From Arcobacter arenosus (GTDB lineage: Bacteria > Campylobacterota > Campylobacteria > Campylobacterales > Arcobacteraceae), in assembly GCF_005771535.1 (NCBI RefSeq), contig NZ_VANU01000007.1, forward strand, positions 1 to 64,000: 64,000 nt of DNA, given 5' to 3'. The notes beneath the pieces were generated by a model, which saw only the letters and a list, made by a program, of their open reading frames with translations, did not search any database and was not told where the DNA came from. This document shows positions 1 through 64,000 of this stretch, piece by piece. The stretch's first letter is position 1, and each line of letters opens with the position of its first letter. The translations under genes and the position numbers were made by a program.

Positions 1-138
1 ATTTTTTGCTGATTCACTTTGTTCTTTTTCATATGCTTCTACCATCCCTTTAACAAAATCTTCAGGGTGATAAAAAGATATATATTGACATGCGTCTGCT
101 ATACTTTGTATTATATCTTGTTCTGTGATTTTTCCCAT
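1..138 (-). CDS. Class I fumarate hydratase, N-terminal fragment (cut by window edge)
   Basis: The first 46 codons of a protein starting MGKITEQDIIQSIADACQ and containing SFYHPEDFV. This matches the N-terminus of the alpha region of class I (oxygen-sensitive, [4Fe-4S]) fumarate hydratases, which convert fumarate to malate in the TCA cycle. Some class I fumarases also hydrate mesaconate (family knowledge). The ATG at 138 has an AAGGA Shine-Dalgarno 7 bases upstream. The rest of the gene runs off the left edge, so the iron-sulfur cysteines cannot be seen. A Fur-box-like palindrome lies about 65 bases upstream of the start. The family call rests on a short N-terminal match and could shift to a tartrate dehydratase alpha subunit. 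Confidence 0.7.
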   Translation of the reverse strand, partial: MGKITEQDIIQSIADACQYISFYHPEDFVKGMVEAYEKEQSESAKN

Positions 139-201
139 TCCCAAGTCCTTTTATAAATTTTAAATTTCAATGATTATATCAAATATGAGATTATTAAAAA
201 G

Positions 202-215
202 AATGAGAATCATTA
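202..215. promoter_or_regulatory. Fur-box-like palindrome upstream of the fumarase
   Basis: AATGAGAATCATTA differs from the core of the classical Fur box (AATGATAATCATTA) at one base, with AATGA and TCATT as inverted arms around GAA. It lies 64-77 bases upstream of the minus-strand fumarase start. Iron-responsive control of an Fe-S enzyme would make sense, but this is inferred from the motif alone. Confidence 0.45.
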
Positions 216-256
216 AAATAATAGGAACAAGCTATCATAGTTACGCAACTTCTCAT

Positions 257-2167
257 TTAAACTAGGATTAATTTTATTGTAACCTTAGCCCCTAAGAATT
301 TTTTATCGTTGTAATAGTATTCATGGTTCTTTATATCAATTGAACCATTTAAATGTTTTGTGATAATCTCTTCTGTCATATAAAGTCCAATTCCTGTACC
401 TTGGGATTGGTGTTTAGTTGTAAAATATGGCTCAAAAATGTGTTCGATAATCTCTTTAGGCACACCTCCTGCATTATCTAGAATAGTTAGTATTATCTCT
501 TGATTTTCAATATATGAGTCTATAAAGATATATTTCTCTTCTTGGTCTATTTTTTCTAATTCATCTTTAGCATTATTTATAAGATTTATAACAACTTGAA
601 TAAGTTCATTTTTTAATCCATAGGTTTGAAAATCTTTTGTGTTGTTTTTAACTATAATATTTTTATATATCAGTTGAGGGTTAACTATATTTAATGTGGC
701 TTCAATAACATCTTTTATGGAAAATTCTATTTTTTCTTTATTTTTTGAGAAATAAGTTCTAAAATCTTCAATTGTATTAGATAAATATCTTGTTGCATCA
801 TTGATATGTTTAATACTTTTTTTAAAGTCATCATCACTTAAAACTCCAATCTCTTTTTTTAGTTCTATTCCTGTAGAAGTACTAAGTATCATTGAAAGTG
901 GCTGTCTCCATTGATGGGCTATATTATTTATCATTGAGCCAATTGCAGCCATTTTTGATTGATGAGCTAAGGTTTCATTTTGTTTGGTAATATATTCAAG
1001 TTTATCATTAATCTCTTTTTTATAACTATCAAATTTGTTTTTTAAAACTCTTGAAAGATTTATAGAAAGTATAAGTAATACTAAAGAGAAGATAATTGTT
1101 ATTAAAAAAATTTGTTCTAAATCTTCGTGAAACTTTTCTTTTAATAAGTTTTTCTCTTTTTCTACTCTTTGTTTTACATCATCTTCATAAAACCCTTTTC
1201 CTATTAACATATCCCATTTATCAAATCCCCTTACATAACTTGTTTTTTTCATAGGCATATCTATCCCAGGCTTTTTATTTTGTATATAAGTTATATATCC
1301 ACTTCCATTATTTTTTGAAGTATTAATAGCATCAATAATAGTTTGATTAGTTCTTGTATCTTTAGCTTCAAGGGAATTTAAACCAATAATATCTTTTTTT
1401 ATGTGAGTTAAATAGTTTCCATTATAGTCAAGGGCAAAAATATATCCATTGTTTGGATATTTTAAATCACTAATAAAGTTTAGTATTTTTGCTTTTTGGT
1501 CATTTTCAAAATCTTCTATATATTCACCAGTACCAATAACCCAATTAAAAGGTTCAAAGTGTTTATTAAATCCTAGTTTCTTATATTGTTTTTTCTTATC
1601 AGAAGGTTTATAATATTTCCATTGATAAAAACCTTCTTTTTGGGTTTTTACAATATCAATTATATTTCTTATTACATATGCTCCATTTGCATCTTGATAA
1701 TTATAGAAACTTGTCCCCTCTAGTTCTTTTGCCAAAGGAAGTAAAATACATTCATGATCAAAGTTATAAATAAAAAAATATCCTCTTTTATTGTTAAACC
1801 TAATCTCCCTTAAGGCATCTGAAATCATTTTTTTAAGTATATTATTATCAAGTTCTTTGTTTTCATTATAGATATTCATTGCAATAGAGTAGGCTTCATT
1901 AACTCTATTTTTAAGAGAAGTTTTCAAGTTGTTTTCGGTGGAATGTTGCTCTTTTTGAATTAGATGATAGATTCTATCAACTTGGCTTTTTATAATTTCT
2001 TTGTTGTTTTTTATATATTCTTGTTCAATAAATTTTTCTTGATTTTTAAAATTAACTTCATTGTTTAGGTATAAAGATATTGATAGAAGAATAGAAATAA
2101 TTATTGCTAAGATAGGGGGAGCATATTTAATGATCCTAATTATTTTATCTTCATTTTTTATATTCAT
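257..2167 (-). CDS. Membrane sensor histidine kinase with double-cache-like periplasmic domain
   Basis: 636 aa from the chosen ATG. A membrane segment at about residues 14-34 is followed by a roughly 310-residue periplasmic region with two cache-like halves (RGYFFIYN...WVIGTGEYIEDF, then NGYIFALDYNG...WDMLIGKGFYEDDV), as in small-ligand cache sensors. A second membrane segment lies at about 352-373. The kinase core follows: H-box NIAHQWRQPLS (His near 418), N-box NLINNAKDEL, G1 DNAGG, F-box EPYFTTK, G2 GTGIGLYM. An in-frame TTG lies 30 bases further upstream, but a TATAAT -10 (2197-2202, minus) overlaps it and it has no Shine-Dalgarno, so I prefer the ATG at 2167. It follows the Mla lipoprotein gene by 46 bases. 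No response regulator is adjacent, so the partner is unknown. Confidence 0.85.
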   Translation of the reverse strand: MNIKNEDKIIRIIKYAPPILAIIISILLSISLYLNNEVNFKNQEKFIEQEYIKNNKEIIKSQVDRIYHLIQKEQHSTENNLKTSLKNRVNEAYSIAMNIYNENKELDNNILKKMISDALREIRFNNKRGYFFIYNFDHECILLPLAKELEGTSFYNYQDANGAYVIRNIIDIVKTQKEGFYQWKYYKPSDKKKQYKKLGFNKHFEPFNWVIGTGEYIEDFENDQKAKILNFISDLKYPNNGYIFALDYNGNYLTHIKKDIIGLNSLEAKDTRTNQTIIDAINTSKNNGSGYITYIQNKKPGIDMPMKKTSYVRGFDKWDMLIGKGFYEDDVKQRVEKEKNLLKEKFHEDLEQIFLITIIFSLVLLILSINLSRVLKNKFDSYKKEINDKLEYITKQNETLAHQSKMAAIGSMINNIAHQWRQPLSMILSTSTGIELKKEIGVLSDDDFKKSIKHINDATRYLSNTIEDFRTYFSKNKEKIEFSIKDVIEATLNIVNPQLIYKNIIVKNNTKDFQTYGLKNELIQVVINLINNAKDELEKIDQEEKYIFIDSYIENQEIILTILDNAGGVPKEIIEHIFEPYFTTKHQSQGTGIGLYMTEEIITKHLNGSIDIKNHEYYYNDKKFLGAKVTIKLILV

Positions 2168-2213
2168 ATTGTATTTATTTCTTAGTAATTTAGTCAATTA
2201 TACAATATTTTCA

Positions 2214-2813
2214 TTAAAAACCATTTTCAAGGGATGAGGAAATAAAAATATTTAAATCTTTTAAAAATGTTGAAACTAAGCTATTTTGTGTTTCAACAAA
2301 TCCAATGGCATCAATAGTTTTAGTTTCTTTTTTATAATTAAAGTTTTTGTATTCAACTTTTTTATTCTTATTATTGATTAAATAAACTCTTATTGATAGT
2401 TTTGCAAATGATTTTTTGTTTTCAATACTTTGATTAAATTCAAACAATTCACTATGTAAAGTATAATCACTTGCAAGTTTTATCTTTGAAGTTGTGATAT
2501 ATTTAAATCTATTTTTTGAGTTTAGGTATGAAGCTATACTTTGTTGTATAAGTTTAGTTGGCTTATCACTCCAACGACTTAGTACATATGAATCACTAAT
2601 AAATCCATCTTTTTTGTAACTAATAGCCTTACTATTTAAACTTTCTAGTGTTCTTGGTTCTAAAATCATAATACTTTTATCAAAAAAAGCTTGTTTTTCT
2701 TGACTTATATCTGGGTTAAGATTATAGGTTTTGTATGCTGGCAATTCTTTTGTAATACTAAAGCACCCTGTAAATAGTATTGAAATAAATAAAATAGATA
2801 AAAGTTTAAACAT
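2214..2813 (-). CDS. ABC-type transport auxiliary lipoprotein of the Mla operon
   Basis: 199 aa. The signal peptide MFKLLSILFISILFTGC ends in a lipobox (LFTGC), so the mature protein is probably a lipoprotein. The body, including YVLSRWSDKPTKLIQQSI, resembles the auxiliary lipoprotein component found with MlaD/MlaE/MlaF or PqiB systems (DUF330/PqiC-like). Its start codon overlaps the MlaD stop by one base (TAATG), so the two are translationally coupled. The probable role is to connect the MCE protein to the outer membrane during phospholipid movement. The family assignment rests on sequence feel plus operon position. Confidence 0.75.
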   Translation of the reverse strand: MFKLLSILFISILFTGCFSITKELPAYKTYNLNPDISQEKQAFFDKSIMILEPRTLESLNSKAISYKKDGFISDSYVLSRWSDKPTKLIQQSIASYLNSKNRFKYITTSKIKLASDYTLHSELFEFNQSIENKKSFAKLSIRVYLINNKNKKVEYKNFNYKKETKTIDAIGFVETQNSLVSTFLKDLNIFISSSLENGF

Positions 2814-3757
2814 TATTTTAATTCTCCCGGTCCAAAGTTTTTCTCTCTTGTATTAAAAATCATATCTCCTCCATTTGAGTTAAAACTTTCAATTGTAGAA
2901 TCGATTTTTTCAATGGTTTGTTCTAAATCCCCTAATACTTTCTCTATACTTTGAGATGATTTTGCAGTATTACTAAAATCACTAATTAAATCTTTTACAT
3001 CATTTTTCAATACTTCATCAATATTTTTACTCAATAAACTTAAGTTTTTAGAAAGTTTTTCTATCTCTTTTAGTGTTTTAGATACATCGTTTTTTACAAC
3101 ATTATCAATAGATTTAGTCATCTTATTAACATTGTTAACTGTTGTTTTTACATCATTTTTTAATAGTTGATTTGAATTTGTAATTAGCTGGTTAAAGTTA
3201 TTCGATGACTTATTTAAATTGTCCAAAAGTTTTTCAATATTTTCAATATTTTTATCATCAAGTAGAAGTTCAAATCTTTTTAAAACCACTTCAATTTGTG
3301 AACTTATATTTCCTGCACTTGAAGTAAGTTTATCAATAAAAGATTTTTTTAAAGGTAAAACAGCAAATGAGTTTTCTTTTACTTCTACTTGTTTTGCATC
3401 ATGAGTCCCACCCTCTATCTCTATAAGTTTATTTCCTGTAACACCTTGAGATTGAATTATTGCATAAGAGTTTGTTTTTATTATTTCAGGTTTTGTAATT
3501 TTTAATATAATCTCTATTTGTTCAACATTTTTAGGGTTGATTCTAATATTATCAACCAAACCTATATCTAAACCTTTGTATTCAACAATTGAGTTTTTAT
3601 TTAAGCCTGCAATAGAAGCTTCACTATATATTCTAAACTCTTTTGCATTTAATTCTTCAACATCATATCTTGCAAGCCAAAGAATAAAAAGTATCATTGA
3701 AATTGTAAATGTAAGAACAAATATTCCAACAACTGTGTATTTAGCTTTATTTTCCAA
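2813..3757 (-). CDS. mlaD: MlaD family MCE-domain protein, substrate binding
   Basis: 314 aa. One N-terminal membrane helix (about 8-29) is followed by an MCE domain (about 38-117, with GLDIGLVDNIRI and GVTGNKLIEIEGG). A long helical tail to about residue 300 is rich in Asn, Ser, Lys and Leu and contains repeated KNDV-type segments. E. coli MlaD is about 180 aa, so the tail is an extension of the kind seen in Campylobacterota. The protein should form the periplasmic hexameric ring of a phospholipid ABC transporter. The start is TTG with AAGGAT four bases upstream. It overlaps the end of mlaF by 11 bases. Confidence 0.88.
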   Translation of the reverse strand: MENKAKYTVVGIFVLTFTISMILFILWLARYDVEELNAKEFRIYSEASIAGLNKNSIVEYKGLDIGLVDNIRINPKNVEQIEIILKITKPEIIKTNSYAIIQSQGVTGNKLIEIEGGTHDAKQVEVKENSFAVLPLKKSFIDKLTSSAGNISSQIEVVLKRFELLLDDKNIENIEKLLDNLNKSSNNFNQLITNSNQLLKNDVKTTVNNVNKMTKSIDNVVKNDVSKTLKEIEKLSKNLSLLSKNIDEVLKNDVKDLISDFSNTAKSSQSIEKVLGDLEQTIEKIDSTIESFNSNGGDMIFNTREKNFGPGELK

Positions 3758-4490
3758 ACTTATCCTTTTGAAGTTTTAAAAACTTTTTTATTGTATCATC
3801 ATTTGAATTTAATGCATCCTCATAGGTTCCAAGCATTGATAGTTTACCATTTGAAAGGATTAAAAACCTATCTAAAACATTTTTTATAGTATTTAATTCA
3901 TGGGTAATCATAACAACTGTTAATCCTAACATATCTCTAAGTTGTGCTATTAGTGTATCAAAAGCCTTTGCACTAGCAGGATCTAATCCTGATGTTGGCT
4001 CATCTAAAAATACTATTTCAGGGTCTAAAGCTAAACTTCTAGCTAAGGCTACTCTTTTTTTCATTCCCCCACTTAACTCTTGGGGATAAAGTTTACCAAC
4101 TCTTGAATCAAGACCAACCATTTTTAATTTTGTATAGGCAATGTCATCAATCAAATCTTTAGGTAAATTTGTGTTTTCTTTTAACATAATACCAATATTT
4201 TCAATTACATTTAAAGATGAAAATAATGCACCAAATTGAAATAAAACACCCCAGTTTTTTTTAATATTATCCCTATCATTCATATTTAAATTTTTTATGT
4301 TTTTGCCAAAAATTTCAATATCACCTTTTTGTATGGCATCCAACATAATTATTTGTCGAAGCATTACAGTTTTACCACTACCACTACCACCTAGGATACC
4401 AAATATTTCACCTTTTTTTATATTAAAAGAGATGTCATCATGAACAATTTTTTCTTTAAATGAGGTTGAAATATTTTTAACTTTTATCAT
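3747..4490 (-). CDS. mlaF: Mla-type lipid transporter ATP-binding subunit
   Basis: 247 aa ABC ATPase. Walker A is GGSGSGKT (34-41), Q-loop in VLFQFGALF, signature LSGGMKKR, Walker B IVFLDEPTSGLDP, and the switch histidine is in MITHEL. LFQFGALFSSLNV is typical of the MlaF/Ttg2A family. It should power phospholipid transport across the inner membrane together with MlaE. It starts one base after the mlaE stop and overlaps mlaD, so the operon is tightly coupled. Confidence 0.93.
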   Translation of the reverse strand: MIKVKNISTSFKEKIVHDDISFNIKKGEIFGILGGSGSGKTVMLRQIIMLDAIQKGDIEIFGKNIKNLNMNDRDNIKKNWGVLFQFGALFSSLNVIENIGIMLKENTNLPKDLIDDIAYTKLKMVGLDSRVGKLYPQELSGGMKKRVALARSLALDPEIVFLDEPTSGLDPASAKAFDTLIAQLRDMLGLTVVMITHELNTIKNVLDRFLILSNGKLSMLGTYEDALNSNDDTIKKFLKLQKDKFGK

Positions 4491-4491
4491 T

Positions 4492-5577
4492 TTAGAACCC
4501 TAGTTGTATTGAAAGTAAAGATATTATAGCATTGATTATAATTAACCAAAAAATTGAATCAACAACGGCTTTTGTGGTATATTTTCCAATATCTGTACCA
4601 CTTTTAACTTGTAATCCTCTATAACATCCAATAATAGCAATTAAAATACCAAATAATGGAGCTTTTAAGATACCAAGTAAAATATGCCTAATCTCTACAT
4701 ATTCATAAATTCTTTCTATAAACTGAGTATATGAGATACCAAGATGAATTTTAACTATAACCATTTCACCAATAAGTGAAGCCATATCAGCAAAAAATAC
4801 TATTAAAGGTAAAACAATAATTAAGGCAATGATTCTAGGAATTATTAAAAATATATCAATATCAAAGCCCATTGTTCGCATTGCACTTATCTCTTCTGTT
4901 ATTTTCATTGTTCCAATTTGAGCTGTATATGATGAAGCACTTCGTCCTGCAATTATAACAGCTGCTAAAAAAGGAGCAATCTCTCTAAACATACTCATTG
5001 TAGACATCTCAATAACTATTATTGCTGCACCAAATCTATTTAATTGTTCTGCCCCTTGATATGCTGTAACAAATCCAACTAAAAATAAGGCTAGAGCAAC
5101 AATTGGTAAAATAGGAATAGCTGCAATCTCTATTTGATGAACAATAGATTTGAATCTAATTTTAGAAGGATGTTTTAAAAGATAAAAAATATAAACTATT
5201 AATTTTCCTATAAAATATAAAAAGTTTTTAAAAGAGTTTGAGGAATCAAATACCTCTTTCCCTATCTTTTCTAAAAATGGGGATTCTTTTGAGATAATCT
5301 CATCTTTATGTACATAATTACTTTTGTATAAATCAAACATTTTTTTATGTTTTGATGAGATGTTTTCAAGTAAAACTTCTATATTGTTTTTCTCAAAAAT
5401 TATTACATATTTTATTAGTAAGATAATTCCTGATGAATCAATCTGTCCAAGTTTTTGAAAATCAAAACTTACAGTTTGAGAAGCGATGTTTTTTTTAAAA
5501 AAGTCATCTAATTCTTTTATTTTAGGTGTTAGTGTTGCATATTCCCAATCTTCTTTAACTGTAAATTGATTTATCAA
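4492..5577 (-). CDS. mlaE: MlaE family permease with N-terminal STAS domain
   Basis: 361 aa. Residues 1 to about 95 form a STAS-like domain (QKLGQIDSSGIILLIKY). Residues about 110-361 are an MlaE permease with five or so membrane segments and the family motifs GSPYTAQIGTMKI-like (SSYTAQIGTMKITEEI) and IISIIGCYRG-like (IAIIGCYRGLQVKSG). In E. coli the STAS protein MlaB is a separate subunit. Here it is fused, which explains why no mlaB gene is present. The start is TTG with AAAGGA upstream. It lies nine bases after pepD and heads the mla genes. Confidence 0.9.
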   Translation of the reverse strand: MINQFTVKEDWEYATLTPKIKELDDFFKKNIASQTVSFDFQKLGQIDSSGIILLIKYVIIFEKNNIEVLLENISSKHKKMFDLYKSNYVHKDEIISKESPFLEKIGKEVFDSSNSFKNFLYFIGKLIVYIFYLLKHPSKIRFKSIVHQIEIAAIPILPIVALALFLVGFVTAYQGAEQLNRFGAAIIVIEMSTMSMFREIAPFLAAVIIAGRSASSYTAQIGTMKITEEISAMRTMGFDIDIFLIIPRIIALIIVLPLIVFFADMASLIGEMVIVKIHLGISYTQFIERIYEYVEIRHILLGILKAPLFGILIAIIGCYRGLQVKSGTDIGKYTTKAVVDSIFWLIIINAIISLLSIQLGF

Positions 5578-5586
5578 TGGGGTCCT

Positions 5587-6876
5587 TTAAAAAGTGTCAA
5601 CGATATCTTTTACGATTTTACCAATGTTTAGTATCGATTTGATTTCAACTTTTTCTCTTGTTGAGTGTGGGTTAAATATATTTGGACCAATTGAAGCAAT
5701 TTTCATATGTGGAAACTTGTCCTTAAATATCGCACACTCTAATCCTGCGTGAATTGCTTCTAAGGATGCATTAGGATTGTGTTTTTTATAAATATCTAAA
5801 ATCATATTTGTAAACTCATTTACATCTGGTTTCCATGCTGGATATTTTCCATCAGTTTTTACTTCAAAACCAAAAGACTCCAATAACAAAATGGTTTCTT
5901 TTTTTAATAGTTCTAGATATGAATTTGACATTGAACGACCACTTAATTCAATCTCTATATCATCTATATTTGTTTTTATTTTTGCTAAGTTAATTGAGTT
6001 TAATACTACATTTAAATCTTTATCAAATGCTCTTACACCATTTGCAAATGTATAAATGAAATCACAAATATCACTTGACCAAACATTTAGATGTTCAGTT
6101 TTAGAATCAATTTTATTTATACAAATATTTTCATTTGGTATTATTTTTGGTTCATTTTTAAATGCAACAATTGCTTTTACATTTACTGGAATTGAGTTGA
6201 TTCTCTCACCTCCATTTATGTCAAGAATTAGACCATTATTCTCTTTTATAGTTTGTGCAATTAATTTAATCCCATTTGGTACATTTAAGTGGATATCAAC
6301 TCCACTATGACCACCTGGTAAGTTAGAGACTGTTACTTCATAAAGCTGATAATTTTCATTATTCTCAATAATTTGTTTTGAAGAGTTTTTTGCAAAAAAG
6401 TCTACTCCTCCAGCACAACCAATACAGATTTCACCTTCGGCTTCACTATCAATATTTAACATATACTGTGCATTTAATTTATGCTCCAAATTGTTTGCTC
6501 CAATTAATCCTATCTCTTCATCACTAGTAAATAAAAACTCACAGTCATAACCTTGAGTCATTAGTGAAAGCATATAAGAACAACCAATTCCATTATCTGC
6601 TCCCAATGTTGAGTTTTCAGCCTTTAAAAAGTTTTCCTCTTCAACAATTTTAGGAACACAATTATCACTTAAACAAACAATATCATAATGATTCTGTAAA
6701 CATAAATTTGCTTTTGAATTCTCTTTTTTACATAAAATATTATTAAACTTATCAACTAAACAAAGATATTCATTTTTTGAAGCAAAATTTTTCATATAAT
6801 TTATAAATGGTTCATGGTTCCCACTACATCTAGGAATAGTTGTGATTTCTTTGAAAATATCTAAAACATTATTCAC
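5587..6876 (-). CDS. pepD: Cytosol non-specific dipeptidase (aminoacyl-histidine dipeptidase), M20 family
   Basis: 429 aa. Hallmarks of PepD: ITTIPRCSGNHEP near the N-terminus, metal-binding LQNHYDIVC, GADNGIGCSYML, FTSDEEIGLIGA, LPGGHSGVDIH and HAGLECAIF near the C-terminus. It hydrolyses dipeptides in the cytoplasm with a two-metal site. It is somewhat shorter than the E. coli enzyme (about 485 aa), but all catalytic blocks are present. The start is GTG with AAGG upstream. It is the first gene of a probable transcript running into the mla genes; I see no functional link. Confidence 0.92.
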   Translation of the reverse strand: MNNVLDIFKEITTIPRCSGNHEPFINYMKNFASKNEYLCLVDKFNNILCKKENSKANLCLQNHYDIVCLSDNCVPKIVEEENFLKAENSTLGADNGIGCSYMLSLMTQGYDCEFLFTSDEEIGLIGANNLEHKLNAQYMLNIDSEAEGEICIGCAGGVDFFAKNSSKQIIENNENYQLYEVTVSNLPGGHSGVDIHLNVPNGIKLIAQTIKENNGLILDINGGERINSIPVNVKAIVAFKNEPKIIPNENICINKIDSKTEHLNVWSSDICDFIYTFANGVRAFDKDLNVVLNSINLAKIKTNIDDIEIELSGRSMSNSYLELLKKETILLLESFGFEVKTDGKYPAWKPDVNEFTNMILDIYKKHNPNASLEAIHAGLECAIFKDKFPHMKIASIGPNIFNPHSTREKVEIKSILNIGKIVKDIVDTF

Positions 6877-6992
6877 AAATAGCCTTTTTTAGGTACTATT
6901 ATAACTAATAATATAAAAAATTTCCTTATATTTTTAAGCTTTGTTAAAAAATATTATATTAAGATAAATAAATTAAAATTTAGGGAAGATAA

Positions 6993-7556
6993 ATGATTAT
7001 AGATTATAAAGATGTAAACGATTTAAATAGATATAAAATTATGTCTGATACAGTTGTACCAAGACCAATTGCATGGATTGTAACAGAAGATGATGGTGTG
7101 ATTAATGCAGCTCCATTTTCATATTTTGTACCATTATCAAGTAATCCTGCTGTTGTTATTGTTTCTATTGGTATAAAAGAAGAGGGCGTTCCAAAAGATT
7201 CTTTACATAACATTTTGAAAAATAAAAAAGCAACTATTTGTTTTGTAAATAAAGATAACACAGAAGATGTAAAACTTTGTGCAAATATGCTTGATAAAAA
7301 TGAGAGTGAAATTGAAAAGTTTCAAATAGATGTTCAAAAACCTTTAGAGGATTTTCCTCCAATGATAAGCTCAACTCAAACTGCTTTATTTTGTGAGTTT
7401 TATCAAAAAGTTGATATTCCAGGGAAAACTACACCAATTATATTAGAGGTAAAAAAACAATATATTGAGGATGGTAGATTAGATGAAAGATATCATGTTC
7501 ATGTTGAAAATGTAGGTAGAAGTGGAGCTTTTTTTAAAGCAATGGTAGACTTATAA
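6993..7556 (+). CDS. Flavin reductase family protein (FMN-binding split barrel)
   Basis: 187 aa. The pattern PRPIAWIVTEDDGVINAAPFSYF...PAVVIVSIG is the FMN-binding split barrel of the flavin reductase-like/DIM6-NTAB family. CEFYQKVDIPG and GRSGAFFKAM in the second half fit. Such proteins reduce FMN with NAD(P)H or serve as flavoprotein oxidoreductases. The partner is unknown. It is a single gene divergent from pepD, with GGGAAGATAA before the ATG, and it ends at a strong convergent hairpin. Confidence 0.85.
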   Translation: MIIDYKDVNDLNRYKIMSDTVVPRPIAWIVTEDDGVINAAPFSYFVPLSSNPAVVIVSIGIKEEGVPKDSLHNILKNKKATICFVNKDNTEDVKLCANMLDKNESEIEKFQIDVQKPLEDFPPMISSTQTALFCEFYQKVDIPGKTTPIILEVKKQYIEDGRLDERYHVHVENVGRSGAFFKAMVDL

Positions 7557-7581
7557 AACTAAGAGTTTATCTCTTAGTTTT
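7555..7581. terminator. Bidirectional terminator hairpin
   Basis: An 11-bp perfect stem (AAAACTAAGAG / CTCTTAGTTTT) with the loop TTTAT fills the gap between the convergent flavin reductase and chemoreceptor genes. A-rich and T-rich stem ends suit termination in both directions. Confidence 0.8.
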
Positions 7582-7582
7582 A

Positions 7583-9838
7583 TTAAAATTTATTTTCAGA
7601 TACTTTTTTAACAACATTTTGTGCTATGTTGTTAGTTTTTATTGCAATAGTATTTGTTACTTCAGCAATAGCTGCATTTTCTTGTGTAAATTTATCTAAT
7701 TGACCAACAGCGTCAGCTATCTGATTCATTCCTATACTTTGTTCTTTAGCCGCATTTGCTACATCACTTATAAGGTTACTTGTGTCATGAATTTTTAATT
7801 CTAATTCATTAAATCCTTCAATCATTTTATTACTAATATTTTTACCATTATCAGCTTTTGTTGTAGCATTTTCAACTAAGTCTTTAATCTCTTTGGCTGC
7901 TTCTGCACTTCTTGCCGCAAGGTTCCTTACTTCTTGAGCAACTACAGCAAATCCTTTACCTGCTTCTCCTGCAGTTGCTGCTTCAACAGCTGCATTTAAT
8001 GATAAAATATTTGTTTGGAAGGCAATTTGATCAATTACTGAAATCGCTTCGTTGATATTCATAACTGTAATATTAATATCTTCCATTGCATTTACAGTGT
8101 TTGTTGCTAAATTCTTACCTTCTGTAGCAGAACTTCTAGTCTCGTTTGAGATAATAAGCATCTCTTGTGCTTTTTGACTTGTACTGTCAATATTACTTGT
8201 AATTTCATCAATTGATGCCGCTGTTTCTTCTAAAGAAGCAGCTTGAGAAGTTGCATTATTTGATAAAGTATTTACATTTGATGTTAATTCATTTGCATCA
8301 TTTTGAAGCTGCATACCATCATTATGGCTTGTTCTAAGCATCTCTGTAATCATATCATTCATATTAGATATTTCATTTCCAATTTTACCTGAAGAAGATT
8401 TATCTAGTTTAGCAGTAAAGTCTCTTTTTGAATAACTTTCTAATACTTTACTTATAGTATTTAAATCTTTTCCTAAAATTGATTGAAGATTATCTAGCAT
8501 TTGGTTAAGTAAGTCTTTTAATTCATTTAGTGAATCAGTAGATGTTGTTTTATTGATTCTTTTACTCAAATAACCTTGGCTTACTTCATTGGCTACAGTT
8601 TTTACCTCTTCAATAATCATATTATCTTCAATTATTGAAGTTTTTATCTTATTTATATTTTCATTAATGCTTCTAGCCATTTGTCCAAATTCATCATTTG
8701 AAGATATATTAATAGTATCAACATCAGAGGATTGTTTATTTAAAAATCTAAAAAATGATTCTATTCCATTTGAAATAGAAGAAAGATTCGATTTTAACAC
8801 TGTTATTGAAAAGTAAACTACAATAGCTATAATTAATATTCCAACTAATGAGAAAATAATTGAAATATTTCTAATGAAGTTTGCATCAGCTAAATACTCA
8901 TTTTTAGGAGCATTTACAAAAATAGACCAGTTAGTTCCCTCTTCACCTACCTTAAAAGGTTTAACAACATATTGTGAATCAAATCCATTTCCAAAAGATT
9001 TTTTTTCAAAAGAGTATGGTTTTAATTGTTTCACTTTTTTCAAAGCTTTGATATAATCAGGATCATTTTTAGAAACTTCTAAAAGTTCTTTATTAACAAC
9101 TTCTTTTTCTGGGTGTCCTAAAATTATTCCATAATTATCAACAATAAAAAAATATCCATTATCATATATTTTGGTTTTTATTGTCATTTGCAAAAATTTA
9201 TTTAAATCAATCTCTGCTCCAACTGCACCAGCAAATTCACCATCTTTATATAAAGGCATCGCAATTGTTGTCATTAGGGTATCAACTCCTGCAATAGGAT
9301 AGACATAAGGTTTTGTAATAAAAAGTTTACCAGCTTCTTTTGGTCCTTTTATCCAACCATTTTCCTCATTATATGATGATCCAGACTCAATTATAATACC
9401 ATCTTTTCCTCTTGTTATATATGGAGAGAAACTTCCATCTTTTGCATACCAGTTTTTTGGATGTTTACCATCATTTACGTTTGTTTCATATAAAATATTA
9501 GCTTCTTTTGTAGACCACCATATACCAAGTAATTGTTCATTGTCTTTCAGCATAGATTTGAACATTTCAATTGATTCTTTTTCTTTAAGGATTGTATTGT
9601 GATTTATAGCTTCTTGAAATTTAGCCCATATTGTTTTTACTAAACTTATTGATAAATTAACATCACCTTGAACTTTTGATGCATAATTACTTGAAACTTC
9701 ATTAAGGTAAGTTTCTGCACCTTTTTGTGTTGTTTCATAAGAGTATTTTTCTAATATAAACATAGTTAAAGCAAATACAACAATAGTTGCACCTAGTACC
9801 CTAAGTAATAACTTATTACCAAAACTAGAATTTTTCAT
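7583..9838 (-). CDS. Methyl-accepting chemotaxis protein with dCache_1 sensor
   Basis: 751 aa. Membrane helices lie at about 9-27 and 323-345. Between them is a double-cache domain ([48 protein letters not shown]), the fold that binds amino acids and other small ligands. A HAMP-like and helical region follows. The highly conserved signalling hairpin ([20 protein letters not shown], then [15 protein letters not shown]) is near residue 610. The ligand cannot be told from sequence. The ATG has AGGCGAGGG upstream. It stands as a single gene. Confidence 0.93.
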
Positions 9839-9916
9839 GTTTCCCTCGCCTCCCCTTTTTTTATTATTTTTCTTTATTATATAATAAAAAAGTATTAGAA
9901 GGGTATTATTTTTTAA

Positions 9917-11164
9917 CTAGTTATCAAAACTTTCATCTTGTCTTGGATCCATTTCTGGTAATTCAGCCCCTGACGCAACAGGCATATTTACAAAGACACT
10001 AAGTTCCTCATGTGGAATTTTGTCTTTTGTTAAAGCATAAAAACTTAAAAATAATCCAAGTATTGTATAGCTTATAAATAAAAAGTTTGGATTGAAATAA
10101 CTTATTCCAAAACCAATTAGTAATGGTGCAACAAAAGAACCAATACCATAGGTAAAAAGTAGGGTTCTACTAATCTCAATAACATCTTTATTTTCATCAA
10201 CTACGTCATTTGCCCTTGCAACTGATAATGGATACATAGCAAAAATAGTAAGACCTAATAAAAATCCTAAAATATTTAAATACTCATTAGTTTGAGAAAA
10301 AAGTATAAATAAAATTGAAGTAATGGCTGTAATAAATGCTGTTATAGATATTAATTTTCTTCTTCCATATTTATCTGATAGTAAACCAATTGGCCATTGA
10401 GAAATTAATCCTCCTATTAATCCTATTATCATAAAAAATGATACTGTTTCAACTGAATCACTTTTTAATAGAATATATACAGGTAGCATTGCAAAAAAAC
10501 CACCTACAAAGTATCCACTAATAAAACTCCCAACCGTAGCAAGTGGAACTACTGAATATATTTTTGGAAAACTATATCTTTCAAAGGGTTTTAAAATAGG
10601 CTCTTTTATTTTTGTTAGAGATATAAAGATAACTGAAACTAGAACTAATACAGAACCAATAGTAAAAATAGATTGTTTAAAATCTTCATCAATATTTAAA
10701 AACAATTGTCCAATTGCTGTTGAAAGATAAAAGATTATTGTATAAATTGCTAAGATTTTACTTCTATCTTCCTCATTACTTTTTTCATTTAGCCAGCTTT
10801 CTATTATTATTAAAAGTGCATAAAAAGAAAACCCAGAGATAATTCTAAGAACTATCCATAAAGTAACATCAAAAAATAAAGAGTGTATTAAAAATGTTAT
10901 TACCATAAGTGAAGTAAAGGCAGCAAAACTTCTAATATGACCAACAGTTGAGATGATTTTTTGACTAAAAATTGATGATAAAACTGCACCTAGAAAAAAA
11001 GAGCCATTAATAAGTCCAATTATTGAACTACTAATGCCCATTTCTTTTAAATATACACCTATAAATGTAAGTATCATTCCATAACCAATTGCTAAAAAAG
11101 CAATTGCAAAAAACATAGATGAAATAGGGAAGATAATTTTTTTTAAACTCATATTGTTACTCAT
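9917..11164 (-). CDS. MFS transporter (YcaD-like)
   Basis: 415 aa with about 12 hydrophobic segments. The MFS loop motif GLLSDKYGRRK lies between helices 8 and 9, and SIFSQKIISTVGHIRSF between helices 2 and 3. SWLNEKSNEEDRSKILAIY is typical of the YcaD-type sugar/drug efflux branch. The tail (PHEELSVFVNMPVASGAELPEMDPRQDESFDN region) is hydrophilic and acidic, as in YcaD-like proteins. The substrate is unknown. A minus-strand TATAAT lies at about 11199-11204, beside the inverted repeat at 11210-11229. Confidence 0.85.
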   Translation of the reverse strand: MSNNMSLKKIIFPISSMFFAIAFLAIGYGMILTFIGVYLKEMGISSSIIGLINGSFFLGAVLSSIFSQKIISTVGHIRSFAAFTSLMVITFLIHSLFFDVTLWIVLRIISGFSFYALLIIIESWLNEKSNEEDRSKILAIYTIIFYLSTAIGQLFLNIDEDFKQSIFTIGSVLVLVSVIFISLTKIKEPILKPFERYSFPKIYSVVPLATVGSFISGYFVGGFFAMLPVYILLKSDSVETVSFFMIIGLIGGLISQWPIGLLSDKYGRRKLISITAFITAITSILFILFSQTNEYLNILGFLLGLTIFAMYPLSVARANDVVDENKDVIEISRTLLFTYGIGSFVAPLLIGFGISYFNPNFLFISYTILGLFLSFYALTKDKIPHEELSVFVNMPVASGAELPEMDPRQDESFDN

Positions 11165-11209
11165 TGTAGAAAATATTTAATTTAGTAATAAATTTTCGTA
11201 TTATAAAAC

Positions 11210-11229
11210 AATAGAGATTAAACTCTATT
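11210..11229. repeat. Inverted repeat AATAGAG/CTCTATT near the MFS promoter
   Basis: AATAGAG (11210-11216) and CTCTATT (11223-11229) form a 7-bp perfect inverted repeat with a 6-base loop. A T-rich tail follows on the plus strand. No plus-strand gene ends here, so an operator upstream of the MFS gene is as likely as a terminator. Confidence 0.35.
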
Positions 11230-11300
11230 ATTTTTATTCAATAATTCTTTTAAGTTTGAATATTTACTTAAAAAAAGTATCTATTAGTAGTGGTTTTTTT

Positions 11301-11365
11301 AAATAAAATTTTATTTCATATTGTTATAACAATTTGAATTAATTTTAAGTTTATTTATGTATAAT
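11301..11365 (+). promoter_or_regulatory. Promoter region with two palindromes upstream of the small HTH gene
   Basis: AAATAAAATTTTATTT (11301-11316) is a perfect 16-base palindrome and TTGTTATAACAA (11321-11332) a perfect 12-base one. A consensus TATAAT follows at 11360-11365, 31 bases before the start codon. The close spacing of two dyads to a -10 suggests an operator, possibly for the gene's own product. That is inference. Confidence 0.45.
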
Positions 11366-11396
11366 CCTCCTCCAAAAAACATTACAGAGGAGATAA

Positions 11397-11711
11397 ATGC
11401 GAATCACAATTACAGAAGCTGAGTTTGAGGCTATTCAAAAAATATTAGTTCAAAATGATACAATGTTATATAATAGGTTTAATGAGGAGTTTAAAAAATC
11501 AATTTTATCATGTACTCCAAAAAAAATAAAAGCAACAAAAAAAGCTAATAATGTAAAAAGAAAAAGAAGTAGAACAGCAATAACAAATGCTGTTAATATG
11601 TTAAGATTTGAAAATAAAAAAATTACTATATATAATGTAGCTAAAACAGCAGAAATTAGTTATAACACTGCAAAACAATATAAAGACTTTATTATGGCTC
11701 AATCAGCTTAA
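11397..11711 (+). CDS. Small HTH-like protein of unknown function
   Basis: 104 aa with a strong GAGGAG Shine-Dalgarno. Residues 1-45 look helical (TEAEFEAIQKILVQND). Residues about 45-60 are very basic (TKKANNVKRKRSRT). Residues 60-98 read like a helix-turn-helix (AITNAVNMLRFENKKITIYNVAKTAE-type start, then SYNTAKQYKDFI). The combination suggests a DNA-binding protein. I do not recognise the family. Palindromes lie in its promoter and repeated motifs in the 320 bases after it. It could be a lone regulator or a relic of a mobile element; no other mobility gene is present. Confidence 0.6.
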   Translation: MRITITEAEFEAIQKILVQNDTMLYNRFNEEFKKSILSCTPKKIKATKKANNVKRKRSRTAITNAVNMLRFENKKITIYNVAKTAEISYNTAKQYKDFIMAQSA

Positions 11712-12033
11712 ACTCAAATATTTTATAATATTCATTTTTATGGTTTTTCAAAATGATAAAACAAAATGAAACAAGAATACCCTTTTTTCTTATTTAGAAA
11801 TTAAAATATTTTAGTTATATTTATTTCAAATTGATATATCGTAATTAAAAAGAGAAAAAATTCTTTATCTAAGTCAATTATGGGCTAGTTTTATGATTTA
11901 TTCAAAATGTTTTATCAAAGTGAAAGAGTATTTTAAATTTTAGTTATTTCAAAAAATTAATGGCTTTAAAAAATTAAAGACTAATTATTTCAAAATGATA
12001 AGATATTTTATCATTGTAAGTAAGGCATGAACC
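11712..12033. repeat. Gene-free region with repeated TTATTTCAAAATGATA-type motifs
   Basis: Very AT-rich and without a credible ORF. Five imperfect copies of TTATTTCAAAATGATA occur on the plus strand, with their central C at about 11749, 11827, 11903, 11950 and 11991 (spacings 78, 76, 47, 41). A sixth related copy (TTATTTCATATTGTTA, 11311-11326) lies in the promoter of the small HTH gene. Two hairpins close the region: AATGATAA/TTATCATT at 11994-12015 and GTAAGTAAGG/CCTTACTTTAC at 12016-12042, the latter overlapping the stop of the next gene. Protein-binding sites or a terminator zone are possible. Confidence 0.4.
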
Positions 12034-12042
12034 TTACTTTAC
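11994..12042 (-). terminator. Pair of hairpins at the 3' end of the DUF5718 gene
   Basis: On the minus strand the transcript first meets GTAAAGTAAGG/CCTTACTTAC (one bulge, 6-base loop, 12016-12042), which includes the stop codon, then AATGATAA/TTATCATT (11994-12015). No long U-run follows directly, so termination is plausible, not certain. Confidence 0.4.
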
Positions 12043-12882
12043 AATTTGATGAAGTTTTGAGCATCTACTTAAAAAAGTATCCATCCCACACATATCATTA
12101 TACATATCATCAAATGAATGAAAGTGTGCATCATAAATGTATACAAAGATCTCATCATCTTTTTCTAAAAAGTGTTTTTTCCCAAATTCTGCATAGGCTG
12201 TTGCACCTGCTGCAATTAATAAGCCTTTAGCATCTTTTGCATTTTTCGTAAATTGCGTTAACTCTTCTAATGGCCCAGCATCTTCTTGTGTATTTAATTT
12301 TTCTATCATCCAATCTTTTAATTGTTTAAAGAAGTATGAATAGGAATTAACAGCTGAAGTAGTACCATAATCATGTACTATCCCATTTCTTCTTATAAAT
12401 GAAGCTATATGGTACCTATTTAAGATACCTTCTTCGGTGAAATTATCAATCTTAATTGCATCCCTTGAGATACCTTTTGTATTATTTCCCCAGTTTTTTT
12501 TAGTACTTAATTTATTTCCATCTTGTATTCTTATTGAAAAATCATTAAAAGCTGAAAAATATTTTGGAATAATATCTACAATTTTTTCATCTTTATAAAC
12601 AAAGTCACAAATTAATGCAACTTCAGCTTCAACTTGTAAATTATCCTTTTCTCTTCCATGGGTTTTAATAGTCTCATCACATATTGGAAATGTACCTAAA
12701 AATGAATCATGACCTGGAATATAGAAGGGAAACATACCCTTTGGAGCATCTTTTTCTTTTGTTTGAATAACTGCAAATTCATCAGCTTCTCCAGCTTCTC
12801 CCAAATGATTTGCAAAGTTTCCTGCAACACCAAACCCTAAATAATCTTTTAATTCTTCTATATCTATATATATTTTTTCCAT
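12034..12882 (-). CDS. DUF5718 family protein (fumarylacetoacetate-hydrolase-like fold)
   Basis: 282 aa. GFGVAGNFANHLGEAGE at the N-terminus, then VEAEVALICDFVY and AFNDFSIRIQDGNKLSTKKNW, recall the FAH superfamily, where acidic residues bind a divalent metal (compare EPEvA and the ND pair). I place it in the DUF5718 group common in Arcobacter and some gammaproteobacteria; the reaction is not known. The ATG has AAAGGT upstream. It lies downstream of the CoA-ester operon on the same strand, but 301 bases and a strong hairpin separate them, so co-transcription is doubtful. Confidence 0.7.
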   Translation of the reverse strand: MEKIYIDIEELKDYLGFGVAGNFANHLGEAGEADEFAVIQTKEKDAPKGMFPFYIPGHDSFLGTFPICDETIKTHGREKDNLQVEAEVALICDFVYKDEKIVDIIPKYFSAFNDFSIRIQDGNKLSTKKNWGNNTKGISRDAIKIDNFTEEGILNRYHIASFIRRNGIVHDYGTTSAVNSYSYFFKQLKDWMIEKLNTQEDAGPLEELTQFTKNAKDAKGLLIAAGATAYAEFGKKHFLEKDDEIFVYIYDAHFHSFDDMYNDMCGMDTFLSRCSKLHQIVK

Positions 12883-12990
12883 TTTATTACCTTTATTTTT
12901 TTTGTTTTAACAGTGAATTTTTTTTGTTTGTGATTATTTAAAATTGTGAGGATTTTTTTGAGGTTTACATTTTGAAAGTTTGATTTTTAT

Positions 12991-13098
12991 CTATCGTTCG
13001 CGTGTAAAATGACTCTCACAATTTAAATTTTTGACTACCTTGACTGCTCCACAGAGCATGGCTAGTTTAATTGTGACAGTTTGCATTAGTTGTTTCAT
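12991..13098 (-). CDS. Unannotated 35-codon small ORF
   Basis: ATG at 13098 to TAG at 12991 encodes 35 aa starting MKQLMQTVTIKLAMLC and ending NLNCESHFTRER. A purine-rich AGGGAAAAAG lies just upstream as a possible ribosome site. The stretch is noticeably less AT-rich than its flanks and uses codons such as GCC, CTC and CGC that are rare around it, which suggests constraint or a different origin. It sits between the operon-end hairpin (13119-13148) and the DUF5718 gene. The middle is hydrophobic, with Cys at positions 16 and 27, and the end is basic. I do not recognise it; a conserved structured RNA is the main alternative. Confidence 0.4.
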   Translation of the reverse strand: MKQLMQTVTIKLAMLCGAVKVVKNLNCESHFTRER

Positions 13099-13118
13099 GT
13101 CTTTTTCCCTTTGTTTAT

Positions 13119-13148
13119 TTGGGAAAAGAGATTACTCTCTTTTCCCAA
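13119..13148 (-). terminator. Strong hairpin after the CoA-ester operon
   Basis: TTGGGAAAAGAGA (13119-13131) pairs perfectly with TCTCTTTTCCCAA (13136-13148) around the loop TTAC, a 13-bp stem 35 bases after the stop of the last operon gene. No U-run follows on the minus strand, so it may be a terminator or a 3'-end stabiliser. Confidence 0.6.
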
Positions 13149-13183
13149 AAGTATAATTTAGAAAATATATTTAGTTCAATATT

Positions 13184-14167
13184 TTAAGAAAAAAATCTAG
13201 TATTTACTTCATCCATTAATTTTGCACCAGAGAAATGTGCTCTTTGAACTAGTTCCCAAAAATATCTATAAGTAGCTCTATCGTGTAACTCACCATCATA
13301 TTGGATTGGTCCCCACTCAGCATCTTGCGCATTTAATAAAATATTTTGTGCAGCTTCTAACTCTGTGAAATCTGGTTTCATTGCATCAACAATTGCTTGT
13401 ACTTGTGTTGGGTAAATTGACCACATTCTCATAAATCCGAATTCATTTCTTGCTCTTTCAGCATCTTTATAAGTTTGGTATGGGTTTTTAAGATCAAGTG
13501 TTACATTGTGACAAGGAATAACATGGTTTTGAATTGCTGCTTGTGCAACTCTTGCTTTTGCAGCACCAATTAATCTGTGATCAAATTGACCTGGAGATCT
13601 CATATTAGATGCTGGGATTGCTCCTTGGTAACCAGAAACAAAGTCCATTAAACCAAAGTCTAAAACTTGAAGCCATGGTAAAGTTGCAATTTTTTCAACA
13701 TCTTGTAAAGCTCCATGAGTTTCAATTAAGATATGAATTGGAATCTCTCTTGTAATACCAGATTTTTTAGCTACTTCTTGAATATACTCAATTTGAGTTT
13801 TAACATCTTCATAAGAAGTTGATTTTGGTAATGTAATATATGCTAATTTTTCTCCAGCACCTGGAACTAAAATATCAACATCTTGTCTCCAATCTGGGTG
13901 TGAGAAATCGTGAATTCTTGTACCAGCCATTGCGTATGGGTTAGCATCAGAGTTAACAACTCTAACAATCATTTCTGCGTGTTCAACTTCTTTTCCAGTT
14001 TCTGCTCCATCTTCACAGTCACAAGTAATATCAAATACAGGTCCAAGTTTCTTTTGCATCTCGAAACCTTTTAAAATTAGTTTCTCGCTTCCTGCAAAAT
14101 GCTCACAAGTTGGGATAATTGGTAAAGATTTACCTGATTCAAATAGTGCTTCGTTTGGATGTGTCAT
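13184..14167 (-). CDS. Malyl-CoA / beta-methylmalyl-CoA lyase-like protein (HpcH/HpaI, CitE superfamily)
   Basis: 327 aa. DITCDCEDGAE (about 46-56) carries the conserved acidic motif. TRIHDFSHPDW, LPKSTSYEDV, ILIETHGALQDVE (metal-binding Glu) and LDFGLMDFVSGYQG follow in the order of the superfamily. Length and the CDCEDGA motif best fit the malyl-CoA/beta-methylmalyl-CoA lyase branch. That branch splits beta-methylmalyl-CoA to glyoxylate and propionyl-CoA, or malyl-CoA to glyoxylate and acetyl-CoA. A citramalyl-CoA lyase role is the main alternative. It is the last gene of the operon and follows the hydratase by 23 bases. Confidence 0.8.
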   Translation of the reverse strand: MTHPNEALFESGKSLPIIPTCEHFAGSEKLILKGFEMQKKLGPVFDITCDCEDGAETGKEVEHAEMIVRVVNSDANPYAMAGTRIHDFSHPDWRQDVDILVPGAGEKLAYITLPKSTSYEDVKTQIEYIQEVAKKSGITREIPIHILIETHGALQDVEKIATLPWLQVLDFGLMDFVSGYQGAIPASNMRSPGQFDHRLIGAAKARVAQAAIQNHVIPCHNVTLDLKNPYQTYKDAERARNEFGFMRMWSIYPTQVQAIVDAMKPDFTELEAAQNILLNAQDAEWGPIQYDGELHDRATYRYFWELVQRAHFSGAKLMDEVNTRFFS

Positions 14168-14190
14168 AATTATTTCCTCTCTTTTATAAA

Positions 14191-15264
14191 TTATTGTTTT
14201 TTAGTTTTTTTCTTTGGAACGATTACAGTGTAATCTAAATCAAGTACTACATTTTTTAAGTACTTACCATCTTCACCTTTTGGTGACTCAATCTCATCTG
14301 ACTTTTGATTTTTAATAGCAACAGTTCTTAATCTTAATAATCCTAAATCATCTCTACTATGATCAATTACATCTAAAACCTCTGTATATGCATAGATTGT
14401 ATCTCCAGCATATGTTGGGTTACAGTGAGCTCCTGAGTTAATTGCATAAACCCATTGAGCATTTTGTAAACCATTAAATGAAATTGCTCTTGCAATTGAG
14501 ATTACAATACCACCATACATTAATCTTTCACCCATAGGAGTAGATTTCATCATATGGTCATTGAAGTGTACTTTTGCATTGTTTTGGTATAACTTTGTTG
14601 CTAAAGTATGGTCACTGTCATCAATTGTAATACCCTCTGGGTGATTTAATCTTTCTCCAACTTCATAATCTTCGAAGAAATATTCACCACCAGTTGCATT
14701 AGTATCAACCATGTCAATCTCTGGAATATTTATATCTTCAACTATTGGTGTTGATTCAGCAAATGTTGGAACCTCATTGATACCAATCATAGTTTCTTTA
14801 TCTTTTTTGTGAACCATAACCCATCTTTTGAAGTTTAATACCTCTTTATCTTGTTCGTTATATCCAATTGAATGAACATAAACAACTCCAGATTTTCCAT
14901 TTGAATTCTCTTTTAATCCAATTACAGTTGATTCCATTCTAACTGTATCCCCAATAAAAACAGGGTTTGGAAAAGAGATTTCAGCATAACCTAAATTTGC
15001 AATTGCATTTAAAGATATATCCTGAACCGATTTACCAAATGTTAAGTGAAACATTAAGATATCATCAATTGGTCTTTCGTTGTATCCAATCTCTTGAGCT
15101 AATTCATCAGATGAATGTAAAGCAAATCTAGAACCAGTGAAGGCGATGTATAAAGATACTTCACCTTCAGTTATTGTTCTAGGAAGAGGGTGGATAATTT
15201 TTTGTCCAATTGAAAAATCTTCAAAAAAGTTACCAACATTTATTTTTGTACTAATTTTAGACAT
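14191..15264 (-). CDS. Mesaconyl-CoA hydratase-like double MaoC protein
   Basis: 357 aa with two hot-dog halves. The N-terminal half has NFFEDFSIGQKIIHPLPRTIT and the motif GSRFALHSS. The C-terminal half has FFEDYEVGERLNHPEG, ATKLYQNNAKVHFN and GGIVISIARAISFNGL. The order, length and these blocks match mesaconyl-CoA hydratase (beta-methylmalyl-CoA dehydratase, Mch) of the ethylmalonyl-CoA and methylaspartate pathways as I know them from Rhodobacter. The reaction would be mesaconyl-C1-CoA plus water to beta-methylmalyl-CoA, the substrate of the lyase encoded next. Ten bases separate it from the ligase-lyase gene upstream. Confidence 0.82.
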   Translation of the reverse strand: MSKISTKINVGNFFEDFSIGQKIIHPLPRTITEGEVSLYIAFTGSRFALHSSDELAQEIGYNERPIDDILMFHLTFGKSVQDISLNAIANLGYAEISFPNPVFIGDTVRMESTVIGLKENSNGKSGVVYVHSIGYNEQDKEVLNFKRWVMVHKKDKETMIGINEVPTFAESTPIVEDINIPEIDMVDTNATGGEYFFEDYEVGERLNHPEGITIDDSDHTLATKLYQNNAKVHFNDHMMKSTPMGERLMYGGIVISIARAISFNGLQNAQWVYAINSGAHCNPTYAGDTIYAYTEVLDVIDHSRDDLGLLRLRTVAIKNQKSDEIESPKGEDGKYLKNVVLDLDYTVIVPKKKTKKQ

Positions 15265-15273
15265 CTACTTTCC

Positions 15274-17793
15274 TTATTTTCCAAATAGGTTTTGACCTAA
15301 AGATTTATATGTATCATAAAGGGTAATCATCTTTTTAGCCCATTTAATTCTACATTTGTCAACAAGTTTATCTTTATATTGGATAACCTCTTTACCATCT
15401 TTTTCAGCTTCTTCATATTTAGAAATCATCTCTTCATACTCTTGAACCTCTTTTTGAGTTGGAGTAAAGATATCATTTATATATTCAACTTGAACTGGAT
15501 GGATTAATGCTTTACCATCAAATCCTAAGTTAAACGCATCTTTTGTTGAATCTTCACAAGCAAACTCATCATGTACATCATTGTGTGGTCCATCAATAAC
15601 AGTTTTACCATAAGCTTTTGCAGATAATGCAATACGCGCTAGGTAATTAAACATAGCTTTTGAACCTTTTTTAATGTCAATTTGAAGTCTATTTGCTAAA
15701 CTATTCGAACCAACAACAATAACTTCAGTTTTCTTTGAAGCTTCACAGATATCAGGTGAATTTAAAATCGCTAATGGAGTTTCAATCATCACCATCATTG
15801 TTAAGTCAGGATTAACTTCATTAATTAATCTTTCTGCTTCTAAAACTTGTTCAACTGTTTCGATTTGAGAAAATAAAATTGCATCAATCTCAATCTCTCG
15901 TGCAAGTTCTAAATCTTTTGTTAACTCTTCAGTTCCAATATTATTAACTCTTAAAACTCTTTCTGATTCACCAAACTTTGAACCCTCTTCAGCATAAACT
16001 TCTCTAATCGTATTTCTTGCAATCTCTTTTTGCTCATGTAAAATTGCTTCTATATCAAATACAACAGAATCAGCTAAAACTGTTTTTGCTTTTTTTACAT
16101 ATTTTTTATTATAAGCTGGAACAAACATCATTGATCTTCTAGCTTTATATTCAACAATCTCTTCACCAGTTTCAACTGCATGATATTGTTCATGTAATTG
16201 TTTTACAAGTTGCTTTCTTAATACTTTTCCATTTTTAGTTCTTGGATAATCTTTCATTCCAAAGATAACTTTTGGAGCTTTATATTTAGCAAGATTTGCT
16301 TGAGAAAATGCAAGAATCTCTTGCTCTTGTTCTTCAGTTAAATCTTCATGTCCAATAACTGCAATAGCAACTAAAGTTTTATCTTTTTCTAAATCAAGAC
16401 CAAAGGCAACACAATCAGCTACTAAATCGTGAGTTTTTACAACTCTTTCAATCTCATGTGGAGATACTCTAAATCCAAATGTGTTAATGATGTCATCTTT
16501 TCTACCAATAAACCAGATATATCCATCTTTATCTCTTTTTGCATAATCACCTGTAAAAAAGTATCCATCGTGTCTAGCTTTAGCTGTTTCTTCTTCTAAT
16601 TGCCAGTACTCTAAGAATAAACCTGGATCATCTTCACCAATACAAATCATTCCCTCTTCTTCTAATCCAACTTCTTCTAAAGTATCTGGATCAAGTAGTT
16701 TTACAGTATGTCCTGGTTGAACAAATCCTGCACTTCCAGGTCTAATTGGATTGTTTTTAGAGTGAGAAATATAATATGAACACTCAGACATACCAATTGC
16801 TTCAAAAATATCTTGATTAAATCTTTCTCTCCATAAACCTAACATCTCATCAGATAAATGTTCACCAGCAGACATGCAATATCTTAATGATGGACAATCA
16901 TTGATAGAAAAATCAGTTTTTTGTATGATTTGTCTATAGATTGTTGGAACCCCAATAAAAATTGTACATTGGTGTTTTTTAATTAAATCAATCCATGTTG
17001 AAGCATCATTTGCCCCCTCATATGCAATTACAGTATGACCATTAAATAATGGATCCATAAGTGCAGAACCTAATACATATGTCCAGTTGAATTTACCAGA
17101 GTGCATGATTCTATCATTCTCTTTAAAATCAAACCAATATTCTGTAGCAGGAGTTCTTCCAACTAAAGATCTATGTGAGTGTAAAACTCCCTTTGGGTAT
17201 CCTGTTGTTCCAGATGTATATACTAAGTATGCAGGCTCACCAGATTTTGACGGGTAATGATTAGGTGTCTTATCTGTAGTTGCTAAAATCTCATTTAAAG
17301 CATATACTTTCATCCCTTTTGGAACTTTATAATTTGCAACACTATCAGTCCCTGCAACAATGATTGTTTTTAAATTGTCAACATTTTCTAAATATGGAAC
17401 TAGATTTTCAAACATAGTTGCACTCATAACAATTGCACTTGCTTGAGAATCTTCTGCAAGATATTTAACCTCTGAACCACTTAAAAGTGTAGAAGTTGGT
17501 ACTGCAATAATTCCCGCTTTAATAGCTCCAAAAAACGAAATAGGGTAAGCTAGTGAATTTTTTAAACAAACTAATACTCTATCCCTTGCCCCAATCCCAA
17601 TTGATGTTAGGAAGTTACAAACTTGATCAGACTTTTCAGATAACTCTTTATAAGTAATCTCATCAGTACCAAGTTTATCATCTTCAATAATCATTGCAGT
17701 ACTGTTTTCTTTAGCTGTTCCTAAATGACTTGATGTACACGCAACACCAATATTTAAAAATTCAGGTACTTCAATTTTTACATTTGAACTCAT
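15274..17793 (-). CDS. Fusion of acyl-CoA synthetase (AMP-forming) and CitE-like lyase domain
   Basis: 839 aa. Residues 1 to about 535 are an AMP-forming acyl-CoA ligase: P-loop YTSGTTGYPKG (192-202), GMSECSYY in the acyl pocket region, YFFTGDYAKRDKDGY, GRKDDIINTFGFRVSP, and catalytic Lys in RTKNGKVLRK (Lys 523). It resembles the benzoate/acetate ligase branch. From about 552 an HpcH/HpaI aldolase domain begins (RRSMMFVPAYN) with MIETPLAI and DGPHNDVHD. Its acidic motif reads FDIEA (579-583) where relatives have DLED, so one acidic residue is lost. The fusion suggests that a carboxylic acid is activated and its CoA ester later cleaved in one complex. The acid is probably a C5 dicarboxylate, judging by the neighbours. 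Confidence 0.85.
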   Translation of the reverse strand: MSSNVKIEVPEFLNIGVACTSSHLGTAKENSTAMIIEDDKLGTDEITYKELSEKSDQVCNFLTSIGIGARDRVLVCLKNSLAYPISFFGAIKAGIIAVPTSTLLSGSEVKYLAEDSQASAIVMSATMFENLVPYLENVDNLKTIIVAGTDSVANYKVPKGMKVYALNEILATTDKTPNHYPSKSGEPAYLVYTSGTTGYPKGVLHSHRSLVGRTPATEYWFDFKENDRIMHSGKFNWTYVLGSALMDPLFNGHTVIAYEGANDASTWIDLIKKHQCTIFIGVPTIYRQIIQKTDFSINDCPSLRYCMSAGEHLSDEMLGLWRERFNQDIFEAIGMSECSYYISHSKNNPIRPGSAGFVQPGHTVKLLDPDTLEEVGLEEEGMICIGEDDPGLFLEYWQLEEETAKARHDGYFFTGDYAKRDKDGYIWFIGRKDDIINTFGFRVSPHEIERVVKTHDLVADCVAFGLDLEKDKTLVAIAVIGHEDLTEEQEQEILAFSQANLAKYKAPKVIFGMKDYPRTKNGKVLRKQLVKQLHEQYHAVETGEEIVEYKARRSMMFVPAYNKKYVKKAKTVLADSVVFDIEAILHEQKEIARNTIREVYAEEGSKFGESERVLRVNNIGTEELTKDLELAREIEIDAILFSQIETVEQVLEAERLINEVNPDLTMMVMIETPLAILNSPDICEASKKTEVIVVGSNSLANRLQIDIKKGSKAMFNYLARIALSAKAYGKTVIDGPHNDVHDEFACEDSTKDAFNLGFDGKALIHPVQVEYINDIFTPTQKEVQEYEEMISKYEEAEKDGKEVIQYKDKLVDKCRIKWAKKMITLYDTYKSLGQNLFGK

Positions 17794-17809
17794 AATTTCA
17801 ACTCCCTAA

Positions 17810-18943
17810 TTAGATTTGACCATAAGGCCAGTTTTCTTTAAATGTATGTAATGGCATTTTATTTAATACTGTTACAGCAAACTCATAATCTTTCTTACTT
17901 AAACTATTAAGTGCATTTGCTCTTAAGATGTTTTGTAATGATTTACCAAACATTGGTGGATCTAACATTTCACCTTCATATCTAATGGCACCACTTAATA
18001 AAGCATCTGTTTCAATAGCTGCTTTTAAAATATCAATATCTTTTGCAATCTCTTTTGGAGATGGAGTAAAGGCAACTTTACAAACATTGATATGATTAGG
18101 AGTAATAACTTGTTTACCTGTTAATCCCATTGCATATTCTCTTTGTGCATGTGCATATACATGTCTTGATGCATCATCACCATGTAAATCTAACCATCTT
18201 CTAATATCTTTTTTCTCAACACATGAATCAGGTAATGAATTTGGTGTAAGTAATACTTCAACCCCACCAATAACACCTTTACCTTTAATTCTAGCTTCCA
18301 TTGTAAGCATATTAAAGAATGTTTCTAATTCATCTATCCAACCCTCTGGAGTAATTTTGTAAGCCATAGCTTTTGAGAAGTCATGGATACCAAATACAAC
18401 ATGTTGTACAGTTGAATATTGCATTAATTTATCAGCAATCTGTAATGATTTAGGGTGCTCAATAATTGGTTGAATCTGTAAATTTGCACCAATTGAAATT
18501 AACCAAGATGATAAATCTCTAATCTCAGCAGCTCCATAAACTTCACCAGCTTTTGCTAAAACAATTGCATCAATATATTTGTGAATTTGTTTTAACATTT
18601 TTAAATCTTCTTCATACTCTGCTGTTCTGAATGGATTAATTCTTACAGCAATTTGAAAATCTCTTTCAGGAAACTTTGGAAGTTCTTGAATTAGTAATTC
18701 CCTTGACATCTCTTTTTGTCTACATCCATCTTCTAAGTCAAATAAAACTGTATGAGCTTTTGTTTTATAAGCATGTTTTTGTAATCTATATTTTGCTTGC
18801 TCCATAGTTTCATAAGTTCCATCAAGTGGATTGAACTTAATTGGTGGATAATAAATTTGAATACCTGGCCATTTTCCCCCTAGCACAGGTGATAAATCGT
18901 CATTTGCAGTTAATTTTGATAAATCTACGAAAGATGAATTCAT
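17810..18943 (-). CDS. HpcH/HpaI aldolase / citrate lyase beta-like CoA-ester lyase
   Basis: 377 aa. VLFDLEDGCRQKEM carries the conserved acidic pair. VRINPFRTAEYEEDL, LQIQPIIEHPKSL, VFGIHDFSKAM and IGGVEVLLTPNSL follow. It is longer than CitE (about 290-300 aa) and clearly distinct from the 327-aa lyase at the other end of the operon, so the two probably act on different CoA esters. It is the first gene of the operon, divergent from the IclR regulator, with GAGGG before the ATG and 16 bases to the fusion gene. Confidence 0.78.
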   Translation of the reverse strand: MNSSFVDLSKLTANDDLSPVLGGKWPGIQIYYPPIKFNPLDGTYETMEQAKYRLQKHAYKTKAHTVLFDLEDGCRQKEMSRELLIQELPKFPERDFQIAVRINPFRTAEYEEDLKMLKQIHKYIDAIVLAKAGEVYGAAEIRDLSSWLISIGANLQIQPIIEHPKSLQIADKLMQYSTVQHVVFGIHDFSKAMAYKITPEGWIDELETFFNMLTMEARIKGKGVIGGVEVLLTPNSLPDSCVEKKDIRRWLDLHGDDASRHVYAHAQREYAMGLTGKQVITPNHINVCKVAFTPSPKEIAKDIDILKAAIETDALLSGAIRYEGEMLDPPMFGKSLQNILRANALNSLSKKDYEFAVTVLNKMPLHTFKENWPYGQI

Positions 18944-19278
18944 AATTTTTCCCTCTTTTCCTAATAATTTCTGTTAAAAATCTTATTCAGATTAATTTCT
19001 GATAAGCGAATTAATCCATATGTAAAATAAACTGAAACATTGTTTGAAAAACTAATTTTATTTTTAAGAAAAATTTTATTATCTTTGTAGAGCCCATCAA
19101 ATCGAGATATTATAAAGTGAGAATATGATAGTTTCACAATGTGAGAAAATTTTTTTCAAAACTCTTATAATGTAAAAATTTTTTTTTAAAATTTGTACAA
19201 TTTTGTATGTTATTTAGGAACAAAATATTCTTTTATATGTTTTTGTATGAAGTTTTTTTTTATACATTTATTGAAAAA
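18944..19278. promoter_or_regulatory. Divergent promoter region between the CoA-ester operon and iclR-type gene
   Basis: 335 bases without a confident gene. TCACAATGTGA (19134-19144) is a perfect 11-base palindrome. The heptamer GTGAGAA is repeated directly at 19117-19123 and 19141-19147. CTTATTCAGA/TCTGATAAG (18982-19006) is an imperfect inverted repeat nearer the operon start. These are good candidates for IclR-type operator sites controlling both directions; no binding data are implied. Confidence 0.5.
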
Positions 19279-20052
19279 ATGATAAAATTTAAAAAAATTA
19301 ATAGAAGAGATAAATTGCAAAATAGTCCAAATAAGTCGTTTAAAAAAGGGCTTCATGTCTTAAAAGAGATTATGAAAGCTAATAAACCAGTTACTGCTAA
19401 TACTTTGTGTCAAAAACTTGAAATAGATAAAAGTACTATGTCTAGGTTGGTTACAACTTTAATGAGTGAAGATTTCATAGAATATAAAGGTGATTCAAAA
19501 GAGATTATTTTAAGTGATATATTAAGAAAAATTGTATTTAAAAACGATAGAGAAAAGATTATAGAAAAAACCGCAGCGTTATTGGATCAGATTTTTCATT
19601 TAACAAATGAAGCGGCATATATTTATATATTAGATAATAATTTAGCTTTAAATTTAAATCAAATAGATATGTCAACTAGAGTTTTAAAAACTAGAGATTC
19701 AATTGGATTACATTCTCCTTTACACGCAAATGCTTTTGGAAAAGTACTAATTGCTTTTACTCCTGAAGTTAAAATAGAGTCTTTAGAGTTAACAAAATAT
19801 ACATCTTATACAATAACCTGTAAAACAAAATTACAAAAAGAGTTAGACCTAATCAGAGAAAGAGGTTACTCAATTGGTACAGAAGAGTATGAATTTGGAT
19901 TAAAATCTGTTGCCGTACCTTATTTTGATAAGCAAAATAAGTTTGTGGGTGCAGTTGGAATATCTGGTTTATCTGTAAGACTTGAAGATGAAAAACTTCA
20001 TAAATTTGGGCAAGAGATATTTAAGTTAGTAAATAGTTATAACCAAAGGTAA
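19279..20052 (+). CDS. IclR family transcriptional regulator
   Basis: 257 aa from the chosen start. The N-terminal winged HTH (SFKKGLHVLKEIMKANKPVTANTLCQKLEIDKSTMSRLVTTL region) is followed by the IclR effector domain (GLHSPLHANAFGKVLIAF, IGTEEYEFGLKSVAVPYFD, VGAVGISGLSVRL). The reading frame is open 24 codons further upstream, but that part is Phe/Tyr-rich (FFYMFLYEVFFYTF) and unlike any IclR N-terminus, so ATG 19279 is preferred; its ribosome site is weak. IclR proteins usually sense aromatic or small organic acids. Divergence from the ligase/hydratase/lyase operon makes it that operon's likely regulator. Confidence 0.88.
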   Translation: MIKFKKINRRDKLQNSPNKSFKKGLHVLKEIMKANKPVTANTLCQKLEIDKSTMSRLVTTLMSEDFIEYKGDSKEIILSDILRKIVFKNDREKIIEKTAALLDQIFHLTNEAAYIYILDNNLALNLNQIDMSTRVLKTRDSIGLHSPLHANAFGKVLIAFTPEVKIESLELTKYTSYTITCKTKLQKELDLIRERGYSIGTEEYEFGLKSVAVPYFDKQNKFVGAVGISGLSVRLEDEKLHKFGQEIFKLVNSYNQR

Positions 20053-20070
20053 GTCTTATAGACTTCCTTT
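20045..20070. terminator. Hairpin shared by convergent iclR-type gene and lipA
   Basis: AAAGG-T-AAGTCT / AGACTT-CCTTT with a TAT loop and one bulged T spans both stop codons, which are only three bases apart. Confidence 0.55.
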
Positions 20071-20964
20071 GTTGTTTGATAAATATTCGTGTGCTAAATA
20101 AGAACTTCTAGCATATGGTGTTGAATGTACAAAAGAGAAACCTAATTCTTTTGCTAATTTTTTATATCTGTCGAATTGATCTGGATGAACAAACTCTTTT
20201 ACCTTTGCATAGTCTCCACTTGGTGCTAAATACTGACCAATACTTAAAAAATCACAACCAACTTCTCTTAAGTCTTTAAATACTTGAATCATCTCTTCTT
20301 CCGTTTCACCAAGTCCAACCATTAAAGCTGATTTAGTTTTAATTTTATTACCACCTAATTCTTTTAGTCTTTGTAAAACATCTAATGATCTTTGGTATGT
20401 AGCACCTTTTCTAATTTTATACATTGATGGTACTGTTTCAATATTATGTCCAATAATTACTGCACCTGAATCAACAACTTTTTTTAAAGAATCATCATCT
20501 GCTTGAAAATCAGGTATAAGTATTTCAACTTGAGTATCTTCTGTATTTTCTAAAATACTTTTTGTAACTTCATAAAAATGATTTGCTCCACCATCTTTTA
20601 AATCGTCTCTAGCGGGGCTAGTTATAACAACAAATTTTAATCCTAATTTTTGAACAGAAGTTGTAATTTCTTGAACTTCTTTTTCATTAACATAACCGTT
20701 TGGATTTCCAGTTTTAACATTACAATATTGACATCTTCTTGTACACAAATCACCTAAAATCATAAATGTAGCATTTTTCTTAGCAAAACATTCACTAATA
20801 TTTGGACATTTTGCTTCTTGACAAATTGTATGAAGTCCATGTTCTCCAAGTAGGTTCTCCATCTCTTTTTGTGCATGTGGTACAAGTTTTTTTCTTAACC
20901 ATTCAGGTTTTTTAAAATCAATTTTTTTATTTATATTACTTAATTGATTCGTTGCTATAGTCAT
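20056..20964 (-). CDS. lipA: Lipoyl synthase
   Basis: 302 aa radical SAM enzyme. It has both cluster motifs: auxiliary CQEAKCPNISEC (C-x4-C-x5-C) and the SAM cluster CTRRCQYC, plus the conserved C-terminal serine in YARSSYLA. It inserts two sulfurs into octanoyl groups on lipoyl domains. Its start lies inside the end of the upstream ligase-family gene (29-base overlap), so the two lipoylation genes are coupled. They diverge from aceE-aceF-lpdA, whose lipoyl domains are the obvious substrates. Confidence 0.96.
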   Translation of the reverse strand: MTIATNQLSNINKKIDFKKPEWLRKKLVPHAQKEMENLLGEHGLHTICQEAKCPNISECFAKKNATFMILGDLCTRRCQYCNVKTGNPNGYVNEKEVQEITTSVQKLGLKFVVITSPARDDLKDGGANHFYEVTKSILENTEDTQVEILIPDFQADDDSLKKVVDSGAVIIGHNIETVPSMYKIRKGATYQRSLDVLQRLKELGGNKIKTKSALMVGLGETEEEMIQVFKDLREVGCDFLSIGQYLAPSGDYAKVKEFVHPDQFDRYKKLAKELGFSFVHSTPYARSSYLAHEYLSNNKGSL

Positions 20965-21688
20965 ATTTTTCCTTTAACAAGTTGTTTTTTAAATCTATTT
21001 CTTTATTTTTTAGTTTTTCTTCTTTTAACATAACATTAAAAGTAGTTCTAAATGCTTCAATAATTTGATTGATTGCATCTTTTGAATCTAATTTTATTCC
21101 AATATCTTCAAGACTTATCCCATATCTCTCATCAAAATTGTTACTTTTTGTAGCAACCAATGGGATTGATCCATGTTGAAAAATTGCTTTTTTTGTTCGT
21201 CTTTGTGCATTCCCACCAATTTTTTTTCCATTTACAAGGATATCATAAGCTTCAAATCCCACTTGACAAAACTCACTTTTAGATAATTGTATCTTTTCAT
21301 TGTCTTTTGCGTAGCAAACATTTAGACCTAAATTTTTGTAAAAATTTAGTAGAAATTGACATATATATTCATAAGATTTTTTTATACTTAGTGTTGATAA
21401 AATATCCGTTGGTATTATTAAAGAATATGAAATATCATGACCATGAAATAAAATTCCACCACCAGTTATTCTTTTAGCAACTTTTTCTTTTTGATTTTCT
21501 AGAAAATCATAAGATTCGATATTTTGGGAAATCCCAATTGTCAAACTATCATTGTCCCAAGTATATAATCTTAATATTGGTAAGTCATTATTCTCATAAT
21601 TTTTCAATAATGATTCATCTGTTGCCATATTTTCTTTTGAAGAACCTTGATTTGATACAATCAATCTAAATGTTTTTTTATCAAACAA
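20936..21688 (-). CDS. Lipoate-protein ligase A / octanoyltransferase family protein
   Basis: 250 aa. RLYTWDNDSLTIGISQN, AKRITGGGILFHGHDISYSLIIP and VNGKKIGGNAQRRTKKAIFQHGS are the classical LplA/LipB family blocks, with the binding Lys in NGKKIGGN. A cysteine in SEFCQVGFEAYD sits about where LipM-type octanoyltransferases have their nucleophile. With lipA directly downstream, octanoyl transfer from ACP is therefore as likely as lipoate scavenging. This alignment is from memory. The start is TTG with AAGGTAG upstream; the next ATG (codon 20) would cut into the conserved fold. Confidence 0.85.
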   Translation of the reverse strand: MFDKKTFRLIVSNQGSSKENMATDESLLKNYENNDLPILRLYTWDNDSLTIGISQNIESYDFLENQKEKVAKRITGGGILFHGHDISYSLIIPTDILSTLSIKKSYEYICQFLLNFYKNLGLNVCYAKDNEKIQLSKSEFCQVGFEAYDILVNGKKIGGNAQRRTKKAIFQHGSIPLVATKSNNFDERYGISLEDIGIKLDSKDAINQIIEAFRTTFNVMLKEEKLKNKEIDLKNNLLKEKYDYSNESIK

Positions 21689-21979
21689 AATGTATAATCT
21701 ACCTTTAATTTAAATTCAAAAAAAACTAAAACTTCTTTTAGAAAATAGTAAATTTTCATCACCTTTTTTTCATTATAATTTCATTTATATATAAGATATC
21801 TTAAAAAATAAATTAATTTTTTAAATTTAGTTTAGTTTAAAATAAGATAAGTATCATATGTTCAGAATTCGGATTTATGGTGCGAATTAGTACATAATTT
21901 TTACATAATGAACATATGTTCAGTCTTTAAAGTGAAAATTATCTTAAAAATTAAGAAAAATTTAAGTAAGGAAGTATGA
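21689..21979. promoter_or_regulatory. Divergent control region lplA-type gene / aceE with CATATGTTCAG repeats
   Basis: CATATGTTCAG occurs twice in the same orientation (21855-21865 and 21913-21923). The second copy lies within a perfect 12-base palindrome, GAACATATGTTC (21910-21921). Between them is the inverted repeat AATTCG/CGAATT (21866-21871 and 21883-21888). The aceE Shine-Dalgarno is TAAGGAAG. These dyads are candidate operators for pyruvate dehydrogenase control; the regulator is unknown. Confidence 0.5.
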
Positions 21980-24652
21980 ATGTCAGAAATAAACTTAAAC
22001 GACATTGATCCAGAAGAAACACTGGAGTGGATTGATGCCCTAGATGCAGTTTTAGAGAAGGAAGGTCCTAAGAGAGCTCACTACCTTTTAGAGCAATTAA
22101 TTGATAAAGCTAGAAGAAGTGGTACATATTTACCATTTAAAGCTACAACTGCATATTTAAATAGTATTGATGTTGATAATGAACCAAAAATGCCAGGTGA
22201 TAGAGATATTGAAAGAAAAATCAGATCTGCTATAAGATGGAATGCTGCTATGATGGTTCAAAGAGGTTCGAAAAAGAACTTAGAGTTAGGTGGACATATC
22301 GCATCTTTCCAATCTTCTGCAACTTTATATGATGTAGGGTTTAATCACTTTTTTAGAGCACCCAATGAAAAAGATGGTGGAGATTTAATTTTTTATCAAG
22401 GACATATTGCTCCAGGAATTTATGCAAGAAGCTTTGTTGAAGGTAGAATTACTCAAGAACAAATGGATAATTTTAGACAAGAAGCTTTAGGAGATGGATT
22501 ATCTTCTTACCCTCATCCAAAACTTATGCCTAACTATTGGCAATTCCCAACTGTTTCTATGGGACTTGGACCAATTCAAGCAATTTATCAGGCAAGATTT
22601 TTAAAATATTTAACAGATAGAGGGATTAAAGATTGTTCTGAACAAAAAGTATATTGTTATATGGGTGATGGTGAGTGTGACGAACCAGAATCATTAGGAG
22701 CAATTGGACTTGCTGGTAGAGAAGGATTAGATAACTTAGTATTTGTTATCAATTGTAACTTACAAAGACTTGACGGACCTGTTAGAGGAAATGGTAAAAT
22801 CATTCAAGAATTAGAAGGTAACTTTAGAGGTAATGGATGGAGAGTTCTTAAAGTTATTTGGGGTAGACACTGGGATGCTTTAATTAAAAAAGATACATCT
22901 GGAAAACTTCTTAAACTTATGGAAGAAACTGTTGATGGTGAATACCAAAACTTTAAACAAAAAGGTGGAGCATACACAAGAGAACACTTCTTTAACAAAT
23001 ATCCAGAAACTGCAAAATTAGTTGAAAATATGTCAGATGCTGAAATTTTTGCATTAAATAGAGGTGGACATGATCCATTAAAAGTATATGCAGCATATAA
23101 AGCAGCAAATGAAACTAAAGATAGACCGACTGTAATTTTAGCGAAAACTGTAAAAGGTTACGGTATGGGTGAAGCAGCTGAGGGTAAAAACATCGCACAT
23201 GGTGTTAAAAAAGTTGATACTGACTCATTAAGAAAATTTAGAGATAGATTTAGAATTCCTGTAACTGATGAGGAATTAGAAACTTATCCATATTATACAT
23301 TCCCAGAGGATTCTGAAGAATTTAAATATATGAAAGCTAGAAGGGAAGAATTAGGTGGACATTTACCACAAAGAAGACCTAAGTTTTCTGGAAAATTAGA
23401 GATTCCTGAACTTGACAAATTTAAAGCTGTTTTAGATGGAAGTGGTGATAGAGAAATTTCTACTACAATGGCTTTTGTTAGAATATTAAATGTATTAGTA
23501 AAAGATAAAAAAATTGGAAAAAGAATTGTTCCAATTGTTCCAGATGAAGCTAGAACTTTTGGTATGGAAGGTATGTTTAGACAATTAGGTATTTATTCTT
23601 CTGAAGGTCAACAATATATTCCTCAAGATAGAGATCAAGTTGCATATTATAAAGAAGATAAAAAAGGTCAAGTACTTCAAGAAGGTATTAATGAACTTGG
23701 AGCTATGGGTTCTTGGATTGCTGCGGCAACTTCTTATTCTGTAAACGATTGTCCAATGATTCCATTTTATATCTTCTACTCAATGTTTGGATTCCAAAGA
23801 ACAGGTGATATCACTTGGGCAGCGGGAGACCAAATGGCAAGAGGTTTCCTAGTAGGTGGTACTTCAGGTAGAACTACATTAAATGGTGAAGGTTTACAAC
23901 ATGAAGATGGACATTCTCATATTATTGCTAATACAGTTCCAAATTGTGTAACTTATGATCCAACATTTGGATATGAAGTTGCTGTAATAGTTCAAAATGG
24001 TATTGAAAGAATGTATGGTGAGAATCAAGAAGATATTTTCTATTATATTACTACATTAAATGAGAACTATCAACAACCTGCAATGCCTGAAGGTGTTGAA
24101 GAGGGTATCTTAAAAGGTATTTATAAGTATAAAACTGTTGAAGCTAAGAATAACTTTAAAGTTAAATTATTAGGTTCTGGTTCAATTTTCCAACAAGTAT
24201 TATCTGCTGCTGATGTTTTAGCTAATGAATATGGAATTGCATCTGAACTTTATTCTGTTACTTCTTATAATGAATTAACTAGACAAGCTCAAGATGTTGA
24301 AAGAAGTAACTTATTAAATATAGATAGTGAAGATGAAATTTCATATGTTGATCAAGTTCTAGGAAGTGATGATGAAAATATTATTATTTCAACAACAGAT
24401 TATATGAAATCATATTCAGAGCAAATCGCTCCATTTGTAAAAGGTTCTTTTAAAGCATTAGGAACTGATGGTTTTGGTAGATCTGATTCAAGAGCAAATT
24501 TAAGAAAATTCTTTGAAGTTGATACTGACTTTATTGTATTTACAACTTTAGCACAACTTGCTGACGCTGGAAAAATAGAAAAGTCAGTTGTAAAAGATGC
24601 AATGACTAAATATGGTATTGATGCATCTAAAATTAATCCAGTGAAATTATAA
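21980..24652 (+). CDS. aceE: Pyruvate dehydrogenase E1 component, homodimeric type
   Basis: 890 aa, the normal length for the single-chain AceE family. It has the thiamine diphosphate motif beginning GDGECDEPE near residue 230 and ending in NCNLQRLDGPVRGNGK. Typical blocks are QRGSKKNLELGGHIASFQSS, KTVKGYGMGEAAEGKNIAHG and, in the C-terminal half, VPDEARTFGMEGMFRQ and GRTTLNGEGLQHEDGHS. It decarboxylates pyruvate and passes the acetyl group to lipoyl-E2. It is the first gene of the aceE-aceF-lpdA operon, 10 bases before aceF. Confidence 0.97.
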   Translation: MSEINLNDIDPEETLEWIDALDAVLEKEGPKRAHYLLEQLIDKARRSGTYLPFKATTAYLNSIDVDNEPKMPGDRDIERKIRSAIRWNAAMMVQRGSKKNLELGGHIASFQSSATLYDVGFNHFFRAPNEKDGGDLIFYQGHIAPGIYARSFVEGRITQEQMDNFRQEALGDGLSSYPHPKLMPNYWQFPTVSMGLGPIQAIYQARFLKYLTDRGIKDCSEQKVYCYMGDGECDEPESLGAIGLAGREGLDNLVFVINCNLQRLDGPVRGNGKIIQELEGNFRGNGWRVLKVIWGRHWDALIKKDTSGKLLKLMEETVDGEYQNFKQKGGAYTREHFFNKYPETAKLVENMSDAEIFALNRGGHDPLKVYAAYKAANETKDRPTVILAKTVKGYGMGEAAEGKNIAHGVKKVDTDSLRKFRDRFRIPVTDEELETYPYYTFPEDSEEFKYMKARREELGGHLPQRRPKFSGKLEIPELDKFKAVLDGSGDREISTTMAFVRILNVLVKDKKIGKRIVPIVPDEARTFGMEGMFRQLGIYSSEGQQYIPQDRDQVAYYKEDKKGQVLQEGINELGAMGSWIAAATSYSVNDCPMIPFYIFYSMFGFQRTGDITWAAGDQMARGFLVGGTSGRTTLNGEGLQHEDGHSHIIANTVPNCVTYDPTFGYEVAVIVQNGIERMYGENQEDIFYYITTLNENYQQPAMPEGVEEGILKGIYKYKTVEAKNNFKVKLLGSGSIFQQVLSAADVLANEYGIASELYSVTSYNELTRQAQDVERSNLLNIDSEDEISYVDQVLGSDDENIIISTTDYMKSYSEQIAPFVKGSFKALGTDGFGRSDSRANLRKFFEVDTDFIVFTTLAQLADAGKIEKSVVKDAMTKYGIDASKINPVKL

Positions 24653-24662
24653 GGAGTAAAAA

Positions 24663-26396
24663 ATGGGTAAACTAGTAGATATTTTTATTCCTGATTTAGG
24701 TGCAGACAAAGACGTAGATTTAATTGAAGTTATGGTTGAAGTTGGAGATTCTGTTGAAGAAGAAGATGGACTTATAACACTTGAAACAGAAAAAGCATCA
24801 ATGGATGTACCAACAACACACGGTGGAATTGTAAAAGAGATTCTAGTAAAAGTTGGTGATAAAATGAACTCTGGTGATTTAATTGCTAGAGTTGAAGTTG
24901 AAGAAGAGGCATCTTCTGAAACCCCTGCACCTGTTGCAGAGGTAAAAGAAGAAACTCCTGTATCTCAAGTTACTTCACCTGAACCATCATATGAAGATGG
25001 TTCTGGTTCAGTTATGGGTATTGCTGAAGCAGAAGCTGAGTTAAAAGCAATTAGTGCTAGTGGTGCTGAAATCTCTTGCCAATTTGTAAATGAACAAACA
25101 ATTTGTTCAGTTATTGAAGAGGTTCATGTACCAGATTTAGGTGCTGATAAAGATGTTGATTTAATTGATGTTATGGTATCTGTTGGTGATACTGTTGAAT
25201 TTGAAGATGGACTTATTACTCTAGAAACAGAAAAAGCATCTATGGATGTTCCTGCACCATTTGCAGGAGAGATTTTAGAATTATTTGTAAGTGCTGGAGA
25301 TAAAGTTAATTCTGGTGATTTAATCGCAAAAATGGTTAAGACAGTTGTTATGGAATCAAAAGTTCCAACTCCAGCAAAAAAACAAGATGAACCTAAAAAA
25401 GAAGAGCCTAAAAAATCAGTTACTGTTCAAGAAGTAGCAGCTACTTCTGCACCTGTATCAAATGCTGTTTTAACTGAAAAAGCTAAAAAAGTTTATGCTT
25501 CACCATCAGTTAGAAAATTAGCTAGAGAGTTTGGTGTTGACTTAGGTTTTGTTAAAGGTAGTGGAAGAAAAGGAAGAGTTCTAAAAGAAGATATTAAAGC
25601 TTATGTAAAAGAGCAATTATCTAAACCAGCAGTTGCAGCAGCAACTTCAGGTAGTGGACTTGGATTTAACTTACCAGAAGCAAAAGTTATCGATTTTAGC
25701 CAATTTGGAGATATTGAAACTGTTGAGCTAAGTAGAATTCAAAAAATTTCTGGGCCATCATTACATAGAAATGCGTTGGCAATGCCACACGTAACACAAT
25801 TTGATGAAGCAGATATTACAGAGATGGAAAGCTTTAGAAAAGCTCAAAATGCAATTGCTGTTGATTATAAATTATCACCATTAGTATTTGTATTAAAAGC
25901 TGTTGCAAAAGCACTTGAAATTCATCCTAAATTTAATACTTCACTTACACCAGATGGTCAAAGTTTAGTTTATAAAAAATATTTCCATATTGCTGTTGCA
26001 GTTGATACTCCAAATGGATTAGTAGTTCCTGTAATCAAAGATGTTGATAAAAAAGGTTTCAAACAATTAGCTTTAGAATTAAAAGAGATTTCTGCAAAAG
26101 CTCGAGATGGAAAACTAAAATCAACTGATATGCAAGGTGCTTGTTTTACAATCTCTTCATTAGGTGGAATTGGTGGAACTAAATTTACTCCAATTATCAA
26201 TGCTCCTGAAGTTGCAATTTTAGGATTATCAAAATCTGAAATGAAACCTGTATGGAATGGTGAAGAGTTTGTTCCAAAATTAATGTTACCATTATCTTTA
26301 TCTTATGACCATAAAGTTATTGATGGTGCTGATGGTGCAAGATTTACAACAACTTTATCTAAGCTTTTAAGCGATATTAGATTGTTAAGTCTATAA
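24663..26396 (+). CDS. aceF: Dihydrolipoamide acetyltransferase (PDH E2), two lipoyl domains
   Basis: 577 aa. Lipoyl domain 1 spans about 1-80 (lipoylated Lys in [10 protein letters not shown]). A Glu/Pro/Ala linker follows, then lipoyl domain 2 at about 153-235 with the same [10 protein letters not shown]. The peripheral subunit-binding domain is at about 272-312 ([16 protein letters not shown]). The catalytic domain runs from about 350 to the end with [15 protein letters not shown] (catalytic His and DG). Domain 1 is nearly identical in DNA to the lipoyl domain of the next gene, but differs much more from domain 2 of its own protein. Transfers acetyl groups to CoA. Confidence 0.96.
24687..24956 (+). 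repeat. Lipoyl-domain direct repeat, copy 1 (in aceF)
   Basis: 270 bases that match 26430-26699 with only about six differences, all apparently synonymous. The match includes the low-complexity linker after the domain ([15 protein letters not shown]). Clustering of five changes in the first 40 bases leaves a long, nearly perfect tract, as expected from gene conversion or a recent duplication. Confidence 0.9.
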
Positions 26397-26402
26397 GGAA
26401 TA

Positions 26403-28181
26403 ATGATGGGTAAAATTATTGATATACATATTCCTGATTTAGGTGCAGATAAAGATGTTGACTTAATTGAAGTTATGGTTGAAGTTGGAGATTCTGTTGA
26501 AGAAGAAGATGGACTTATAACACTTGAAACAGAAAAAGCATCAATGGATGTACCAACAACACATGGTGGAATTGTAAAAGAGATTCTAGTAAAAGTTGGT
26601 GATAAAATGAACTCTGGTGATTTAATTGCTAGAGTTGAAGTTGAAGAAGAGGCATCTTCTGAAACCCCTGCACCTGTTGCAGAGGTAAAAGAAGAAACTA
26701 CAACTACAACAAAGCCACAAGCAACAGAAGTATCTGTTTCTTCTGATGCTAGTGAAATAAAAGGGGAAGTTTTAGTTATTGGGGCAGGACCTGGTGGATA
26801 TTCAGCTGCATTTAGATGTGCCGATTTAGGTTTGAAAACTGTTTTAGTTGAAAGACATCCAACTTTAGGTGGAGTTTGTTTAAACGTAGGGTGTATCCCT
26901 TCAAAAGCTTTACTTCATGTTGCAAAAGTTATTGAAGAAGCAGAACATATTAATCATGCTGGTATCAAATTTGCTAAACCAGAGATTGATTTACCTGGAG
27001 TTGCTGCTTATAAATCAGGAGTTGTAAAAAGATTAACTGATGGATTGTCAGCAATGGCTAAAATGAGAAATGTAACTGTTGTTCAAGGAAATGCTAAATT
27101 TATTGATGAGAATAATGTTATTGTTGAACATACTGATGTTGAAGGTAAACAAACAAAGGTTAGCTTTGATAATTGTATTATTGCAGCAGGAAGCCAGAGT
27201 TCTAAAATGTCATTTATTCCACATGAAGATCCAAGAATTTGGGATTCAACAAATGCATTAGAAGTAAAAGAAGTACCAAAAAGACTACTTGTAATGGGTG
27301 GTGGAATTATTGGTCTTGAGATGGGAACTGTTTATGAAAAATTAGGTTCTAAAGTTGATGTTGTAGTAAGAGGTCCTCAAGTTATGACAGGGACAGATAA
27401 AGATATTGTTAAAATTTATACAAAAGCAAATGAAAAAAGATTTAACTTTATGTTTAAAACTCAAACACAAGCAATTATTCCAAAGGCTGATGGTATTTAT
27501 GTTGAGTTTAAGGGTGAAAATGCACCTGAACCTCAAATGTATGATGCTGTACTTGTAGCAATGGGAAGAACTCCTAATGGATTAAAAATTGGTCTTGAGA
27601 ACACTGGTGTTGAAGTTGATGAGCATGGATTTATCTCAGTTGATAAGCAAATGAGAACAAAAGTATCTAATATTTTTGCAATTGGAGATATTATTGGTGG
27701 TCCTATGTTAGCACATAAAGCTGTTCATGAAGGTCATGTTGCTGCTGAAGTTATTGCTGGACATAAAGTATTCTTTGAACCTAAACAAATTCCAGGTATT
27801 GCATATACTTTCCCTGAAATTGCAACTGCAGGTTTAAGTGAAATTCAAGCAAAAGAGCAGGGGATTAATTATGAAGTTGCTACTTTCCCTTGGACTGCTT
27901 CTGGACGTGCGATAGCTTCTGATGTTTCACATGCTGGTATGACAAAGCTAATTTTTGACAAAGATACTCATCAAGTTATTGGTGGAGCTATTGTTGGTGA
28001 TAATGCTGGTGAATTACTTGGTGAAATCTCACTTGCACTTGAAATGGATTGTGATGCAGAAGATATAGGTCTTACAATTCATGCCCATCCAACATTACAT
28101 GAATCAGTTGGAATGGCAGCAGAGATTTTCCATGGTAGTATTACAGACTTACCAAATGCTAAAGCTGTAAAGAAAAAATAA
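26403..28181 (+). CDS. lpdA: Dihydrolipoamide dehydrogenase with N-terminal lipoyl domain (PDH E3)
   Basis: 592 aa. A lipoyl domain (1-82) and linker precede a complete E3. It has FAD-binding GAGPGGYSAA, redox disulfide GGVCLNVGCIPSK, NAD-binding MGGGIIGLEMG, AIGDIIGGPMLAHKA and C-terminal HAHPTLHESVG with the catalytic His-Glu pair. Plain E3 is about 470 aa; lipoyl-E3 fusions are known in some PDH complexes. It reoxidises dihydrolipoamide with NAD. The start is ATGATG; the second ATG (26406) matches the MGK start of aceF and has better spacing to AAGGA, so either could be used. Last gene of the operon. Confidence 0.95.
   Translation: MMGKIIDIHIPDLGADKDVDLIEVMVEVGDSVEEEDGLITLETEKASMDVPTTHGGIVKEILVKVGDKMNSGDLIARVEVEEEASSETPAPVAEVKEETTTTTKPQATEVSVSSDASEIKGEVLVIGAGPGGYSAAFRCADLGLKTVLVERHPTLGGVCLNVGCIPSKALLHVAKVIEEAEHINHAGIKFAKPEIDLPGVAAYKSGVVKRLTDGLSAMAKMRNVTVVQGNAKFIDENNVIVEHTDVEGKQTKVSFDNCIIAAGSQSSKMSFIPHEDPRIWDSTNALEVKEVPKRLLVMGGGIIGLEMGTVYEKLGSKVDVVVRGPQVMTGTDKDIVKIYTKANEKRFNFMFKTQTQAIIPKADGIYVEFKGENAPEPQMYDAVLVAMGRTPNGLKIGLENTGVEVDEHGFISVDKQMRTKVSNIFAIGDIIGGPMLAHKAVHEGHVAAEVIAGHKVFFEPKQIPGIAYTFPEIATAGLSEIQAKEQGINYEVATFPWTASGRAIASDVSHAGMTKLIFDKDTHQVIGGAIVGDNAGELLGEISLALEMDCDAEDIGLTIHAHPTLHESVGMAAEIFHGSITDLPNAKAVKKK
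26430..26699 (+). repeat. Lipoyl-domain direct repeat, copy 2 (in lpdA)
   Basis: Second copy of the 270-base repeat also found at 24687-24956 in aceF. Identity continues through the linker codons to GAAGAAACT and stops there abruptly. Confidence 0.9.
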
Positions 28182-28192
28182 ATTAATTTATA

Positions 28193-28216
28193 CCACAAAG
28201 AGTTTTCTCTTTGTGG
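28193..28216 (+). terminator. Hairpin after lpdA
   Basis: CCACAAAGA/TCTTTGTGG, a 9-bp perfect stem with loop GTTTTC, lies 11 bases after the lpdA stop. There is no U-run after it, so it may be a weak terminator or a read-through structure before the small membrane protein gene. Confidence 0.5.
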
Positions 28217-28235
28217 CAAATATTGGGATTAAAGA

Positions 28236-28625
28236 ATGCCTTTATTTACAAATAGATATCAAAAGACATCATTTACATATTCATTTATGTTGTCTTTATT
28301 GTATATTCCGTTTTTGTTAAGTTTATTAGATGAAAATCTTTTTATAAAAAATGAATTCTGGAATGTTTCTGTTTTTGTCACATTTACTATAGTTTTTATA
28401 ACTACAATAAACTACAAGATAATGCTTTGTATGAAAAAAAGAGGTGTAAAATTTGACAATAGAGTTATATTTATACCTATTAATTTAATACTAATGTATA
28501 TAGTCTCCCTTGCTGTACCTTTCGAATTTTCAAAAGATATCTTCTATTTATCCTTAGTATTGATATTAATACCATGGCTTATCTTTTTTAGAAAAGTTTA
28601 CAGACTACATAAATTGACTTTATAA
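28236..28625 (+). CDS. Small integral membrane protein, unknown function
   Basis: 129 aa with four hydrophobic segments (about 17-33, 43-60, 77-94, 101-116) separated by short basic loops (MKKRGVKFDNR; KVYRLHKLTL at the end), which predicts a cytoplasmic C-terminus. No recognised motif. It follows lpdA by 54 bases on the same strand and ends one base before the convergent REC-GGDEF gene. A membrane function linked to the PDH operon cannot be claimed. Confidence 0.6.
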   Translation: MPLFTNRYQKTSFTYSFMLSLLYIPFLLSLLDENLFIKNEFWNVSVFVTFTIVFITTINYKIMLCMKKRGVKFDNRVIFIPINLILMYIVSLAVPFEFSKDIFYLSLVLILIPWLIFFRKVYRLHKLTL

Positions 28626-28626
28626 A

Positions 28627-29601
28627 TTATTCAATTAAAAAAGCTTGATTTTTACCATTCTTTTTTGCTTGATACAAGGCATAATCAGCTTTTTGAATTA
28701 TAGTTGATAGGGTATCATTATATTTGCAAGTTGTTATACCAAAACTTGATGTTAATTCTAAATCCTTACAAAAAGTATGTTCTTCAATAACATTTTTAAG
28801 TTTGTTTGCTATTTCGACAGTTGTTTCTAAAGAGCTTTCACTAATTATTATAAACTCTTCACCTCCCCATCTTCCAAAAATATCTTCAGTTCTTATATTG
28901 TATTTTATAATTTCACTAAATTCTACTAAGACTTTATCCCCTTTTACATGACCAAAATTATCATTAATCTTTTTAAAGTCGTCAATATCAATAAAAATAA
29001 TGCTTAGTTTCTTTTGTTCTTTTTTATTAAATTTTTCAATTTTTTCAAGTAAGATATTATCAAGATATCTTCTATTGTATATTGAAGTTAATTTATCTGT
29101 TATTGCTAGTTGATTTAAAATAACATTATTATTTCTAATTGATTTGACTTCTGATTTTAATTGTTTAAAGGATTTCCTACTTTTTAGTTTTTCTGATATA
29201 GAAGTAATTGTTGATAATAAATCCCTATAATCAACTGGTTTTTGTAAAAATTTATATATACCTATATCTATAAGTTTTATCAGCTTTTCTGATTCTGTAT
29301 GTGCAGAAATCACCAAAATAGTTTGGTCTTCATTTATTTTTGAAATCTCTTTACATAAACTAATACCATCAAATCTAGGCATACTTAAATCGGTAATTAT
29401 TAAATCATAAAAAGTTCCATTAGTAGAATAATACTCTTTGAATCTTTTTAAACCTTCTTCTCCATCAACTTCAACATCAATATCAGAAAAAAAGTTTTCT
29501 AGAAGTTTCACAAGTTGTATTCTTACATCAAAATTGTCTTCAATAAATAAGACACTTAACGTTTGTGTATGCTCTAATAGTTCTTTTAAATTAGCTGACA
29601 T
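28627..29601 (-). CDS. Response regulator with diguanylate cyclase output (REC-GGDEF)
   Basis: 324 aa. The receiver domain is at about 14-135, with acidic pocket IEDN (20-23), phospho-acceptor Asp 71 (IITDLSMP) and Lys 121 (LQKP). A helical linker leads to the GGDEF domain at about 165-324 with active site GGEEF (246-250). The inhibitory I-site RTED is at 237-240, five residues before it. It should make c-di-GMP when phosphorylated and be subject to product inhibition. It starts two bases after the BvgS-like kinase, so that kinase is its likely activator. Confidence 0.95.
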   Translation of the reverse strand: MSANLKELLEHTQTLSVLFIEDNFDVRIQLVKLLENFFSDIDVEVDGEEGLKRFKEYYSTNGTFYDLIITDLSMPRFDGISLCKEISKINEDQTILVISAHTESEKLIKLIDIGIYKFLQKPVDYRDLLSTITSISEKLKSRKSFKQLKSEVKSIRNNNVILNQLAITDKLTSIYNRRYLDNILLEKIEKFNKKEQKKLSIIFIDIDDFKKINDNFGHVKGDKVLVEFSEIIKYNIRTEDIFGRWGGEEFIIISESSLETTVEIANKLKNVIEEHTFCKDLELTSSFGITTCKYNDTLSTIIQKADYALYQAKKNGKNQAFLIE

Positions 29602-29603
29602 AT

Positions 29604-32438
29604 TTATACCTTTTTATATAGTGGCAGTTCAATTTGGAAATTTGCACCATCATTTGCGTTTGATACAAAAAGTCTTCCATTGCAATGCTCATTTATTATA
29701 ATTTTACTCATATAAAGTCCAAGACCAGTTCCATCTTTCTTTGTTTTTGTAGAAAAATATGGATCAAAAATCTTTTCTTTAACTTCATTACTTATTCCAC
29801 CAGCATTATCAATAATTTCAATAATTGCCTTAGAATTATCTTTTTTATATGTTATAACTGTAATTTGTTTATCTTTTATATTTGTATTTTCATTTAATGC
29901 ATCTTCTGCATTTTTTAAGATATTTAAAATAACTTGTTGTAATTCAGAAGGGTATGAGTATATCTCTATTGTTTCATCTAAATGTTTTTCTAATTTTATA
30001 CCATTTGAGTCAAGGGCTGTATTAATAAGATATAAAGATTTATTAATGACTTGATTTAGTTTAAAGCAAACTTTCTCTTTATCTGTTTTAAAGAAGTTTC
30101 TAAAGTCATCAATTGTAGATGAAAGATGTTGAGAATATTCAGTAATAAGTTTTAGTTCATTATCAAAATATTTCTTATCTACTTCATCACTTATAATCAT
30201 TTTTAAAATTAGATTATTTGTTGTTGCAGAAATAGCCGATAGAGGTTGTCTCCATTGATGTGCAATCATTGATATCATTTCTCCCATTTGGGCTAATCTA
30301 CTTTGTTGAACCAATCTTTGTGTATTTATCTCATTCTTTTTTATTTCTTCTATAACCCTTTTCTCTAGATTTGAATTTAAATCTTCAAGCTTTTGTTCAA
30401 GGTTTTTTCTGCTAGTAATATCTCTAATTACAGTGTGTAAAAAAAGTTTACTTTCTATCTCAATTGAAGTAAATACAATCTCTGCCCATATATCTGATTG
30501 ACTTGCATCAGTTAAAACTAACTCAAAACTTACAACTCCATCATTTAATGCTTCATCCATATATTTTTTTATAATCGTTTTTGAACTTTGTGAATCTGGT
30601 TGAATTGCTGGAGCTAAATTCTCAAGGGTATTATTAATTATTTCTGATTCATCAAATTTTAAAATCTTTAAAGTTGCTTCATTACAGCTTGATATAATCC
30701 CATCTCTAATTAAAATAACCCCATCAGCAGATTTTGTATATAGGGTTTCAAAAAGAAGCTTTTGTTTCTCTAATTCTTTTGTTTTCTTTTCAATCTCTTC
30801 ATTTGCAGAAGTAAGGTTTTTATTTAATTTATCTAATACATAATGTCTATATGAAAAAATTAAAATTAGAAAAAGTAGGGTAGATACAATTTCCCAAAAA
30901 TATTCATAATCAGTAATTGCTTTATAATTTAAAGATGATGCAGTCCATTTACTAAATATTTCTCTTCTTTCTGTTTGTGAAATATTGTTTATAGATTTAT
31001 TTAAAATAGATAAGAGTAATTTATTATCTTTTGCAACAGCCATATGAACGGTAAATGGCATATTTGTATATCTTGAAATATAAAGATTTTTAAGTGCATA
31101 GTTAGAGATATAATATGAAGCAATAGGTAGTGGTTCTAAGGCAAAATAAGCATTTCCTTTACTAACTGCTTCTAAAGACTCTCTATTTGTATTTGTTTCA
31201 ATTACCTTTAAATCAGGATATGATGATCTTAAAACTTGAATTATTTTTGAATCTTTTCTTTTTGCTATACTTTTATCTAAGATATCTTCTAAACTTGTTG
31301 CAACAGGTTTGTTTTTTTGGGTTATAATAGCAAGTTTATAGCTTAAAAAAGGTTTTGTTACAGTTGCAAAATCAATTAAATCTTCGCTTTTTGTGACTGT
31401 AGGGATAAAATCACATTTCCCTTCTTTTAAAAAACTTTTGGCTTCTTCCCATGAATTTGTTTTTACAGGTATAAATCTCATATTAGTTTTATCAGTAATA
31501 CTTTTTAGTATATCAATTGTAATCCCCTGAAATTTACTGTTTTCAAAGAACTCAATAGGTTTTAAATCTGGAATATTACACATTCTAAAGATTTTTTTTG
31601 AATTGATATATTTAATTTCATTGATATTTAAAAAATTAGAAGGTTTACTATTAAGTATATCTTTTACCCCAAACCATTTTCTTTTTAAGGCTAAAATCTC
31701 TTCATCAGTGACATTTTTTTGGGCTTTCTCAAAAATATCTCTTAATATAGTTTTATCTTTTGATGTACCAATTCTAATTAAACTAACCATTCTATTATCA
31801 TCAACATAGTTTGTAGGTACAACCCCTGAGATATTGTTTAAGGTAATTACATAGTCAATCACATTTTTTTTACCAATTGTGGCATCGGCATTACCTAAAG
31901 AAAGTACTTTTAAACACTCTAGTGTATCTTTTACTAATATTTGTTTTATTTTTGGATAATACTTTGCAATAGCTTTTTGAGCAAAAAATCCTTTAGGCAT
32001 AACTAAAGTTTTTCCTTCAAGTTTTTCAAGACTATCTAAGTATTCATTTCCTCTTTTTACATATATTGCATTTGCAGCTGTATGAAATATTGAAGTAAAG
32101 GCTATTGTTTTTGCCCTTTGTTCATTTTTTGAGATATTAATTATTGCATCTAATTTATCTTCTTGCAACATATTCATAAACTCATCCCAAGAAGGGCCAG
32201 TTATATATACTATATCAATATTCAGCTTTTTTGCTAAAAGATTCATATAGTCAATTGAAAAACCTTTTGGTTGTCCATTTTCATTGAAATTATAAGGGGG
32301 CCAGTTTAGTTCGTTGTGTAATCTTATTGGTGAATTTTTTTTTAAAAAATCTTTTTCTTCTAAGGTTAGATTTATTTCTTGTGAAAATAAAAAATTATTA
32401 ATTAATATAAGTATAAAGATAATTCTTAAAAAATTCAT
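29604..32438 (-). CDS. BvgS-like hybrid-type sensor kinase: two SBP_bac_3 domains, PAS, histidine kinase
   Basis: 944 aa. A signal-like N-terminus (about 1-20) is followed by two tandem periplasmic solute-binding-like domains (about 25-260 and 270-505; NWPPYNFNENGQPKGFSIDYMNLLAKKL and PIEFFENSKFQGITIDILKSI). A membrane helix lies at about 511-530, a PAS domain at about 565-685, a helical stretch next, then H-box SMIAHQWRQPLSAI, N-box LNILKNAEDAL, DNAGG, DPYFSTKT and GTGLGLYMSK. It has no receiver or Hpt domain, unlike true BvgS. It is flanked by an OmpR-type regulator (32502) and the REC-GGDEF gene (28627) on the same strand, giving a branched pathway. Probably senses an amino acid or related small ligand. 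Confidence 0.92.
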   Translation of the reverse strand: MNFLRIIFILILINNFLFSQEINLTLEEKDFLKKNSPIRLHNELNWPPYNFNENGQPKGFSIDYMNLLAKKLNIDIVYITGPSWDEFMNMLQEDKLDAIINISKNEQRAKTIAFTSIFHTAANAIYVKRGNEYLDSLEKLEGKTLVMPKGFFAQKAIAKYYPKIKQILVKDTLECLKVLSLGNADATIGKKNVIDYVITLNNISGVVPTNYVDDNRMVSLIRIGTSKDKTILRDIFEKAQKNVTDEEILALKRKWFGVKDILNSKPSNFLNINEIKYINSKKIFRMCNIPDLKPIEFFENSKFQGITIDILKSITDKTNMRFIPVKTNSWEEAKSFLKEGKCDFIPTVTKSEDLIDFATVTKPFLSYKLAIITQKNKPVATSLEDILDKSIAKRKDSKIIQVLRSSYPDLKVIETNTNRESLEAVSKGNAYFALEPLPIASYYISNYALKNLYISRYTNMPFTVHMAVAKDNKLLLSILNKSINNISQTERREIFSKWTASSLNYKAITDYEYFWEIVSTLLFLILIFSYRHYVLDKLNKNLTSANEEIEKKTKELEKQKLLFETLYTKSADGVILIRDGIISSCNEATLKILKFDESEIINNTLENLAPAIQPDSQSSKTIIKKYMDEALNDGVVSFELVLTDASQSDIWAEIVFTSIEIESKLFLHTVIRDITSRKNLEQKLEDLNSNLEKRVIEEIKKNEINTQRLVQQSRLAQMGEMISMIAHQWRQPLSAISATTNNLILKMIISDEVDKKYFDNELKLITEYSQHLSSTIDDFRNFFKTDKEKVCFKLNQVINKSLYLINTALDSNGIKLEKHLDETIEIYSYPSELQQVILNILKNAEDALNENTNIKDKQITVITYKKDNSKAIIEIIDNAGGISNEVKEKIFDPYFSTKTKKDGTGLGLYMSKIIINEHCNGRLFVSNANDGANFQIELPLYKKV

Positions 32439-32501
32439 AGTTCACTTTTGATTTTATTTTAATAATTGTAACAAAAAATAGTCTCTTAACTGTCTCATAA
32501 A

Positions 32502-33239
32502 CTATAAAATTTTTTTATATTTTAATTTATACCCATGTCCATAAATTGATTCAAATAGCTCATAGTCAAGTTTTTGTTTTAATCTTGACATTAAATTTCT
32601 AACTCTTTTTGAACTAGTTGAGTATTCATCAAAAATATAGTTTTCTATCTCATCATATGTTTTTAATGAACCTTTAGTTGATATAAATAGAGTAAATAGT
32701 TTTATTTCTGATTTTGTTAGCTTTATCTCTTCTTCATCTTTAAAAAGTAAGGAATCTTCAGTATTCCATAAAAAATCATTTTCAAGATTAATTATATGAT
32801 TGTTTATTGTTTTTAGTTTATTCTTTTCAATTATTTTAGATAAAGAGTTAGATATTTGATCAATTGAATATGGTTTTAATATATATCCATCAATTCCTGC
32901 ATCAATTGTTTGTAAAAAATATTCAGTATTACTATGGGCAGAAAAAATTAGGATAGGTATCTCTTTATCAATTTCTCTAATTTGATTAATCATAGTTATA
33001 CCATCTTTCACAGGCATTTCAATATCAGTAATAATTAAATCAAAAGAAGAAGATTCAAATTTGTTTTTTGATTTAAATAAACTTAGGCCTTCATTCCCAT
33101 TTGTCGCAACTATAATATTTTCGAAAAAAATATTAAGCATTTTTAATGTTTGATTTCTAACATCATTATTATCTTCTATATAAAGGGTATTTAAACTTTT
33201 TGTGATATCTATTATTTTCTTTAAATTATCATGATTCAT
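32502..33239 (-). CDS. OmpR-family response regulator (REC plus winged helix)
   Basis: 245 aa. The receiver domain is at about 15-135 (YIEDNND, phospho-acceptor in LIITDIEMP, Lys in ILKPYS). A C-terminal winged HTH at about 155-245 has EEIKLTKSEIKLFTLF, SSKRVRNLMSRLKQKL and SIYGHGYKLKYK. It binds DNA as a transcription factor. It lies 63 bases upstream of the BvgS-like kinase gene on the same strand, and is the likely partner of that kinase. It is most similar in layout to the regulator at 56030. Confidence 0.93.
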   Translation of the reverse strand: MNHDNLKKIIDITKSLNTLYIEDNNDVRNQTLKMLNIFFENIIVATNGNEGLSLFKSKNKFESSSFDLIITDIEMPVKDGITMINQIREIDKEIPILIFSAHSNTEYFLQTIDAGIDGYILKPYSIDQISNSLSKIIEKNKLKTINNHIINLENDFLWNTEDSLLFKDEEEIKLTKSEIKLFTLFISTKGSLKTYDEIENYIFDEYSTSSKRVRNLMSRLKQKLDYELFESIYGHGYKLKYKKIL

Positions 33240-33322
33240 GTTAATCCTCTTTATTTAAATGAAATTATACTAAAAAAAAGTTAAATTATCTGAAAGATTA
33301 TTATATTGTTAGAAAAGAGGGG

Positions 33323-33348
33323 ATAACTAGGTCAAATGACCTAGTTAT
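33323..33348 (-). terminator. Terminator of ccsBA
   Basis: ATAACTAGGTC/GACCTAGTTAT, an 11-bp perfect stem with loop AAAT (plus-strand reading), directly follows the ccsBA stop. On the minus strand a CCCCTCTTTTCT tail follows. Confidence 0.75.
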
Positions 33349-36155
33349 TATTTTGTTGTATTTAAGTTGTCTTTTAAGTCTTGATTTTTATATGCAAGGG
33401 CAATTGTAAGGAATACACCAGCTGTTACATAATATACCCACATTGGAATAGGAACTGGATCTCCTGTTGCATATGAGTGTAGTCCAGAAAGATAGAAGTT
33501 AACTCCAAAATAAGTCATAAGAATACTACTAAAGGCTAACAATGAAGCTACAGCAAAAATAAATGGAGTATTTAATGCTTTTACAAATCTTAGGTGAACA
33601 ACTAAAGCATAAACTACGATTGAAACATATGCCCATGTTTCTTTAGGGTCCCATCCCCAATATCTACCCCATGATTCATTTGCCCAAACACCACCTAAGA
33701 AGTTACCTATAGTAATAGCACTTAAACCAATAATTAGTGCAATCTCATTAATTGCAGTAATATGTTTAATTGTTTCATCTAAGTGAGGTCTACCTTTTCT
33801 AAAGATAAATAAAATTAAGGCTAGGAATCCTAAAATTGCACCAAGTCCAAAGAAACCATAAGATGCAGTTAAAACAGATACGTGAATTGTTAACCAATAT
33901 GATTTAAGAACTGGAACTAAATTTGTAATTTGTGGGTCAATAGTTGTTAAGTGTGCAGTAAACATAAAGATAGCTGCAACAATAACACCAGCACTTAAAG
34001 CAAGTAATGATTTTCTAAAGAAAACAACTGCTGCAAAGACTGCTGACCATGAAATATACAATAAAGATTCATATGTATCAGACCAAGGAGCATGTCCTGA
34101 AATTATCCATCTAAATCCCATTCCAAATGTATGTGCAGCAAATAAAAGACCTAAAATAATAAAGAAAAATAAAGTTGTTTTTCTAGGTTTGATTTTTGGG
34201 TTAAATACTACAACAAATGCAGCAATTAAGATAATAAATCCAAGGATAAGATATGCTATTGTTAATTTAGGGAAAATATTTAATTTATTAAACATAATTT
34301 CATTATCAATTTCACTTTGTTTTGGCATAACTTCAGAACCAACTTGTGATTGGTAATCCATAATCATACTAATAAATTTATTTGATAATTCCCAGTTTTC
34401 AGAAACAACTGAGTTTACAAAACCTCTTATTAAAGATTCAATTGCCCTTTGATTATCCTCTTGGAATGTTCTAATTGCATCAAGTGGCGAGTACCATGTA
34501 TTATTATCATTTGCATTTACTTGTGGGAACATTCTAAATAGTGTACCATTGTAAACCATATACGCAATATTTAGTTTTTCATCTAATTTAATAATATCTT
34601 TTTCAAAAGTTCCCCTTTGATTTGGCGATAACATTGTAGCTTTTTGAGCATGCTCAGTTAATATATATTTACCATCTTTGAATACTTGTGAGAAAGAGAT
34701 GTAATTTTGATTAGCATCAATTCCCAAAATCTTTTTAAGTTTTGGTGTTTTGATTTTAATCATAGCAACATTTCTCCAAACTTCAGGTCTTGATAACATA
34801 CCTAAAACAATTTGGTCAGAATTCATACCAAATAAAGAGCTTTTTCCAGAAAGTTTATTTAAAATCTCATGGTTTAGTGTATTAAGTGGTTTCATTCTAC
34901 CACCATTACTTTGTACTACAATTTTTGAAAATTTTTCAGCTGTTACACTAGAATTATTTTTAAAGTTTTCTAAATAAGTAGCAATATCATTTTGTGATGT
35001 TTTAATATCTAACCCATGTGTATTTGTTTCTTCTGCCATAAGGTTTTGAGAAGAAAAAGTAAAGAATAATGCAGTAAGAATTGCAGCTACATTTTTACTA
35101 CTTACAAATTTAGTTAGTTTCCAAAATCTTGATTTTTTATCAAAAAGATTTAAAACTAATCCTAGAGTTAATAGGAAATAACCTAAATATGTAGGCCATT
35201 TTCCAGGGTCGTTGTTAACTGACAAAACTGTTCCTTGTTCATCTTGGTCATAAGAACTTTGGAAAAATAAGAAATTTCCTTCATGTAAAGTTCTATTCAT
35301 AAATATTCTATAATCATAAGACTTGTTATCTTTTAAAACTGTAACTTCTGAAGCATAAGAAGAGGGTGCCATACTTCCTGGATATCTATCTAATTGAAAG
35401 TCTCTAAGTTTAATTGAAAATGGCAGTTCTAATGTTTTTGAACCATACTCTAAAGCAACAACTGTATCTTTAAACCCTTCAATTTTCTCAACACCTTTTT
35501 GACCTCTTTTACCTGGTAATCTAACTGTTCTAGTTTCACCATCTAATGTAACATTAACAATTAAAATACCCATTTCAGATCGACCTTTTTTACTTACAAT
35601 ATAGTCTACATATTCTATATTTAAGTTTTTATCATCAAAAATAATATTGTGGTTAAATTTATTAGCTAATTGTCCTAATGTTGCTACAATACCTACAGTT
35701 TCACCAGCTTCCATACCTTTTCTTAAACTTGAAGCAGCAAATTCATGTTGGAATTCTTTGTAAAAACTTTTATTTTTTTGTTTAATTTTTACTTGTAAAT
35801 AAGGTTCTAATGAAATCATTCTATTTTGAGTTTGACCCTCTCTAATATGAACAATTCCTTCATACCCAATATATCTAGTAACAGCTGCACCAATCAAAAT
35901 AACTACAAATGATGCGTGAAAAATAAATCTCGGTGTATTTTTCCACATCTTAAATTTAATGATAATACCAATTAAGTTTACTATCATTAAAACTAAAGCA
36001 GTTTCATACCAAATATTGCTGTATATAAGTACTCTTGCAGTTGAAGTACCATAATCATTTTCTATGAATGTTGCAACTCCTGCCCCTATTGCTAGGATTG
36101 CAAACAAAATTAGTGTTGTCTTAAAGGAGAATAAGACATTTGTCAGAGGTTTCAA
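33348..36155 (-). CDS. ccsBA: Fused cytochrome c biogenesis protein CcsBA (ResB-CcsA)
   Basis: 935 aa. The N-terminal ResB/CcsB part has membrane helices near 10-30, 48-66, 78-95 and about 325-345, and a large periplasmic loop. The C-terminal CcsA part has the haem-handling WGWDPKETWAYVS motif and conserved histidines (GHAPWSDTYESL, TIHVSVLTASYG, GLHSYATG). Fusion into a single system II synthetase is characteristic of Campylobacterota. It exports haem and attaches it to apocytochromes in the periplasm, such as the c-type cytochrome at 48612. The start is TTG with AAAGGA upstream. Confidence 0.95.
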   Translation of the reverse strand: MKPLTNVLFSFKTTLILFAILAIGAGVATFIENDYGTSTARVLIYSNIWYETALVLMIVNLIGIIIKFKMWKNTPRFIFHASFVVILIGAAVTRYIGYEGIVHIREGQTQNRMISLEPYLQVKIKQKNKSFYKEFQHEFAASSLRKGMEAGETVGIVATLGQLANKFNHNIIFDDKNLNIEYVDYIVSKKGRSEMGILIVNVTLDGETRTVRLPGKRGQKGVEKIEGFKDTVVALEYGSKTLELPFSIKLRDFQLDRYPGSMAPSSYASEVTVLKDNKSYDYRIFMNRTLHEGNFLFFQSSYDQDEQGTVLSVNNDPGKWPTYLGYFLLTLGLVLNLFDKKSRFWKLTKFVSSKNVAAILTALFFTFSSQNLMAEETNTHGLDIKTSQNDIATYLENFKNNSSVTAEKFSKIVVQSNGGRMKPLNTLNHEILNKLSGKSSLFGMNSDQIVLGMLSRPEVWRNVAMIKIKTPKLKKILGIDANQNYISFSQVFKDGKYILTEHAQKATMLSPNQRGTFEKDIIKLDEKLNIAYMVYNGTLFRMFPQVNANDNNTWYSPLDAIRTFQEDNQRAIESLIRGFVNSVVSENWELSNKFISMIMDYQSQVGSEVMPKQSEIDNEIMFNKLNIFPKLTIAYLILGFIILIAAFVVVFNPKIKPRKTTLFFFIILGLLFAAHTFGMGFRWIISGHAPWSDTYESLLYISWSAVFAAVVFFRKSLLALSAGVIVAAIFMFTAHLTTIDPQITNLVPVLKSYWLTIHVSVLTASYGFFGLGAILGFLALILFIFRKGRPHLDETIKHITAINEIALIIGLSAITIGNFLGGVWANESWGRYWGWDPKETWAYVSIVVYALVVHLRFVKALNTPFIFAVASLLAFSSILMTYFGVNFYLSGLHSYATGDPVPIPMWVYYVTAGVFLTIALAYKNQDLKDNLNTTK

Positions 36156-36280
36156 TTTTTGTCCTTTGTGTGTATAAAAATTCGTAAATTATACAATTGA
36201 TGTATGGATTTATCGTGTAGAGATATACACAAATGTTAAAGAAAATAAAAAAACTTAAGTGATTTAAATATTTACTTTAC

Positions 36281-36292
36281 TATAATTTCCAA
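36281..36292 (+). promoter_or_regulatory. -10 box placed for a leaderless cmoB transcript
   Basis: Consensus TATAAT (36281-36286) is followed by only six bases (TTCCAA) before the ATG at 36293, and no Shine-Dalgarno is present. Transcription would start at or next to the A of the start codon. Confidence 0.55.
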
Positions 36293-37207
36293 ATGGATTT
36301 AGATATATTAAAAAAGAAAAAAGATGAATGTCGAAAATGGAAAAATGTAGAACCTTGGTATAACCAACTTCTTAAGATTTCTGATTTAGATATTAAAAAC
36401 GCAAAAATTGATTATGGTGATTGGTTTACAGTGGGGAAAAGGGAAAATCTTACTGATAATGAATTTGCCTTACTTGAAGAGACTGCAAAAAAACTTATTC
36501 CTTGGAGAAAGGGACCATTTAACCTATTTGGCTTAGAAATAGATAGTGAATGGCAAAGTAATATCAAATATAATTTAATAAGACCACATTTTAATCTAAA
36601 AAATAAGGTAGTCGCTGATATTGGATGTAATAATGGTTATTACATGTTTAGAATGCTTGAAGATAAGCCAAAAAGGCTTATTGGTTTTGACCCAAGTCCT
36701 CTGACCTTACATCAATTTGAGTTTGTTAATCATTTTGTAAAATCAGATATTATTTATGAAATGTTAGGGGTTGAGCATTTAGAGTATTACAATCATAAAT
36801 TTGATTTTATATTTATGCTTGGTGTTTTATACCATAGACCAGATCCCGTGGGAACATTAAAATCTCTTGCAAGGGGATTAAATAGTAAAGGTGAAATTTT
36901 AATTGATACTTTTATGATAGATGGAGAAGATGAGATTTGTTTAACTCCAAACAAGAGATATTCAAAAATTCCTAATATTTATTTTATACCTACAATTCCT
37001 GCTTTGACAAATTGGCTTAGTCGTGCTGGGTTTGAGGATATTGAAGTTATTGCCACAACAACAACAACTAGTGAAGAACAAAGAAAAACATCATGGTCTT
37101 TTGATCAAAGTTTAGAAGACTTTTTAGATCCAGATGATAGAACTAAAACAGTTGAAGGGTATCCTGCTCCAAAAAGAGTTTATATGAAAGCTAAAAAGAT
37201 ACAGTAA
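36293..37207 (+). CDS. cmoB: tRNA U34 carboxymethyltransferase
   Basis: 304 aa SAM-dependent enzyme. WRKGPFNLFGLEIDSEWQSNIKY is the CmoB signature region. The methyltransferase core has VADIGCNNGYYMFRML (motif I), FMLGVLYHRPDPVGTL and LIDTFMIDGEDE. It uses carboxy-SAM to convert 5-hydroxyuridine at tRNA position 34 to the 5-oxyacetic acid form. CmoA, which makes carboxy-SAM, is not in this window. Divergent from ccsBA and convergent with the GGDEF gene, leaving a one-base gap. Confidence 0.95.
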   Translation: MDLDILKKKKDECRKWKNVEPWYNQLLKISDLDIKNAKIDYGDWFTVGKRENLTDNEFALLEETAKKLIPWRKGPFNLFGLEIDSEWQSNIKYNLIRPHFNLKNKVVADIGCNNGYYMFRMLEDKPKRLIGFDPSPLTLHQFEFVNHFVKSDIIYEMLGVEHLEYYNHKFDFIFMLGVLYHRPDPVGTLKSLARGLNSKGEILIDTFMIDGEDEICLTPNKRYSKIPNIYFIPTIPALTNWLSRAGFEDIEVIATTTTTSEEQRKTSWSFDQSLEDFLDPDDRTKTVEGYPAPKRVYMKAKKIQ

Positions 37208-37208
37208 G

Positions 37209-38183
37209 TTAGAATAAATCTATTGTATCTTCAGGGCTTAAGTCTTTATAATTAAAATATTGACTTCTTCCTTTATTTTTTGCTTCATAAAGTGCAATAT
37301 CAGCATTTTTTATAGTTTTATCAATTGTGTCATCAATTTGGTCTCTTTTAAATACATCAACCCCAACACAAACAGTTTTTTGTAAAAATTGACCATTATT
37401 ATGAACTGGCACTTTTATTTTACTAAAATCATCTATAATATTTTTACCAATTTTTTCAATATCATGCTCATTGTTTGTACTTAACATTGATATTAGAAAT
37501 TCATCCCCTGCTAGTCTTGCTACCATATCAAATTCAGAGATATTAGTGTGTATAATTTTTGCTAATTCAACTAAAACTTGATCCCCAACATCGTGGTCAA
37601 ATTCATCTATAATAGCTTTAAAATGATCAACACCAACCATGATAAAATAGATTTGATTATAATCTTTTTTTGATAATTGAATTTGTTTATTTAGATTTTC
37701 AATTAGATAATGTCTATTGTATACTTTTGTAACAGAATCTAAAGATAAAGTTTCTATAAAATTTTTCTTTATTATTCCATTTTGTAATATTGGAGAAATT
37801 TGAAACAATGCAGCTTCTATTACTTTGTATTGTTCTGAAAGCATCCCATGATGAACTTTTGATGTAGCACTAAATGATACAATTGCATTTAAATTAGTGT
37901 GAGTATTTATTATAAAGAAAAAAGATAATTCATCATCTAAATAAAACTCATCCCCTTCAATAAATATATTTTCCTTATTATTTCTTTCTATATCAAATAG
38001 GGAAAAAGTTACATTATCTACATTAAAGTTTGTATGTAACCAAAGATAAATATCTTCTGCCATTTGTTTTATATTTGAAGAATATTGAAGTTGATCATAT
38101 AAATTGTAAATTTTTTCAAGAGCTATGTACGATTCTTTATTATTTGCTGCGTCTTTAATTAGTTCTAAAATATTATTTCTCAT
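37209..38183 (-). CDS. GGDEF protein with AGDEF active site, GAF-like N-terminus
   Basis: 324 aa, soluble. Residues 1 to about 150 contain a GAF-like region (MAEDIYLWLHTNFNVDNVTFSLFD). The GGDEF domain starts at about 155 (DSVTKVYNRHYLIENL). Its active site reads LAGDEF instead of GGDEF and the I-site is lost (SEFD in place of RxxD). AGDEF variants can retain cyclase activity in some known proteins, so it may still make c-di-GMP without product inhibition. Downstream of and paralogous to the 289-aa protein at 38192, eight bases away; both end in an acidic tail with IDLF/IELF. Confidence 0.85.
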   Translation of the reverse strand: MRNNILELIKDAANNKESYIALEKIYNLYDQLQYSSNIKQMAEDIYLWLHTNFNVDNVTFSLFDIERNNKENIFIEGDEFYLDDELSFFFIINTHTNLNAIVSFSATSKVHHGMLSEQYKVIEAALFQISPILQNGIIKKNFIETLSLDSVTKVYNRHYLIENLNKQIQLSKKDYNQIYFIMVGVDHFKAIIDEFDHDVGDQVLVELAKIIHTNISEFDMVARLAGDEFLISMLSTNNEHDIEKIGKNIIDDFSKIKVPVHNNGQFLQKTVCVGVDVFKRDQIDDTIDKTIKNADIALYEAKNKGRSQYFNYKDLSPEDTIDLF

Positions 38184-38191
38184 TTTCTTCC

Positions 38192-39061
38192 TTAAAATAA
38201 CTCAATAGAATTGTCGTTTTTCGTGAACTTGTAAAACTGCCCTCTACCTAAATTTTTTGCTTCATATAAAGCTATATCTGTAGACCTCAAAATATCGTTG
38301 ATTCCTTCTGCATCATCAGGGCAAATTAATATACCTGTACATATTGTTTTCATCAAAGATTGTTTTGTCTCTTCATTGATTATAACTTTTGCTTCCTTAA
38401 AATTATTTATTAACTTTTTTGCTATCATTATAGCATTGTTTTCATTATTTATATTATGTAGTATAACTAAAAATTCATCAGAATCAAACCTTGCTATTAA
38501 ATCTGACTCCCTAATACTATTCTTTAGTATATAAGAAAGTTCTTTTATAACTTCATCTCCAATCTCATAATCAAACTCATCAACGACAGCTTTAAAGTGG
38601 TCAATACCTATTTTTAAAAATGCTAGTTTTTTACCTTCTCTATTTACAAGGGGTAAAATTGTTCTTAAGTATTCATAAACATAGTTTCTATTGTATAAAC
38701 CTGTTAAAGTGTCTTTTATTATAGTTTCTTCAAGTTTTTGTTCTAAAAACTTTGCATATAAGGTTTGTGACAAAATGTTAAAGATTTTATTTAAATCATT
38801 ATCATAATTTTTCTCTGATATATAATTGATTATTAAATCATCATATTTATTTATCTTTAAACAAATAATATTGTTTGCTTTTTCTTCATCTAAATTTGTA
38901 AAGATGATTTTATTTTTTATTGCAATTGAAAATTTTTCTATTGAAAATAAATCTTTTAGGGTAAAAGAAAGATGATTAGTTATCTCATCAAAACTGTTAA
39001 AACAGATTAAGTCTTCATTGAATTTTATAAGTGATTTTAAACTGATATCTAAACTATTCAT
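38192..39061 (-). CDS. Degenerate GGDEF protein (DSDEF) retaining an I-site
   Basis: 289 aa. GAF-like N-terminal region (about 10-110), then the GGDEF fold (DTLTGLYNRNYVYEYL; LKIGIDHFKAVVDEFD). The active site reads RFDSDEF, with both glycines gone, so catalysis is unlikely. The inhibitory I-site RESD is intact five residues before it, which is the layout of a c-di-GMP receptor. Its neighbour at 37209 has the reverse loss pattern. The pair looks like a tandem duplication. Seven bases downstream of the MBL hydrolase gene, with AGGAG before the ATG. Confidence 0.85.
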   Translation of the reverse strand: MNSLDISLKSLIKFNEDLICFNSFDEITNHLSFTLKDLFSIEKFSIAIKNKIIFTNLDEEKANNIICLKINKYDDLIINYISEKNYDNDLNKIFNILSQTLYAKFLEQKLEETIIKDTLTGLYNRNYVYEYLRTILPLVNREGKKLAFLKIGIDHFKAVVDEFDYEIGDEVIKELSYILKNSIRESDLIARFDSDEFLVILHNINNENNAIMIAKKLINNFKEAKVIINEETKQSLMKTICTGILICPDDAEGINDILRSTDIALYEAKNLGRGQFYKFTKNDNSIELF

Positions 39062-39068
39062 GTTTCTC

Positions 39069-39662
39069 CTATAAATAGTTTTTCCAGTTTTCTAAAGATG
39101 GTCTTTCTGCTTGTAATGTTGTAGAAGAACCATGACCTGGATAAATTCTAATATTTCTGTTCCATGATAAAACTTTATCAATACTCTCTTTCATACTTTG
39201 AGGACTTGAAAATGGGAAATCTGTTCTTCCTATAGAGTTTTGAAAAATAAAATCTCCTGAAAATAGATTATTATCAATCTCAATGGCAGAACATCCTGGT
39301 GTATGACCAGGAAAATGATGAAACTTCACTTTTACCCCGTCAAAATCAAACTCTTCATCAGGTTCAACTAATACATCTGCATTTGATGGAGTCATTCCTA
39401 ATCCATAAGGATCTTTTTGTAACATAAAATTGTCATCTTTTGGAGTATAGATTTTTAAACCTAACTCTTCACTTACTTGTTTATTAGACCATACATGATC
39501 AAAATGGCCATGTGTATTTAAAATTGCTATTGGATTTGTAACATTAGCCTTTACCCAATTTGTTGCACCCACACCAGGATCAATAATAAAATCTTTGTTG
39601 TCAACGCTTATTATGTAACAATTAGTTTGGTAATCCCCCATAGGCTGTATTTTAATTCCCAT
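39069..39662 (-). CDS. MBL-fold metallohydrolase (glyoxalase II-like)
   Basis: 197 aa. Metal ligands in NTHGHFDHVW (HxHxDH), FPGHTPGCSAI, SGDFIFQNSIGRTDF and IYPGHGSST are all present. GRTDFPFSSPQSM is typical of the short glyoxalase-II-like or persulfide dioxygenase-like group in Firmicutes and Campylobacterota. The substrate is probably a thioester, but it is not fixed by sequence. First gene of a probable three-gene transcript with the two GGDEF proteins. Confidence 0.85.
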   Translation of the reverse strand: MGIKIQPMGDYQTNCYIISVDNKDFIIDPGVGATNWVKANVTNPIAILNTHGHFDHVWSNKQVSEELGLKIYTPKDDNFMLQKDPYGLGMTPSNADVLVEPDEEFDFDGVKVKFHHFPGHTPGCSAIEIDNNLFSGDFIFQNSIGRTDFPFSSPQSMKESIDKVLSWNRNIRIYPGHGSSTTLQAERPSLENWKNYL

Positions 39663-39732
39663 ATTATTCCCTATAAAATTTAACTTTCATTTTGTTATTA
39701 TAGTATATATTATAAAGGCTGTAAGGAAGTTT

Positions 39733-40551
39733 ATGAATTATTATGAATCATTAGAAAAAGTGATATTAACAACAAACCCAAAAGAAAAAATTGAGCTTTT
39801 TGAAAAGTTTTATAAAAATTTTAAAGAAAAAAAATTATATTTTGAAAATACATATAAACCATATGAATTAATTAAACCCTCATATAATGATATTTTAAAA
39901 ATTGTTTTACCAAAAGAGGTTAAACAAACTAAATATGTAAATACAAAAGAGGGTAAAAAGATTTTACTACATACAATTGCACATATAGAATATTCTGCAA
40001 TAGATATGGCCTTAGATGCAGCATTAAGATTTAAAAATATGCCAATAAGTTATTATGAAGATTGGCTAGAAGTTGCCGAAGATGAGATAAGGCATTTTTT
40101 AATGCTTGAAAAATTATTAATTGAACTAGATTCATTTTTTGGAGATTTAGAGGTTCATACAAATTTATTCGAAGCACTTAAAAAAACTCCAGATATTCTT
40201 TCAAGAATGGCAATTGTACCAAGGTATCTTGAGGCAAATGGTTTAGAACAAAATCCAAAAATTATGGAAAAATTAAAATCAAATCCTGATGAGTTTAATG
40301 AAAAAATCATAAATGCATTAGAAATTATTTTAGAAGAAGAGGTTGAACATGTATCTAAAGGAGATAAATGGTTTAAATATCTTTGTGAAAAAGAGAATTT
40401 TAATGTTGAAAAAAAATATTTTGAGATATTAGAAAATATTTATCCCGGATCAACTTCTAAAAAATATGATTTAAATATTGAAGCTAGAAAAAAAGCAGGC
40501 TTTTCTTGTGATGAGTTAAAGTTTTTATCTAAAAAAGAGGATTGTAATTAA
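39733..40551 (+). CDS. DUF455 family ferritin-like protein
   Basis: 272 aa. AHIEYSAIDMALDAALRF and EDWLEVAEDEIRHFLMLEKLL supply paired E...ExxH di-iron motifs of a ferritin-like four-helix bundle. EEEVEHVSKGDKWFKYLCE supplies the third. This is DUF455 (COG2833), whose reaction is unknown; oxidative chemistry on a di-metal site is probable. The TAAGGAAG ribosome site precedes the ATG. Divergent from the MBL hydrolase; ends at a long perfect hairpin. Confidence 0.88.
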   Translation: MNYYESLEKVILTTNPKEKIELFEKFYKNFKEKKLYFENTYKPYELIKPSYNDILKIVLPKEVKQTKYVNTKEGKKILLHTIAHIEYSAIDMALDAALRFKNMPISYYEDWLEVAEDEIRHFLMLEKLLIELDSFFGDLEVHTNLFEALKKTPDILSRMAIVPRYLEANGLEQNPKIMEKLKSNPDEFNEKIINALEIILEEEVEHVSKGDKWFKYLCEKENFNVEKKYFEILENIYPGSTSKKYDLNIEARKKAGFSCDELKFLSKKEDCN

Positions 40552-40581
40552 TGATATAAAAGAGAATCTCTTTTATATCAT
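40551..40581. terminator. Bidirectional terminator, 15-bp perfect stem
   Basis: ATGATATAAAAGAGA pairs with TCTCTTTTATATCAT around a single central A, with AATATTTTTATTTT after it. It begins at the last base of the DUF455 stop codon and serves the convergent DUF455 and trpB genes. Confidence 0.85.
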
Positions 40582-40593
40582 AATATTTTTATT

Positions 40594-41814
40594 TTAAAAT
40601 TTTGCGTTTGGAATAGGGTGGTTCTCAACTACAAAATCAATATCTTTATCTCCACGACCTGAAAGATTTATTAATATTGTTTTATCTTTTGGTAGTTGAC
40701 TTGCAAGTTTCATGGCAAATCCAACTGCGTGTGCTGATTCAAGTGCAGGAATGATACCTTCAAGTTGTGATAATTTATAAAAGGCATCTACAGCTTCTTT
40801 ATCATCACATAATCCAACTTTTGTTCTACCTATATCTTTTAAGTGAGCATGTTCAGGTCCAACAGATGGGTAATCAATTCCAGAACCAATTGAATATACA
40901 GGTGCTGGGTCACCATTTTCATCTTTTAACATTATCGAATTAAACCCATGCATAACACCTTCTTCACCGTAAGTTAACGTAGCTGCGTGATTACCTAATC
41001 CCTCACCTCTACCTAAAGGCTCAACACCATATAATTCAACTGAATCTTCATCGATAAAAGGTGCAAATATTCCCATCGCATTTGATCCACCACCAACACA
41101 AGCAACAATATTATCTGGCATTGCACCATTTTCATGTTCTGCAAATTGCTCTTTTGCCTCAATTCCAACTATACTTTGAAAATCCCTAACCATCATTGGA
41201 AATGGATGTGGCCCAACAACTGAACCAATACAATAAATTGCAGTATCTGCTTGCCCAACATAAGATTCAAAAGCAGAATCAACTGCTTCTTTTAATGTTT
41301 TAAGTCCATGGGTAGCTGGAATTACTTTAGCACCTAGAATTTTCATTCTTACAACATTAGGATGCTCTTTTGCAATATCAACTTCACCCATATGTATTTC
41401 GCACTCTAAACCAAAATAAGCTGCAGCTGTAGCTAAGGCAACACCATGTTGTCCAGCTCCTGTTTCAGCAATAACTTTTTTAAAACCCATATGTTTTGCC
41501 AAAATTACTTCAGCCATACAATGGTTCAGTTTATGGGCACCAGAATGGTTTAAATCTTCTCTTTTTAAATAGATTTTAGCTCCACCACAATAATTTGTTA
41601 AATTTTTTGCATATGATATTGGAGTTGGTCTTCCTTGATAATGTTTTCTAACATATTTAAGGTCTTCAATAAATTTAGGGTCATTTTTTAATTCGTTGTA
41701 AGTTTGTGTGATTTTAGCAAAAGGTTCTTCTAGCATAGGAGGAATAAAAGAACCTCCAAATTTACCAAAAAAACCTTTTTCGTCAGGGTTATTTTCTAGA
41801 TAGTTTGATGACAT
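40594..41814 (-). CDS. trpB: Tryptophan synthase beta chain
   Basis: 406 aa. PLP Lys in [28 protein letters not shown]-type loop ([13 protein letters not shown]), phosphate-binding [12 protein letters not shown], and SGRGDKDID at the C-terminus are all of the canonical TrpB1 type. It condenses indole with serine and normally works with TrpA. No trpA or other trp gene is next to it here; dnaJ lies upstream on the same strand, 92 bases away. AAAGGAAAT precedes the ATG. Confidence 0.95.
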
Positions 41815-41906
41815 ATAATTTCCTTTTTTTTGTTCTTTTTAGATGTAAAGAACTTTCGTAAAGGAAATTATAGAAAATTATTTTTTAAATGTTACTTTTT
41901 TAGTTA

Positions 41907-43037
41907 CTATTTGAACCAATTTTTTACTTTATCAAACATTGTTTCAAAGCTACTCTCATGTGGTTTACTCTCAACACCAAAGCTTTCTTGTAATTTTTCT
42001 AAAAGTTCTGTTTGTTCACTATTTAATGAATTTGGATAATTGATTTTAACTTGTACAATCAAATCTCCTTTACCATAACCTTGTACAGATTTAACACCTT
42101 CTCCATGGAATTTAAATTGTTCTTTATCTCTTGTTCCTGCAGGGATTTTTAAATCAAGTTCTCCCCTTAATCCAGGGATTTTAATTTCAGCTCCAAGTGC
42201 TACTTGTGTAAAGAAAATTGGAACTTCAAGATAGATATCATCATCATGTCTAACAAAATGAGAATCCTCTTTTACTCTAATTTGTAAATATAAATCTCCC
42301 CTTGATCCATCTGGAGCTATATTTCCTTTATTTGATACTCTAATTCTATTTCCATCGTTTACACCTTCTGGAATATTTACCTCAAAAGTATCTTTTATTT
42401 CATCATATCCTAAACCATTACATGACTTACATTTATCTCCAACTGATTGACCAGACCCATTACAATGTGGACATGTTTGTGCAAAAGTCATAAACCCTTG
42501 TCTCATGTGAATTTGACCTTGTCCTTGGCAATGTGAACAAGTACTTAGTTTTCCACCTTTTGCACCCGTCCCACTACAATCTTTACAAGCATTTTTATAG
42601 CTATATTTAACCTCTTTTTTACAACCAAATACAGCTTCATTGAATTCAACAACTAATTCAACTGCGATATCTAAATTGTAATTATAAGTTTTTCTTTCTC
42701 TTCTTCTTGAGCTTCCACCAAAGCCTCCAAATCCAGAGCCACCAAACATCTCTTCAAAAATTGAACTGATATCTTCAAATCCTCCAGAGAATCCTCCACC
42801 TCGACCATGTCCTTCAAGGCCAGCTTTACCGTATCTATCGTAAATTTGTTTTTTCTCATCATCACTTAAAACTTGATAAGCTTCATTTACAGCTTTAAAT
42901 TTTTCTTCAGCTTCAGAGTCCCCTGGATTTTTGTCAGGGTGATATTTCATGGCCATTTTTCTATATGCTTTTTTTATGGTACTTTTATCCGCATCCTTAG
43001 TAACTTCTAATAATTCATAATAATCTACTTCAGTCAA
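41907..43037 (-). CDS. dnaJ: Chaperone protein DnaJ
   Basis: 376 aa. J domain (1-70) with HPD (YHPDKNPGD), a Gly/Phe-rich segment (about 75-110, [21 protein letters not shown]), four CxxCxGxG zinc motifs ([32 protein letters not shown]) and the C-terminal substrate domain. It stimulates DnaK. The start codon is TTG with an excellent AAGGAG seven bases upstream. Divergent from recR with a 73-base shared promoter region. dnaK and grpE are not in the window. Confidence 0.97.
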
Positions 43038-43095
43038 TTACTAACTCCTTGTTTAATTTAAATTTCGCGATTTTATCTAAAAATCCATTAATCTT

Positions 43096-43110
43096 TGATA
43101 TAATTCGCCA
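43096..43110 (+). promoter_or_regulatory. Extended -10 placed for a leaderless recR transcript
   Basis: TGATATAAT (extended -10, hexamer 43099-43104) is followed by six bases before the ATG at 43111; there is no Shine-Dalgarno. The geometry is the same as upstream of cmoB. Confidence 0.55.
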
Positions 43111-43683
43111 ATGAAAAAAGGTTTAGAAAAATTTTATGATTTAGTTGATGCTTTTGAGTCTTTACCAACTATTGGGAAAAAATCTGCAATTAGATTAGCT
43201 TATCATATTGTTATGAATGATTCTTATACGGGGGTTAAAATAGCCCATTCTATTGAAAATGCCCTTAAAAATATACAAAGATGTGTCAAATGTGGCTCTA
43301 TGAGTGAGCATGAAATTTGTGAAGTGTGTTTGGATGATAGAAGACAAAAAAATTTAATGTGTATTGTCCAAAGTGCGAAAGATATTTTTATTATCGAGGA
43401 ATCAAAACAATTTGATGGTTTATATTTTGTCATTGAAGATTTAGACCCTGACTCTATTGATAGACTTTTATCATTTGTAGCTGAAAATGGTGTTAATGAA
43501 ATACTTTTTGCTATAACACCATCTTTGTCAAATGATGCATTTATTTTGTTTATTGAGGATAAATTAAAAGATTTAAATATAAAATTTAATAAAATTGCTC
43601 AAGGTGTTCCAACTGGTGTAAGTTTAGAAAATGTTGATATTTTATCTTTATCAAAAGCAATTCAAAGTAAAGTAAATATATAG
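43111..43683 (+). CDS. recR: Recombination mediator RecR
   Basis: 190 aa. N-terminal HhH (FESLPTIGKKSAIRLAYHI), C4 zinc finger (CVKCGSMSEHEICEVC), then a Toprim domain (MCIVQSAKDIFIIEES; DPDSIDRLL) and the C-terminal GVPTGVSLENVD block. RecR helps load RecA at gaps with RecO/RecF. Two bases after its stop begins the 56-codon Cys protein, so they are co-transcribed. Confidence 0.95.
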   Translation: MKKGLEKFYDLVDAFESLPTIGKKSAIRLAYHIVMNDSYTGVKIAHSIENALKNIQRCVKCGSMSEHEICEVCLDDRRQKNLMCIVQSAKDIFIIEESKQFDGLYFVIEDLDPDSIDRLLSFVAENGVNEILFAITPSLSNDAFILFIEDKLKDLNIKFNKIAQGVPTGVSLENVDILSLSKAIQSKVNI

Positions 43684-43854
43684 ATGAACAGAATATATTG
43701 TCAAAAATGTATATATTATTATGTAACTTGGGATCAGAAAAAACCACATGGATGCAATGCTTATGGATTTAAATCACAGGCAATACCATCTTTAGTAGTA
43801 AAAAGAAGTAGTGGAATGGAATGTTCTTTTTTTCAATTGAAGAATAATAAATGA
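43684..43854 (+). CDS. Small cysteine-rich protein (56 aa), probable metal site
   Basis: 56 codons from ATG 43684 to TGA 43854. The protein starts MNRIYCQKCIYYYVTWD and has Cys at 6, 9, 24 and 47 (CQKC, HGCNAYGF, MECSFF). The spacing suggests a zinc or Fe-S site. It starts two bases after the recR stop (TAGATG) and its TGA overlaps the ATG of the following kinase (ATGA), so it is embedded in a tightly coupled transcript and is very likely translated. Similar short proteins next to recR occur in related genomes as far as I recall; no function is known to me. Confidence 0.72.
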   Translation: MNRIYCQKCIYYYVTWDQKKPHGCNAYGFKSQAIPSLVVKRSSGMECSFFQLKNNK

Positions 43855-45353
43855 ATTTAGTCTATTCTAAAAAATATGTTACTGCTTTTGAAACAAATAC
43901 AATTAAAATTATTAGGTATTGGATAGGGAATGTCGATGTATTAAGCTTATTAAAAAAGTATAATATTGATATTGCTTTTTTTATAAAAGAATTTGCCCTT
44001 GATGTAATCTCTTACTACTTAGGAATATTTAAAAATATTAATAAAATTGGTGATTGTCCCTCAATTGATAAATTAATTGAATATTTAAAAAAAGAAGGTA
44101 TTACATCTTCTGAACTATTTATTTTATGTAATAATTTTAGAAACTCTCTTGAAAAAGTTAGTTTTGAACTTAAAATTGCAGATCAGCAACTATTAGAAGA
44201 ACTCAATTATGTATATACAAAAAATTTTACTTCAATTTTAGATAAATATAATAATTCTTTTTCACGGATACAAAGAAAACTTGATAAAACAAGTGACATA
44301 ATTGATAGATATGTAATTACTTCAAGAGTATCTGCAAAGGGAAAAATTTTATATGCATCGGAAGCATTTTCTAATATTTCTGGTTTCTCTAAAGAAGAAT
44401 TAGTTGGAAAATATAATAATATCCTAAAACACATCGATATGCCAAAGAAATTCTTTAATGAATTTTATAATCTTATAAAAAAGAAAAGCAGTTTTTCTGG
44501 TGAAATTAAATGTTTGAAAAAAAATGGAAGCTTTTATTGGGTTGATGTTTTAATCTCACCACATTATGATACTAACAATGAATTTATGTATTTTGATTTA
44601 CTCTCACATAATATTACTTCAAGAAAAAAACTTCAACAGCAAAAGAAAATGCTAGTTGAACAATCAAAACTTGCTGTAATGGGAGAGATGATTTCCATGA
44701 TTGCACATCAATGGAGACAACCTTTACAAGCTGTATCAATAATGTCTCAGAAGATATTGATAAATAAAAGCCTTGAGGGTGAAGTAAGTGAAGAGTTTTT
44801 AGAAGAAACAATAAATAATATAAATACTCAATTAGATTATATGAGTAAAACCATTGATGATTTTAGAGATTTCTTTTTACCAAATAAAGTAAAAGAAAAA
44901 ACTAGCATAGAGTTTGTAATTAATAAAGCATTAGAGTTTGTCTCTTATTTAATAAAAAATGATTCAATTGATATAAATATTGAAAAAGGTACTGATACTA
45001 ATATAGAACTATTTATCAATGAGATAGTTCAAGTTATTATAAATATCATAAAAAATGCAAGAGACGTACTAAGTGAGAGAAATATTGAAAATAAACAAAT
45101 AAAAATAAGATATTTTCAAGAAGAAAATTTTTTAGTTATAGAGATAGAAGATAATGCAGGTGGAATAAGTGATAAGGTAATTGAAAAAATATTTGACCCA
45201 TATTTTTCAACAAAAGATAATAAAAATGGTACAGGCTTAGGATTATATATGTCTAAAACTATTATTGAAAAACATAGCGATGGTATTTTAGATGTTCAAA
45301 ATACTAAAAATGGGGCAATGTTTATTATAAAACTACCAATAAATAATACTTAG
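43851..45353 (+). CDS. Cytoplasmic PAS-domain histidine kinase with helical N-terminal domain
   Basis: 500 aa, no membrane segment. Residues 1 to about 145 are all-helical with no motif I recognise (IIRYWIGNVDVLSLLKKY; FALDVISYYLGIF), perhaps a globin-like or RsbR-N-like sensor bundle. The PAS domain is at about 155-260 (ITSRVSAKGKILYASEAFSNISGFSKEEL split by a typical PAS core; FSGEIKCLKKNGSFYWVDV). The kinase follows: SMIAHQWRQPLQAV, INIIKNARDVL, DNAGG, DPYFSTKD, GTGLGLYMSK. It is coupled to the small Cys protein by an ATGA overlap. No adjacent response regulator. Confidence 0.9.
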   Translation: MNLVYSKKYVTAFETNTIKIIRYWIGNVDVLSLLKKYNIDIAFFIKEFALDVISYYLGIFKNINKIGDCPSIDKLIEYLKKEGITSSELFILCNNFRNSLEKVSFELKIADQQLLEELNYVYTKNFTSILDKYNNSFSRIQRKLDKTSDIIDRYVITSRVSAKGKILYASEAFSNISGFSKEELVGKYNNILKHIDMPKKFFNEFYNLIKKKSSFSGEIKCLKKNGSFYWVDVLISPHYDTNNEFMYFDLLSHNITSRKKLQQQKKMLVEQSKLAVMGEMISMIAHQWRQPLQAVSIMSQKILINKSLEGEVSEEFLEETINNINTQLDYMSKTIDDFRDFFLPNKVKEKTSIEFVINKALEFVSYLIKNDSIDINIEKGTDTNIELFINEIVQVIINIIKNARDVLSERNIENKQIKIRYFQEENFLVIEIEDNAGGISDKVIEKIFDPYFSTKDNKNGTGLGLYMSKTIIEKHSDGILDVQNTKNGAMFIIKLPINNT

Positions 45354-45453
45354 CAACTGTTTTACATTAGTATTTAACAATGTAATAAAATCTAAAATAA
45401 ATAATGACAAAAGTTAATTGTGGAAATAAAGTAATTTTTTTGTAAAATAAGCT

Positions 45454-45465
45454 TTCGTATACGAA
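45454..45465 (+). promoter_or_regulatory. Perfect palindrome TTCGTATACGAA upstream of the dUTPase
   Basis: A 12-base perfect dyad lies between a TAAAAT -10-like hexamer (about 45442-45447) and the AGGAG ribosome site. It is well placed to bind a repressor. Confidence 0.4.
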
Positions 45466-45479
45466 TTTAGGAGTGATAA

Positions 45480-46406
45480 TTGTTATATAAAGAATTGAAA
45501 GAAAGTATTAGAACATTAGGATTTCTAACAATAGAAGATTTTGTACATTATATTGGAGTAACTCCATCAGATTTACTTGAATGGGAAGAAAAAGATGAAG
45601 TTCCTTATACTGTCTCACTTATTATTCACCTTTTAAAAGGAGATGTTGATTTACCAAATAACGCTGCACTTGATAATCTTGTAGAAGAGTGTTTACCTTT
45701 GGCTGAATTACTGGAAGAAGCATCATCTTTTCCTCATAAACTAGAAGAGATGTTTTTATTACAAAAACAATTAAATGATTCTACAAATGGTAAAAACTGG
45801 GAATTAGGTCAAAATAAATTTGGAAAAGAGATAAATTGGCTTAGATGTATTCATATGGAAGTTGCTGAATTAATTGATTCAACACCATGGAAACATTGGA
45901 AAAATATAAATGCAGCACCAGATATGAATAATATTCATGTTGAACTTGTTGATATTTGGCATTTTTTAATGTCTTATATATTACAAGAAACAAATGTACC
46001 AAAAGCTGTTTCTTTAGTAAATACTCATTGTATATATGAAGCTGTAGAAATTGAAGAGATTGATGTAAAATTAATGGTAAAAGAAGCTGAAAAATTGTCA
46101 TATATCTCTTTGGCAATAGAAACAGGAAATATGCCTTCATTTAGTGGAGTTGAAAGATTTATTGACCAATTCTTTAGATGTTGTAAAATCTCTGGTTTAT
46201 CTTTTATGTGGTTACAAAAACTTTATATTGGTAAAAATTGTTTAAATAAATTTAGACAAGACCACGGATATAAAGAGGGGACTTATATAAAAGAATGGAA
46301 TGGTGATGAAGATAATGTAGTTATGGTTTCTATTCTAGAGAAAATGGAAAATGTTAGTTTTGAAGAACTATATACTGCTTTAGAAAAAAACTATCCTGGA
46401 AAATAA
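45480..46406 (+). CDS. dut: Dimeric (all-alpha) dUTP diphosphatase with N-terminal extension
   Basis: 308 aa. The catalytic part (about 85-308) has the all-alpha NTP pyrophosphatase motifs: EMFLLQKQLNDST, CIHMEVAELIDSTPWKHWK, and NIHVELVDIWHFLMS with the metal-binding acidic residues. This is the dimeric dUTPase family used by Campylobacter relatives instead of the trimeric enzyme; it hydrolyses dUTP to dUMP. The N-terminal 80 residues are extra and HTH-like (FVHYIGVTPSDLLEWEEKDEVPYTV split over two helices). The start is TTG with a perfect AGGAG six bases upstream. Confidence 0.9.
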   Translation: MLYKELKESIRTLGFLTIEDFVHYIGVTPSDLLEWEEKDEVPYTVSLIIHLLKGDVDLPNNAALDNLVEECLPLAELLEEASSFPHKLEEMFLLQKQLNDSTNGKNWELGQNKFGKEINWLRCIHMEVAELIDSTPWKHWKNINAAPDMNNIHVELVDIWHFLMSYILQETNVPKAVSLVNTHCIYEAVEIEEIDVKLMVKEAEKLSYISLAIETGNMPSFSGVERFIDQFFRCCKISGLSFMWLQKLYIGKNCLNKFRQDHGYKEGTYIKEWNGDEDNVVMVSILEKMENVSFEELYTALEKNYPGK

Positions 46407-46414
46407 ACTAAATT

Positions 46415-46443
46415 AAAAGTTAAGAGAAAATCTCTTAACTTTT
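46415..46443. terminator. Bidirectional terminator, 13-bp perfect stem
   Basis: AAAAGTTAAGAGA/TCTCTTAACTTTT with an AAA loop fills the gap between the convergent dUTPase and TDT transporter genes. Confidence 0.85.
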
Positions 46444-46444
46444 C

Positions 46445-47608
46445 TTAAAACTGGAATTTCTTTTTTAATACGAAAAATACTTGAATCGTTTTAAATTGTA
46501 CATAAATAAATGGAATCATTAAAATAAAATATCCAACAGAATATTTTGTTAATACTTCATTATATGTTAAACCTAAATTTATGAAAAACATTCCAAATAC
46601 CATAAATGCAACACCTGGACAAATAAGAGCAAATGCCACAGAAGATTTATTTTCATCTGAATAAACATATTTTTCAAAATAGTTATTCATTTTCATAACT
46701 TTATATCCTAAAATTCCAAATAGAATTTGAAGTGATAGAATAGTTGAAGATAATGTAAATAGAGAAGATTTACTCATGTGAGAATCAAAATTATGATCTA
46801 AGCCAAAAGATACTCTAATCATCATAATACCAAGTAGTGTTAAAATTGGAATTATAATCCACAATGATGGTGAAGCTTCAACAGAAATTCCTTTTTCAAA
46901 CATATTTGTAAATCCAAGTGTCATTTTAATGATTATTAAAAGAACTGCAAAAGATCCAAAAAAGATAGCTCCAAAAATACCAATGGCATTTATTGTTAGA
47001 TTGTGACTCATAGCTCCAGGAGCTGCAAATCCAACTGCAACCATTGAAAGAGCAAAAATAGAAATCATTTGTGAAAGGTTATTATTCTTTGTAAAGTCAA
47101 AATCACCTGCAGTTAAAAGTCTTGAGAAGTAATTAAATAAAATTTTTAAAGCAAAATAACCAGTTGTCATAAATCCTATAATTGCGAATGGAAACATATA
47201 CTCAACAATACTCCATAATTTTGGTACAAAAACTGCACCTAACACAAAACATACATTAATTGTCATTGCAAATGTTAAAGGAATTGTCATTAGTGTAATT
47301 TCTGCATTTGTTCCAAGTAATTGCTTATATGAATCACTTTTCTTGTAAATATTAAACTGTTTTGTATTCCATATTAAAAGTTTAAAATGAAAATATGCAA
47401 AAGCAATTATAAAAACTAAAGAAAAAGCAATAACAAATGATAACCATGTCCCTTTTAAAAGTTCTGGAAAGATGAAATCAAATGTTGCCAAGGGAACACC
47501 TTCATGGGGTACTAAAAACATTAAATACATAAAAAATGATACAGATAAACCTCCTGCTCCCAATGATGCTAAAAAACACATCGGATTAAACTTTTCTCTA
47601 TATTGCAT
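46445..47608 (-). CDS. TDT/SLAC1-type anion channel family membrane protein
   Basis: 387 aa with about ten membrane segments. The N-terminal MCFLASLGAGGLSVSFFMYL, MTTGYFALKILFNYFS and VGFAAPGAMSHN regions recall the tellurite-resistance/dicarboxylate transporter (TehA/SLAC1) superfamily of anion channels. No biochemical role can be read from the sequence. It stands alone, with AAAAGGG before the ATG, convergent with the dUTPase gene and divergent from a GGDEF gene. Confidence 0.65.
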   Translation of the reverse strand: MQYREKFNPMCFLASLGAGGLSVSFFMYLMFLVPHEGVPLATFDFIFPELLKGTWLSFVIAFSLVFIIAFAYFHFKLLIWNTKQFNIYKKSDSYKQLLGTNAEITLMTIPLTFAMTINVCFVLGAVFVPKLWSIVEYMFPFAIIGFMTTGYFALKILFNYFSRLLTAGDFDFTKNNNLSQMISIFALSMVAVGFAAPGAMSHNLTINAIGIFGAIFFGSFAVLLIIIKMTLGFTNMFEKGISVEASPSLWIIIPILTLLGIMMIRVSFGLDHNFDSHMSKSSLFTLSSTILSLQILFGILGYKVMKMNNYFEKYVYSDENKSSVAFALICPGVAFMVFGMFFINLGLTYNEVLTKYSVGYFILMIPFIYVQFKTIQVFFVLKKKFQF

Positions 47609-47745
47609 ATAAACCCTTTTATTATAAATTTTTTTGAATCATACACAAAGAATTATTAAAAAAACATAAGTAAATATAATAAGTTTTACTTATAATTAAA
47701 AAACATACAGAAAGTATTTTAAGAGCAATAAGGATAAAATTTCGA

Positions 47746-48585
47746 ATGTATAAAATTTCAGTAGATAAAGAACTTTTTAAAAATATTCAATTCAAAAAAA
47801 CAAAAATATTAGAAAAAGCAACATCTCTTTATTGGAAAAGAGAATTATTAGAACCTAGAATAGAAAATGATAAAATAAAGTACACAATAAGACAACTTGA
47901 TAAACTTAAAATCACTAATGGTTTAGGGGATGATAAACCACAACTTATTATAGAGTGTGAAAAAGTTGATTATTCTTTTAAAAAAGATCTTTTTGAATTT
48001 TATCTTGGAAAAATATTAGAACAAAAAAATACTGATATTCAAGAAGATTATAAAGATTCCTTAATAAAACAATTATTAAGGGAAAAAGCTGCCTTAGAAG
48101 ATGATATGAATAAAGACCATCTAACACAAGTTTATAATAGACGAAAGATGGAAGCTGATTTAGATCTTTTTATAAATCAAAATAATTCTGACCTTTTATG
48201 TACTGTATTTATTGATGCAGATAGATTTAAAGGTATCAATGATAATTTTGGACATGATGCAGGAGATAGAGTTTTAATATACCTTGCAAAAAAACTACAA
48301 AAATATGCAAAGATATTAAATGGTGAGGTTTATAGGTATGGTGGGGAAGAGTTTGTTATTTTATGTTTTATAAAAAAATCTGAGTTGATCTCAAAGTTAA
48401 ATGATTTAAGAGCAGAAATTAAAGCTCAAAGGATATATCACAAGATTAGAGATATATCTGTTACAGTTAGTATGGGAATCTCTTTTTTTAGTGAGTGTAA
48501 ATCAAAAGATGAAATGCTTATTAAAGCTGATAAAGGTGTTTATAAAGCTAAAAGTAATGGAAGAGATAGGGTAGAGTTTGGTTAG
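47746..48585 (+). CDS. Diguanylate cyclase (GGEEF), soluble
   Basis: 279 aa. Residues 1 to about 115 have no recognised motif and are highly charged. The GGDEF domain is at about 120-279 (DHLTQVYNRRKMEADL; FIDADRFKGINDNFGHDAGD) with active site YGGEEF. The I-site position (GEVY) lacks Arg, so it is probably not product-inhibited. AAGGAT precedes the ATG. A single gene between the TDT transporter and the convergent cytochrome gene. Confidence 0.92.
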   Translation: MYKISVDKELFKNIQFKKTKILEKATSLYWKRELLEPRIENDKIKYTIRQLDKLKITNGLGDDKPQLIIECEKVDYSFKKDLFEFYLGKILEQKNTDIQEDYKDSLIKQLLREKAALEDDMNKDHLTQVYNRRKMEADLDLFINQNNSDLLCTVFIDADRFKGINDNFGHDAGDRVLIYLAKKLQKYAKILNGEVYRYGGEEFVILCFIKKSELISKLNDLRAEIKAQRIYHKIRDISVTVSMGISFFSECKSKDEMLIKADKGVYKAKSNGRDRVEFG

Positions 48586-48588
48586 TAT

Positions 48589-48608
48589 TGTAGAGATTTC
48601 TCTCTACA
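48589..48608. terminator. Bidirectional terminator hairpin
   Basis: TGTAGAGA/TCTCTACA, an 8-bp perfect stem with loop TTTC, lies just after the GGDEF stop and just before the convergent cytochrome c stop. Confidence 0.7.
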
Positions 48609-48611
48609 TTA

Positions 48612-48887
48612 CTATTTACCTATTTTTTCAGCAATAGCTTGAATATCTGCATCAGAAAGACCTGCAACTTGAGGTGTCATAACTGCTTTCATTGGCCCAC
48701 CATAAGTTCCATCTTTATATCCTTTTAATGAATCAATAATCTCTTGTTTTGTCATATCTTTCATTATTTTAGACTTTCCTAAAGCTACCTTTTCTCCATT
48801 TGCACCGTGACATGCAACACATTTTGCATATGGATTTGCAAAAGCAGCTCCAGCTAAAATTGCACTTAAAATTAATACTTTCTTCAT
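48612..48887 (-). CDS. Small periplasmic c-type cytochrome (cytochrome c553-like)
   Basis: 91 aa. Signal peptide MKKVLILSAILAGAAFA, then the haem site CVACHG directly at the mature N-terminus, and a candidate axial Met in MKAVMTPQVAGLSD. The size and the C-terminal DIQAIAEKIGK fit the class I cytochrome c553 electron carriers. It would be matured by the system II protein encoded at 33348. A strong AAGGAG ribosome site and monocistronic context fit an abundant protein. Confidence 0.92.
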   Translation of the reverse strand: MKKVLILSAILAGAAFANPYAKCVACHGANGEKVALGKSKIMKDMTKQEIIDSLKGYKDGTYGGPMKAVMTPQVAGLSDADIQAIAEKIGK

Positions 48888-48982
48888 TATCTTCTCCTTA
48901 AATTTTATTTTTAAAATTATAAGTAAAGATTGTAGAATAAAAATGGATTTATGTCAATAAAAAAATAATTATTTTTTAAAAA

Positions 48983-49007
48983 AGTATAGTATTTTTAATA
49001 CTATACT
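48983..49007 (-). terminator. Terminator of the glutamate mutase cluster
   Basis: AGTATAGTATT/AATACTATACT, an 11-bp perfect stem with a 3-base loop, overlaps the stop codon of the ligase gene. On the minus strand it is followed by six T residues. Confidence 0.8.
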
Positions 49008-50583
49008 ATTTTAAAGAGTCTAATAATTCCGCTTTTAATTCCTCTTTGTTAATTTTATTCTTATCACTTGGAATTAGAGGAAGTGATTTTTTATAAATTA
49101 TTCTATTTGGAATCATATAAGAAGCTAGATGATTTTTAAGTTCAAAAGTTATCTCTTTTGGAGGAATTTCACTTCTAGCGCTATAAACCATAACTATCTC
49201 TTCTTCAATTTCATCATTAGGAATTGAGAAAATTGCACATTGATCAATTTGTGGGAAATTCTTTTCAACAACTGATTCAACCTCAAAAGGGCTTACTCTA
49301 AAACCTCTAGTTTTAATCATATCATCACGTCTACTTACAAAGTAAAAGTATCCCTCTTCATCTTTATAAACATAATCTCCTGTTGCAACAACAATTTCAT
49401 CTCTTAGTTGTCCCTCTAAATTGATTACATTTTTTAGAATTTGAATTGATTTAAATCTTTGAGCTGTTTCAATTGGTGCATTCCAAAAACCTTTGTAAAT
49501 ATATCCACCTCTGTGGATTAATTCACCAACTTCTCTTGGCTTACACTCAAATCCCTCTTCATTGATAACATAAAGTTCAACATCTGGAATAGCTTTTCCT
49601 ATTGATTCAGGTCTAATATTTATTTGTGATGGTTCTAAATATGTAGATCTAAATGCTTCTGTTAAACCATGCATTGAATAAAAGTTTACATGTGGAAAAT
49701 ATTTTTGAATATCTTTTACCATTTTAGGCGTAACATTTCCACCTGAAGAAGTTATTGTTTTTACATTCGATAATAATTCAGGACTTGGTATTCTATGCTC
49801 ATCTTCATCAAACATTGCATTTATAGTTACAGGCATCATTGCAACAACTGTAACCTTATCATTGATTAAATGGTTGAAAAAATCACTTGGTAAAATAAAT
49901 CTATGTAAAGCTAATGTTGCTCTTTTGTAAAGTGAACAAAAAATCTGATTTAAACCATAATCTAGGTTAAAAATTAAAATTCCAGAAAGAACATCATCTT
50001 CTTGTAAATCTAAATATGAAGAAACAACTCTTGCACTATCAATTAAGTTTCTATGAGATATTACAATACCTTTAGGTGTTCCTGTTAATCCAAAAGAATA
50101 AGTAATTACAGCATTATCATGACCATTTACAGTAGTTTCATATGGTTTTTTATAGTATTTAAAAATCTCTTCAAAAGATGGAATATCTTTGTGTGCAGTT
50201 TCATATGAAATGATATGTCCATCAAAGTTAATTGATTCAATAGACTCAAGTTTTAATTTATCAGTAATAATACATCTAATATCACAATCATTAATTATAT
50301 ATTCCACTTGTTCACTTTTAAGTAACTTTGTAAGTGGTACAAGTACATAATTGGTAGATAATATAGCTAGTATTGCTATAACTTGGTCCATACCTTTATT
50401 TGAATATATACCAATTCTACTTCCTGCTGGTAAATCTAACTCTTTTAAATAAAAAGCAACTTGATTAACTTTTTTTAATAACTCTTCATAAGTAATAGAT
50501 TTTTCATTATGTTTAATTGCTATTTTATCACTATGTGTTAAAGCTGCACTTTCAATTAATGATCTTATACAATTTATTGACAT
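49006..50583 (-). CDS. AMP-forming acyl/amino acid-activating ligase in the glutamate mutase cluster
   Basis: 525 aa class I adenylate-forming enzyme. The P-loop reads YSFGLTGTPKG (162-172), where family consensus is YTSGTTGxPKG, so two usual small residues are Phe and Leu. SMHGLTEAFRSTYLEP, VATGDYVYKDEEGYFYF, RRDDMIKTRGFRVSPFEVE and the C-terminal Lys region SDKNKINKEEL are otherwise normal. It resembles both acyl-CoA ligases and stand-alone adenylation domains. No carrier protein is nearby, so a CoA ligase for a product of the mutase pathway (for example mesaconate) is a reasonable guess. It follows glmL by 11 bases and is the last gene of the cluster. Confidence 0.8.
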   Translation of the reverse strand: MSINCIRSLIESAALTHSDKIAIKHNEKSITYEELLKKVNQVAFYLKELDLPAGSRIGIYSNKGMDQVIAILAILSTNYVLVPLTKLLKSEQVEYIINDCDIRCIITDKLKLESIESINFDGHIISYETAHKDIPSFEEIFKYYKKPYETTVNGHDNAVITYSFGLTGTPKGIVISHRNLIDSARVVSSYLDLQEDDVLSGILIFNLDYGLNQIFCSLYKRATLALHRFILPSDFFNHLINDKVTVVAMMPVTINAMFDEDEHRIPSPELLSNVKTITSSGGNVTPKMVKDIQKYFPHVNFYSMHGLTEAFRSTYLEPSQINIRPESIGKAIPDVELYVINEEGFECKPREVGELIHRGGYIYKGFWNAPIETAQRFKSIQILKNVINLEGQLRDEIVVATGDYVYKDEEGYFYFVSRRDDMIKTRGFRVSPFEVESVVEKNFPQIDQCAIFSIPNDEIEEEIVMVYSARSEIPPKEITFELKNHLASYMIPNRIIYKKSLPLIPSDKNKINKEELKAELLDSLK

Positions 50584-50594
50584 TTGTTGCTCCT

Positions 50595-51782
50595 TTATTT
50601 ATTCATACCCAAAGTCCAAATATCATAATTGTTATCCATCACGATAGTTGGGTTATGGTTAGAGTTTAAAATCTTCTTATAGAAAAATGATACAATATCT
50701 TCTATTTCCTCTTGCTTGAGAACTTTTGTAATTCCACCTGTTAGCACAATAGAGTTAAGTACATTCAGTTTTAAATTAACATAGGCTTTTCTAAAAGTTG
50801 AAACTTTGCATAAAACTAAGAATATGGCTAATTGCATTAATATTCTAGTATTTTTTTCACCTTGTTCATCAAAAATATTTTCAGTAACTTTTAAATGGGC
50901 TAATAATTCATAAACAAATTCATTGTTTTTAGCTGCAAAGATTAATGATTCTCTTGATTTATAAACACCAAGTTTTTTAAATACTAATCTATCATATTCA
51001 TTTTCAGTAACCATATTTTCATCAACTAAGTCTTTTGAATAGTGAATATCAGTTGTTGCACCACCAATATCTATCAAGATATATGGATTAGCAACTGAAA
51101 ACTTACTATCAATCATTGGTAAAGTTTTATTTACAATATATGGTGTTGAGTAGATTTGGTTTGATGTAATATCATATAGACTTTTTATATCTTCTTTACC
51201 CATAATATCAGCTTGATAAAGATTTGTTAAATACTCTTTTAAATGTTCCTCTTCCACATGAAGTCTATTTGTAATAATATTTGGAAGAACAACAAGGTTT
51301 TCTATTTTTTCTTTTAAAGAAGGAGCTTCCTTTGAACTTCCAACATATACAATATTTGAATATTTTATTTTTTCAAGATATTCAAATAATTTTTCATCAA
51401 AAATATTAGAAACAGAGTCGATTCCACCTACAACAATTACTACATCGATTAAATCACTTGGAATTGAAGTTTTTTCAATATCCTTATATAAAACAGTGTC
51501 AATAATATTAATACCTGAATTAAAGGCGATATTAGTAGCATATTTTAAAGAAAAAGAGTTAGTAACACCAATAATTAATGTACTTAAACCACCGTTAGCT
51601 GATGAACAAATATATACATCATCTTTTTTATAATTATGTATTGTATCACCACATTTATATGTTAAATCATCATAAATATCTTTATTAAAATCTCTAAAAT
51701 GTTGCTCAACTCCATGTACTGTACATACTTTAAAATATGTACTTCCAACATCAATTAATAATTTATCATTTATTTCACTCAT
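50595..51782 (-). CDS. glmL: GlmL/MutL-type accessory protein of glutamate mutase
   Basis: 395 aa. An ASKHA (actin/Hsp70-like) ATPase fold: DVGSTYFKVCTV near the N-terminus, YICSSANGGLSTLIIG, VVIVVGGIDSV, LIDIGGATTDIHYS and VLTGGITKVL. This matches MutL/GlmL, the protein found between glutamate mutase subunit genes and thought to reactivate the B12 enzyme. An in-frame GTG lies 15 bases upstream, but ATG 51782 has AAGGAT at the right distance, so I use it. It begins 8 bases after the glmE stop. Confidence 0.88.
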   Translation of the reverse strand: MSEINDKLLIDVGSTYFKVCTVHGVEQHFRDFNKDIYDDLTYKCGDTIHNYKKDDVYICSSANGGLSTLIIGVTNSFSLKYATNIAFNSGINIIDTVLYKDIEKTSIPSDLIDVVIVVGGIDSVSNIFDEKLFEYLEKIKYSNIVYVGSSKEAPSLKEKIENLVVLPNIITNRLHVEEEHLKEYLTNLYQADIMGKEDIKSLYDITSNQIYSTPYIVNKTLPMIDSKFSVANPYILIDIGGATTDIHYSKDLVDENMVTENEYDRLVFKKLGVYKSRESLIFAAKNNEFVYELLAHLKVTENIFDEQGEKNTRILMQLAIFLVLCKVSTFRKAYVNLKLNVLNSIVLTGGITKVLKQEEIEDIVSFFYKKILNSNHNPTIVMDNNYDIWTLGMNK

Positions 51783-51790
51783 ATTTATCC

Positions 51791-53158
51791 TTACCACTGC
51801 ATAATACCGATATCATGGATAATATCGTTTACGATTGATGTAGTATCTTTTTTTAAGTCACATTGAGATTTTTCATATTCAAAACATCTGTCTGGAATAG
51901 GAACTTTACCTCTATCTATTATTCTAATATTTTTATTTTTATCTCTTATTGTAATCATATTATTGTGATTAATAATATGTGGAGAGAATGGTACGTCTAT
52001 AGTTCCATTTTTAATTGAATTAAAAACTTTTCTCCATAAGGTATCTGCAGAGTCATTAAATACTGCTTCCATAATAGCCATAACTTCAGCAGTTAGGTTT
52101 TCCTCTTCCTCTTTGTCTACAATATTTGGTAAACCATTTAAAATTCTAAGTAAGTATTGAGTATTTGCAACAGTTTCTGCATTTGCTTCTTTTGTTGGAA
52201 TTCCCGATGCTTCTTGTTTTGTTTTTGTAATAATTTTATCAGCTCCAACCATTGAAGCAATAACCGTACTCATAGAGATTAGTTGAGTCGCATAGTTCTG
52301 ATTTTCAGGGAATGCCCCCATCCATTGGTGATAAACAAGATGAATATCTGCATCTTCACACCCAATCTCTTTAGCATAATATTTTGCCATTTTCTTTAAA
52401 ACTGCAGCTGTTACAATATCTTGATTCATAGAACCTTGTTGTGAAAAAGAAACAGAAAATGATTTAACTCCCTCTTCAAGAGAAAGTAACATCTCTAAAA
52501 GTTGTATTACAATAGTGATACAAGGTGGAACTAAAGTAGCAGTTAGTGGACCAAATGATTCTCTATTGATTGGTTCATTTAGTTTTGAATATTGAGCACA
52601 TACTCTTTCTACATATTTCCAGTATAAAAATGCTTTATCAAGTGGAAAGTTCTTAGAGTAGGGTAAAAGGTAAGTTATTGGACCACCTTCAATCTCAAAA
52701 ATTCCAGAAGCAATTGCTGTTTCAATTAAAAGTCTTGCATCTGGAGTACCATGTCTTAAAGATATAGGCTTATTGAAGTGAGTCATCATTTTTCTAGTAG
52801 TTCTATATCCATGGTTAATTAAAGGGTAACCATTTAACATATCAACTTCACTCTCTTCAGAAAGTCTAAGCATCTTTTTAGAAGTTGCATAATCATTTAA
52901 TCTTGTATTTGAATCAATTGTACAAGGAAGAACGTCTACATCAGCATCATTAAAAAACTCATATAAAGCAAACATTTTATTGTATGTAGGAAAACCACCT
53001 CTTGGTTGTACTAACATTTTATTTTTTGTTTTGAAATTATAAGAGATAAACAAATCTTTTGAAGCATTTTTAACAAAGTCTTCAACTTCTGCAAAATCAA
53101 AATTATCAACATATTCATTGTTTAAGATAATATTTCTTTCTTCTTGAAGTAAACTCAT
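51791..53158 (-). CDS. glmE: Methylaspartate (glutamate) mutase, catalytic E subunit
   Basis: 455 aa, slightly shorter than the clostridial subunit (about 483). MLVQPRGGFPTYNKMFALYEFF, INHGYRTTRKMM, RHGTPDARLLIETA, EGGPITYLLPYSK, VYHQWMGAFPENQNYA and TKTKQEASGIPTKEANAETV are conserved blocks of GlmE, the TIM-barrel subunit. It rearranges L-glutamate to (2S,3S)-3-methylaspartate with adenosylcobalamin. It overlaps glmS by one base (TAATG). Confidence 0.93.
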   Translation of the reverse strand: MSLLQEERNIILNNEYVDNFDFAEVEDFVKNASKDLFISYNFKTKNKMLVQPRGGFPTYNKMFALYEFFNDADVDVLPCTIDSNTRLNDYATSKKMLRLSEESEVDMLNGYPLINHGYRTTRKMMTHFNKPISLRHGTPDARLLIETAIASGIFEIEGGPITYLLPYSKNFPLDKAFLYWKYVERVCAQYSKLNEPINRESFGPLTATLVPPCITIVIQLLEMLLSLEEGVKSFSVSFSQQGSMNQDIVTAAVLKKMAKYYAKEIGCEDADIHLVYHQWMGAFPENQNYATQLISMSTVIASMVGADKIITKTKQEASGIPTKEANAETVANTQYLLRILNGLPNIVDKEEEENLTAEVMAIMEAVFNDSADTLWRKVFNSIKNGTIDVPFSPHIINHNNMITIRDKNKNIRIIDRGKVPIPDRCFEYEKSQCDLKKDTTSIVNDIIHDIGIMQW

Positions 53159-53568
53159 TATTTTCTTCCTTCCATGAATTTTTCAAGTTCATCTAAACCA
53201 GTATTTAAATCTACTTGGTGAAATACTAAATCAAAACCATAATTTTTAAATCTAGGAACAATATCATCAGCACTCCCTGTACCAACTACTAAGTTACCAC
53301 CAATCATAAACACAACATTGTCTAATAAATTACCATATTGAGCTTTTAAGATTCTAAGTTCTCTTGCCCAACCTTCTGCTTCACCATTAAGTGATGAGAT
53401 TAATAATATATCTGCATTTGTCTCAATCACTGCATCAATAAACTCTTCAAGGTAAGTATTAACACCTAAGTTAAATACTTCAAATCCCCTTGCTTGCAGT
53501 GAAAGCTCTATAAGTCTGTTTGCTACTACGTGGATATCATTCCCCACTACGCCAGTTACTACTTTCAT
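53158..53568 (-). CDS. glmS: Methylaspartate mutase, B12-binding S subunit
   Basis: 136 aa, normal length. The cobalamin motif D-x-H-x-x-G reads DIHVVA (11-16): the Asp and the axial His are present, but Gly is replaced by Ala. LLISSLNGEAEGW replaces the usual SSLYGQGE, and MIGGNLVVG supplies the GGN motif. It holds the corrinoid and pairs with GlmE. First gene of the cluster glmS-glmE-glmL-ligase; CAGGTAAAG precedes the ATG. Despite the substitution the family call is firm. A related carbon-skeleton mutase with altered substrate cannot be excluded. Confidence 0.88.
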   Translation of the reverse strand: MKVVTGVVGNDIHVVANRLIELSLQARGFEVFNLGVNTYLEEFIDAVIETNADILLISSLNGEAEGWARELRILKAQYGNLLDNVVFMIGGNLVVGTGSADDIVPRFKNYGFDLVFHQVDLNTGLDELEKFMEGRK

Positions 53569-53630
53569 GTACTTTACCTGTTATTTTTATTGTTAAAAAG
53601 GTGCTTATATTATCTAAAAAAGGGTAAAAA

Positions 53631-54854
53631 TTAGATTAAGGTATTTACTTGGTTTCTTCCATTATTTTTTGATTTATAAAGGGCATTGTCAGCTCTGTTT
53701 AAAATATCGTCAATATTGTCACCTTTTTTGTATTGGCTAATCCCAAAACTTGCAGTTATATTTTTGAATATCTTAAAATCATGTTTTTCGATATGACTTT
53801 TTAGTTTAAGTGCCACATTTTCGCCAACATTTAAGTTTGAATTTGGACATATAATTAAAAATTCTTCACCACCCCATCTACCTATATGGTCAACTTTTCT
53901 TGTGTGTTGTTTAAGTATATTAGAAATTTCAACAAGTATTTTATCTCCAATTAAATGACCAAATTGATCATTAATATTTTTAAAATGATCCACATCTAAA
54001 ATTATTAATGAAAATTCAGTATTATACCTTTGTGCATATGAAATCTCTTTTTCTAATAGATTATCTAGTTGTCTTCTATTAAAAACATTAGTTAATGTAT
54101 CTTTAATAGAAAGATTTTCAATTATTTTTTTATCAGTAATATCTTGATTTATTGTTGTATAACATTTGATATTCCCAAATTCATCAAAAGTAGGAGAGAT
54201 AAGAAGTTTTATCCAAAATTCACTTCCATCTTTTCTAAGGTTTTTAATCTCGCCATCCCATCTTTTTCCTGATGTTACGGTTTTCCACATATCTCTGTAT
54301 AAAGTTCGAGGTGTATCAGGATGTTTTAATACACTATGTTTTTTACCAATTAGTTCATTTTTTTTATAACCTGTTATATGGCAATAAGCAGTGGAAATAT
54401 TAGTAATAATACCTCTTGTGTCTGTTGTTGAAATAATTACATTCTTATCAATAATATCAACATATTCATTAACACTATTTTTATTATTTACTTCTTTTGT
54501 AATATTTTCAATAAATCCATAAATATATTCAATATTTCCGTCATCATCTTTTTTAAGTATTTTTGCTCTAGATGAAAAATATTTTATTTCATTTCTTTTT
54601 TTCTCTAAGAATGGAAAAATCTTAGAATATTCAGTATCTTTAGATTTTAAACAATCTTTAAAATCATCGAAAAAATCACATGAGTTAATAGGGTGTTTAT
54701 TTTTGTCATTTGGTAAATTGAAATTCACAGACATTAGTTTATTACAGTAAAAATGCTCAGGATCATTTTTGCAGTCAATTAACCACCAAGCTATGTCAGA
54801 AAAGTTAAGGATTTGTTCAATATTATTAAGATATGCCTCAAGCAAATTTTTCAT
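53631..54854 (-). CDS. PAS-domain diguanylate cyclase
   Basis: 407 aa, soluble. The N-terminal 115 residues are PAS-like (INCKNDPEHFYCNKL; YIYGFIENIT). A second, clear PAS/PAC is at about 120-235 (TDTRGIITNISTAYCHITGYKKNEL; WDGEIKNLRKDGSEFWIKL), of the Aer/DOS-like type. The GGDEF domain is at about 245-407 with active site GGEEF and I-site RKVD five residues before it, so active and product-inhibited. TATACT on the minus strand (54862-54867) lies seven bases before the ATG and there is no Shine-Dalgarno, suggesting a leaderless mRNA. Confidence 0.92.
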   Translation of the reverse strand: MKNLLEAYLNNIEQILNFSDIAWWLIDCKNDPEHFYCNKLMSVNFNLPNDKNKHPINSCDFFDDFKDCLKSKDTEYSKIFPFLEKKRNEIKYFSSRAKILKKDDDGNIEYIYGFIENITKEVNNKNSVNEYVDIIDKNVIISTTDTRGIITNISTAYCHITGYKKNELIGKKHSVLKHPDTPRTLYRDMWKTVTSGKRWDGEIKNLRKDGSEFWIKLLISPTFDEFGNIKCYTTINQDITDKKIIENLSIKDTLTNVFNRRQLDNLLEKEISYAQRYNTEFSLIILDVDHFKNINDQFGHLIGDKILVEISNILKQHTRKVDHIGRWGGEEFLIICPNSNLNVGENVALKLKSHIEKHDFKIFKNITASFGISQYKKGDNIDDILNRADNALYKSKNNGRNQVNTLI

Positions 54855-54930
54855 AGGGAAAAGTATACAATAAATATTATTACTTTTATATAACTTTTTA
54901 ATAATTTTTTAAAAAATAAAAGAAAACTTT

Positions 54931-55965
54931 TTAAATAAATTTGTTTATTATAATTTTAAAGCTTGTGTTTTGTTTTTCTGATTTGACTTTTATTTCACCT
55001 TTAAAATGTTTTTCTATGATAGTTTTGCACATATAAAGTCCTAATCCTGTACCATTTCTCTTCTCTTTTGTTGTGAAATATGGATCAAATATTTTATCAA
55101 TTATATTTTTGGGAATTCCTCCAGCATTATCTTTTATAATTATTATTTGTTCATCATGAGTTTCTTTATAGCTTATATTAATAGTTGGGTTTTCTATTTT
55201 ATTTTCACTAAATGCATCTTGCGAATTATTTAGTATATTTAACATTACTTGTAAAAGTTCATTTTTATAGATATATAACTTATTTAATTTGATTTTTTTG
55301 TTTGTAACTTTTATATTAGAAAGGGGTTTATTTAACATCTCTAAAGAGATATCAACTATATAATCTAAACTTACAAGCATTTTTTCTTTGTCTTTTTTGA
55401 AAAAATTTCTAAAATCGTCAATTGTTTCAGACATATAAATGATATATTTATCCATATCAACTAGTTTATTTTGTAAACTTTCTTTATCGATTTTATCAAT
55501 TTCAAGTCTAAATTTTAAGTTTGAAATGGCTGCTGCTATTGAAGCTAAAGGTTGTTTCCATTGGTGTGCAATCATAGAAATCATTTCTCCCATTGCTGCC
55601 ATTCTTGATTGTTCTATTAATAAAGTTTCATTTTGTTTTAATTCTGTTAAATTTAGTACATATAAAATTTTGTAAGAGCTATTTTCATATTCAAAATCTT
55701 TAATTTTTATGATTGCTGGAACAATCTCAGCATTTTTTGAAAATAAGGTAACCTCTTCATAAATATCATTATTAAATTCTAAAAATTTTTTATGTATATT
55801 AGGTATTAAAATTCCTGTAGCTAATTTATTTATTAGTTCCTCTTTTTTTTCATACTTTAATATATCAAGCATAGCATTATTTATATTCTTAATAAAACCA
55901 TCTTCTATTATTATAATTCCCTCAATTGTATTATTAAATAAAGAATCTAAATATTTATTATCCAT
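54931..55965 (-). CDS. Cytoplasmic PAS-domain histidine kinase
   Basis: 344 aa without membrane segments. PAS domain at about 1-112 (LFNNTIEGIIIIEDGFIKNIN), then a short helix and the kinase: H-box SMIAHQWKQPLASI, MLNILNNSQDAF, DNAGG, DPYFTTKE, GTGLGLYMCK. It is divergent from the OmpR-type regulator at 56030 with 64 bases between them; the two are the natural pair. AAGGTAT precedes the ATG. Confidence 0.92.
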   Translation of the reverse strand: MDNKYLDSLFNNTIEGIIIIEDGFIKNINNAMLDILKYEKKEELINKLATGILIPNIHKKFLEFNNDIYEEVTLFSKNAEIVPAIIKIKDFEYENSSYKILYVLNLTELKQNETLLIEQSRMAAMGEMISMIAHQWKQPLASIAAAISNLKFRLEIDKIDKESLQNKLVDMDKYIIYMSETIDDFRNFFKKDKEKMLVSLDYIVDISLEMLNKPLSNIKVTNKKIKLNKLYIYKNELLQVMLNILNNSQDAFSENKIENPTINISYKETHDEQIIIIKDNAGGIPKNIIDKIFDPYFTTKEKRNGTGLGLYMCKTIIEKHFKGEIKVKSEKQNTSFKIIINKFI

Positions 55966-56029
55966 TATTTTTATACCTTTTATAAATTATTTTTATAGTA
56001 TAATTTAATAATTCTTTTTGGGAGATAAA

Positions 56030-56779
56030 ATGGTCGATTATATAATGCTTGAAAAGTATGCAAAAAACAAAAGTGTTCTTTTGGTTGAAGATGATGAAAA
56101 TATCATTAAAGAGACTAAAGAATTACTTGAACTTATTTTTTCAAATGTTATAGTTGCAAAAGATGGTGATATAGGTATTCAAAAATATCTAAATTACAAA
56201 AAAGAAAATGATAAATATATTGATTTAGTAATTACCGATATACAAATGCCAAAAATGGATGGTATTGAGCTTACTAAATTAATCTACAAAGAGAATAGTG
56301 AGCAACTTTTAATAGTATTATCAGCTCACAGTGAAAGTCATTATTTACTTGAGTTAGTTAATATAGGAATCTCACATTTTATAACAAAACCACTAAATTA
56401 TGACTCTTTTGTTCATGTTTTGTATACAAAACTTAAAGAGGCAAATGACAGTAAAAATGATGAAATTAATACTTCTATAGTTGTTATTGATAAAGAATTA
56501 AAATGGGATAAAGAGTTAAATCAAATTTATCAAAATAATCAAATTGTTAAACTTACTAAAAAAGAAACTAAGCTTTTAGAGTTACTTTTAAAATATCCAG
56601 AAAAGACACTAAGTGTTGAAGCTATATTAAATTATTTATGGTTAGATGATGAAAATAATGCTCCTGATATAGCTAATTTAAAAAATATTATCTCAAGATT
56701 AAGAAAAAAAATACCAACTATTGATATTGAAAATGTTTATGGTTTTGGTTACAGAATTAACTTAAATTATACAAAATGA
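56030..56779 (+). CDS. OmpR-family response regulator
   Basis: 249 aa. The receiver is at about 12-130 (LLVEDDEN, phospho-acceptor in LVITDIQMPKMDG, Lys in ITKPL). The winged HTH is at about 155-249 (NQIVKLTKKETKLLELLL; VYGFGYRINLNY). The frame is open from a TTG 12 bases upstream, but that stretch is the ribosome site itself (TTGGGAGATAAA), so the ATG at 56030 is the start. Divergent from the PAS kinase and followed 54 bases later by a lone receiver domain. Confidence 0.93.
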   Translation: MVDYIMLEKYAKNKSVLLVEDDENIIKETKELLELIFSNVIVAKDGDIGIQKYLNYKKENDKYIDLVITDIQMPKMDGIELTKLIYKENSEQLLIVLSAHSESHYLLELVNIGISHFITKPLNYDSFVHVLYTKLKEANDSKNDEINTSIVVIDKELKWDKELNQIYQNNQIVKLTKKETKLLELLLKYPEKTLSVEAILNYLWLDDENNAPDIANLKNIISRLRKKIPTIDIENVYGFGYRINLNYTK

Positions 56780-56833
56780 TACTTTTTTAATACACTCTTT
56801 GTATATACTTCTTATATAAGCAGGAGGTGTATT

Positions 56834-57217
56834 ATGACACAACCAGAAAATTCAAAAAATTTTACAGTACTTTATGTAGAAGATGAATCTTTTATAAGAA
56901 CCAATGTAGAAGGTTGCCTTAAATATTTTTTTAATGTAATAGTAGCAAAAGATGGGCAAGATGGTTTAAATATATTTTCTAATGAAAAAATTGATTTAAT
57001 AATTACTGATATTAATATGCCCAATAAAAATGGATTAGAGATGTTAAATGATATAAAATTGATTAATCCATCAATTCCATGTATTGTAACATCTGCCTAT
57101 GATATTGATATTATAAATAAAACAAAAAATTTAGGTGTTTGTCGTTATATTACTAAACCTTTTGATATAAAAGATTTATTAAATGATTCATTAAAGATTT
57201 TGAAAGAAAATGTATAA
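56834..57217 (+). CDS. Single-domain response regulator (CheY-like)
   Basis: 127 aa, receiver only: YVEDESF acidic pair, phospho-acceptor in LIITDINMPNKNG, Thr/Ser in IVTSAYD, Lys in ITKPFDI. There is no output domain, so it may relay phosphate or act by protein contact. A very strong AGGAGGTG ribosome site suggests high expression. It lies in line with the OmpR-type regulator and shares the kinase at 54931 as the likely partner. Confidence 0.92.
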   Translation: MTQPENSKNFTVLYVEDESFIRTNVEGCLKYFFNVIVAKDGQDGLNIFSNEKIDLIITDINMPNKNGLEMLNDIKLINPSIPCIVTSAYDIDIINKTKNLGVCRYITKPFDIKDLLNDSLKILKENV

Positions 57218-57237
57218 AAAGGCTTTAAAACCTTTTT
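57216..57237. terminator. Bidirectional terminator
   Basis: AAAAAGG/CCTTTTT, a 7-bp stem with loop CTTTAAAA, lies between the convergent CheY-like and carbonic-anhydrase-like genes, with A and T tracts at its ends. Confidence 0.7.
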
Positions 57238-57240
57238 ATA

Positions 57241-57741
57241 CTAAGAGTATTCGTTTTTATAATCTACATAATGACCAGCGTGTTTTATTAATTTTTCAAC
57301 ATCCTCATCAGTCAATGTTTTTACAACTTTAGCAGGGCTTCCCATGATTAAACTTTTTGGAGGAAACACTTTTCCAGAGGTAACTAAAGAGTTAGCCCCT
57401 ACAATTGAACCTTCTCCAATTACAGCATGGTCTAATATTGTCGCACTCATTCCTATTAAACAATTATTTTCAATGGTACAACCATGAAGCATAACTTTAT
57501 GTCCAATAGTAACATTATCACCTAATATTGTTTTTGAATCTGTATCCATATGAATCATTGATAAATCTTGTACATTTGTATTCTTACCAATGATAATATC
57601 GTTTACATCTCCCCTTAAAACACATCCAAACCAAATTGATGAGTTTTCTCCAATAGAAACTCTTCCTATTATATCTGCACTTGGTGCAATCCAAGCACTC
57701 GAATCTATTTTTGGATAATGTTCTTTAAATTTTAATATCAT
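57241..57741 (-). CDS. Gamma carbonic anhydrase family protein (left-handed beta helix)
   Basis: 166 aa of hexapeptide repeats (ADIIGRVSIGENSSIWFGCVLRGD split over several turns). The three metal-binding histidines are present in SMIHMDTDS and TIGHKVMLHGC. It belongs to the YrdA/PaaY-type group of gamma carbonic anhydrase homologues, many of which have uncertain activity. It is 72 bases downstream of the M14 peptidase gene on the same strand; it is a common housekeeping gene and need not belong to that cluster. Confidence 0.9.
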   Translation of the reverse strand: MILKFKEHYPKIDSSAWIAPSADIIGRVSIGENSSIWFGCVLRGDVNDIIIGKNTNVQDLSMIHMDTDSKTILGDNVTIGHKVMLHGCTIENNCLIGMSATILDHAVIGEGSIVGANSLVTSGKVFPPKSLIMGSPAKVVKTLTDEDVEKLIKHAGHYVDYKNEYS

Positions 57742-57813
57742 CTTTTCCCCTTAGAATTAAAGGAATTATTATATCTTGGAGAGTTTAAAAATGCAAGAAG
57801 CAAAATAGTTTAA

Positions 57814-60402
57814 CTATTTTGCTTCATATTTTATAATTACAGGCTCTGAGTAGTTTGGAACTTCATCATAGGTAAAGATTGCATAATATTTATCAATGTC
57901 TTTAGCTCCAAAGTCATCAAAGGTATAGTTATCCGTTCCTGCATAAAGTTTTTGTCCATCGTGAGTAGAATAGGGCTCTCTAAATGCATTTTTAATAACT
58001 TTAGTTCCTTTAAATCCAATCTCTTTAGGATTTTCCCAGCTTATTTTGATTTTACCATTTTCCAAAGATAATGAAGTATTTGTAACTTTTGGAAGCGGAT
58101 ATCTTCTTTTAGGAATATGTTCTATAATTAATTTTGGAGAAAGTGCTTGGTTTTTAATCTCCCACGATACACTTTTATTTTTAATACTCTTTTTAGAAGA
58201 AGTTGGTTTTAAAACAAAGGCTACATCAGATTTATTTTTTAGTTTCTCATTTAAAATAATCTCTGCAAAACTATCAAATAAGAAATATTGAGTTTGATTG
58301 TTTTTTAATTCATTTGCACTAACATCATATCCAATATTTTGAATAATCTCTCGATTTGCTATTGAATCATAATCTTGGTCAATATTTTCATCCACAAATT
58401 CAAGATGAAATCGAATATCATCTTTTATATAAATATTTGTAGAGTTCAATTCAAAATAAGCTTTAGTAATCATTGTATCTTCATATGGAGGCATTGAAGA
58501 TAGATTAAACTCAAAGGTAGAATATATTTTTTTACCATTTTCATCAAAACCTGATGAGATTCCATCTTGATTGATACTATTTCTACTAACTGTAAATACT
58601 TCTTTTGGATATAACTCAGTTATAGTTGGTTTTATTGTGTATGTTAATTCTAATCTTGGTCTATAAGTTAAACCATAACCAAATTTTCCATATCCTATAT
58701 CCCATTGCATCATTTGTCTAGTACGACCAATAATTAACTCTTTTGGACCTTCAACCCTAAATACAACTTTTCCATATTTTTGACCCATTTCTTGAAGGGT
58801 TTTACACTCCATACCCGAAAAACTCCATGTTCTCCAAATACCTTGAGTTAATTGGTGAGATTCTGTAGGTCTTCCAACATATTGGATAATTTGCATATTA
58901 TCAACATCTTCATATTTAGTGATATCACCCATAGTTTCTTGGTTTACAATACCAACATTCCATTCACCATATTTTTCAATAGTTGTAGAAACTCTATTAA
59001 TGGGATAAAGGTTTATTGAGGCATCTTTAATGATTGCATTTTCAGGAACAGATTTTAAACTAACTGTTACAATAGCATAAGAGATACCTTTATTTTCATC
59101 TATTCCTACAAATAAAGAGTTTACTCCAAAATGTGAAGCATTATTGTTTAAATTCTCTGCAACATATCCAGTTTCTTTAGCTGTTGCATAATAAGTTCTA
59201 CTAAACTCATCATAATCACAATCTGTTCTAAGTCTTATTTGAGGATAAAAAGGTGACTTCTCTCCTGTTAATTTATTTACAACTCTAATATTGTAGAAAT
59301 AATCTTTATTTGAAGTTAGATTAATATCACTAAATTCTAAACTTTGTGTTCGTGCAATTAAATTTGAACTATTACAAAATTGTTTATCTTTTTGGGCTCT
59401 ATAAATTTCAAAGAAAATATTTTCATTTGTTTCATATCCCCATTTTAAATTTACATGGTGGGAACCAATTTCAGTAATTTCAAAACTATCAACTCTTTTT
59501 ACTGAATTGTTTTTTGAATAGTTTGGTACTTCATTCACTGCATAAAGTAATGCTGGAATATGCTCCCTTAAGTTTTCATTCATATCATCCATATAATCAC
59601 TTATATTTCTAGTCCCCACTTCTACAACAGTAGAGATAATCCCTAAAGAATGATAAAATTCTCTTCCGCTTCCTGAAATTAATTTAATAGGCGGTTTTCC
59701 TTGATGAATACCATATTCTCTACCTGAAATTTTTCTAATCTCTTCAGCCATATTTGCACATAAAGTGTTCATATCTGTGGTATCAATTGTATCTTCATGT
59801 CTAAAGTCATGTGCCGGGAAGAATACATTTCCTTGAGAATGGTAATCTAAAGCAATCGTAATATTTTTATGGGTTTCAACAAAATCTCTTAATGCTCTAG
59901 TTTCAGGTTCAGAAAATGGTTCTGGACCTCCATATACATTAGATGTTGTTTTTGTTGATTTTACATAACCTATTGGAAAGTTTCTATTTAAATCAACACC
60001 ATAAGAACCATCAATATTTGGTCTTCTATTTTTTCTCCAAAAAGAGAAATGATTATAAGAATAATCAAAACCATCTGGATTTGCACATGGAACCATATAA
60101 ATTGTGGTTCCTTTTAAATATGATTGTATAGTTGTATCTGTATCTAATTTTTCTAATATATATTGTGCAAATTCTACTGCTAATTCATGTCCTATCCATT
60201 CTCTAGCATGGATAGTACCAGTAAAAAATAGTGCTGGTTGTTCATCTGCTTTTTTAATATCCATAGAGATAGTAATTAGATTAATATCTCTTTTTTCCCA
60301 AGTTTGACCTATAGATTCTAACTTGAAATTATTAGGAAATTTTTTTTCTAAATCTTTAAAAATTTCAGTCGATTCATTATATGATCGATAAAGTTGTTTC
60401 AA
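57814..60402 (-). CDS. M14 zinc carboxypeptidase with C-terminal FN3-type modules, no signal peptide
   Basis: 862 aa. The M14 domain is at about 1-300: zinc ligands in GTIHAREW (His 65, Glu 68) and DYHSQGN, substrate Arg in DLNRNFP, and catalytic Glu in STVVEVGTRN. Then an FN3-like module (about 310-400), two beta-rich regions with similar blocks (ISYAIVTVSLKSVPENAIIKDASINLYP; FEFNLSSMPPYEDTMITKAYFELN) resembling stalk or carbohydrate-binding modules, and a final FN3-like module (about 770-862). Such modular M14 enzymes are normally secreted, yet the protein starts MKQLYRSYNE with no signal peptide. The start is TTG with AGGAG upstream. It begins 3 bases after the ATP-grasp-HhH gene. Confidence 0.88.
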   Translation of the reverse strand: MKQLYRSYNESTEIFKDLEKKFPNNFKLESIGQTWEKRDINLITISMDIKKADEQPALFFTGTIHAREWIGHELAVEFAQYILEKLDTDTTIQSYLKGTTIYMVPCANPDGFDYSYNHFSFWRKNRRPNIDGSYGVDLNRNFPIGYVKSTKTTSNVYGGPEPFSEPETRALRDFVETHKNITIALDYHSQGNVFFPAHDFRHEDTIDTTDMNTLCANMAEEIRKISGREYGIHQGKPPIKLISGSGREFYHSLGIISTVVEVGTRNISDYMDDMNENLREHIPALLYAVNEVPNYSKNNSVKRVDSFEITEIGSHHVNLKWGYETNENIFFEIYRAQKDKQFCNSSNLIARTQSLEFSDINLTSNKDYFYNIRVVNKLTGEKSPFYPQIRLRTDCDYDEFSRTYYATAKETGYVAENLNNNASHFGVNSLFVGIDENKGISYAIVTVSLKSVPENAIIKDASINLYPINRVSTTIEKYGEWNVGIVNQETMGDITKYEDVDNMQIIQYVGRPTESHQLTQGIWRTWSFSGMECKTLQEMGQKYGKVVFRVEGPKELIIGRTRQMMQWDIGYGKFGYGLTYRPRLELTYTIKPTITELYPKEVFTVSRNSINQDGISSGFDENGKKIYSTFEFNLSSMPPYEDTMITKAYFELNSTNIYIKDDIRFHLEFVDENIDQDYDSIANREIIQNIGYDVSANELKNNQTQYFLFDSFAEIILNEKLKNKSDVAFVLKPTSSKKSIKNKSVSWEIKNQALSPKLIIEHIPKRRYPLPKVTNTSLSLENGKIKISWENPKEIGFKGTKVIKNAFREPYSTHDGQKLYAGTDNYTFDDFGAKDIDKYYAIFTYDEVPNYSEPVIIKYEAK

Positions 60403-60405
60403 AAA

Positions 60406-61908
60406 TTACTCTCCTATTTTAAGTCTAGATTTTAACTGAGCTAATTTGTTTTTGCCAATTCCCTCAAGCTCTTTTAATTGATCTAAATCTTTTATCCCTT
60501 TATTTTTATTTCTGAATTCAAAAATATTTTTTGCAAGTTTAGCACCAATACCTTTTATTTTCTTTAATATTGATTCGTCAGCTGTGTTTATGTCAACTCT
60601 CATGTCATCTAAATTTTCATCCCAAGTTTTTAGAACTTGTTCATCTATAGATTCTAATTCTAATAAATCGCTTGAATCAGTAATAACATTGTTTTTTGCA
60701 TATTCGCTAATCTCTAAAGCTAAATCCTCTTCCATCCCATGTAAAGTCATTAAATCTGTTAAAGATGCACAATTTAAATTTATTTTATTAATCTCTAAAT
60801 TATCTCTTATTGCATTTTTTGATAACTCTTTTGCAATTGGTAACTTTTCAGGAGCAATAGAAGCAGGTACATCACTTGGTAAGCTAGGTTCTGCAATTTC
60901 CATTTTGAATTTATCCTTTGGTTCATTAATAAAATAAGTTCCATCACAAGATGGTTTGTATTTACTAAAGCCAATGTGTCTCATTGTTCTTAATAATGAT
61001 GAATCAATTTTACCAAGCTCTTCCCATGAGAATAAAGGAACATGTGGCATAGGAAATCTACCGTTTGAAAAATCCCACATTAAATATTGACAAATCCAAT
61101 CTCGAATATAAGGAAAAGCTGCAAACGCAGTTGCACATTCTAGTATATAAGCTTTGTCAGTTTTTGCATCAATAGCAATATCACAAGCCCAGTATTCAGC
61201 TTTTGCAGCTTTACTTGCTTCAACTGCTAATTCTAAAGCATTCATTGGAACATTTTCATATGACATAGAACCACCTTGAGAAGTATTTGTAATCCATTGT
61301 CCTTCCCCAGAAAATCTCCAAAAGGCACAAACAGGTTTATGCCCAATTAACATAACTCTAATATCTCCAGAGAATTTTAAATCTATGGCATCTTGTGTAT
61401 AAATTGGGTTGTATTTTTCTTTTTCCAGAAGAGTTTTAGCTTCTTTATAATTATCAACTTTATGAACATAATATCCGCCATAATTTGATGGTCCATAACT
61501 TCTTTTTACTATTTGTGGATATTTAGCTTTGTTTTTAAGATATTTGAACCCTTTTTCTTTGTTATAAAAGATTTTTGTATAAGGTACTGATAGATTATAC
61601 TTTTCACAAAAAAGTGTAACATTCTCTTTTGATTTATTTGAAAATTGTGTTTCTAAAGATGGAACAAATCTAACATTTGGAAGTTCTTTTGAGATTTCAA
61701 CAAATGTATCGTAAGCTGTTGCAGGAATATTTCCTATTAGTACATCAATTTTTTTTCTTTTAACCTCTTTTATAAATCTATTTTTATCATTTTTCCAATG
61801 GTATGTAACCGTTTCAATTTTGTCTGGCCAACCTTTGAAATTTGATTTGTCAAAGAATCTCAAAACATAATCTAAATACAAAAAACCTAACTTTGGTAAT
61901 TTTTTCAT
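60406..61908 (-). CDS. ATP-grasp ligase fused to helix-hairpin-helix repeats
   Basis: 500 aa. Residues 1 to about 315 are a RimK-like ATP-grasp: nucleotide Lys in PQIVKRSYGPSNYGGYYV, metal/ATP region GDIRVMLIGHKP, TNTSQGGSMSYENVP, and YWACDIAIDAKTDKAYILECATAFAAF in the place of the usual ExN loop. A linker (about 315-375) leads to two ComEA-like HhH units (about 375-420, NLNCASLTDLMTLHGM; about 437-500, VDINTADESILKKIKGIGAKLA). ATP-grasp enzymes of this kind join a carboxylate to an amine. The HhH tail could bind DNA, RNA or protein. The fusion is unusual. It is between the second ATP-grasp (26 bases) and M14 (3 bases) genes. Confidence 0.8.
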   Translation of the reverse strand: MKKLPKLGFLYLDYVLRFFDKSNFKGWPDKIETVTYHWKNDKNRFIKEVKRKKIDVLIGNIPATAYDTFVEISKELPNVRFVPSLETQFSNKSKENVTLFCEKYNLSVPYTKIFYNKEKGFKYLKNKAKYPQIVKRSYGPSNYGGYYVHKVDNYKEAKTLLEKEKYNPIYTQDAIDLKFSGDIRVMLIGHKPVCAFWRFSGEGQWITNTSQGGSMSYENVPMNALELAVEASKAAKAEYWACDIAIDAKTDKAYILECATAFAAFPYIRDWICQYLMWDFSNGRFPMPHVPLFSWEELGKIDSSLLRTMRHIGFSKYKPSCDGTYFINEPKDKFKMEIAEPSLPSDVPASIAPEKLPIAKELSKNAIRDNLEINKINLNCASLTDLMTLHGMEEDLALEISEYAKNNVITDSSDLLELESIDEQVLKTWDENLDDMRVDINTADESILKKIKGIGAKLAKNIFEFRNKNKGIKDLDQLKELEGIGKNKLAQLKSRLKIGE

Positions 61909-61934
61909 TCCTACTTTTCTCCCTAGTTTATTAA

Positions 61935-62849
61935 TTATTTTTTAGTTTTTCTATCAATTAAATCAACAATCAATTCAATTTTTTTATCATTATAGTCTAT
62001 ACCGATTTTTTCTTGCTCAGGAGTTATAAATGCAGGTATTCCATTAACCTCTAAAACAATATATTCTTCTTTTTTTCTATCATAAATAATATCAACTCCA
62101 GCGATATCAAGACCAGTAACTTTAGCGGCATTTAGTGCCAATTCGATTACACTATCTGGAATCTCTCTTTTGAAAACACTTCCACCACTTGTAACATTTG
62201 TTCTCCAATCTGTTCCGCTAGCTCGTCTCCCATATCCACCAACATAAGTGCCATCTACAATATCAATTCTAAAATCACTATTGTCATAATCAATAAATTT
62301 TTCAACATAAAAAAATCTTAAATCCATTTGATTTAAAAAAGGCAATAACATATCTAGAGTTTCTTCATTTTCTATTTTAGTTAATCCGACTCCACCCCAA
62401 CCATCAGTTGGTTTGTAAACCATTTTATCCCATTTTTTAATTATCTTTTTTAATTGCCATGTATCATCTCTATGACAAAGTTTATAATCAGCAGTTTGTA
62501 TTTTATTTCTTCTTAAAACAAATGAAGTATGAAATTTGTCTTCAGTTAATTCAAATGATTCAAAAGAGTTAATCATTGGAATAACTTTGCTTAGGGCCTT
62601 ATATAAATACATTTGATATTGAGTTTGTTCCCCTGCATTGTATGAAAAAAATAAATCTAATTTATCTAATTTGATATTTTTGCCATCTCTTTCATATAAA
62701 ATGTGACCATTTTTTGCAATTGCATCTCTAAGGTTAATATTAGGAATAACCTCAATTCCTCTTTCATTTAATTGTTCAATAATTTTTTTTTGAATTATAT
62801 CCCCACCACCATTTTGGTATAACCACATACCAATTGTTCTTTCTCCCAT
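61935..62849 (-). CDS. RimK-like ATP-grasp amide ligase
   Basis: 304 aa, a complete stand-alone ATP-grasp. It has the N-terminal pre-ATP-grasp region, MVYKPTDGWGGVGL (ATP Lys and Gly loop), YVEKFIDYDNSDFRIDIVDG, WRTNVTSGGSVFK, and GVDIIYDRKKEEYIVLEVNGIPAF with the metal-binding ExN. It is closest in design to glutamate-adding RimK/coenzyme F420:glutamate ligases. The acceptor is unknown. AGGAGA precedes the ATG. It lies 26 bases from the genes on both sides in a four-gene operon with two peptidases. Confidence 0.85.
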   Translation of the reverse strand: MGERTIGMWLYQNGGGDIIQKKIIEQLNERGIEVIPNINLRDAIAKNGHILYERDGKNIKLDKLDLFFSYNAGEQTQYQMYLYKALSKVIPMINSFESFELTEDKFHTSFVLRRNKIQTADYKLCHRDDTWQLKKIIKKWDKMVYKPTDGWGGVGLTKIENEETLDMLLPFLNQMDLRFFYVEKFIDYDNSDFRIDIVDGTYVGGYGRRASGTDWRTNVTSGGSVFKREIPDSVIELALNAAKVTGLDIAGVDIIYDRKKEEYIVLEVNGIPAFITPEQEKIGIDYNDKKIELIVDLIDRKTKK

Positions 62850-62875
62850 AAATTCTCCTAATTTTTATATTCCTA

Positions 62876-63967
62876 CTATTTTTGTTGATAAAAACTTAAA
62901 ATTTTTGTCATCATTTCAATTCTTTGTTCAAATGAACTTTTTAATGCCCTTTCTTTTTTTGTATGGTCGCCATCTCCATAAGGACCAAAGCCATCAATTG
63001 TTGTTACTCCACAACTTGCAACAATATTGGCATCGCTAACACCACCTCTTCTTTCAGTTTGAATTTTTTGATTAGTCAATTCTTCAAAAAATTTAATCAA
63101 ATCCAATTGATTTTGGTTTTGCTCCATTACTCCTCTTTGGATTATCCCCTCAGCATGGGAAATGGTTCCTTCAACGAAAGATTTATTAGTAATTTCTTCT
63201 ACACTTTTCATAACTCTTTCTTGTTCACTAACTTTATCAAACCGAAACTCCATATGCATCTCACAATGGGGCGATACAGTATTAATTCCAATACCACCTT
63301 CGATTTTCCCTACATTTACAATAGTTCCTTCATCAAAGTTTATTAATTCATGAAATTTTTGAAGTTTAATTGCCCCTTCAAGATTTGCATTGATACCTTT
63401 TTTGTATGAAGTTCCCGCATGTGCAGCTTTCCCCTCAACTTTTATAATGTATCTTCCTACACCTTTTCTTGCGGTAACTACCTCAAGTTTTTTTCCAGCT
63501 GCTTCAAATACAAAACAATAATCATAATCCTTTGCAATCGATGATGTTACCTCTTTTGAGTCATCACTTCCTGTTTCTTCATCGGAAACCAATAAAAAGT
63601 CTATATTGAAAATTTCTTTGTTTTTATTAAAAATATTTCTAAGAGATTGTAAGGCAACAATATTACCACCTTTCATATCACATACACCTGGACCATATAT
63701 CCAATCTTCATCTTCACTAAAACCCTCAAAATAACCATTAGGAAAAACAGTATCGTTATGTCCTAATAAAAGTATTTTTTTCCCATCTTTTTTAGCAGAT
63801 TGATATAAGATATGATCACCAATTAATTCTCTTTTGTATATTTTTTTGGAAAAGCCAAGATCTTCTAGCCATTTACTCATGTAGCCACTAACTTCGTCAA
63901 CACCATGTTTATTATGAGTGTATGAGTTAATATTAATGATTGTTTCTAAGTCTCTTAAGTAGTTCAA
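62876..63967 (-). CDS. M20 family metallopeptidase (carboxypeptidase G2-like)
   Basis: 363 aa. Metal and catalytic motifs GHNDTVFP, GPGVCDMKGGN, LVSDEETGSDDS, AAHAGTSYKKGINANLEG and GVSDANIVAS are all present. The layout with lid domain (about 175-285) matches the carboxypeptidase G2/ArgE branch, enzymes that remove C-terminal Glu or similar residues. No signal peptide. The start is TTG with AAGGG seven bases upstream; the same frame is open to the window edge, so a longer N-terminus cannot be fully excluded. First complete gene of the ligase/peptidase operon. Confidence 0.85.
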   Translation of the reverse strand: MNYLRDLETIININSYTHNKHGVDEVSGYMSKWLEDLGFSKKIYKRELIGDHILYQSAKKDGKKILLLGHNDTVFPNGYFEGFSEDEDWIYGPGVCDMKGGNIVALQSLRNIFNKNKEIFNIDFLLVSDEETGSDDSKEVTSSIAKDYDYCFVFEAAGKKLEVVTARKGVGRYIIKVEGKAAHAGTSYKKGINANLEGAIKLQKFHELINFDEGTIVNVGKIEGGIGINTVSPHCEMHMEFRFDKVSEQERVMKSVEEITNKSFVEGTISHAEGIIQRGVMEQNQNQLDLIKFFEELTNQKIQTERRGGVSDANIVASCGVTTIDGFGPYGDGDHTKKERALKSSFEQRIEMMTKILSFYQQK

Positions 63968-63975
63968 ATTTACCC

Positions 63976-64000
63976 TTATTCGTTTAATAGGGCAGTCTTT
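63976..64000 (-). CDS. Possible 3' end of a further upstream operon gene (cut by window edge)
   Basis: One minus-strand frame reads seven codons (KTALLNE) and stops at TAA, eight bases before the M20 start and just before its AAGGG ribosome site. This is the usual spacing within an operon. The fragment is too short to identify. Confidence 0.25.

Follow-up and report, generated by a model that had tools for sequence, protein, structure and literature searches.

A gene of Arcobacter arenosus encodes an ATP-grasp domain with a variant metal site, joined to a helix-hairpin-helix (HhH) tail and held under purifying selection. It belongs to a four-gene operon found repeatedly in free-living Campylobacterota but seldom outside them. 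The gene (60406-61908, minus strand, 500 aa) lies in the window, the 64,000-nucleotide stretch of contig NZ_VANU01000007.1 that was analysed. The other three genes encode a second, canonical ATP-grasp ligase and two carboxypeptidases, and this company is a stronger functional clue than the tail. Our best explanation, held tentatively and at somewhat less than even confidence, is that the protein is an HhH-docked amide ligase in an add-and-trim system of two ligases and two carboxypeptidases. This points to a modification or peptide pathway that is so far unstudied. No description of the architecture or of the operon was found in the open-access literature searched. Since that search covered open-access papers alone, the absence of a description is weak evidence.

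ATP-grasp domain and metal site

The preliminary description, made from the sequence alone, proposed a fusion of an amide ligase with HhH repeats in one reading frame. The fusion holds. The gene is a single open reading frame with Pfam and NCBIfam matches, and the arrangement is conserved in homologues. Residues 103-257 match the Pfam RimK family (PF08443, E 3e-14, 53.5 bits against a cut-off of 21), and HHH_3 matches two stretches, the better at 437-496 (whole-protein E 4.3e-26, 91.2 bits against 27). The NCBIfam matches (rimK_fam, LysX and two ComEA stretches) all fall below the curated cut-offs. Given these E-values, conservation over many genera and purifying selection on both HhH units, a chance fusion can be excluded.

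The protein divides into an ATP-grasp domain of the RimK/LysX/ArgX type (residues 1-330; 60919-61908), a disordered linker (331-373; 60790-60918) and the units HhH1 (374-434; 60607-60789) and HhH2 (435-500; 60409-60606), all on the minus strand. An AlphaFold2 model based on an alignment of 39 homologues has a mean pLDDT of 75 and a pTM of 0.52. Confidence is moderate in the ATP-grasp part, mostly below 50 at residues 334-372 and about 76-93 per block at residues 371-500 (about 76-92 for HhH1). The helices of two HhH domains are visible there, and the structure prediction thus bears out the proposed nature of the C-terminal part. Selection differs along the chain. Estimated by simple counting at dS close to 1, and therefore rough, dN/dS is about 0.06-0.10 in the ATP-grasp core, mostly 0.11-0.25 in the HhH units (with one value of 0.40) and 0.26-1.27 in the linker. 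The core is therefore the most constrained part, and selection on it is strong whether its role is catalytic or not.

The nearest solved folds to the ATP-grasp domain (Foldseek, VIA-align) are headed by ArgX (3vpb; Z 18.2, rmsd 3.6 over 261 residues), RimK (7qyr; Z 17.8) and LysX (3vpd; Z 17.6). The VIA matches of the full model cover chiefly residues 2-356 and are thus uninformative on the HhH part. ArgX, RimK and LysX are ligases that attach an amino acid to a protein C-terminus, RimK adding glutamate to ribosomal protein S6. Likeness to LysX and ArgX extends beyond the fold (Z 17-18) to sequence affinity, with a WITNT(S/A)xGG segment and a DIRV motif in common with LysX. However, the protein differs from both in having ECA for ExN, an extra HhH tail and a different operon, in a genome without LysW. 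It scores 54.1 bits against the LysX equivalog TIGR02144, below the cut-off of 275.6, and the genome, 99.98% complete, yielded no LysW (TIGR01206) at E <= 0.001 in a search that recovered its positive controls. RimK shares the Pfam family and the fold but not the ECA metal loop or the HhH tail, and the score against the RimK equivalog PRK10446 (18.6 bits) is far under the cut-off of 331. Ribosomal protein S6 was considered as a target. In the window's genome it ends in AAKKAN rather than in a run of glutamates, so it is no obvious one.

The metal loop had been read as ECATAFAAF in place of a usual ExN form, and this is exactly what is found, identically, in 103 of 103 full-length homologues (88 distinct over the core). 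The variant motif is E257-C258-A259 (61132-61140, minus strand). K135, R184, N208, D243 and E257 are likewise identical in all 103. D243 and E257 are separated by 14 residues, the same spacing as between D253 and E267 in the adjacent ligase. That ligase retains E-V-N or E-I-N, with D253, E267 and N269 invariant in 19 aligned homologues. The missing residue is therefore the ExN asparagine, here Ala259, an assignment based on this spacing and on a Pfam alignment that ends at E257 rather than on a superposed active site. Active PF08443 members have a D...ExN metal triad. D243 and E257 supply two of its members, and the third, the asparagine, is Ala259.

The HhH tail and its variants

The tail had been described as tandem, ComEA-like HhH repeats. 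Two HhH units are indeed present and HhH2 is a canonical ComEA-type HHH_3 domain, scoring above the gathering cut-off, but HhH1 is a degenerate, acidic unit. The hairpin glycines are kept as GIG at both hairpins of HhH2 and the GxG hairpins of HhH1 are lost, with GMEE and SID in their place. Apart from the second HHH_3 stretch, HhH1 is matched weakly and below the Pfam cut-off by PsbU (374-432, E 3e-4), and its net charge is -6 to -16 in the 59 rows of the commonest tail type. HhH2 has GIGxK at both hairpins, is mostly net positive and has profile matches to EEPD1 (9yi2) and ComEA (8dfk, 8dss). The HHH_3 domains of these two proteins are its direct sequence relatives, although here the domain is joined to an amide ligase and not to a competence or nuclease-family protein.

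Homologues lacking the tail would speak against the fusion, and none of the 103 full-length homologues lacks an HhH-type tail. Four kinds occur. Type A (HhH1 and HhH2) is found in 59 rows, 44 of them distinct, and type B (HhH1 only) in 32; most type B units score below the Pfam cut-offs and are named HhH1 by alignment to type A. Type C, a single row (L072), has HhH2 only, after a lysine-rich linker. Type D (11 rows, L103-L113) ends in a different tail that matches Pfam HHH_5, with an E of 2e-8 for L103 and scores below cut-off for L106 and L107. Modelled alone, this tail has a pLDDT of 84, and its nearest structures are RuvA, XPF/ERCC1, UvrC and DisA, with SAM domains also among the neighbours. 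A Foldseek search with it gave no match at E <= 0.001, so the assignment rests on Pfam HHH_5 and the run of RuvA, XPF and UvrC neighbours. Type D homologues would thus carry an HHH_5/(HhH)2 domain like those of RuvA, UvrC, XPF and DisA, a different kind of HhH from that in the window's protein but at the same position.

On a tree of the ATP-grasp core, type D forms one clade (100/100) adjoining the one with the Arcobacteraceae A forms, and type C falls inside type B. Well-supported branches require three or more changes for A and four or more for B, HhH2 having been gained or lost several times.

What does such a tail bind? Either of two readings, a DNA-bound acceptor or a protein dock, may be right as far as the sequences go. 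The best-known property of HhH domains is binding of the DNA backbone, and hairpins of the DNA-binding type occur in HhH2 and in the HHH_5 tail of another clade. DNA binding by these two forms is plausible. However, HhH1, carried by most homologues, is acidic and without GxG, which points to a protein dock rather than to DNA. The presence of different HhH kinds at the same position favours a property that HhH domains share.

An apparent HhH-only open reading frame was seen beside an M14 gene (L130, 3746-4210, minus strand). It runs into the contig end and most likely represents the C-terminus of a truncated gene rather than a free-standing HhH protein.

The operon and its distribution

The gene order in the window is M20 peptidase, second ligase, ATP-grasp/HhH gene and M14 carboxypeptidase, with gaps of 26, 26 and 3 bases. 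The second ligase (61935-62849, minus strand, 304 aa) matches Pfam RimK (E 3e-23) and has a canonical D/ExN metal site. The solved structure nearest to the M20 peptidase (62876-63967, minus strand, 363 aa), a family assigned by Pfam, is carboxypeptidase G2 (1cg2; E 2.6e-29 over residues 4-356), and its score against PRK06133 is 184.1 bits, below the cut-off of 349. The M14 protein (57814-60402, minus strand, 862 aa) matches Pfam Peptidase_M14 (E 6.6e-58, 197 bits against a cut-off of 21.6), is nearest to the solved carboxypeptidases CPA, CPB, CPT and CPO and has a DNRLRE-type C-terminal region (NCBIfam). Such regions are usually associated with surface proteins. The open reading frame of the M14 protein begins at the catalytic domain, and no signal peptide is visible.

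The arrangement is conserved across 80 loci in public genomes. The second ligase is directly upstream of the ATP-grasp/HhH gene in 64 of these, M14 is directly downstream in 69, and 61 have all four genes, which overlap slightly or lie a few bases apart (approximate values, since start codons were assigned mechanically). The exceptions include several contigs cut at their ends and nine loci without a partner adjoining the ATP-grasp/HhH gene. Copies without partners nearby are L072, L103-L105 and L110-L113, and at least two of the genomes concerned (G107, G111) carry another copy.

Homologues come mainly from free-living taxa such as Arcobacter, Sulfurimonas and Hydrogenimonas. The gene was detected in 32 of the 298 genomes sampled from the phylum. 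In the class of the Thiomicrorhabdus homologue it is found in one of 229 genomes, the Thiomicrorhabdus genome itself, and in the class of the Desulfuromonadales homologue in five of 244 (two of them already known and one cut by a contig end). Of the 47 genomes in the window's family that carry the ATP-grasp/HhH gene, all 47 also carry M14 and 44 the second ligase (Fisher 2e-23 and 3e-23, respectively, values that are uncorrected for shared ancestry).

In the window the operon is followed by a gamma-carbonic-anhydrase-like gene (57241-57741, minus strand), as it is at many Arcobacter-type loci but not at most others. Upstream, argG occurs in several Arcobacter-type loci but was not seen in that position in L062 or L075, and was discarded as a member of the system. 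In L132 (genome G082; 5078-8235) argG is followed by the M14 and carbonic-anhydrase-like genes alone, and the operon's remaining three genes are missing there. Anti-phage defence and phage origin were also considered and set aside: none of the four operon proteins was matched in PADLOC, and the ATP-grasp/HhH protein has no PHROG match.

Possible functions of the system

The preferred explanation takes the ATP-grasp/HhH protein to be an amino-acid or peptide ligase of the LysX/ArgX/RimK lineage that is predicted to be active. It would cooperate with the canonical ligase encoded directly upstream, and together the two would attach amino acids to an acceptor. Trimming or recycling of the product would fall to the CPG2-like M20 and CPA-like M14 carboxypeptidases, in what is probably a reversible cycle. 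The HhH tail, on its flexible tether, would serve as a docking module that holds the ligase to a partner or to a macromolecular acceptor, and where HhH2 or an HHH_5 domain is present the acceptor may be on nucleic acid. Opposed ligation and C-terminal trimming are suggested by the known reactions of the partner families. A similar logic is known for tubulin, where the ATP-grasp ligases of TTLL/CCP pairs are opposed by M14-type carboxypeptidases. The analogy is one of working principle and claims no membership.

The add-and-trim explanation is supported by the ligase folds nearest to the protein, the invariant residues and strong constraint of its core, the conserved operon with its co-occurrence, and the carboxypeptidase relatives of M20 and M14. 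Also in its favour, an HhH-type tail is kept in all 103 homologues even though the kind of tail switches across the core tree. In addition, a stand-alone 145-aa HhH1+HhH2 protein is encoded by a gene that immediately follows the partner ligase's second copy (L050, 13725-14162, plus strand). Against it, no acceptor gene lies near the operon, S6 is no obvious target, solo copies exist, and at least one genome (L131) has the M20, second-ligase and M14 genes and no ATP-grasp/HhH gene. Loss of the ExN asparagine in every homologue could also mean that ATP-dependent catalysis is weak or absent. In L131 a short gene that reads as ORF6N-like, a label given by sequence reading and not by profile, lies between the M20 and second-ligase genes (8254-8565, minus strand).

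To our knowledge, few cases of amino-acid ligation to proteins are known in bacteria. A conserved two-ligase/two-carboxypeptidase operon in which one HhH kind takes the place of another would be a simple system for testing how such ligases find their acceptors, and the ATP-grasp/HhH protein would test whether ATP-grasp enzymes function without the ExN asparagine.

A close rival, a real possibility if a somewhat less probable one, is that the operon's products synthesise and recycle a small soluble peptide or amino-acid conjugate, perhaps an osmolyte or a storage peptide, and that the tail merely docks the two ligases. This would fit two ligases and two peptidases with no acceptor gene encoded near the operon, and adjacent or overlapping genes, which suggest co-translation. 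It would also fit the commonest tail element being the acidic, GxG-less HhH1 and homologues occurring chiefly in free-living taxa. However, a metabolite cycle leaves unexplained why HhH1 has been replaced in two lineages by HhH types with canonical DNA-type hairpins, and why solo copies exist without the partner ligase.

A more specific proposal is that an HhH-targeted ligase whose metal site lacks the asparagine, with the second ligase and the two carboxypeptidases, reversibly attaches amino acids to a bacterial protein bound to nucleic acid. We consider this rather unlikely.

Perhaps the ATP-grasp part is a pseudoenzyme, or a nucleotide or amino-acid sensor, and the tail binds DNA, so that the protein would regulate or anchor the canonical ligase. 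The asparagine is replaced by alanine in all homologues whereas the partner keeps ExN in every aligned one, HhH2 combines GIGxK hairpins with a mostly positive charge, and HhH-bearing DisA is among the structural neighbours of the type D tail. Nevertheless, the core is the most constrained part of the protein, its remaining ATP-grasp residues, the Asp and Glu metal ligands among them, never vary, and many homologues carry the degenerate HhH1 alone. The idea is improbable.

Could the tail itself be the acceptor, a built-in carrier like LysW of lysine and arginine biosynthesis? The nearest folds include LysW-bound ArgX, the tail is partly acidic, a free-standing HhH protein stands beside a ligase copy, and many Arcobacteraceae tails end in -GE. 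However, the C-terminal residues are unconserved (-IK, -FFK, -LLK and others also occur) and LysW itself is absent from the genome, so a LysW-type carrier was rejected and the reading as a whole seems very unlikely. Finally, that the fusion is an evolutionary accident and the tail without a role would suit the repeated gain or loss of HhH2 but is barely credible, and already disfavoured by dN/dS, since no full-length homologue is without an HhH-type tail and purifying selection acts on both units.
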